A stretch of 22,938 nt of DNA from a virus. Under the pieces are notes generated by a model. The model did no database searches. It worked only from the letters and a program-made list of their open reading frames with translations, and had not been told where the DNA came from. Below are positions 1 through 22,938 of the stretch, one piece after another. The stretch spans positions 1 through 22,938 of IMG/VR virus record IMGVR_UViG_3300044613_000223, one strand, 5' to 3'. The translations under genes and the position numbers were made by a program. Numbering within the stretch: the first letter of the stretch is position 1; every line of letters starts with the position of its first letter.

Positions 1-46
1 CCACGATGATCGGGATTACCGCTTTGAGTACGTCTGCCCAACCCAT
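1..46 (-). CDS. Start of a small hydrophobic protein, cut by the window edge
   Basis: Only the first 15 codons are present; they begin MGWADVLKAVIPIIV and run off the left edge. An ATG at 46 follows AGGTGA at short spacing, just below the holin stop codon. The hydrophobic stretch after residue 7 could start a membrane segment. Directly after a holin, a second small lysis membrane protein (spanin or antiholin) is a reasonable guess, but 15 residues cannot prove it. Confidence 0.5.
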   Translation of the reverse strand, partial: MGWADVLKAVIPIIV

Positions 47-53
47 GGTTCAC

Positions 54-464
54 CTACTTCTTGTTCAAGGCTTCAGCGATAGACGGCACGATTTTTTCGG
101 CGCTGCGCCCAATCACATACCCGCCCAAGCCAAGCTGCACGATGTCCCATAGCTTGAGATACTCAGCCTCCTGAAGGTTGGGCGCAGCAAAGCCAAACCA
201 CCGGGCTGTAATAAGGCCCACGAAAATCAGCATAGTAATAGGACGCCAGCTAGAAGCGAGAAACCCGCCAGCCGCTTCCGTCTTGATGATGTCCGCAGCG
301 CCCTTGGCAAGCTCCGTCTGGGCCGCAAGAACGGCCAAATCACCGTTTTGGTAGAGCTTCATAAGCTCCAGTTTGGCAGCATCTTTCTGGGCCGGATCAG
401 GCCACACACGGTCAATAACTTTGCCACCAATATCAAGAGCGGCTGAGACAGGATCAAAGGCCAT
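54..464 (-). CDS. Holin of the 3TM phage/GTA type
   Basis: This 136 aa protein probably forms the inner-membrane lesion that lets the endolysin reach the cell wall. The N-terminal half is amphipathic and charged. Residues about 64-121 carry the signature of the 3TM holin family: SSWRPITMLIF at 71-81, ITARWFG at 85-91, LWDIVQLGLGGYVIGRS at 105-121, then EK. Two clear membrane segments lie near 75-93 and 105-120, and the remaining helix is less hydrophobic. The start is supported by AGGAGA about 6 nt before the ATG. It sits below the fibre genes, while the M15 endolysin is separated from it by three fibre/adhesin genes. Family recognition is from remembered motifs, not a profile search. Confidence 0.85.
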   Translation of the reverse strand: MAFDPVSAALDIGGKVIDRVWPDPAQKDAAKLELMKLYQNGDLAVLAAQTELAKGAADIIKTEAAGGFLASSWRPITMLIFVGLITARWFGFAAPNLQEAEYLKLWDIVQLGLGGYVIGRSAEKIVPSIAEALNKK

Positions 465-473
465 CTAAATCTC

Positions 474-1193
474 CTATGTGTAAGTGAACGCCACAGAACC
501 AGCCGCGCCGTCGCTACCCGGAACACCAGACCCAACGCCGCCCACACCGCCAACACTGAAGCTAGCGCCACCCTGACCACCAATGTTGTTGCCGCCGTAA
601 TCACCGGCACTGCCAGAACTGTTAGAAACATTGCCGTTAGAAGCCGAGCCACCAGCACCACCAGCAGCAGACGGATAGCCGTTATCACCTGCGTTACCAC
701 CACCAGCAGTCATTGTGGTGATAAGACCGCCGCTAACAGAGGACGCACCGCCGTTGGCAGACGTACTCCAAGACCCGGCAGCGCCAACAGAGTAGCTAAG
801 GCTTTGACCGCCGCCACTGGCGGCAACACTAGTTATGGACTTAGAACCGCCACCACCACCACCGCCGCCGTAATCTATGTCGGAATCGCGCGTACCAAAG
901 CCACCAGCACCAGCACCGCCAATAACCTCAATAACAAGGGTAGTCGTACCCGTAGGCACAGTGAAGCTGCCCGAACCGCTTGTGAAGGTTGTCGTACCGG
1001 GTACAAACGGTGCTGTAGCCGAAGTACCAGCTAGCTTGGAAAGAGGTATTGGCAGGCTACTTGGCACGGCCCCATTAACGCCGGTTGTTCCGGGCGCAAC
1101 GTAAGCACCACCAGCCAGATAAGAACTAAGCGAGCCGGGACCGCCGAATATAGTTACAACACTTGTGAGTTGTGCCGGGTTTGTAACAGGCAT
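474..1193 (-). CDS. Glycine-rich tail adhesin / fibre-tip protein
   Basis: A 239 aa protein. Residues 1-70 are a Pro/Gly/Thr-rich linker. Then comes the beta segment SGSFTVPTGTTTLVIEVIGG (73-92), typical of the glycine-rich domain of phage fibres and adhesins. Residues 93-230 are extremely rich in Gly, Ser, Ala and Asn, with a pure Gly run near 109-116. The protein closes on a strand, GSVAFTYT (232-239). The design, two beta edges bracketing glycine-rich loops, matches the 665 aa protein at 6128-8125 and recalls the polyglycine-II adhesin gp38 of phage S16. The likely role is receptor binding at the fibre tip. It follows the S74 tail fibre by 2 nt, as an accessory adhesin would. The receptor cannot be inferred. 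Confidence 0.7.
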   Translation of the reverse strand: MPVTNPAQLTSVVTIFGGPGSLSSYLAGGAYVAPGTTGVNGAVPSSLPIPLSKLAGTSATAPFVPGTTTFTSGSGSFTVPTGTTTLVIEVIGGAGAGGFGTRDSDIDYGGGGGGGGSKSITSVAASGGGQSLSYSVGAAGSWSTSANGGASSVSGGLITTMTAGGGNAGDNGYPSAAGGAGGSASNGNVSNSSGSAGDYGGNNIGGQGGASFSVGGVGGVGSGVPGSDGAAGSVAFTYT

Positions 1194-1195
1194 GT

Positions 1196-2368
1196 CTAAC
1201 CCTTCAGCGCCTTAACTTCGGCCCGCAGTTCCTTGATTGCCTCAACCAGCAGTGGGATGACACGGTCATAGGCGACGACCAGATACTCAGGATCAACCGA
1301 CCACCGGCTAACAGCTTCCGGCAAGACATCCTGTAGGTCTTGGGCAGACAAGCCAACCTGCTGCTCTTCTTTGACCTGACCCAGCGAACGGGCTTTGTCG
1401 TTGTTGCGATAGTAGAACCCGTTCAGGGCGTCTACCTTGTCCAGCGCATCAACAATCGGGCCGTAAACGTCCTTCAGCCGCATGTCCGAGGTGGCTGTGA
1501 AATCTACGGCGGTATAGGAATTGCTAGCGTTCAAGGCGTTGGCTGTAGTAGCGGTGGTGGCCGTGGTGGCTGTAGTAGCCGTCGTAGCCGTAGTGGCTGT
1601 GGTAGCCGTAGTGGCCGTAGTAGCCGTAGTAGCCGTCGTAGCCGTCGCGGCATTACCCAAGATGCTGATATTCCAACTTGCCCCAGAAGCACCCGTACCG
1701 TCAGCCGCAGGGACACCAAGGGTAGTCCTAGCGTCAGCCGCAGTTGTAGAAGCCGTGCCGCCGTTGGCAATTGGGAGTGTACCAGAGACGCTAGTGGTAA
1801 GAGAGACACCCGTACAGTTAGTCAGGTTACCGGAAGTGGGGGTGCCGAGGATCGGGGTAACCAGCGTCGGGCTGGTGGACAGGACCACGTTGCCCGATCC
1901 AGTAGAAGTCGTAACGCCAGTACCGCCGCTAGTCACCGGAAGGGGCGCAGCAAGTGTCAACGAAGTCAGGTGGGTGACAGCGTTTGTAACATTCGTGCCG
2001 TCATTGTAGACCCACATGGTCTTACCGGCGGGGACCGCAGTGCCTGTGCCCGAGTTGTTCTTGACCGTGATGGCGTCGGCGCAACCGTTGTTGATGAGGT
2101 AGACCTTCTCAACGGCGGGAACTATCAAGTTCTGTGCGCCGCCCGAAGTGCCAACCAAATTAAGGCGTAGGTGACGCGCCGTCTGGCTTGCGTTGGTATC
2201 GGTTAAGGACAGGGTGACTGTAGCGCTAGCAAAGGTCACATCCGCCGACCCGACTACCATCTCTTCGATAGCTGTGCCTAGGTTGACGTTGGTCACGTTG
2301 CCCCACGTGGTGATGTTCTCACCCGTAGCCATCAACTGAATTTTTAAGGGACTGTAAGTACTAGCCAT
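1196..2368 (-). CDS. Tail fibre protein with C-terminal S74 (endosialidase-type) chaperone
   Basis: A 390 aa fibre. The N-terminus has the phage fibre motif LMATGENITTWGNVTNVNLG (12-31) and a VPAxEKVYLINN segment. Next comes a beta-rich Gly/Thr middle (GTPTSGNLTNCTG, GTLPIANGGT), then a stalk of eleven Ala-Thr-Thr triplets. The last 97 residues are an S74 intramolecular chaperone: ATSDMRLKD with Ser294 at the expected self-cleavage junction, then GLSAQDLQDVLPEAV and a terminal helix LLVEAIKELRAEVKALKG. In this family the chaperone trimerises the fibre and then cuts itself off. AAGGA precedes the ATG. It lies between the 22-residue repeat protein and the glycine-rich adhesin, so it probably belongs to the same adhesion apparatus. 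Confidence 0.88.
   Translation of the reverse strand: MASTYSPLKIQLMATGENITTWGNVTNVNLGTAIEEMVVGSADVTFASATVTLSLTDTNASQTARHLRLNLVGTSGGAQNLIVPAVEKVYLINNGCADAITVKNNSGTGTAVPAGKTMWVYNDGTNVTNAVTHLTSLTLAAPLPVTSGGTGVTTSTGSGNVVLSTSPTLVTPILGTPTSGNLTNCTGVSLTTSVSGTLPIANGGTASTTAADARTTLGVPAADGTGASGASWNISILGNAATATTATTATTATTATTATTATTATTATTATTATTANALNASNSYTAVDFTATSDMRLKDVYGPIVDALDKVDALNGFYYRNNDKARSLGQVKEEQQVGLSAQDLQDVLPEAVSRWSVDPEYLVVAYDRVIPLLVEAIKELRAEVKALKG
1544..1642 (-). repeat. Eleven tandem 9-bp units encoding Ala-Thr-Thr
   Basis: Eleven consecutive 9-bp units in frame in the tail fibre gene encode (Ala-Thr-Thr)11. A twelfth, degenerate unit at 1643-1651 encodes Ala-Ala-Thr. Units differ mainly at third codon positions (GCT/GCC, ACT/ACC/ACG/ACA), while the protein repeat is perfect. 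Because the unit is a multiple of three, copy-number change would alter stalk length without breaking the frame. Confidence 0.93.
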
Positions 2369-2377
2369 TTTCGGTCC

Positions 2378-3271
2378 TTACGTGGGGATTTCTACCCAGT
2401 TTGGTGTCTGGTTATCATTGATTATACCCCAAACAAGCACGCTAGCGATAGAACCGGTAGCCTGAACACCAGTTGGGAAGACGTTGGCCGTACCTGTAAC
2501 CGTTACTGTGCCTACCGATCCAGTGGCCGAGACCCCGGTGACTGCAACGTTCTGGCGTACACTAATCGCAACAGTACCAACATCCCCAGTGGCCGAGACC
2601 CCGGTGGGGGAGGCGCTAGCCCCGGCTGCAACGTCAACAGTCCCGACAAACCCCGTAGCAAAAACACCCGATACGTTAAAGTTTGCAGCGGCAGATATGG
2701 TTGCCGTACCTACAGACCCAGTGCCTGAGACCCCGGTGACGTTGACTCGTATCCCAAAAACAACAGTAACCGTGCCTACTGAACCAGTGGCATCGACCCC
2801 GGTGACGTTGGCATTAGCAGCGGCGGCGGGGGTAACTGTGCCTACCGAACCAGTGGCTTCCACCCCAGTGACGTTGGTATTAGCGGCAGCGGCGGGGGTA
2901 ACTGTGCCTACAGACCCAGTGGCCTCGACCCCAGTGACAACGGCGTTAGTGACCGCCTGAACGGTAACTGTGCCTACAGACCCAGTGGCATCAACCCCAG
3001 TGACGTTGGTATTAGCGGCAGCGGCGGGGGTAACTGTGCCTACCGAACCAATGGCTTCGACACCAATTAATGTAACATTTCCAATAGCTTGGACGGTAAC
3101 TGTACCTATGGAACCGGTGGCCTCGACCCCGGTGACATTAACCTGCTCGTTCTCAAATACCGTTACAGTGCCAATAGACCCAGTGGCATCGACTCCAGAT
3201 ACAACTACTGAAGCAGCGCCAGAGCCAGAACCTGCGAAGGTATCCGCCGCAAAGGGGAAAAAACCAAACAT
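2378..3271 (-). CDS. Structural protein of twelve exact 22-residue repeats
   Basis: A 297 aa protein, almost all of it repetitive. After a 25 aa N-terminus (MFGFFPFAAD, then Gly/Ser/Ala), residues 26-280 hold twelve copies of a unit with consensus GVxATGSVGTVTV plus nine variable residues often ending NVT. Spacing is exactly 22 residues throughout, with no insertions or deletions. The protein ends VWGIINDNQTPNWVEIPT, a tail I recall from related environmental phage repeat proteins. Regular Val/Thr/Gly spacing fits a beta-solenoid or other fibrous beta fold. It is placed between endolysin and tail fibre, so a fibre or virion-surface role is likely. No enzymatic motif is visible. GAGGGG precedes the ATG. 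Confidence 0.75.
   Translation of the reverse strand: MFGFFPFAADTFAGSGSGAASVVVSGVDATGSIGTVTVFENEQVNVTGVEATGSIGTVTVQAIGNVTLIGVEAIGSVGTVTPAAAANTNVTGVDATGSVGTVTVQAVTNAVVTGVEATGSVGTVTPAAAANTNVTGVEATGSVGTVTPAAAANANVTGVDATGSVGTVTVVFGIRVNVTGVSGTGSVGTATISAAANFNVSGVFATGFVGTVDVAAGASASPTGVSATGDVGTVAISVRQNVAVTGVSATGSVGTVTVTGTANVFPTGVQATGSIASVLVWGIINDNQTPNWVEIPT
2432..3196 (-). repeat. 66-bp tandem repeat array, 12 units, last one partial
   Basis: This is the DNA of the twelve 22-residue units: eleven full 66-bp units plus a final 39 bp core. The conserved part reads on the plus strand roughly as ACTGTGCCTACnGAnCCAGTGGC followed by CCCCnGTGACG. Units 5 and 6 (roughly 2800-2935) are nearly identical in DNA, including a shared GCAGCGGCGGGGGTAACTGTG stretch, which points to recent duplication. 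Outer units have diverged. Confidence 0.92.
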
Positions 3272-3286
3272 TTTAGTCCCCTCTGG

Positions 3287-3748
3287 TTAGGTGTTCAGAC
3301 CCGGGGTGTATACCATTTTCCCGCTAGAAACAGTAGCGGTTAGTGCTACTTTGCGGTTACCATAGACTTTGTAGCTGACGTGGACCCACCCGCTGTTGGG
3401 CTGACCCTTGCGGTAGCACTCTAGGATGACCTGATCGAAGTCTAGGTTGTCGGCAATCCAAGTAGCCAAGTCCCCATTAGCTACCCCGGGCACCTCGATA
3501 TCTGCCGCCTGACCCATGCAGTGCTGGGAAGTAACTGCACCCCCAACTGCCTTGTTCAGCGCCGGTCCCCGGTAGCCTGAGTTGATATGGACTGGCCCGT
3601 AGTGGGCCCGGATGGGCTCTAGTACCCGTTCACATAGCTCTTTGAGACAGTCCAGCTCGGCTGCACCGGGCACGTTGTCAATACCCCGCCGTTCCCCGGT
3701 TTGAGACTTGGTAAGCTCCTCAAGGGTGAAGTGCTGGGTTAACTGCAT
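3287..3748 (-). CDS. Endolysin: zinc peptidase of the M15 family
   Basis: A 153 aa peptidoglycan peptidase of the M15 (D-Ala-D-Ala carboxypeptidase / L-Ala-D-Glu endopeptidase) type. The N-terminus LTQHFTLEELTKSQTG is usual for phage M15_3 proteins. INSGYRGPALNKAVGG (55-70) is the substrate-side motif. The zinc site is complete: SQHCMGQAADIE gives His76 and Asp83, and WVHVS gives His123. Glu110 in QVILE is a plausible catalytic base. No signal peptide is visible, so export would rely on the holin at 54-464. Length is normal for a single-domain M15 endolysin without a separate wall-binding domain. It ends 15 nt before the repeat protein gene and starts 2 nt after the 75 aa gene. Confidence 0.92.
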   Translation of the reverse strand: MQLTQHFTLEELTKSQTGERRGIDNVPGAAELDCLKELCERVLEPIRAHYGPVHINSGYRGPALNKAVGGAVTSQHCMGQAADIEVPGVANGDLATWIADNLDFDQVILECYRKGQPNSGWVHVSYKVYGNRKVALTATVSSGKMVYTPGLNT

Positions 3749-3750
3749 GG

Positions 3751-3978
3751 CTATGGCTGTTCAACTGTCCCAGTGGAGGTTTCTCTGTCTATTTTTAGTA
3801 CGCCTTCGCAGCATATGCTCCAATCTTCGCCTGTTTTTTGCCCACGGCTTGGAACATTGATGCAAATGTTTTTGAACAGGTATTCTTTTTCGTCTTCAAA
3901 TACACGCCAGACATGATCCATCGTCCCACGGTTTACCTGACCACGGGCCTTGTTAAACCGTATCTGGAACTGAGCCAT
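3751..3978 (-). CDS. Conserved small phage protein of unknown function
   Basis: A 75 aa protein of the form FQIRFNKARGQ...GTMDHVWRVFEDEKEYLFKNICINVPS...GEDWSICCEG...DRETSTG. I recognise this pattern from small hypothetical proteins of cyanophages and other aquatic phages, usually near oxygenase or lysis genes, but know no function. It is compact and charged, has three cysteines (at residues 39, 56 and 57) and lacks membrane segments or catalytic motifs. Its ATG overlaps the upstream oxygenase stop (TAATG), so translation is probably coupled. Confidence 0.75.
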   Translation of the reverse strand: MAQFQIRFNKARGQVNRGTMDHVWRVFEDEKEYLFKNICINVPSRGQKTGEDWSICCEGVLKIDRETSTGTVEQP

Positions 3979-4616
3979 TAGACAACCTCTGCCGTTGGCG
4001 GGTGACAGACTTGGGAAACCACCGGCCTAGTGTCGATGTTCATGTGCAAGAACGTGAAGGGCTTGCTGGAGGTATTTCGGGTAAAACTGTGCGGTAGCCA
4101 CGAATTAGCAAACATCAGAGTTCCCGGCTTTGGCGTAAAGTTAATTGCACTGGATGCTGGTGAAACTACATTTACATCAGCCTCGCGCAGAGGAGACATA
4201 ACCTTACCGGGCCTTGGGTCATGGATCACCAAGCGCGGCGGGTCTTTCGGACATTCCAAAAAGTAGAATGCAACCAGCTTGCAGTCACCGTGGAGGTGGT
4301 ATTCCATAGACGAGTATTTATCGTGCTGTTGGCACCAGAACTCGGTAAAATACGTCTCCAGCCCCTCCATCACATAGCCTTGGTCCTTGAGCAGGTTCCA
4401 GCCGGTGTTGATGGTATAGTCCCAGAACGGGGTTATGCGCGGCTCATTATCGAACCCAGCCATTGTGACCGGGTAGATTTCATCCAGTTTCACTTCTTTA
4501 CGGACCTTCCGCAGGCTGTCCTTGCTGGCGGCGAGAACGTCGCTCAGGAACTCGGGCTTTTCTATGCTGTATACCGGCGACGAAAAATACTGCCACTGGT
4601 CTAGTGTGTCTGCCAT
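3978..4616 (-). CDS. 2OG-Fe(II) oxygenase-like protein (Oxy_5-type)
   Basis: A 212 aa double-stranded beta-helix protein. The core reads EYHLHGDCKLVAFYFLECP (105-123), LVIHDPRPG (129-137), KPGTLMFANSWLPHSFTRN (163-181) and FTFLHMNI (188-195). This order (HxH, a dPR turn, PGxLxxFxSWLxH, then a final strand) matches the 2OG-FeII_Oxy_5 group common in aquatic phages. Likely metal-side residues are His107, His109 and His176. The first motif is HxH where canonical enzymes have HxD/E, so catalysis is uncertain. The substrate is unknown. The neighbouring gene at 4622-5215 is a second, clearly different oxygenase, so the pair are not simple duplicates. Confidence 0.78.
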   Translation of the reverse strand: MADTLDQWQYFSSPVYSIEKPEFLSDVLAASKDSLRKVRKEVKLDEIYPVTMAGFDNEPRITPFWDYTINTGWNLLKDQGYVMEGLETYFTEFWCQQHDKYSSMEYHLHGDCKLVAFYFLECPKDPPRLVIHDPRPGKVMSPLREADVNVVSPASSAINFTPKPGTLMFANSWLPHSFTRNTSSKPFTFLHMNIDTRPVVSQVCHPPTAEVV

Positions 4617-4621
4617 GTCGA

Positions 4622-5215
4622 TTACCTAAACTGCGGGCCGGTAGTCCACACGACGATGGACTTGCGTATACCCTTGGTGACTGGGGTAACCCTGTGAAGC
4701 CTGTAGGCTGGAAAAGCCACGACCAAGCCGCGCTCTCTATTAGCAACCGTAACGTCTTTTCCGTTCATAAATTCTAATTTCCCACCCTCATATTCGCCGG
4801 GGTCGGAAAGTTGCAGTGACAGGCTTAGTTTGCGCGGACAGGTATTATCCCCGCCAGCGTCGATGTGCCAGTCATAGTGGTCGCCGCCACTGCCGTAGAC
4901 CGTGTACTGCATATCCTCCACGAACCCGTACAGATCAAAGCGGTAAAAGATTGAATTGATCTTACGGGCTATGAAGGCCATTTTATCGTAGAACCAAGCC
5001 GTATCGTTGTTGTTAGTGATCCAGCCAGTGCGCGATTGACGCCACTCAGGGGCAGTCCCGCCACCACTTATTATGGACCCAGATAGAGGTAGGTTCTGGT
5101 CACAATACGCCGAAATCCTGTCCAACTCTTCCTTAGAAAAACCGTTCTCCCAAGTGGCAAACACGTTGTTCTCAGCTTCAGTTGGCGGCGGCGGCGCAAA
5201 CACATAGTTCGACAT
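4622..5215 (-). CDS. Prolyl-4-hydroxylase-like 2OG-Fe(II) oxygenase (PKHD type)
   Basis: A 197 aa dioxygenase of the PKHD/prolyl-4-hydroxylase group, which uses 2-oxoglutarate, O2 and Fe(II) to hydroxylate protein side chains, classically proline. The active site is complete: HYDWHID gives His117 and Asp119, YRLHRVTPV gives His174, and KGIRKS gives the 2OG-binding Arg184. The family hallmark RKLSLSLQLSDPGEYEGG lies between them. I place the start at the ATG at 5215, which overlaps the previous stop as TGATG; a GTG one codon upstream is less likely. AGGA lies just upstream. It follows the collagen-like fibre gene by three cistrons, so the fibre's X-Pro-Gly sites are a possible substrate. That link is inference. 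Confidence 0.88.
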   Translation of the reverse strand: MSNYVFAPPPPTEAENNVFATWENGFSKEELDRISAYCDQNLPLSGSIISGGGTAPEWRQSRTGWITNNNDTAWFYDKMAFIARKINSIFYRFDLYGFVEDMQYTVYGSGGDHYDWHIDAGGDNTCPRKLSLSLQLSDPGEYEGGKLEFMNGKDVTVANRERGLVVAFPAYRLHRVTPVTKGIRKSIVVWTTGPQFR

Positions 5216-5934
5216 CACAGTTTCCTATGGATGTGGTTGCGGTACACGGACTGGTTGACGAGCGTCTTCATCTTACGCATCCAGCCAGTGTTCTTCTTGT
5301 CCTCTTCTGAAACCGGACGGCACCTATGGGTCGAAAGCAGACTGTCTTTTCGGATCGGTATTACCTGCATCAAGGGCGTCCCGGCTTCTACGACACCCCG
5401 AAAATCATTCTTCGTAAATATGAAAGGAAAGTTTACATACTCGTACTGAAAGTACGGGTGATCCACAATGCCAGAGTAACAGACAAATCGGTCCTCGACC
5501 CGGTTGAGTGGCGGCAGGAATAGCAGCGAGTATTCCGGCGGCGTCTTAATCATCCACCAGTTGAGGAACTTCATGGGTGGGCGCGGGTCCGAAGGGTTCG
5601 GACATTTCTCGGAAGAGATTTGTTTAGGGTTGTGCGTTTCCACCATATTTTTGTGGAACATCCACTTAAAATCTACGCCTGATCCATCGCTGTTGGATAC
5701 AAACTCAACGTCAGCGGCCAGTGGTATAATGTAGCCAACGGAAAGCGCGTCGAGGAAGGGAGAGCATCTTTTTATGGTTGATGTTCCCAGACCCTGATTT
5801 CCCAGCTTCATAGGCAGAGCCTTGAACCAGTCGGGGATGTTCTTTTTGGAAGGGTAGGGTGTCGGGATTATACCATAGTCCTCTTCGGCGCAGAGGAACT
5901 CAATCTCGTCGTTCTTGAACGCGGTCCTAAACAT
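5215..5934 (-). CDS. Conserved phage protein, DUF6065-like
   Basis: A 239 aa protein without membrane segments. Recognisable parts are IPDWFKALP (33-41), TIKRCSPFLDALSVGYIIPLAADVEF in the first half, the aromatic-rich NWWMIKTPPEYSLLFLPPLNR, and GVVEAGTPLMQVIPIRKD near residue 190. The CSPFLDALxxGYIIPLxxD segment is what I associate with DUF6065, seen in cyanophages and other aquatic phages beside 2OG oxygenases. The function is unknown. The start is the ATG at 5934, whose A is shared with the preceding stop (TGATG). An in-frame extension to 5994 lies inside the previous gene and was rejected. Its stop overlaps the start of the prolyl-hydroxylase-like gene, suggesting coupled expression. Confidence 0.7.
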   Translation of the reverse strand: MFRTAFKNDEIEFLCAEEDYGIIPTPYPSKKNIPDWFKALPMKLGNQGLGTSTIKRCSPFLDALSVGYIIPLAADVEFVSNSDGSGVDFKWMFHKNMVETHNPKQISSEKCPNPSDPRPPMKFLNWWMIKTPPEYSLLFLPPLNRVEDRFVCYSGIVDHPYFQYEYVNFPFIFTKNDFRGVVEAGTPLMQVIPIRKDSLLSTHRCRPVSEEDKKNTGWMRKMKTLVNQSVYRNHIHRKL

Positions 5935-6134
5935 CAGTTCTGTCCGTTGCCCCTCTTGTAGTAAATGCTCCCCCCTTTGACGGCGAGGATGCACCTAGAA
6001 ACCTCCCGCTCGCCCATGAGTATATGGTCGTCGTGAAGGTTTAATTTCTCGTTATTATTTATCCAGTTACGTTGGTACTGCGGTAATCCGTCGAACGCGG
6101 CCATGACGGCCCTGCGCCTGCTCTCGTCTACCAC
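5934..6134 (-). CDS. Small charged protein of unknown function
   Basis: A reading frame of 66 aa between the collagen-like fibre and the DUF6065-like gene. It is rich in Arg, Asn, Asp and Glu (SRRRAVMAAFDG, LPQYQRNWINNNEKLNLHDD, GGSIYYKRGN), with a single Cys. I do not recognise a family. The GTG at 6134 overlaps the fibre stop by 7 nt but has a weak ribosome site. An internal ATG at 6104, preceded by CAGGGCC, would give 56 aa and is an equally good start. The TGATG junction at its end and the lack of any gap support it being translated. Confidence 0.55.
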   Translation of the reverse strand: MVDESRRRAVMAAFDGLPQYQRNWINNNEKLNLHDDHILMGEREVSRCILAVKGGSIYYKRGNGQN

Positions 6135-8125
6135 GTTACCGTAATTGTACCAGAACCACCACCCGATCCTACGGTGACGGAGATTTGTTGGAAGGGATAA
6201 ACCTGAGATGCGGTGGTGTTACTTGTGGGGGCTACAGAACCAGAATTGCCAGCGCCGCCTGAGTTAAAGGACCCTGCGTTACCAGAAGTTGCGCCTGTAC
6301 CCGCCGAGCCGGTAGTACCTGCATTACCGTTAGCCCCCGCATTGCCCGGTGTGCCTGCGCTGCCAGCAGTAGCGCCTGTACCATTCGCGCCGGTAGTACC
6401 TGCGTTACCGTTCGCTCCAGCGTTACCCGGAGAGCCTGCACTACCGCCAGTCGCACCGTTGCCGTTTGCGCCCGTAGTACCTGCGTTACCGTTTGCCCCA
6501 GCATTGCCCGGATTACCCGCGCCGCCGCCTGTCGCACCGCTACCACCGCCACCGGGATTACCCCCTGCGCCAGAACCACCAGCATTACCGGCACTGCCGC
6601 AAGCATAGCAACCACCGGCACCACCGCCGTTACCGGCACTTGTATTATTACCCGCTAATCCCGGATTGCCGCCACCGCCACCCTGTCCGCCAGCACCGCC
6701 GCCACCACCGCCACCACCGCCTGTGGAACCAGCATTGCCAGCCGCGCCCGGATTACCCGCACCGCCCGCGCCGCCGCCGTTACCGCCGTTACCATTACTA
6801 CCGGGGTTGCCCGAATTGCCTGTAGCGCCGGGATTGCCAGCATTACCCCTAGCCCCACCTGCGCCGCCATTACCATTGGTGCCGGGATTGCCCGAATTGC
6901 CTGTAGCGCCGGGATTGCCAGCATTACCCCTAGCCCCACCAGCCCCACCAGTACCGTTATTACCGGGATTGCCGGGGTTCCCGGTGCCGCCCGAATTACC
7001 AGCAGCGCCGCCCGTTCCATTGGCACCCGTTCCAGCAGTTCCGCCATTACCGCCAGCGCCGCCAGCAAAGCTCGCTATGTTACCAAAAGTTGTCGCGTTC
7101 CCCGTATTACCGGGATTGCCGACATTGCCGTTTGCAGCGCCCGTGCCTGCGTTACCATTTGCGCCAGCATTACCCGGACTACCAGCAGCGCCAGAAGTTG
7201 CGCCTGTACCATTCGCGCCGGTAGTACCCGCATTACCGTTGGCCCCGGCATTACCGGGGCTACCAGCCGCACCAGCATTTGCACCAGTGCCATTAGCGCC
7301 GGTATTACCGGCATTCCCGTTTGCTCCTGCGTTACCCGGAGAGCCCGCGCTACCGCCTGTCGCACCGCTACCACCGCCACCGGGATTACCCGGATTTCCG
7401 TTCGCGCCAGCATTACCCGGATTACCGCCGCTACCGCCTGACCCACCGCCACCGCCACCGCCGCCACCGCCGCCAATGTTGTAATTACAGCAACCTTGAG
7501 GAGAGCCAAGGCCACCACCGCCGCCCGTTCCACCAAAAGGACTACCACCGGGTCCGCCGGATCCACCCGCAGGAAACCCTGCATTCCCACCAGTACTTCC
7601 TCCCGGATTGCCAGCCGCGCCGCCACAGCCAAAATAAGAGCCGCCGCCGCCGCCGTTACCACCCGCGCCACCCGCACCGCCACTACCGCCATTACCGTTA
7701 TTACCGGGGTTGCCAGCGTTGCCCGACGCACCGGGGTTACCTGCATTGCCGCGTGCGCCACCAGCGCCACCGTTGCCATTAGTGCCGGGATTGCCCGAAT
7801 TACCTGTAGCGCCGGGATTACCTGCATTGCCGCGTGCGCCACCAGCGCCGCCATTACCATTGGTGCCGGGATTGCCAGCGTTTCCTGTCGCACCGGGGTT
7901 GCCTGCGCTCCCCCCTGCTCCACCAGCGCCACCATTGCCGTTATTGCCCGGATTACCCGGATTTCCAGCAGTACCGGGATTACCGGCACCGCCCGCATTA
8001 CCCGTTCCGCCTTTGCCAGACAAATTAACGCTGTAGACCCCAGTCGGAACCGTAAAGGTTCCCGACGTGTTGAAGGTCTGGCTGCTGGACCCGACGCTAG
8101 TCGAGCCGAGGTGGGGCAGAGGCAT
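6128..8125 (-). CDS. Collagen-like glycine-rich fibre protein
   Basis: A 665 aa protein, the most unusual product here. Residues 13-37 form a beta edge (SGTFTVPTGVYSVNLSG) and 645-665 a closing edge (QQISVTVGSGGG then TITVTW), the same frame as the 239 aa adhesin. Between them almost everything is Gly-X-Y, mostly GNP, GNA, GAN, GTN and GAG. Array A (46-155) and array B (236-345) are separated by a Gly-run segment with Cys167, Cys212 and Cys213. After a linker (about 343-378) the plan repeats: A at 380-465, a Gly-run segment with Cys506 and Cys509, B at 526-618. Proline sits almost always in position Y before Gly. A collagen triple helix or polyglycine-II fold is likely. It is presumably an adhesin or fibre. 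Two downstream oxygenases may modify it. Confidence 0.8.
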   Translation of the reverse strand: MPLPHLGSTSVGSSSQTFNTSGTFTVPTGVYSVNLSGKGGTGNAGGAGNPGTAGNPGNPGNNGNGGAGGAGGSAGNPGATGNAGNPGTNGNGGAGGARGNAGNPGATGNSGNPGTNGNGGAGGARGNAGNPGASGNAGNPGNNGNGGSGGAGGAGGNGGGGGSYFGCGGAAGNPGGSTGGNAGFPAGGSGGPGGSPFGGTGGGGGLGSPQGCCNYNIGGGGGGGGGGGSGGSGGNPGNAGANGNPGNPGGGGSGATGGSAGSPGNAGANGNAGNTGANGTGANAGAAGSPGNAGANGNAGTTGANGTGATSGAAGSPGNAGANGNAGTGAANGNVGNPGNTGNATTFGNIASFAGGAGGNGGTAGTGANGTGGAAGNSGGTGNPGNPGNNGTGGAGGARGNAGNPGATGNSGNPGTNGNGGAGGARGNAGNPGATGNSGNPGSNGNGGNGGGAGGAGNPGAAGNAGSTGGGGGGGGGAGGQGGGGGNPGLAGNNTSAGNGGGAGGCYACGSAGNAGGSGAGGNPGGGGSGATGGGAGNPGNAGANGNAGTTGANGNGATGGSAGSPGNAGANGNAGTTGANGTGATAGSAGTPGNAGANGNAGTTGSAGTGATSGNAGSFNSGGAGNSGSVAPTSNTTASQVYPFQQISVTVGSGGGSGTITVTW
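6807..6940 (-). repeat. Near-perfect 81-bp direct repeat in the collagen-like gene
   Basis: A 53-bp stretch starting at 6807 recurs without change at 6888, an offset of 81 bp or 27 codons (nine Gly-X-Y triplets). Related but synonymously diverged copies lie near 7735-7880. The B arrays also repeat at 27 residues (GSPGNAGANGNAG units). The identical copies look recent and could recombine, changing fibre length in frame. Confidence 0.88.
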
Positions 8126-8127
8126 TG

Positions 8128-8553
8128 TTAAGCACCGCTCGTCGAGCCTGATGAACGCCCCATGGCGTAAAGTTCTGCAATGTTAGATGACAGTATGTTT
8201 TGCAGACCCATAATTACAGCCTTCGGCCACTGATCTAACGGCAGAACGTCATCGCATTTAGTGAAGATCAGGAATGGAAACTCGTTAAAAGTATGCAGAC
8301 CATCCTCAAAAACCCAATCATTTAGAGGGGGGAAAACTTCTGCGTGCTGCGCAGGATCAGCATAATTCAGCCAGTTATACTTGATCCCCAGACTATCTAG
8401 GTGCGCCTTGGCTTTGTAGCTGTCGCTCGTCTCGTCCTCAACCCACTTCAAGGTATCGTGTTCGACACCATCGGGGGTTGTCACCTTTGTCGGAACCTGA
8501 ACATAGGTCACGGCGGTGTTGAGATAGATAGCGTCTATTTTGGTAAATGCCAT
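8128..8553 (-). CDS. Hypothetical phage structural-region protein
   Basis: A 141 aa soluble protein between two fibre genes. It begins MAFTKIDAIYLNTAVTYVQV, contains DTLKWVEDET, AHLDSLGIKYNWLNYAD, PPLNDWVFEDGLHTFNEFPFLIFTKCDD, and ends in a Ser/Gly tail. The alternation of a helix, a short strand near IKYNWLNY, and FPFLIFT is faintly reminiscent of a thioredoxin-like fold, but there is no CxxC and only one Cys. I recall similar hypothetical proteins in aquatic phages without a function. The ATG follows AAGGAAGGGGG. Its position between the 250 aa fibre-like protein and the collagen-like fibre suggests a tail attachment or assembly role, which is a guess. Confidence 0.65.
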   Translation of the reverse strand: MAFTKIDAIYLNTAVTYVQVPTKVTTPDGVEHDTLKWVEDETSDSYKAKAHLDSLGIKYNWLNYADPAQHAEVFPPLNDWVFEDGLHTFNEFPFLIFTKCDDVLPLDQWPKAVIMGLQNILSSNIAELYAMGRSSGSTSGA

Positions 8554-8567
8554 GACGGCCCCCTTCC

Positions 8568-9320
8568 TTACAAGTTAGCCAAAGACAGCGAGCCGAAGTA
8601 CGTCGTGCCGCCGTCAAACGTGATGAAATTGAAAATATCAACCTTGCCAACCGTTGTTGTCAGGGAAGGAGTCGAATTATTAGGGAACTTTACAGAAGCA
8701 GGCCAAGTGGCCGTGTAGGAACCCGATCCACCCTGCTTGATAGCAATCAGGAAATTAGACGTTGTGCCGCCAGCAGCCGGGTTTGAGAACGTAAATGTCG
8801 TGCTACCGGTCAAAGTTATATTGAAAATGTTAGCCGTAGACATGTCAACGGTGAAGGTGCCGGTGACGGTTGCGTTAGTCGTGGTTGTTTCGCGGTAGGC
8901 TGCAAACGTAGGTGTGGTCAGCGCCGTTCCGTTAAAAGTTAAAGTCGCCGCATCAGTGAGTAGACCATCAGTTGTAACAAAAGGCACACGACCTGAAGTA
9001 AGCGCGGCGCTGTTAAGGTTTACAGACCGCTCTGAGGGGTAAGTTACGAAGACGTTGGAAGTACCACTAAGGGTGATCTTAGTAGTACCGCCCGCGCTGG
9101 AGGAAAGTACAGTAGTACGTGCTAGTGTAGTACCAGACGACGTGTAGGTACCGATACCAACTTCCCAGTTGTTACCGCTCGTAAGCGTGTAGTACGTCGT
9201 ATTACCATCACCTACAACCGCAAAAGACTGATAGCCAGTAAGGGCACCAGCAAGTGTTACCGTGCCAGTGCCCGTTGTGGTAGTCGTCTCTTGTACGCGG
9301 TCTGCGAGAACTAACGCCAT
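8568..9320 (-). CDS. Fibre-like virion structural protein
   Basis: A 250 aa beta-rich protein. The N-terminus LADRVQETTTTTGTGTVTLAGALTGYQSFAVVGDGNTTYYT, then WEVGIGTYTSSGTTLARTTVLSSSAGG, is a pattern I recognise from many environmental phage structural proteins. The C-terminal half (TGTFTVDMSTANIFNITLTG, TTFTFSNP, FLIAIKQGGSGSYTATWP, FNFITFDGGTTYFGS) resembles the receptor-side domain of such proteins. It contains no enzyme motif. The ATG is immediately after the stop of the 157 aa gene. The likely role is a minor fibre or tail protein, placed between the adaptor/tail genes and the long fibres. Confidence 0.72.
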   Translation of the reverse strand: MALVLADRVQETTTTTGTGTVTLAGALTGYQSFAVVGDGNTTYYTLTSGNNWEVGIGTYTSSGTTLARTTVLSSSAGGTTKITLSGTSNVFVTYPSERSVNLNSAALTSGRVPFVTTDGLLTDAATLTFNGTALTTPTFAAYRETTTTNATVTGTFTVDMSTANIFNITLTGSTTFTFSNPAAGGTTSNFLIAIKQGGSGSYTATWPASVKFPNNSTPSLTTTVGKVDIFNFITFDGGTTYFGSLSLANL

Positions 9321-9794
9321 TTAGGCAATCCTGATGATAGCCGTCGTGTTGGTGGCGGCAGGGAAAATGATGGTAAAGTCACCCGCAGTGGATGTCTTGT
9401 CCGAACCAAAGTCCAACGCACACACCGCAGCGTTCGTCAGCGTGGTGTTCGCCGTGCCGTTAGCCGAAGGCGTGGTGTTATAGATAAGCGCACCGCGAGC
9501 CGTGATTGTGGCCGTGCTGAACGTCAGGTCGCTGAAGTCCGTGAAACCCGTACCCGCCGAGGCATTGGTGTTGGTCGCAGTCACACCGCTATTAACCAGT
9601 GCGCCGCCGCCAGCCGAATAGTTCGTGCCGGTAACTTCGTTGGAAGACGTATATGCCGTGGTGTTGGCGTCAATCGTAGCCGACGAAGTATATAGCGCCA
9701 GCTTGAAAGAGTCGCCGGATGTAGCCCGGAAGTCGTGCACGGCCAGCATAAGTTCGGCTTTAAAGCTAGTGCACATTGTCTGCGTGATTGCCAT
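9321..9794 (-). CDS. Conserved virion structural protein (tail region)
   Basis: A 157 aa protein starting MAITQTMCTSFKAELMLAVHDF, then SFKLALYTSSATIDANTTAY, YSAGGGALVNSG, FSDLTFSTATITARGALIYN, ALDFGSDKTSTAGDFTIIFP and a C-terminal AIIRIA. This arrangement is familiar from a widespread structural protein of uncultured marine and freshwater phages. It looks like an all-beta fold of immunoglobulin or jelly-roll size. AGGAG lies 6 nt before the ATG, one of the clearest ribosome sites in this part, which suggests high expression. The exact virion location is not known to me. Confidence 0.78.
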   Translation of the reverse strand: MAITQTMCTSFKAELMLAVHDFRATSGDSFKLALYTSSATIDANTTAYTSSNEVTGTNYSAGGGALVNSGVTATNTNASAGTGFTDFSDLTFSTATITARGALIYNTTPSANGTANTTLTNAAVCALDFGSDKTSTAGDFTIIFPAATNTTAIIRIA

Positions 9795-9804
9795 GGTATT
9801 CTCC

Positions 9805-10098
9805 TTAACTTTCTAAGATTGAAGCCAACTCTGGGTGGCCTACGTTGTTGAGTTTATTTACCAGAGTAACATGATTAGACCTAATGGCCTCGTGCATGTA
9901 GAACACCAGCACCTTGCGGATGCTGTCTTTAAAAGCTTCGGCCTGATCCCGGATAGCGGGATGGCTCTGGCTACCTACGTAGACAATCTTGTTCAGCGCA
10001 CGTTCGGCAATTTCTTCAGGCGTAAACCCACGGTTGCTGGTGGTCTGCACCATGACGCTGCCAGCTTCGACACCAAAAAGGATGGACATGTCGCTCAT
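9805..10098 (-). CDS. Conserved helical phage protein of unknown function
   Basis: A 97 aa mostly helical protein: GFTPEEIAERALNKIVYVG, HPAIRDQAEAFKDSIRKVLVFYMHEAIRSNHVTL, KLNNVGHPELASIL. I recall this pattern (AERA..KIV.V....P.IR.QA.AFK..I..V...YM..AI) from small proteins next to connector genes in T7-like and cyanophage genomes. The function is not known. Its start overlaps the stop of the adaptor gene as ATGA, and the downstream 157 aa structural gene follows after 10 nt. It may be an assembly factor or small virion protein of the head-tail junction. Confidence 0.72.
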   Translation of the reverse strand: MSDMSILFGVEAGSVMVQTTSNRGFTPEEIAERALNKIVYVGSQSHPAIRDQAEAFKDSIRKVLVFYMHEAIRSNHVTLVNKLNNVGHPELASILES

Positions 10099-10757
10099 CG
10101 AACGGGGTACCTGATCTGGGTTGTACGGTACATGTCTTGCCGGTTCTTACCTTCACCCAGCGCCTTGAGCTGCGCCAGCGCTTCGTTATACCGCTCTTGG
10201 TACTTAGCAAGGACATCAGCCTCACCTTTCATGAAGGTGTAAGCTTCCAGCAAAGAGCCGTAGAGCAGGGCAGAACTGAAGTTGTCACCCAACCACGACG
10301 TACCAGCGGTCACGATAGACTGCGGGTAGTAGAAATAGTGCAGTTCCATTTCGTAGCTTGCATCCGGCGTAGGGCCGAGGATGTAGGAGTTCTGGTCAAA
10401 CATGGCATAGTGGGTGGGCTTGCCAGTGGTCGCCGGGTACGGGAACGCTTCGCGGATGAAGTTAACATCCTTGTTCAGTAGGTACTCGTACGCCCCGCTA
10501 GTCGGGTCGATCACAGCAAGTGAGAAGTTAGCCAGCCAGTCAGACGGTACGCTCAGATACTTGTTCGCAGCCGTAGCATTGCCCGTCACGTTCTTACGCA
10601 GTTCAAGCAGCTGCACATTATTGTATAGGCGCTGCTCAGCCTGTTCGACAAACGTAGCTACCTGCTCCGCAGACGTGAGACCACCAGACCCCGCCGTGTC
10701 CGGGAAGTCGTTCTCAGTGTAAGCCTGTATCGTTTCGACAAGCGTGGCGTAGTTCAT
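10095..10757 (-). CDS. Head-tail adaptor protein, P22 gp4-like
   Basis: A 220 aa protein resembling the gp4-like adaptors that bind below the portal ring. It starts with helices (YATLVETIQAYTENDFP, EQVATFVEQAEQRLYNNVQLLELRK), then beta elements (NKYLSVPSDWLANFSLAVIDP), the segment YAMFDQNSYILGPTPDASYEMELHYFYYP, and finally helices (SALLYGSLLEAYTFMKGEADVLAKYQERYNEALAQLK). The P..D..YEMELHYFYYP turn followed by a long helical C-terminus is typical of the family. Its ATG shares the A of the preceding TAA. Together with the 236 aa protein at 11546-12256 it probably closes the DNA channel. Confidence 0.75.
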   Translation of the reverse strand: MNYATLVETIQAYTENDFPDTAGSGGLTSAEQVATFVEQAEQRLYNNVQLLELRKNVTGNATAANKYLSVPSDWLANFSLAVIDPTSGAYEYLLNKDVNFIREAFPYPATTGKPTHYAMFDQNSYILGPTPDASYEMELHYFYYPQSIVTAGTSWLGDNFSSALLYGSLLEAYTFMKGEADVLAKYQERYNEALAQLKALGEGKNRQDMYRTTQIRYPVR

Positions 10758-10906
10758 TAGCCCATCTTTTTGCTGCTATTGGTACCCTTGGTCGCCGCGC
10801 CAGTGCCCCGAGTCTTCAGGGTCTGGGTGTTGGCAACGTTATTCGGGTAGCCACTATTGCCGTTAATTGGCACCGGCTTCGGCTGTCTGTAAGTAGTAAT
10901 AGCCAT
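10757..10906 (-). CDS. 49-residue basic small protein
   Basis: A short frame of 49 codons plus stop that tiles exactly between its neighbours. ATG at 10906 follows the TAG of the 60 aa gene directly, and its TAA overlaps the adaptor ATG (TAATG). The product starts MAITTYRQPKPVPINGNSGY and ends with TRGTGAATKGTNSSKKMG, basic and low in hydrophobics. The TRGTGAATKG segment resembles one I recall in small environmental phage proteins. No function is known. It belongs to the group of small basic proteins here. Exact tiling and coupling are the main support. Confidence 0.72.
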   Translation of the reverse strand: MAITTYRQPKPVPINGNSGYPNNVANTQTLKTRGTGAATKGTNSSKKMG

Positions 10907-11089
10907 CTACGTGCCCTTCTTCTGGTTTGCCACCTTGGCGAGACCGCGACCCAACGTCTTCATCTGCATGTTAGTCTTGCCGCCCTTAGCCAGCTTCGTC
11001 AGCGGCTTACCCGGGTGCATACCCTTTTCATGCTTGTGGACAGCGGCCTTAACCATGCCCTTATCCTGCTTAATATCGCTTTTAGCCAT
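10907..11089 (-). CDS. 60-residue lysine-rich small protein
   Basis: A 60 aa, strongly basic protein: AKSDIKQDKGMVKAAVHKHEKGMHPGKP, then LTKLAKGGKTNMQMKTLGRGLAKVANQKKG. It has an optimal AGGAG 6 nt before the ATG. I recognise the DIKQDK..VK.AVHKHE..MHPGKP pattern from uncultured aquatic phages, without known function. The AKGGK motif is shared with other small proteins in this window. Two histidines flank a KHEKGMH helix-like stretch, but a metal site is not demonstrable. It lies between the four-cysteine protein and the adaptor, so a virion or DNA-binding role is plausible. Confidence 0.75.
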   Translation of the reverse strand: MAKSDIKQDKGMVKAAVHKHEKGMHPGKPLTKLAKGGKTNMQMKTLGRGLAKVANQKKGT

Positions 11090-11098
11090 CTGGTACTC

Positions 11099-11536
11099 CT
11101 ATGTAATTTGTATGGTCACTGTGCCTATTTGTCCTTGCCCTACCAAACTATCTGTAAGACCTGATAACTGCAAAGGGTTGTTTAACCCCACAGGGTTGTA
11201 GCCCCACTGTATAACACGACTACCGCCCGAAGGGTCACCAAAAGATATAGCCGCCGTGGGGTTTGGGGGGTTAACCGTCAAAATCTGCAAACCGGTCAAA
11301 CCAGCCTGTAGGTACGTGGTATCCCGCCTTGGGTTGCGCAGAGCCTGTGGGTCGTCCACGGGGTACATACCCAGCTGGAGCTGGGGCTGGTCAGGTTCCC
11401 AGCAGGTGGGGCAAACCAAGATATTCACGTTCTTAGTCTTAATGACGAGCTGCCGCAGCTCCTTCAGCATGTACTGAAAGCCGCACCTATCGCACATGGC
11501 GATGGCTTTTTTACCAGAGGCGAACCTATTGGGCAT
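11099..11536 (-). CDS. Four-cysteine (zinc-ribbon-like) structural protein
   Basis: A 145 aa protein with two parts. The N-terminal half has a classic pair of knuckles, Cys15-x2-Cys18 (CDRCGF) and Cys42-x2-Cys45 (CPTCWEPDQPQLQLGMYPVDDPQ), separated by a KELRQLVIKTKNVNIL strand region; this should bind zinc. The C-terminal half is hydrophobic and beta-rich (LQAGLTGLQILTVNPPNPTAAISFGD, GTVTIQIT). I recognise the FASGKKAIAxCDRCGFxYxLKEL start from many marine phage genomes, where it sits among connector genes. It is more likely a virion/neck protein than a transcription factor, but DNA binding cannot be excluded. The gene begins 9 nt after the 236 aa adaptor gene. Confidence 0.8.
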   Translation of the reverse strand: MPNRFASGKKAIAMCDRCGFQYMLKELRQLVIKTKNVNILVCPTCWEPDQPQLQLGMYPVDDPQALRNPRRDTTYLQAGLTGLQILTVNPPNPTAAISFGDPSGGSRVIQWGYNPVGLNNPLQLSGLTDSLVGQGQIGTVTIQIT

Positions 11537-11545
11537 AGCCGCCCC

Positions 11546-12256
11546 CTAGAAGAACATCTGGCGCGGAGCAAGTCTCAAGGACGCCTTTTCTCGGTCCTCG
11601 TCTGCCGCCAACTGCCATGATTCGTCGTACATCGCCTTCAGCATAGGCACCCTCGGTAGGGCATCCGGTAGCTTAATCGACAGGTAATAGGCCAATCCAG
11701 CCACCAAGGCCGGGAGCAGGCGGAACGGGATGTCCTGAGTATTGACGCCGTTACCCGCGTCCTGAATACGGCGCAGCCGCCAGTAGACGAACGTGTAGAA
11801 ATTACTCTGGTCTGGGGTAGGCCAGACGTTGATATTTGGGTAGGCCACCCCCGTAGTCGGCTCGGTAGCCCCTGACTGCCTATTGATCCAGACCTGAATG
11901 GGACGGCCTTGGGTCAGCTTGTTGGGGATGGTAGCGTAAGTATCTACGCTAATACGGGTAATATTGATGTCGGTCTGGTTGGAGCCAGTACCGGTACGGA
12001 TGACGTGGTCCAGCAGATCAATGGTATCTGCCGGGAGGCTGTAGGTAACCGTGCCCTGAGTCATGGCTATGGACCCCTGTTCAATGGTCCACAGGTTTAT
12101 CCCCTTATTTGCCCACTCTATTGTCAACAGGTTAAGGCTACGCCGCGCTGTACGCATGTCGTAACCCGTGCGCATCTCAGCACCGCAACGCTCAAAGGCT
12201 TCTTCAATCAGATTATTTAGGTCAAGATTGAAGGTTGTGGTACCGGAAGTGGTCAC
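11546..12256 (-). CDS. Second gp4-like head-tail adaptor
   Basis: A 236 aa protein. Helical start: NLDLNNLIEEAFERCGAEMRTGYDMRTARRSLNLLTIEWANKG. Then strands with TVTYSLPADTIDLLDHVIRTG, RISVDTYATIPNKLTQGRPIQVWI, NVWPTPDQSNFYTFVYWRLRRIQDAG. Then a helical end with DIPFRLLPALVAGLAYYLSIKLP, LKAMYDESWQLAADEDREK and LRLAPRQMFF. The order helix, SLPxD, WPxPDxxxxYxxxYWRLRR, and terminal helices is what I associate with tail-accessory/adaptor proteins of podovirus-like aquatic phages. It differs from the 220 aa adaptor in sequence but has the same plan. The start is a GTG directly after the preceding TAA, with AAAGGTAA upstream. Confidence 0.75.
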   Translation of the reverse strand: MTTSGTTTFNLDLNNLIEEAFERCGAEMRTGYDMRTARRSLNLLTIEWANKGINLWTIEQGSIAMTQGTVTYSLPADTIDLLDHVIRTGTGSNQTDINITRISVDTYATIPNKLTQGRPIQVWINRQSGATEPTTGVAYPNINVWPTPDQSNFYTFVYWRLRRIQDAGNGVNTQDIPFRLLPALVAGLAYYLSIKLPDALPRVPMLKAMYDESWQLAADEDREKASLRLAPRQMFF

Positions 12257-12529
12257 TTACTTACCTTTCTTGAAGCCCTTCAGCATCTTGGCAAAACGGG
12301 CCCGCTGACCAAGCTTACCGGGGGCTTTAGTAGCCTTAGCCAGTTTACCAGCCGCGATAGGCTCGCCCTTCTTGGCACCAAGGCTGGCCCGCAACGCACC
12401 GGGCTTCTTGATGGCCTTGGCAATGTTGAGCCTACCGCCCTTTTTCATGTAACCCATTTTGTTACGTACATCCGTGGGCAACTTAGACAGTCCGGGATTA
12501 GCGCTGGGATCAACCGGTTTGAGTGCCAT
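12257..12529 (-). CDS. 90-residue basic small protein
   Basis: A 90 aa, Lys/Ala/Gly-rich protein. The N-terminus DPSANPGLSKLPTDVRNKMGYMKKGGRLN carries the KKGG motif; the rest is IKKPGALRASLGAKKGEPI, KLAKATKAPGKLGQRARFAKMLKGFKKG. I recall the KPGALRxxLGxKKGxxIxxxKLxxAxKxPGKLGQRARFA pattern as a small domain in aquatic phages and some large viruses, function unknown. The high positive charge suggests nucleic-acid contact. It overlaps the 84 aa stop (TAATG) and ends just before the GTG of the adaptor gene. Confidence 0.75.
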   Translation of the reverse strand: MALKPVDPSANPGLSKLPTDVRNKMGYMKKGGRLNIAKAIKKPGALRASLGAKKGEPIAAGKLAKATKAPGKLGQRARFAKMLKGFKKGK

Positions 12530-12783
12530 TATCTGAACCCTTTCGTTTTGTTTGCGATATTCTTTGGCTGCTTAACGAATTGCTTACCCGCAGCTTTACC
12601 AGTTCGCTTGGCCTTTGTCGTCGCTGCATATTCCGCAGAAGACAAAGACTTTATCGCGTTCTCCGGTAAGTACCGTTCACCTGTCGCCTTGGGTCCCTGC
12701 GTCGATGGCTTACCGCTTTTGGTCCGCCACTTTTGCTGGGTCCAAGACTTCAGGCTCTGCTGGGATTTAGCAAGCCCGCTCAC
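12529..12783 (-). CDS. 84-residue basic small protein
   Basis: An 84 aa protein: LAKSQQSLKSWTQQKWRTKSGKPS, ATGERYLPENAIKSLSSAEYAATTKAKRTGKAAGKQFVKQP, IANKTKGFR. The sequence SLKxWTxQKWRTKSGKPS...GERYLPExAIKxLSxxEYAATTxAKR is a recurring small-protein pattern in cyanophages and other aquatic phages, with no known function to me. It has one basic/aromatic N-terminal segment and a Lys-rich tail, with no Cys. It starts at GTG 12783 in a GTGA overlap with the preceding stop and ends in a TAATG overlap, so it is strictly coupled to both neighbours. Confidence 0.78.
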   Translation of the reverse strand: MSGLAKSQQSLKSWTQQKWRTKSGKPSTQGPKATGERYLPENAIKSLSSAEYAATTKAKRTGKAAGKQFVKQPKNIANKTKGFR

Positions 12784-13295
12784 TTATAACCGCCGCCCTT
12801 CTTCTTGTACTGCAAGGCTAGCATCTGGGCTTTGCGGGCCGACCACTGACCCGGTGCACCGCCCTTACCACCAGACTTGATGGAGCTAAACAACGACTTA
12901 CGCATACCCGGTTTGGTGTAGTTTCCAGCTGCGTTAACCTTTGACGTACCACCCTTGGCCTTACGACGACTTTCAGGGACGTACGGCTTCCCATCGGGAC
13001 CCTTGACCAGAGGCTTATTCCCAACGATATCCTCATCGCTAGGCCCCAGACGCTTCATCGGGGCTTCTTTCTTCGGTTCAGCCTTCGGACGCGGGCGGGT
13101 AACGATTTCGTTAATCCGGTCAAAGCTTTCCTTGACCGAATCACCACCAGCGTACTTCTTCACCTTGCCGCCCTTAGCGTACATCTCGACCTTATCCGGG
13201 TTGTCTTTCCGGGTGATCGTCTTTGCCTTGGGCATCTTAGAGGGGGACATAATGCCCATACCCCGGGACGGTCTCATATCAGCACTTGCCGCCAT
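12780..13295 (-). CDS. 171-residue basic protein with YAKGG motif and QWSARKAQ tail
   Basis: The largest of the basic-protein group. Regions: N-terminus with MGIMSPSKMPKAKTITRKD; EMYAKGGKVKKYAGGDSVKE (37-56), two GG motifs in series; a Pro/Glu/Lys linker (RPRPKAEPKKEAP); and a C-terminal domain NAAGNYTKPGMRKSLFSSIK...APGQWSARKAQMLALQYKKKGGGYK. I recognise the last part from aquatic phage proteins, where QWSARKAQ is highly conserved; function unknown. The start is ambiguous: ATG at 13295 overlaps the previous gene by 17 nt, while ATG at 13277 lies 1 nt after its stop and would give 165 aa. Neither has a strong ribosome site. Confidence 0.75.
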   Translation of the reverse strand: MAASADMRPSRGMGIMSPSKMPKAKTITRKDNPDKVEMYAKGGKVKKYAGGDSVKESFDRINEIVTRPRPKAEPKKEAPMKRLGPSDEDIVGNKPLVKGPDGKPYVPESRRKAKGGTSKVNAAGNYTKPGMRKSLFSSIKSGGKGGAPGQWSARKAQMLALQYKKKGGGYK

Positions 13296-13539
13296 TCTTC
13301 ATGGTGATCTGCTTGGCCTTAGTCTTGCCCTTCGTGGCAATACCGTCAGTGGAAGAGCGGAACGAACCACCCTTGGCGTACATTCCGCCCATGTTCATCT
13401 TCTTCGCGGAGCCACCCTTCTTCATGCCCATGCCCATCGGGGCAGCAGGAGCAGCCATTGCACCACGACCAGCGCGAGCAGCCATAGCGCGACCCATCAT
13501 GTCCTTAAGCGCACCCATCTTCTTGTTAGACTTTTTCAT
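13279..13539 (-). CDS. 86-residue Met/Gly/Lys-rich basic protein
   Basis: An 86 aa, low-complexity, highly basic protein. The N-terminal part is KKSNKKMGALKDMMGRAMAARAGRG; the middle is MGMGMKKGGSAKKMNMGGMYAKGGSF; the C-terminal part is STDGIATKGKTKAKQITMKNGGKC. Methionine is unusually frequent. The motif DGIAxKGKTKxK near residue 64 matches the end of the neighbouring 98 aa protein, and YAKGG matches the 171 aa protein. No known family. The gene overlaps both neighbours. Disorder is expected; nucleic-acid or capsid-lumen contact is possible. Confidence 0.75.
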   Translation of the reverse strand: MKKSNKKMGALKDMMGRAMAARAGRGAMAAPAAPMGMGMKKGGSAKKMNMGGMYAKGGSFRSSTDGIATKGKTKAKQITMKNGGKC

Positions 13540-13835
13540 TAGCGCATCTTTCCTTTTGTCTTACCTTTTATGGCTATACCGTCACCACGACGGGAAGCTG
13601 AACTCTTAGCCGGGGCGCTCTTGGCCTTGGCCTTGACTTTACCACCCTTTTTGAACGGGGTGGGACGGCTAGCCATGGGGCCCATAGCGTTAAACGCCGG
13701 GGGGTTGGTGCCCATCGCAGGGTTCTGGTTCGGCATATTCGTGCCCATCGTCTGACCCGGCATGGGGTTCATCTGGTTAAACCCGTAGTTAGGGGTACCA
13801 GAAGCTACGTTACCACCATCTGCATACTTCTTCAT
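13539..13835 (-). CDS. 98-residue basic protein with YADGG and DGIAIKGKTKGK motifs
   Basis: A 98 aa protein starting MKKYADGGNVASG. Next is a Met/Asn/Pro-rich segment (GFNQMNPMPGQTMGTNMPNQNPAMG), then FKKGGKVKAKAKSAPAKSSASRRGDG and the C-terminus DGIAIKGKTKGKMR. A longer in-frame reading to 13961 overlaps the upstream 81 aa gene and its extra residues look unlike the rest, so I chose the ATG at 13835 (after TAAGGCC, 4 nt past the previous stop). The two ends carry the two motifs shared by the cluster. The Asn/Pro/Met middle should be disordered. Function unknown. Confidence 0.75.
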   Translation of the reverse strand: MKKYADGGNVASGTPNYGFNQMNPMPGQTMGTNMPNQNPAMGTNPPAFNAMGPMASRPTPFKKGGKVKAKAKSAPAKSSASRRGDGIAIKGKTKGKMR

Positions 13836-13839
13836 GGCC

Positions 13840-14085
13840 TTAGCCTTTTTTGTTGATTTCGTCGATTTTTGTTTCAAGCCGTAGAAAAGCCGCATCAAAG
13901 CGGTCACCCAGTTTCTCAAAATCACGGCTGTACTCCGCTCTAGTAATATGATCCCGGGCAATCTCTTCCCGGGTCTTGTTCATAAGGATACCAAGACGAG
14001 CCAGCTCGTCAAACTTGCCCTTCAGCAAAAGCCCCATGCCTGCTACAATAGCACTAAGAATAATGTTCCAGATCATCATTTCCAC
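13840..14085 (-). CDS. Small membrane-anchored coiled-coil protein
   Basis: An 81 aa protein with an N-terminal hydrophobic helix (MMIWNIILSAIVAGMGLLLKG, about 3-23), then a charged helix (FDELARLGILMNKTREEIARDHITRAEYSRDFEKLGDRFDAAFLRLETKIDEINKKG) likely to form a coiled coil. The plan, a single membrane segment then an alpha-helical tail, recalls phage small hemolysin-XhlA-like or spanin-like proteins, but it is not in the lysis cluster, so a virion or ejection role is also possible. The start may be GTG 14085 or the ATG pair at 14079/14076; no ribosome site decides. Confidence 0.7.
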   Translation of the reverse strand: MEMMIWNIILSAIVAGMGLLLKGKFDELARLGILMNKTREEIARDHITRAEYSRDFEKLGDRFDAAFLRLETKIDEINKKG

Positions 14086-14086
14086 G

Positions 14087-14341
14087 TCAGCAGTCCCACG
14101 CCCTAAGGCTTTTGTTGATCCGGCTATTGGGGTCGTTAGCGGTCTTGGCGCTGGTAAGCTTCTTCTTCATCCCGGACATCCGGGCACAAAATGACTTCTT
14201 GCGGGCACCACCTTCAGGCTGGGGGCGCTTCAGGCCGGGTTTCCCGGGGTTGGCAGCATTGTAGGAAGCACGTCCCTTGGCGTTTAGACCGCCCTTGGGG
14301 TTCTTACCTTCTTTGCGTGTCCATGCCGGGGACTTAGCCAT
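14087..14341 (-). CDS. 84-residue conserved basic phage protein
   Basis: An 84 aa protein: KSPAWTRKEGKNPKGGLNAKGRASYN, NPGKPGLKRPQPEGGARKKSFCARMSGMKKKLT, TANDPNSRINKSLRAWDC. This is one of the most recognisable small proteins of uncultured aquatic phages; I recall the domain as DUF6321 but am not certain of the number. Two cysteines, at residue 52 and the terminal Cys84, and many Lys/Arg residues are visible. The function is unknown. The start overlaps the end of the glycosyltransferase gene by 8 nt. Confidence 0.82.
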   Translation of the reverse strand: MAKSPAWTRKEGKNPKGGLNAKGRASYNAANPGKPGLKRPQPEGGARKKSFCARMSGMKKKLTSAKTANDPNSRINKSLRAWDC

Positions 14342-15074
14342 TGGACGCCTTCTGGTCAGGGACTATCATGGGGTAGAGGACATCGTTACCAAAAGCACCT
14401 TTGTACTCCTGCACGCCCATGTGACCCAGCTTGATGGTAGGGTCGATCCAGACTTCGAAGCCTTCGGCCCGGACGCGGTCACAGAAGAGGAAGTCCTCCC
14501 CCATGTAGCCCTCGGCGGTGACCTTGAAGTCGAACATGGCGTTCAGGCGGCGGTTAGACCGCTTGTCGTCGTATTCCCACTCAGGGTGCTTGGAAGACAG
14601 GACTTCGAAGACTTCGCGGCGGACCATCATGAAGGCAGTAGCCACCCGCTTCGCACGTACTAGGCCCATACCGTTCATGGTCAACTGGCCGTTCTCGTCG
14701 TAGTCTAGGTCGGTGATATAGACCTTGTCTTCGCTGCGCGTGCGGGGAACCCCGGCGACGATGCCCTTTTTGGGGTCCGAAGCCCAAGCCATAAGCCGGA
14801 AAACGTCGTCCGGTTCGAAGTTAATGTCGGAATCAATGAAGAGCAGGTCCGTGCAGTCGGACTCCAGCATGTCCTTAGCCAGCAGGTTGCGGACCCGGGA
14901 AACCACCGAGCAACCGCAGATACTGCCTATCTGGATACTGACACCGTGCTGGCCTGCGGACTGGGCAAAGCTAGCCAACGACACTGCCAACTTCAAGGAA
15001 ACCTTGAAATCGTAGGCTGGCAGAGCGATGAAGAGCCGCCTTCCCGCTAGTTCGTAACCCTTAGTTGCCGCCAC
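14334..15074 (-). CDS. GT-A fold glycosyltransferase (family 2-like)
   Basis: A 246 aa predicted nucleotide-sugar transferase. RRLFIALPAYDFKVSLK (12-28) is the first nucleotide-binding strand. CTDLLFIDSDINFEPDDVFRL (74-94) carries the metal-binding Asp81-x-Asp83. ATAFMMVRREVFE (145-157) is the acceptor-side strand. GYMGEDFLFCDRVRAEG (189-205) supplies the Glu193-Asp194 catalytic pair, and KLGHMG (215-220) supplies a metal-side His218. These are all the elements of a working GT-A enzyme, without a membrane anchor. The sugar and acceptor are unknown: phage DNA, capsid or host surface glycans are all possible. The start is GTG 15074, because the first strand begins near residue 12 and no ATG fits. 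It sits between structural genes and is transcribed with them. Confidence 0.85.
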   Translation of the reverse strand: MAATKGYELAGRRLFIALPAYDFKVSLKLAVSLASFAQSAGQHGVSIQIGSICGCSVVSRVRNLLAKDMLESDCTDLLFIDSDINFEPDDVFRLMAWASDPKKGIVAGVPRTRSEDKVYITDLDYDENGQLTMNGMGLVRAKRVATAFMMVRREVFEVLSSKHPEWEYDDKRSNRRLNAMFDFKVTAEGYMGEDFLFCDRVRAEGFEVWIDPTIKLGHMGVQEYKGAFGNDVLYPMIVPDQKASNG

Positions 15075-15078
15075 AGCA

Positions 15079-15567
15079 TCACCCGTAGAATATGGTTGTG
15101 GTTAAGTTAGCGACTAGACCTACGTAGATACCGTTCTCGGCAAGGATACCTTCACCGGGGATAAAAGCGGTGAAAGAAGTGGAGTTGTAGCTATCCACTT
15201 CCATAAGGATCGTCGCGTACATCGTCACGTTGCCGTTTGTGGTCAGGCTTGCCGTGGTAACCGTGAAGGCGTTGGGGGAGGTGACGGTGACGGCGTAGAC
15301 GTTGTTTGTCGCACCGCTTCCCGTGGTGAAGTTCAGCCAAACCCTATCACCAGTAGTCAGACCATGAGCGGTAATCGTTACCGTACACACAGTAGAACCG
15401 GGAATATCGTAGGTACCCGTCTGGGTGCTGTTATCCGCGAAAACAGCGTTTCTAGCCGCTGCCGCAGCGTTAGCAGAGACAATAGCTCCCTTTAGGCGAG
15501 TACGGTAGTTAACCGCAACACCCGAAGCAGACATGTGCTTAGACTTGACATCATATTGCATTGCCAT
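15079..15567 (-). CDS. Beta-rich virion structural protein
   Basis: A 162 aa protein beginning MAMQYDVKSKHMSASGVAVNYRTRLKG. Then comes a helix of Ala-rich residues (IVSANAAAAARNAVF) and a beta region (TYDIPGSTVCTVTITAHGLTTGDRVWLNFTTGSG, NAFTVTTASLTTNGNVTMYA, FIPGEGILAENGIYVGLV). The TVCTVTITAHGLTTGDxVxLxFTTG segment is a common immunoglobulin-like/fibre unit of phage structural proteins. The ATG at 15567 has AAGGAG 7 nt upstream; a TTG one codon earlier and an ATG at 15561 are less likely. It is probably a minor capsid or neck decoration protein. Confidence 0.75.
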   Translation of the reverse strand: MAMQYDVKSKHMSASGVAVNYRTRLKGAIVSANAAAAARNAVFADNSTQTGTYDIPGSTVCTVTITAHGLTTGDRVWLNFTTGSGATNNVYAVTVTSPNAFTVTTASLTTNGNVTMYATILMEVDSYNSTSFTAFIPGEGILAENGIYVGLVANLTTTIFYG

Positions 15568-15727
15568 CAACGAGCTCCTTGGCTTCTTCCGGCGTATTAA
15601 GACGCTGAATAAGCATTTTATAAGCAGTTACAGTGGCTTGGGCCCTAGCGGTAAAGGTTTGTGCCTTTTCCATTTCGCGCTCCAAGTCACTGATTTCCGA
15701 AAGCAAAAAGTCTTCGGTTATCTGCAC
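15551..15727 (-). CDS. 58-residue helical (coiled-coil) small protein
   Basis: A GTG-started frame of 58 codons plus stop that fills the space between two structural genes. The GTG at 15727 lies 1 nt after the stop of the 198 aa gene, and the TGA at 15553-15551 overlaps the next gene by 17 nt. The product reads MQITEDFLLSEISDLEREME, KAQTFTARAQATVTAYKMLI, QRLNTPEEAKELVDGNAI. It is one continuous amphipathic helix, acidic, ending in a PEEAKEL segment. No clear ribosome site precedes the GTG, so translation probably depends on coupling. Small helical proteins of this size and position, seen in related phages, may be chaperones or minor head proteins; that is a guess. Confidence 0.72.
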   Translation of the reverse strand: MQITEDFLLSEISDLEREMEKAQTFTARAQATVTAYKMLIQRLNTPEEAKELVDGNAI

Positions 15728-15728
15728 G

Positions 15729-16325
15729 TTAAGCTACCGTCGAGACCATGATGTAGTAGGTCGTCCCGTTGGCGCTCAACACCGGCATGGTGTGGGTGAC
15801 CGAGGGGCTGCCAACCGCCGCACGGAACACACCAGCAGCAGCAGGGGTCGGGACGCTCATCATGTTGGCGAGAACCTTGCTGCCCGAGTTGGTCACGCGA
15901 ATGAACGCAGCCGACGCCGGGACCGTGCAGTTAGACGCCAGATCACTATCGAGCTGGAGGGCCGACAGGGTGCCGCCCGGGTTAGCCAGAGCGCCCATGC
16001 CCAGAGTAGCACGCAGGGCGTTGCCCGCACCGGAGATGGTACCGGGGCTGTTGATCGACATCGAGATATGGGCACCATTGATCGTGCCACCAGTCGCCGC
16101 GCCAACGCCAGTCACAACCGAGAACGCACGAAGGGTTTCGCCCGAACCGGTGGAGGTGAAGGTCAGCTTTTCGTACACAAGGCGGGTGTCGCCCGAGGTG
16201 GCCGAAGTCGTGCCGAAAGAACTGGAAATGTTAGTAGCAGTAGTAACGGTAACGGGGTCGGAAGAAGTACCGCCGATAAAGCCGTTCTGGGACGCAACGG
16301 GTCCGCTAAAGGTAGTCTGGGCCAT
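15729..16325 (-). CDS. Virion structural protein below the major capsid gene
   Basis: A 198 aa Gly/Ser/Thr/Ala-rich protein of beta character. The N-terminus SGPVASQNGFIGGTSSDPVTV is followed by TRLVYEKLTFTSTGSGETLRAFSVVTG. Next is a segment that resembles a fibre or decoration domain (GTINGAHISMSINSPGTISGAGNALRATLGMG), then AAFIRVTNSGSKVLANMMSVP and MPVLSANGTTYYIMVSTVA at the end. It is the first gene after the only terminator of the window and has a GGAG at 7 nt before the ATG. Head decoration or spike protein are both possible. Confidence 0.72.
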   Translation of the reverse strand: MAQTTFSGPVASQNGFIGGTSSDPVTVTTATNISSSFGTTSATSGDTRLVYEKLTFTSTGSGETLRAFSVVTGVGAATGGTINGAHISMSINSPGTISGAGNALRATLGMGALANPGGTLSALQLDSDLASNCTVPASAAFIRVTNSGSKVLANMMSVPTPAAAGVFRAAVGSPSVTHTMPVLSANGTTYYIMVSTVA

Positions 16326-16433
16326 GGAAATTCTCCGTGTTGTAGCACATCCCCGTACCGTCTCTACAACGTCTGCTAGGACAGTCGGTACAGGTAAAGG
16401 AACCTAGATTGGGAAAAACATACAGTCTATTAG
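16326..16433 (-). promoter_or_regulatory. Leader between the capsid terminator and the next gene
   Basis: A 108 nt non-coding stretch, unusual in this packed region. It holds a 7-bp inverted repeat, GTTGTAG at 16339-16345 against CTACAAC at 16364-16370, and a 6-bp pair GTACCG at 16355-16360 against CGGTAC at 16386-16391. The two pairs interlock, so they could form alternative stems or a pseudoknot-like fold in the message. GGAG lies 7 nt before the next ATG. I found no convincing -35/-10 promoter, although a phage polymerase site could be present. Confidence 0.45.
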
Positions 16434-16463
16434 AAAAAAGGGAAGGGGTTTTATCCCCTTCCC
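16434..16463 (-). terminator. Intrinsic terminator after the major capsid gene
   Basis: On the minus strand: a 9-bp perfect stem GGGAAGGGG / CCCCTTCCC (16463-16455 pairing with 16448-16440), a 6 nt loop, then a run of six T (16439-16434). It begins 10 nt below the capsid stop codon. This is a textbook rho-independent terminator and the only one I can find. It probably limits read-through so capsid protein is made in excess over the downstream genes. Confidence 0.93.
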
Positions 16464-16473
16464 CCTAGTCTTC

Positions 16474-17385
16474 TTACGGAGCGCCAGCCGAGGCGAACAT
16501 GCCCAGCGGGTCGGACCAACCGAACGAATAACGCTCGCGGCTCTTGTAACGAACGTTGCCGGTATCGAAGTCTCCGTCCATCGACTGCGTCATCGGTGCG
16601 CGGATAAAGTGCTTCAAACCATTCGGAACGTCCGTGGTCAGGAACCAAGCGTCGGTGTCGGTCAGGTAGTGGTTAACAGTGTAACCCTCCGGGATCGAAC
16701 CGTTGCTCTTCAGAGCGTTGATGTCGTTGTCGGCGGTGCTTACACGGAGTTCAGTCTCCAGCAAGCGGGTCGAAACGAACATCAGGCTCGGCGGGACAAC
16801 CAACTTACGGGGCTTAGCTGCGATGAGCAGGCCGCGTTCATCCGTCCAAGCCGCGATCTGAATTACGGCAGCTTCGAGGCTGGTTTCATTCAGGTCGGCA
16901 GGGGTGGGCGGAATGTTGGAGTTGGTACCACCGGAAACCAGCGGATGCGAAGCGCTGAACAGAGGCTGACCGTCGCCGCCCAGATAGGACGAGCTAAAGC
17001 CGTTGTTCAGAATCGCAGCCGCCTTGGTCTGCTTGGTATACGCCATGGCACGAGCCAGAGCCTTGGTGTAACGCGAAGACAGAGAGTCATAGAGGTTGTC
17101 CTCGATGGCTTCTTCCGTCAGCGAAAACCCAAGAGCAATCGTCTCGTGGTTGTAGCGGGCAGTGAAGACTTCCTGCGCATTGTCATAAGCAATGGCAGAG
17201 CCTTCGTTCTTAACCGGAGCAGCCGAAAAACCGGACAGCTTGGTTTCTTCTTCGAACGAGCGTTCCGAAGTTTCGGTCTCAAAGATTTCCTTATGCTCTT
17301 CGCCGTAACGAGCATATTCCAGACCGAACAGAGCGTTCAGGCCGGGAAGGAGTTCCTTAAGAAGTTGTGCGCGTGAAATAGCCAT
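16474..17385 (-). CDS. Major capsid protein
   Basis: A 303 aa capsid subunit. The sequence LLKELLPGLNALFGLEYARYGEEHKEIF is followed by SERSFEEETKLSGFSAAPVKNEGSAIAYDN (a spine-like region), TARYNHETIALGFSLTEEAIED, YTKALARAMAYTKQTKAAAILNNGF, then GGDGQPLFSASHPLVSGGTNSN and the P-domain-like RGLLIAAKPRKLVVPPSLMFVSTRLLETELR. This is an HK97-fold capsid protein of the kind often labelled Mu gpT-like. AGGAG is 10 nt before the ATG, with an out-of-frame ATG between them. It is followed by the terminator and preceded by decoration and scaffold genes, the standard head-gene order. Confidence 0.9.
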   Translation of the reverse strand: MAISRAQLLKELLPGLNALFGLEYARYGEEHKEIFETETSERSFEEETKLSGFSAAPVKNEGSAIAYDNAQEVFTARYNHETIALGFSLTEEAIEDNLYDSLSSRYTKALARAMAYTKQTKAAAILNNGFSSSYLGGDGQPLFSASHPLVSGGTNSNIPPTPADLNETSLEAAVIQIAAWTDERGLLIAAKPRKLVVPPSLMFVSTRLLETELRVSTADNDINALKSNGSIPEGYTVNHYLTDTDAWFLTTDVPNGLKHFIRAPMTQSMDGDFDTGNVRYKSRERYSFGWSDPLGMFASAGAP

Positions 17386-17399
17386 TTGTCATGTTCTCC

Positions 17400-18017
17400 T
17401 TAAACGCCGGTAGGCTGGGTATACTGGTGCCCGCCAACAGCGCCGGTTGTCGGCGCATTCCACTTCACAATCACTTCGGTGTAAGAACCGGGATAGCCCG
17501 CGATGGCGGTTTCCGGGACCACGTCGATGATGCGAATGGGGTACGTGTTGGTGGTAGCCGTGGTAGCCAGAATAGCCACCGCAGAGTTACCAGTGATCGT
17601 GGAGCCAACGTTCTGAACCAGCAGGGCGTTGTTGCCAACGTTACTGCGATTGACATAGCCAATCGTGGTGGTGGCAGACACTACCGCAACCTTGAACAAC
17701 TGATCCGGGTCATCCGCCACGAAGGCAACGATGTCCGAAGCATAAACAGCGCCGGGATAGTACTGACGGAACGTCTTTCCGAAGACTGGGTCCGTATAGG
17801 AGCAGCCGAGAAGAACGCCAACAGGGGTAGCAGCGTCAGTGCCGGTGTCCTGAACCAGAAGTCCGGTGTTCGCCAGCTTCACAACGTCACCATAAAAGAT
17901 GGCCGTCGCGGAGTTGGAAGCAATCGGAATCTGGCGCGTCGCGCCTGCAAAAACCTGCCCGCCAATCAGATTGATCGGAAGAAGCCCATACGGGGCTGTG
18001 ACAGAAGGGTATGCCAT
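17400..18017 (-). CDS. Capsid-associated (probably decoration) protein
   Basis: A 205 aa all-beta protein directly before the major capsid gene. It begins MAYPSVTAPYGLLPINLIGGQVFAG, followed by ATRQIPIASNSATAIFYGDVVKLANTG, GVLLGCSYTDPVFGKTFRQYYPGAV, IVAFVADDPDQLFKVAVVS and YTEVIVKWNAPTTG. I recognise the APYGLLPINLIGGQxFAGATRQIPI start from proteins paired with this capsid type in environmental phages. AGGAG lies 6 nt before the ATG. Small beta proteins in this position usually sit on the capsid surface. No enzymatic motifs are visible. Confidence 0.78.
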   Translation of the reverse strand: MAYPSVTAPYGLLPINLIGGQVFAGATRQIPIASNSATAIFYGDVVKLANTGLLVQDTGTDAATPVGVLLGCSYTDPVFGKTFRQYYPGAVYASDIVAFVADDPDQLFKVAVVSATTTIGYVNRSNVGNNALLVQNVGSTITGNSAVAILATTATTNTYPIRIIDVVPETAIAGYPGSYTEVIVKWNAPTTGAVGGHQYTQPTGV

Positions 18018-18030
18018 TAGTTTCTCCTAG

Positions 18031-18480
18031 TTATTTGCCTTTGCCAAACGAGGACGAAGACTTCCTTTCACTAAAAAGGGGCATCTTCGGATTGTTCTCG
18101 CGCATAAAGTTATTGTCTACCGACTCGATTTGGTCTCGGTTCTTCTTAGCGAAGTATTCGCTGCGTTGAGCCATGAACTCCTCGGGAATCTTGCAGAGCA
18201 ACAACCCACCGACCTCAATGTTGTTCTTAAAACGACTATTGGGGTCCACCATCATGTGGAACTTGGGCTGTTCTTCGGACTTTACTGGTTCCCAACCTTC
18301 GCGCATCTTCGCAGACACATTGCTCGGGTCGGCTACATTCAAGTTCGAAACACGAATCCACCGGTACGAATATCCGGGCTGTTTGTCCGGTTCAGGCAGG
18401 GCCGAAGCTGGCTGCCATGATTTGGGACGCTCGGACTGGGTACGGTTTTCAAGTTCGCGTGCAAGTCTAGTCTCAGCCAT
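18031..18480 (-). CDS. Conserved protein of the capsid cluster
   Basis: A 149 aa protein: RPKSWQPASALPEPDKQPGYSYRWIRVS, DPSNVSAKMREGWEPVKSEE, VGGLLLCKIPEEFMAQRSEYFAKKNRDQIESVDNNFMREN, then PKMPLFSERKSSSSFGKG. The pattern YxYRWIRVS...N...KxREGWEPVK...GxLLLCKxPEE...NNFMREN..MPLFSERxS is well conserved between scaffold and capsid genes in many aquatic phages. Function unknown; the location suggests head assembly. GGAGA overlaps the scaffold stop codon, so expression is coupled to scaffold. Confidence 0.75.
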   Translation of the reverse strand: MAETRLARELENRTQSERPKSWQPASALPEPDKQPGYSYRWIRVSNLNVADPSNVSAKMREGWEPVKSEEQPKFHMMVDPNSRFKNNIEVGGLLLCKIPEEFMAQRSEYFAKKNRDQIESVDNNFMRENNPKMPLFSERKSSSSFGKGK

Positions 18481-18481
18481 T

Positions 18482-19432
18482 TTAGTTCTCCAACTTTCTC
18501 AGTTCCCGGGCGTACTGCTCGGGGGTTAAACCTAACTTCTTCGCAAGTAGAACTTGCGATTGTTTCAGTACGATCTTTTTGGAGGACGTACTGCGAGAGG
18601 CCGAAGCAACTACTGTGGCTGGCTTGGTTTCGGTGCGCGTAACGGGCTTGCCGCCCCCGTTAGCCGGTTGTTCCTGCTCCCCAAAATACTCTGGAAAGCG
18701 GCGGCGCATCGTGTCATCGACGTTGCGCCAATACTCGTCAGTACCAACATATTCTTTGCCGTACTGTTTTTCGAGTTTCTGATGGTATCCCAAAGCAAGG
18801 GATGTCATCTCCACGTCTGTTCCCCACCACGTATTGCGCTCTTGCCACGCAGTAGTCTTAGGGTCGAGACGCGGAGCTTGGGCCACGTCCTGAGCAATTT
18901 CTACCTCAGGTTCTGGAGCTTGTAAAGTAGACCTATAGTTTTTTAGCTGATGCAGGCGGTAGTTAGCGTCTGTCATCTTTTCCTGAGCTTCGACAACCTT
19001 GTCCGAGTCCCCGGCTTCGTAGGCTTCCTTGTAGGCTTTCCGTGCCGCAGTCATCTCCATTTCCGCAGAGTTCTTGGAGGTATCGACCAGCATCTGCTCA
19101 CCCTGAGACAGGCTGTTCTTTAGGCGGCGGTTCTCATCAACGACGCGGCGGGCTAAGTTAATGGCCTCCTGCTGTTCGCGGACAGCAGCTTCCTTTTCCC
19201 GACGCTCATCGTGCCAGACCTTCTTCATCTGCTTGAGTCGGGTCTTGACCTTGTCGGAGTATTCCTCCAGCTCGTCGGCTTCCAGCTCATCAACCAGAGC
19301 CTTGGGCATCGGGGTCTTACCCCGGTCTTCTACTGGAGTGTCATCCTCAACTTCGATTTCAGGCTTCTCCGCGCCTTCGATCTCTATTTCTAGGTCTTGG
19401 ATATCGTCCTTTTTCTTAGTATTATCAGCCAC
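18482..19432 (-). CDS. Scaffold-like capsid assembly protein
   Basis: A 316 aa protein of scaffold character. Residues 9-35 are very acidic (DIQDLEIEIEGAEKPEIEVEDD). A long charged coiled coil covers about 55-165 (VKTRLKQMKKVWHDERREKEAAVREQQEAINLARRVVDENRRLKN). A Pro/Ala linker (QAPEPEVEIAQDVAQAP) follows. The end QSQVLLAKKLGLTPEQYARELRKLEN is the short basic/helical tail that often binds coat protein. The start is a GTG with a perfect AGGAGG about 5 nt upstream. Position upstream of capsid fits. No protease domain is visible, so the scaffold may be released intact. Confidence 0.82.
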   Translation of the reverse strand: MADNTKKKDDIQDLEIEIEGAEKPEIEVEDDTPVEDRGKTPMPKALVDELEADELEEYSDKVKTRLKQMKKVWHDERREKEAAVREQQEAINLARRVVDENRRLKNSLSQGEQMLVDTSKNSAEMEMTAARKAYKEAYEAGDSDKVVEAQEKMTDANYRLHQLKNYRSTLQAPEPEVEIAQDVAQAPRLDPKTTAWQERNTWWGTDVEMTSLALGYHQKLEKQYGKEYVGTDEYWRNVDDTMRRRFPEYFGEQEQPANGGGKPVTRTETKPATVVASASRSTSSKKIVLKQSQVLLAKKLGLTPEQYARELRKLEN

Positions 19433-19441
19433 TTGTGCCTC

Positions 19442-19852
19442 CTAGGCTCTGCTGATGCCGCGAGGGTCTTCAACAATGCCCTCCACGGAATCGTCGTTAA
19501 TGATCCTGAACTCACGCCCGTGGATTTTCACCCGGGTGCCGGAATGGGGGCGCACAAGGATAAAGTCGCCCTCCTTGCACCAAGGGCCACTGGGGAAACG
19601 TGTTGCATCTTTGTAACAGTCAGGGCCCATTTTCAGGACAAACAGGACTGTGGTGAGGAGCTCTTCATGGTGAACGGTGATATCGGCCTTAAGGATGCCG
19701 CTATCGAACTTCTTGTCCACTTCGGGGATAGCGCACAGAATACGGTACCCAGACGGGTCTGGTAGCTGCTTGGCCTTAAGTTCAGGAGTATCGGGTAGTA
19801 CGGTAGTGTCTTCCAAATTGTCGGGGTTTGAGCCGACGAGAAGTTCAGTCAT
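19442..19852 (-). CDS. GroES-like co-chaperonin
   Basis: A 136 aa protein related to the 10 kDa chaperonin. DPSGYRILCAIPEVDKKFDSGIL (32-54) is the first strand region and mobile-loop start, with Gly52-Ile-Leu54 in the place of the GroEL-binding tripeptide. HHEELLTTVLFVLKMGPDCY (61-80) replaces the GroES EVLAVG strand. SGPWCKEGDFILVRPHSGTRVKIHGREFRIIND (88-120) is the GDxVxF core. DSVEGIVEDPRG (121-132) ends it. It presumably caps host GroEL during capsid folding, as gp31 does for T4. The start overlaps the previous gene by 8 nt. It lies between portal and scaffold genes. Confidence 0.82.
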   Translation of the reverse strand: MTELLVGSNPDNLEDTTVLPDTPELKAKQLPDPSGYRILCAIPEVDKKFDSGILKADITVHHEELLTTVLFVLKMGPDCYKDATRFPSGPWCKEGDFILVRPHSGTRVKIHGREFRIINDDSVEGIVEDPRGISRA

Positions 19853-20039
19853 CTGAATTTTCCAACCTTTCTGCGGTTTCGATTAGCATGTTGTTTGCAA
19901 GGAGCAGCCCACGGATAATCCCGCAGGCGTACTTGTAGTCTCCGAAGTCCTTGGCTTTACCCATGGACATGTCTTCGGACAGCACTAGGCGTTCGTCTCT
20001 TAGTTTGTCTGAAAGATATTTCAGTATGTCGTCCCTCAT
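19845..20039 (-). CDS. Small helical phage protein between portal and co-chaperonin
   Basis: A 64 aa acidic helical protein: MRDDILKYLSDKLRDERLVLSEDM, then GKAKDFGDYKYACGIIRGLLLANNMLIETAERLENS. I recall similar small proteins (KDFxDYKxxxGIIxGL) next to portal genes of aquatic phages, function unknown. Both ends overlap neighbours: ATGA with the portal stop, and 8 nt with the co-chaperonin start. Translation is therefore likely coupled. Confidence 0.75.
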   Translation of the reverse strand: MRDDILKYLSDKLRDERLVLSEDMSMGKAKDFGDYKYACGIIRGLLLANNMLIETAERLENSDD

Positions 20040-22513
20040 TCAGTCTCCTCTGGTTTACTTCCTTGCGCTGTGGTTCGGGCTTCCTGAGCCATCTCCCTAG
20101 CGATATCGACGCCTATACGGAGTTTGGCTTCCTGCTGTTTGGCAGACAGGTTGGCCTTATCCGTGGCGATCTTTGCACCGACATTCATGCCAGCGATTCG
20201 TTCCTGAACGGCGAGACGTTCGCGTTCGAGGTCCAGTTTGTCCTTGGCGGTTGCGCCATCAACAAGCAGCTTCTGGCGCTTGATCTCGGTTTCGTGTCCC
20301 TTGATCTCAAGTTCCTTCTGCTGCATCTGGACAAGCGGGTCCTGCTGTAGCTGCTGTGCTTTTTGCTGCGCGGCTTCAGCTTGGTTCTTCTGGAGCAGTT
20401 GCTGTGCGGCGGCAGCAGCCAGACGAGAAATCTGGACCTCTGTCTGCTCATCCATCTCAGCGTCAGGTGCCGGGTACGGGACACCAGCCTGCTCTTCGAT
20501 CTGCTGACGGTACTCGAACGCCATATGTTCCGAAATATGCGCCTGAAGAGCCGCCATCATCGCCTGCGCCTGCGGGTTCTGCCCAATAATCTGTGCGATC
20601 TTGGGGTCCTGCATCATGGTCTGGTGGACGGTAATATGGGCCTTGTGGTCCTGATAAATGAACGCCTTCATGGGTTTGCCCTTCAGGACCGACATATTCT
20701 CACTGACTGGGTCCACAGGCTTCTGGTCGTCGTCCAGTTTGACAAGCTTATTAGCGTTCTGAATGCCCAAGACTTCGAGCATCTCCCGGTGCAGGTAGGG
20801 CATGTCGTACAGCTGCGGCGCACCCTGCGCCAACTGCATCACTGCCTGATACTGGACAACCTTCTGCGCCATGGTGGCAGCGTTGGGGTCGGACACCGGG
20901 ATTACAGTGACGAGATCGTAGTCGCCCCTTTTGGCACGCGGCGTGCCATCTTCGGGTTCGTAGTCGTAGGACTCGGGGGTGTAGTCGCGGATGATGTCCC
21001 GCAGCAGGATGAACTCCTGCTTCATGGAGTAGTGAATGCGGGCCTGCACAGCCGACATCACCTTCAAGGTTCGTTCAAGAATAGCCAACGTCGTACCCAC
21101 CGGGCTGTTGGCGGACATGTCGCTAACCTGCAAATCAGCAGCGCCAGCGAAGCGGCGACCTTCATCAACGATGGTACCAAGTAGCGTGTAGAGGACCTGA
21201 GACGGCTCCTTGTACGGGAGCGTCATGATGTTGTCTTTGATCGTACCAGACGAAACGTCTACGTCCCGGAACTCAGCCGGTGCAATAGGCGTGTCGTCTC
21301 CTTTGACACGAAGTCCGCGAGTCTTGAAACCACCCGGTAGGTTTGACAGGGTACCAGCATCAACAAGCTGACGAATGATACTAGTGCCAGACTTAGCAAA
21401 AGCGCCAATGAGATGAATAAGGCCAAAAGCGTAGAAGCCAAAACCCGGAATATAAGAGTAGTGAACAAAATGATTGCGCTTGCGCTTGCTTTTATCATCT
21501 GAATGCCAATTCCTTCTGATAGCTAAAACGGTTTCTGTGCCCTTCTCAATCGTAATGACGTAGGGCAGGGCGATGCCTGTCTCTTTGCCGTCGTCGTCCT
21601 TGTCTTCAAACCCGGGCAGGTCAACGTCAACGTGCATCTCAAGAATCTTGAAGCGCTCATCGTACGAAGCCCGGAAGCCCATCTTCTCCGCGATCTTCTT
21701 CTCGACTTCGTCAAACGTGCTGTTCGGCTCACCAAGGTCCTCATCCCGATAGAAGCCAGCAGCCTGTAGCTTCTTGATCTCGTTGGGTGTCTTGCGCATG
21801 ACGTGCGTGACACGTTCAGCAGACTGGAGATTACTGGCACCATACGGAACGACGACATCCTCGGCGGGCACGTACATCGACACCTGCCTAGAAAGGCTCG
21901 GATCGTAGTAGACCTTCTTGAAGGCGTTACCCGACAGACCCAAGCCCCACAGCATCCGCTCGTGTTCGGGGCGGTACTCAGCCATCACGTCGGTCAACTG
22001 GTAGTTCATGTCAGCAGCGACACGAACCGAAGCTTCTTTCTTCTCCGTGGTCTCCTTACCAATAATCTGCGTCTTGACCGGACCAGCGGCGGGGAACGTA
22101 CTCATCATGGTCTCGGCTTGGAACTTGACCAGTGCTTCGGATAGCAGAGGGTGGTAGACACCACACGCTCCCGGCCACGGCTCGGTGCGGTCTTCGACCT
22201 TCAAACCAAGCAACTCAAGGCCGTCCACGTAGGTCTGAATCCAGTCCTTACGGGCGCTAATATCTTCGTCAAACTCGCTCAGTAGATCACCTACTAGGCT
22301 AGTCAGTTCCTTCTCGTTCATTTCTTCGGCAAGGTTAGCGTTGAACTCGTCGTCTTCCGCATCACCGGGTTCAAGTTCGATCTCCATGTCCCCGGTCTTG
22401 ATCTTGACACTCTCCGGGTCTTCGATCTCGATTTCGATATCGGGTCCAAGGTCTTCTTCGTTTAGACCGGTGAGACCCAGCGGGGCTTGGTTCACTGCTT
22501 TGTCGATAGCCAT
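20036..22513 (-). CDS. Portal protein, P22-type
   Basis: An 825 aa portal ring subunit. Residues 19-57 are strikingly acidic with alternating Glu/Ile (DIEIEIEDPESVK, DMEIELEPGDAEDDE). Then DISARKDWIQTYVDGLELLGLK and EPWPGACGVYHPLLSEALVKFQAE (111-134), which is diagnostic. Later come HERMLWGLGLSGNAFKKVYYDP, VPAEDVVVPYGA, MTLPYKEPSQVLYTLLGTIVDEGRRFAG, and a helical crown with Q/A-rich coiled coil (LLQKNQAEAAQQKAQQLQQDP). The length suits the P22-like class with a C-terminal barrel. Its ATG overlaps the stop of the preceding gene (TAATG). It drives DNA packaging and nucleates head assembly. Confidence 0.93.
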   Translation of the reverse strand: MAIDKAVNQAPLGLTGLNEEDLGPDIEIEIEDPESVKIKTGDMEIELEPGDAEDDEFNANLAEEMNEKELTSLVGDLLSEFDEDISARKDWIQTYVDGLELLGLKVEDRTEPWPGACGVYHPLLSEALVKFQAETMMSTFPAAGPVKTQIIGKETTEKKEASVRVAADMNYQLTDVMAEYRPEHERMLWGLGLSGNAFKKVYYDPSLSRQVSMYVPAEDVVVPYGASNLQSAERVTHVMRKTPNEIKKLQAAGFYRDEDLGEPNSTFDEVEKKIAEKMGFRASYDERFKILEMHVDVDLPGFEDKDDDGKETGIALPYVITIEKGTETVLAIRRNWHSDDKSKRKRNHFVHYSYIPGFGFYAFGLIHLIGAFAKSGTSIIRQLVDAGTLSNLPGGFKTRGLRVKGDDTPIAPAEFRDVDVSSGTIKDNIMTLPYKEPSQVLYTLLGTIVDEGRRFAGAADLQVSDMSANSPVGTTLAILERTLKVMSAVQARIHYSMKQEFILLRDIIRDYTPESYDYEPEDGTPRAKRGDYDLVTVIPVSDPNAATMAQKVVQYQAVMQLAQGAPQLYDMPYLHREMLEVLGIQNANKLVKLDDDQKPVDPVSENMSVLKGKPMKAFIYQDHKAHITVHQTMMQDPKIAQIIGQNPQAQAMMAALQAHISEHMAFEYRQQIEEQAGVPYPAPDAEMDEQTEVQISRLAAAAAQQLLQKNQAEAAQQKAQQLQQDPLVQMQQKELEIKGHETEIKRQKLLVDGATAKDKLDLERERLAVQERIAGMNVGAKIATDKANLSAKQQEAKLRIGVDIAREMAQEARTTAQGSKPEETE

Positions 22514-22938
22514 TATATTAACTTTCTTCTTTTCGCCGGATTACCGTCGTCGATGGTTATTGCGCCGCCTTTGGCGTTCCCAAGAAGCGGGTCTGTGTAA
22601 TCAAACTTAGTGGCAAATTGTGATTTAAATTGACCCGGATCGAACACAGCGATACCTGTGGGAGGATTCTTTAGCGCGTTGCTTTCATAATCCAGATAGG
22701 AGTCAAACCCGGCGTTCTTTATATTACTAGTGTTATATTCTATGTCGTGCCAATCCCATGGGTATTCATCTAAATGACTACGCAAACCACCAACGTTTTT
22801 TAATTCTTTTACTTTAGATGGATTTTTTTTAACTTTAACTAGTTTGCGGTGCTTTGGGTTGGCAATATCAAACAAACTAGTAGCACGAACACGTAGAGGG
22901 TATATATTTTGACCCTCCCCGACCCCCATATCAGCAAA
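22513..22938 (-). CDS. C-terminal end of a larger protein, ADP-ribosyltransferase/polyvalent-like
   Basis: The frame is open to the right edge (FADMGVGEGQNIYPLRVRA...), so the gene continues outside and I report it as partial. The order is NIYPLRVRATSLFDIANPKH, then a Lys-rich patch, WDWHDIEYNTSNIKNAGFDSYLD, and GIAVFDPGQFKSQF. It matches the end of ADP-ribosyltransferase-type domains in phage polyvalent proteins (yPvyl...NPfD..., GxDG, FdPxQIKSa). Active-site residues would lie upstream and are not visible. The ATG at 22929 is probably an internal Met. It lies directly upstream of portal and could be an internal virion protein; this is inference. Confidence 0.6.
   Translation of the reverse strand, partial: FADMGVGEGQNIYPLRVRATSLFDIANPKHRKLVKVKKNPSKVKELKNVGGLRSHLDEYPWDWHDIEYNTSNIKNAGFDSYLDYESNALKNPPTGIAVFDPGQFKSQFATKFDYTDPLLGNAKGGAITIDDGNPAKRRKLI

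Follow-up and report, generated by a model that had tools for sequence, protein, structure and literature searches.

A candidate fibre-maturation cassette in a phage genome: a Pro-Gly-rich fibre encoded beside a PKHD-type oxygenase that may hydroxylate it

We analyzed a viral DNA sequence of 22,938 nucleotides (IMG/VR record IMGVR_UViG_3300044613_000223; the whole stretch is referred to here as the window) and found a locus that, judging from its sequence, is probably a phage fibre-maturation cassette, consisting of a long glycine-rich adhesin and a PKHD-type oxygenase that putatively hydroxylates the adhesin's Y-position prolines. In sampled contigs, glycine-rich fibres with proline before glycine usually adjoin a PKHD-type oxygenase, whereas collagens with proline after glycine and fibres poor in Pro-Gly rarely do.

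Results

The cassette and its neighbours are all encoded on the minus strand, and the coordinates of the two arrays were computed from residue numbers.

3978 to 4616, minus strand: 2OG-FeII_Oxy_5-type protein with a His-x-His...His site, an optional cassette member
4622 to 5218, minus strand: PKHD/P4H-type 2OG-Fe(II) oxygenase with an intact HxD...H...R centre, candidate prolyl hydroxylase for the fibre
5215 to 5994, minus strand: DUF6065-like protein (PHROG 7084), an open frame and accessory member; its start is probably the ATG at 5934, matching the starts of homologues L087 and L088
5934 to 6134, minus strand: 66 aa protein between the fibre and DUF6065, found in most cassette copies and absent from L086, L114 and L115
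6128 to 8125, minus strand: Gly-X-Y fibre of 665 aa with 30 X-Pro-Gly sites, ordered as N-cap, array A, Cys/aromatic loop, array B, centre, array A', loop', array B' and C-terminal strand
6695 to 7027, minus strand: array A' with its ends, 37 Gly-X-Y triplets in an unbroken run (residues 367-477)
7634 to 8011, minus strand: array A with its ends, 42 Gly-X-Y triplets in an unbroken run (residues 39-164), made of 27-residue repeats
8128 to 8553, minus strand: conserved 141 aa protein, upstream neighbour of the fibre, with one sub-threshold Pfam match and no match in PDB or PHROGs
8568 to 9320, minus strand: tail fibre protein; in a comparison of relatives, its C-terminal part moves together with the cassette

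The ends of neighbouring cassette genes overlap (6134/6128, 5994/5934 and 5218/5215), a pattern as for a coupled operon, which fits the coupled transcript proposed in the initial annotation. The order of fibre, 66 aa protein, DUF6065 and oxygenase is the same in most relatives, down to approximately 50% DUF6065 identity, and the arrangement is therefore more than chance. It is also kept in L083, a phage whose head genes are dissimilar (capsid protein 38%), where the cassette genes are 82-97% identical and the fibre is 100% identical over the 36 residues aligned by BLAST.

The 665 aa protein contains 270 glycine, 101 asparagine, 100 alanine and 38 proline residues. Glycine occupies every third position over long runs, the longest unbroken ones being the 42 and 37 triplets listed above, with shorter runs elsewhere. 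Thirty of the 38 prolines stand in Pro-Gly, 24 of them as Asn-Pro-Gly, and only one is in Gly-Pro. The protein had been described as mainly Gly-X-Y with about 30 X-Pro-Gly sites, mostly Asn-Pro-Gly, and these counts bear that out. The Pfam Collagen model (PF01391) gave 22.3 bits on the fibre, under its curated cut-off of 27.2, and Gly_rich_2 (PF21722) gave no match. A neighbouring gene at 474-1193 matches Gly_rich_2 below the cut-off.

The gene at 4622-5218, third downstream of the fibre, matches PF13640 with 52.2 bits (cut-off 27) in an hmmscan of its translation; a looser whole-record search with the PF13640 model listed no match, and the hmmscan is the stronger test. Counted from the GTG start, its centre comprises His118-x-Asp120, His175 and Arg185, and the HxD...H iron triad and 2OG-binding arginine are invariant in all 15 aligned sequences. 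The claim of a PKHD/P4H-type oxygenase with a complete centre three genes downstream thus stands; the residue numbers first given for it (His117, Asp119, His174 and Arg184) count from the second codon and agree with ours. Profile searches of the PDB matched PKHD enzymes (3dkq, 8.5e-15) and, more weakly, prolyl 4-hydroxylases (5hv0, 4.1e-6; 2jig, 5.8e-4), and the protein belongs to PHROG 61 (4.4e-33). A relative of the oxygenase, searched against plasmids, returned 55 records, every one under 60% identity. The neighbours annotated as a second oxygenase-like and a DUF6065-like protein were also recovered. The former, at 3978-4616, matches PF13759 with 34.1 bits (curated cut-off 27), and its His-x-His...His site is invariant in 32 of 32 aligned rows. 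The latter scores 20.4 bits against DUF6065 (PF19541), below the curated cut-off of 26.6, and matches PHROG 7084 at 1.3e-53.

We initially thought that DUF6065 might be the fibre's main partner and set the idea aside, because many loci have a fibre and oxygenases but no DUF6065, and because in haloarchaeal viruses DUF6065 neighbours proteins with little Pro-Gly. In three such viruses it lies near glycine-rich proteins, with no annotated oxygenase within the stretches read. The flanks read at distant DUF6065 loci contained no long Gly-X-Y fibre, though a few of them have glycine-rich ORFs (L141, L142 and L146). DUF6065 is thus not an obligatory cassette partner. Profile comparison found no relation between DUF6065 and the oxygenase family (probability 0.2%), the protein matches no solved structure, and its AlphaFold model (9 rows) has a pLDDT of 41.

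The initial annotation took the fibre to be a collagen, which would place three parallel chains in a triple helix and make the oxygenase its prolyl 4-hydroxylase. The long unbroken triplet runs with proline in Y speak for this reading, as do sequence similarities to PDB collagen chains (3hqv, 2.8e-27), which are probably inflated by composition. Comparison of relatives, on the other hand, revealed four 27-residue Gly-X-Y arrays of matched length, closed by conserved end caps, with about 2 to 11 units in each arm. Array lengths co-vary across six lineages (r at least 0.979 for every pair; 0 of 20,000 permutations as tight), in a test on hand-picked rows, uncorrected for relatedness, that omitted near-copies (L003, L098, L100, L451 and L472) and loci with broken or other periods (L086, L088, L103 and L104). 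In L451 and L472, array lengths are off by about one unit. That the four arrays change length together points to one chain folded out-back-out-back, as in polyglycine-II adhesins, and a parallel trimer gives no obvious reason for such matching. In addition, array B drops its glycine once every 27 residues, the Pfam Collagen score is sub-threshold, and relatives have a separate, ordinary phage collagen next door with the opposite proline register (66 GP and 2 PG in L003). We therefore regard a true collagen as quite unlikely and the collagen reading as probably wrong in detail; co-varying arrays and end caps favour a single-chain polyproline/polyglycine-II bundle, which the fibre probably forms. 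The single-chain AlphaFold model has a pLDDT of 34 and predicts only the end strands (residues 22-26 and 659-663). The fibre also matches PDB entry 8zxl, named 'axialfibril' (4e-20), on which we found no literature.

We ran the co-occurrence search proposed in the initial annotation on pattern-scanned contigs; each scan covers at most about 120 stretches, and the results are thus samples and not censuses. Gly-X-Y proteins with proline before glycine were classed as Y-Pro and those with proline after glycine as X-Pro. Loci sharing at least 800 bp at a minimum of 85% identity were joined, and the longest ORF per cluster and class was kept (141 of 177 ORFs). Among these deduplicated viral loci, a PKHD model seeded from relatives of the 4622-5218 oxygenase matched within 2.5 kb of 38/61 Y-Pro fibres, compared to 5/69 X-Pro proteins (Fisher 9e-12) and a background of 10/174 random ORFs. 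Where 2.5 kb of flank was present on both sides, the counts were 15/16 and 0/12. Any of three related oxygenase models matched within 2.5 kb of 44/61 Y-Pro and 6/69 X-Pro proteins, and near 28/31 and 3/25, respectively, at loci with 1.5 kb on both sides; these models were trained partly on matches in the sampled loci, and the third was seeded from a Y-Pro fibre neighbour and could favour the Y class. In all 44 cases, the nearest oxygenase was encoded on the same strand as the fibre, at a median distance of 562 bp. Since the classes differ in glycine content, we compared them by glycine band. An oxygenase was near 13/17 Y-Pro and 1/14 X-Pro proteins with 27-33% glycine, the viral contrast was weak at 20-27% (2/7 versus 4/54), and the sole X-Pro protein above 33% has an oxygenase nearby. 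A further sample was blind to proline: its ORFs all hold GNAGNA, and it comprises 103 new loci and 11 that also belong to the GNPGNPG sample, so that the two tests overlap, and may miss up to 6 further stretches. Here, an oxygenase was near 22 of 30 ORFs with at least one Pro-Gly per 100 aa and 1 of 13 below that density (p = 1e-4).

The association did not extend to two wider samples, which were not deduplicated (117/120 stretches of one and 119/119 of the other examined). With a threefold (Ser/Thr)-Pro-Gly motif, only 3 of 11 Y-Pro viral ORFs had an oxygenase nearby (1 of 4 among those with flanks). Bacterial genomes gave 0 of 20 (0 of 10 with flanks), most of these ORFs having only 20-27% glycine. 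Six X-Pro collagens have a nearby oxygenase, and in the cultured pelagiphage HTVC023P glycine-rich ORFs near oxygenases show no Y bias (PG/GP of 4/4, 10/7, 6/6, 5/7 and 1/3). The pairing is no rule for every X-Pro-Gly protein. The enzyme-substrate pairing put forward at the outset is supported by the co-occurrence statistics in the sampled viral contigs; the co-occurrence did not hold for Ser/Thr-Pro-Gly proteins or bacterial genomes.

These two failures are among the points in favour of hitchhiking, in which tail-fibre genes and oxygenases merely share an exchangeable region and the enzyme acts on the host envelope, DNA or a small molecule. The cassette does move as a block, related oxygenases occur without such fibres (0 of 73 PKHD matches in L011-L080 have one, 23 of the 73 with 3 kb on both sides), and a DNA-repair role is repeated in the accessible text of a cyanophage paper (PMC9146016). 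We nevertheless consider hitchhiking rather improbable: X-Pro proteins of the same collection rarely have an oxygenase, and its presence depends on Pro-Gly density in the proline-blind sample. Placing the Y-fibre label on the enzyme tree takes 9 gains or losses, of which 6 or more are forced, and this also argues against hitchhiking; one 36-member clade has 35 Y rows.

We also considered the possibility that the oxygenase modifies the fibre elsewhere, for example at the asparagine of Asn-Pro-Gly or at C3 of proline, perhaps anchoring sugars. Asparagine precedes 24 of the 30 Pro-Gly sites, the Ser/Thr-Pro-Gly sample shows little association, and several oxygenase families cluster around such fibres. 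In cyanophage S-SSM5, a gene 4.6 kb from a glycine-rich ORF is annotated as leprecan-like, leprecan being a prolyl 3-hydroxylase relative. Yet 77 of the 101 fibre asparagines lie outside Asn-Pro-Gly, and in the sample where every ORF contains GNAGNA the association follows Pro-Gly density, so we judge such a target unlikely and prefer hydroxylation of Y-position prolines.

Discussion

By its place and composition, the 665 aa protein would be a long glycine-rich tail-fibre adhesin. One chain would run out-back-out-back as antiparallel polyproline/polyglycine-II strands, its caps forming the base and its loops, rich in cysteine and aromatic residues, the tip. During infection, the oxygenase would act on the fibre while it is still nascent or unfolded, hydroxylating its Y-position prolines and so making the strands more stable or preparing them for later modification. 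A second modification would come from the PF13759-type enzyme in cassettes that have it, and DUF6065 may tentatively be viewed as a protein that helps glycine-rich adhesins to assemble or fold, the likeliest of its roles.

The recurring fibre-oxygenase pairing suggests that fibre modification in phages may resemble that of collagen in animals. A broader proposal, which we find possible though doubtful, is that phages have a hydroxyproline fibre chemistry of their own. PKHD-type oxygenases, recruited on more than one occasion, would then mature X-Pro-Gly-rich polyproline-II fibres, some of which would be four-arm bundles with a length fixed by 27-residue arrays, and a large share of the marine phage 2OG oxygenases counted as 'auxiliary metabolic genes' would in fact serve fibre maturation. 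Such 2OG-Fe(II) oxygenases are numerous as extra genes in the marine phages of the papers considered, with nine copies in one cyanophage (PMC9146016) and eight non-orthologous kinds in pelagiphages. If true, a fibre substrate would give this loosely defined metabolic category a concrete role in virion assembly and host recognition, one that can be tested. The view in PMC3368898, as far as its accessible text goes, that non-animal collagens have no Y preference and that bacteria and viruses are without the enzyme would also need correcting. The four-array pattern provides a straightforward way to study how fibre length is set in some phages. Among open-licence PMC papers, we found none with data linking phage fibres to these oxygenases; PMC9301287, in its accessible part, names viral prolyl 4-hydroxylase and tail-fibre collagen together as an open question and calls the enzyme's use 'cryptic'.

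Several known systems resemble parts of this locus. Animal collagen and its prolyl 4-hydroxylase share the Gly-X-Y repeats with proline in Y, and chlorella virus PBCV-1 encodes an enzyme of the prolyl 4-hydroxylase superfamily (cited in PMC9301287). The present case differs from both in that it concerns a bacteriophage, the enzyme scores nearer PKHD/PiuC than P4H, asparagine precedes proline, the fibre is likely a single-chain bundle and the genes are adjacent in an operon. According to the Phold paper (PMC12774648), EGLN3, a human prolyl hydroxylase, is the human protein most often matched by phage proteins, and such proteins are widespread in phages of marine bacteria. The 4622-5218 oxygenase is a member of these EGLN3-like PHROG 61 enzymes, for which the accessible text of that paper gives no substrate, whereas we propose the fibre. 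Ordinary phage and bacterial collagen-like proteins, such as E. coli prophage EPcl, are likewise Gly-X-Y tail proteins, but they prefer proline in X, whereas the present fibre favours Y and has a candidate enzyme encoded nearby. The T-even gp38 adhesins with a polyglycine-II sandwich (S16 and PP01), phage 'brush' domains and hafunavirus adhesins (PMC12892980, PMC13243795 and PMC8651126) share glycine-rich motifs, variable loops and a host-range tip protein; the strands described here differ in being lengthened by 27-residue arrays, carrying X-Pro-Gly and being accompanied by an oxygenase. Finally, the polyproline-II bundle antifreeze proteins of springtails (snow fleas) have G-X-X repeats in antiparallel PPII helices, and their X-Pro-Gly prolines carry +16 Da and are partly hydroxylated (PMC10235112). 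Those proteins are small and eukaryotic, and we claim no shared ancestry with the fibre.

The Gly-X-Y fibre and its neighbouring oxygenase

The 22,938-base virus record encodes mostly structural proteins on the minus strand, including a portal, a major head protein, tail proteins and a holin. Over about three quarters of its length, the portal shares 42-44% identity with its counterparts in Planktothrix phages and in the pelagiphages HTVC023P and HTVC027P. The fibre cassette comprises the following genes.

3978-4616 (-), PF13759-type protein
4622-5218 (-), PF13640 PKHD/P4H-type oxygenase
5215-5994 (-), DUF6065-like protein
5934-6134 (-), 66 aa protein
6128-8125 (-), 665 aa Gly-X-Y fibre
8128-8553 (-), 141 aa protein

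The initial annotation described the fibre as rich in X-Pro-Gly sites and the oxygenase as carrying a complete HxD...H...R centre. Both descriptions were borne out: the 38 fibre prolines include 30 in Pro-Gly (24 Asn-Pro-Gly) and one in Gly-Pro, and all 15 aligned sequences share the active-centre residues. The oxygenase gene matched PF13640 at 52.2 bits by hmmscan, and a looser PF13640 search across the whole record listed no match. The label "prolyl hydroxylase" for this candidate rests on family chemistry and association. In the PF13759-type protein, His-x-His...His is present in all 32 aligned rows and Arg is absent from the well-conserved columns, which makes its co-substrate uncertain. 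The window also encodes a second glycine-rich protein (474-1193; Gly_rich_2 at 17.6 bits, under the 24.3 cut-off, and PHROG 863 at 2.3e-10), possibly a tip protein of the polyglycine-II kind but smaller, and a 297 aa protein built from VTGVEATGSVGTVTP-like repeats (2378-3271) without a Pfam match.

The cassette is conserved and can move as a block

Relatives were gathered by searching viral contigs with the window oxygenase and with DUF6065. Their genes run from the tail-fibre C-terminus through the 141 aa protein, the Gly-X-Y fibre, the 66 aa protein and DUF6065 to the oxygenase, followed in some by the PF13759-type gene. One phage (L083) has cassette genes 82-97% identical to those of the window, a capsid protein 38% identical and head genes only distantly related, indicating that the cassette can move as a block. 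Three loci (L111-L113) keep the downstream cassette genes, with the fibre on the opposite strand about 1.6 kb beyond the PF13759-type gene in L111 and L113 (L112 is cut). Locus L116 (46%) starts too near the gene for its arrangement to be read. At DUF6065 identities of 43% or less, the oxygenase often still adjoins; no long Gly-X-Y fibre was found in the flanks examined, and glycine-rich ORFs are present in L141, L142 and L146.

Fibres with proline before glycine usually lie near oxygenases in the sampled viral contigs

We sampled IMG/VR contigs by DNA patterns for GNPGNPG, GPTGPTG and GNAGNAG, with 120 listed stretches each. ORFs were in frame in 110 of the 120 listed GNPGNPG stretches and 118 of the 120 listed GPTGPTG stretches, and among those listed, oxygenases matched at 52 and 7 loci, respectively. 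Gly-X-Y ORFs (at least 150 aa, at least 20% Gly and at least 8 unbroken triplets; one per cluster and class) were then divided into Y-Pro, with proline before glycine, and X-Pro, with proline after glycine.

Oxygenases near Gly-X-Y ORFs in deduplicated sampled viral contigs (Y-Pro; X-Pro)
PKHD model within 2.5 kb: 38/61; 5/69
Any of three oxygenase models within 2.5 kb: 44/61; 6/69
Any model, flanks of at least 1.5 kb on both sides: 28/31; 3/25
Any model, 2.5 kb flanks on both sides: 15/16; 1/12
Oxygenase near, 20-27% Gly: 2/7; 4/54
Oxygenase near, 27-33% Gly: 13/17; 1/14
Oxygenase near, at least 33% Gly: 29/37; 1/1
Oxygenase near, at least 27% Gly and 1.5 kb flanks: 27/27; 0/5

The PKHD model also matched near 0/5 low-Pro and 1/6 mixed ORFs, and near 10/174 random ORFs from loci without a Gly-X-Y protein. 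The association of fibres and oxygenases did not hold in the Ser/Thr-Pro-Gly x3 sample (oxygenase near 3/11) or in bacterial genomes (0/20). An enzyme is missing in 17 Y-Pro cases, 14 of which have a flank shorter than 1.5 kb on one side; the fair exceptions are L195, L499 and L262, the last with a PKHD match at 2,954 bp. The nearest oxygenase is on the same strand as the Y-Pro fibre in 44 of 44 cases, 22 upstream and 22 downstream.

A proline-blind sample comprised 43 deduplicated glycine-rich ORFs with GNAGNA; 11 loci are common to the GNPGNPG sample, so the tests overlap. An oxygenase lay within 2.5 kb of 22/30 ORFs with at least one Pro-Gly per 100 aa versus 1/13 below that density, and with 1.5 kb flanks the counts were 14/14 versus 1/5. 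Because Asn-containing repeats are common to every GNAGNA ORF, the contrast is in proline.

We also clustered all ORFs within 3 kb of the 61 Y-Pro fibres into families, without preselection. The biggest (38 loci; its example has no Pfam match) is tail-fibre-like on our reading. It is followed by the PKHD family (33 loci), a second PF13640 family (24 loci; one member Pfam-confirmed at 45.3 bits), a 141-aa-like family and a family of median 177 aa (19 loci each), DUF6065 (16), a family whose example matches a PHROG named ferrochelatase (15), and the PF13759 type (by likeness) and an unnamed family (13 each). Around the 69 X-Pro proteins, the largest family reached at most 13 loci and a PKHD-like family 5. 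PHROGs 3531 (named ferrochelatase) and 2297 (named DNA endonuclease) also match PKHD-type oxygenases, and PHROG 2954 covers a frequent neighbour (the locus noted for these families is L239 6988-7833); the names look doubtful. A pelagiphage study reports that every phage ferrochelatase is adjoined by a 2OG oxygenase (PMC9599517).

In some contigs the two proline registers are found next to each other, an ordinary phage collagen adjoining the cassette fibre.

L003 (one contig with L083), 4908-6642: X-Pro phage collagen beside Y-Pro fibre
L004, 2-1097: the same
L089, 4298-6032: the same

The collagen has 66 Gly-Pro and 2 Pro-Gly (40 and 1 in L004) versus 1 and 30 in the cassette fibre. Contig L418 carries three Y-Pro glycine-rich ORFs, and for two of them a PKHD-family enzyme is encoded less than 0.5 kb away.

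The enzyme tree has 86 rows, fibre-less rows with short flanks having been left out. The 51 Y-associated rows imply 9 label changes, at least 6 of them forced by supported branches; 35 fall in one supported clade; its single other row is L200, where a Pro-rich glycine-rich protein is encoded 6 kb away. Five of the six X-associated rows form a small group of their own. No Gly-X-Y fibre lay within 3 kb of any of 73 PKHD matches in L011-L080, which were fetched by enzyme similarity; 23 of these matches have complete flanks. An enzyme therefore accompanies most such fibres, but some of the enzymes occur without a fibre.

Related loci in cultured phages and haloarchaeal viruses

Glycine-rich proteins occur near several oxygenases in two cultured phages, and DUF6065 lies near a putative adhesin in a haloarchaeal tailed virus.

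S-SSM5 (L511), 7064-8230: glycine-rich protein near oxygenases
HTVC023P (L513), 3033-8813: glycine-rich proteins (gp59-gp62) near oxygenases (gp65, gp66 and gp71)
Haloarcula virus HJTV-1 (L510), 7896-8738 and 9661-10830: DUF6065 0.9 kb from putative adhesin

S-SSM5 ORF 040 has 10 Pro-Gly and 5 Gly-Pro, with an oxygenase 1.6 kb away; the HTVC023P proteins near oxygenases show no Y bias. One oxygenase among these loci is annotated leprecan-like. In the open-licence PMC literature examined, we found no paper with data that link phage fibres to these enzymes; related work includes PMC10235112, PMC13243795, PMC12892980, PMC9301287, PMC10436341, PMC9146016, PMC3368898, PMC12774648 and PMC9611531.

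DUF6065 relatives occur in 61 phage records, 46 named Halorubrum or Haloarcula and two Halophage. In three such records the distance from DUF6065 to a glycine-rich protein is 0.9-1.4 kb. That protein has 24-27% Gly and 1-3 Pro-Gly, and one of the records annotates it as an adhesin; no oxygenase is annotated in these stretches. The HJTV-1 neighbourhood connects the adhesin loci of archaeal viruses with those of bacterial ones. A glycine-rich adhesin is the key determinant of host range in these haloarchaeal viruses, according to PMC8651126.

Fibre architecture

The window fibre contains four arrays of 27-residue repeats (A, B, A' and B'). Motif counts are 4:3:3:4 in the window and L003, 3:2:2:3 in L007, 5:4:4:5 in L008, 5:4:4:4 in L086 and 10:9:9:10 in L087, excluding scattered loose-motif matches outside the 27- to 30-residue series; L088 was not fitted by motifs. 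An independent lag-27 measure agreed to about one unit (3.7/3.8/3.0/3.1 in the window) and gave 6.9/6.2/6.4/5.6 for L097 and 7.4/7.2/7.2/7.6 for L431, from which L451 and L472 depart in a single array, by about one unit. Across six chosen lineages (window, L007, L008, L087, L097 and L431; one L087 value, 9.6, is a hand sum across a 30-residue unit), array lengths co-vary, with every pairwise correlation at least 0.979 and none of 20,000 permutations as tight. Further fibres agree (L190, 9.7/9.2/9.0/9.5; L405, 5.7/5.0/5.6/5.2). The L179 arrays are irregular, and L088, L103 and L104 have a best period other than lag 27. Of the 61 Y-Pro fibres, 41 show only weak periodicity; the four-array form therefore covers just part of them.

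Two structure predictions were made, neither usable. The fibre matches a PDB entry (8zxl / 9ius) at 4e-20, whose name is given as spindlefibril/axialfibril. From the repeat pattern, we read the four-array fibre as a single chain that would run out, back, out and back. The initial annotation had called the fibre collagen-like; the four-array form would better fit polyglycine-II adhesins and springtail antifreeze bundles than a collagen trimer.
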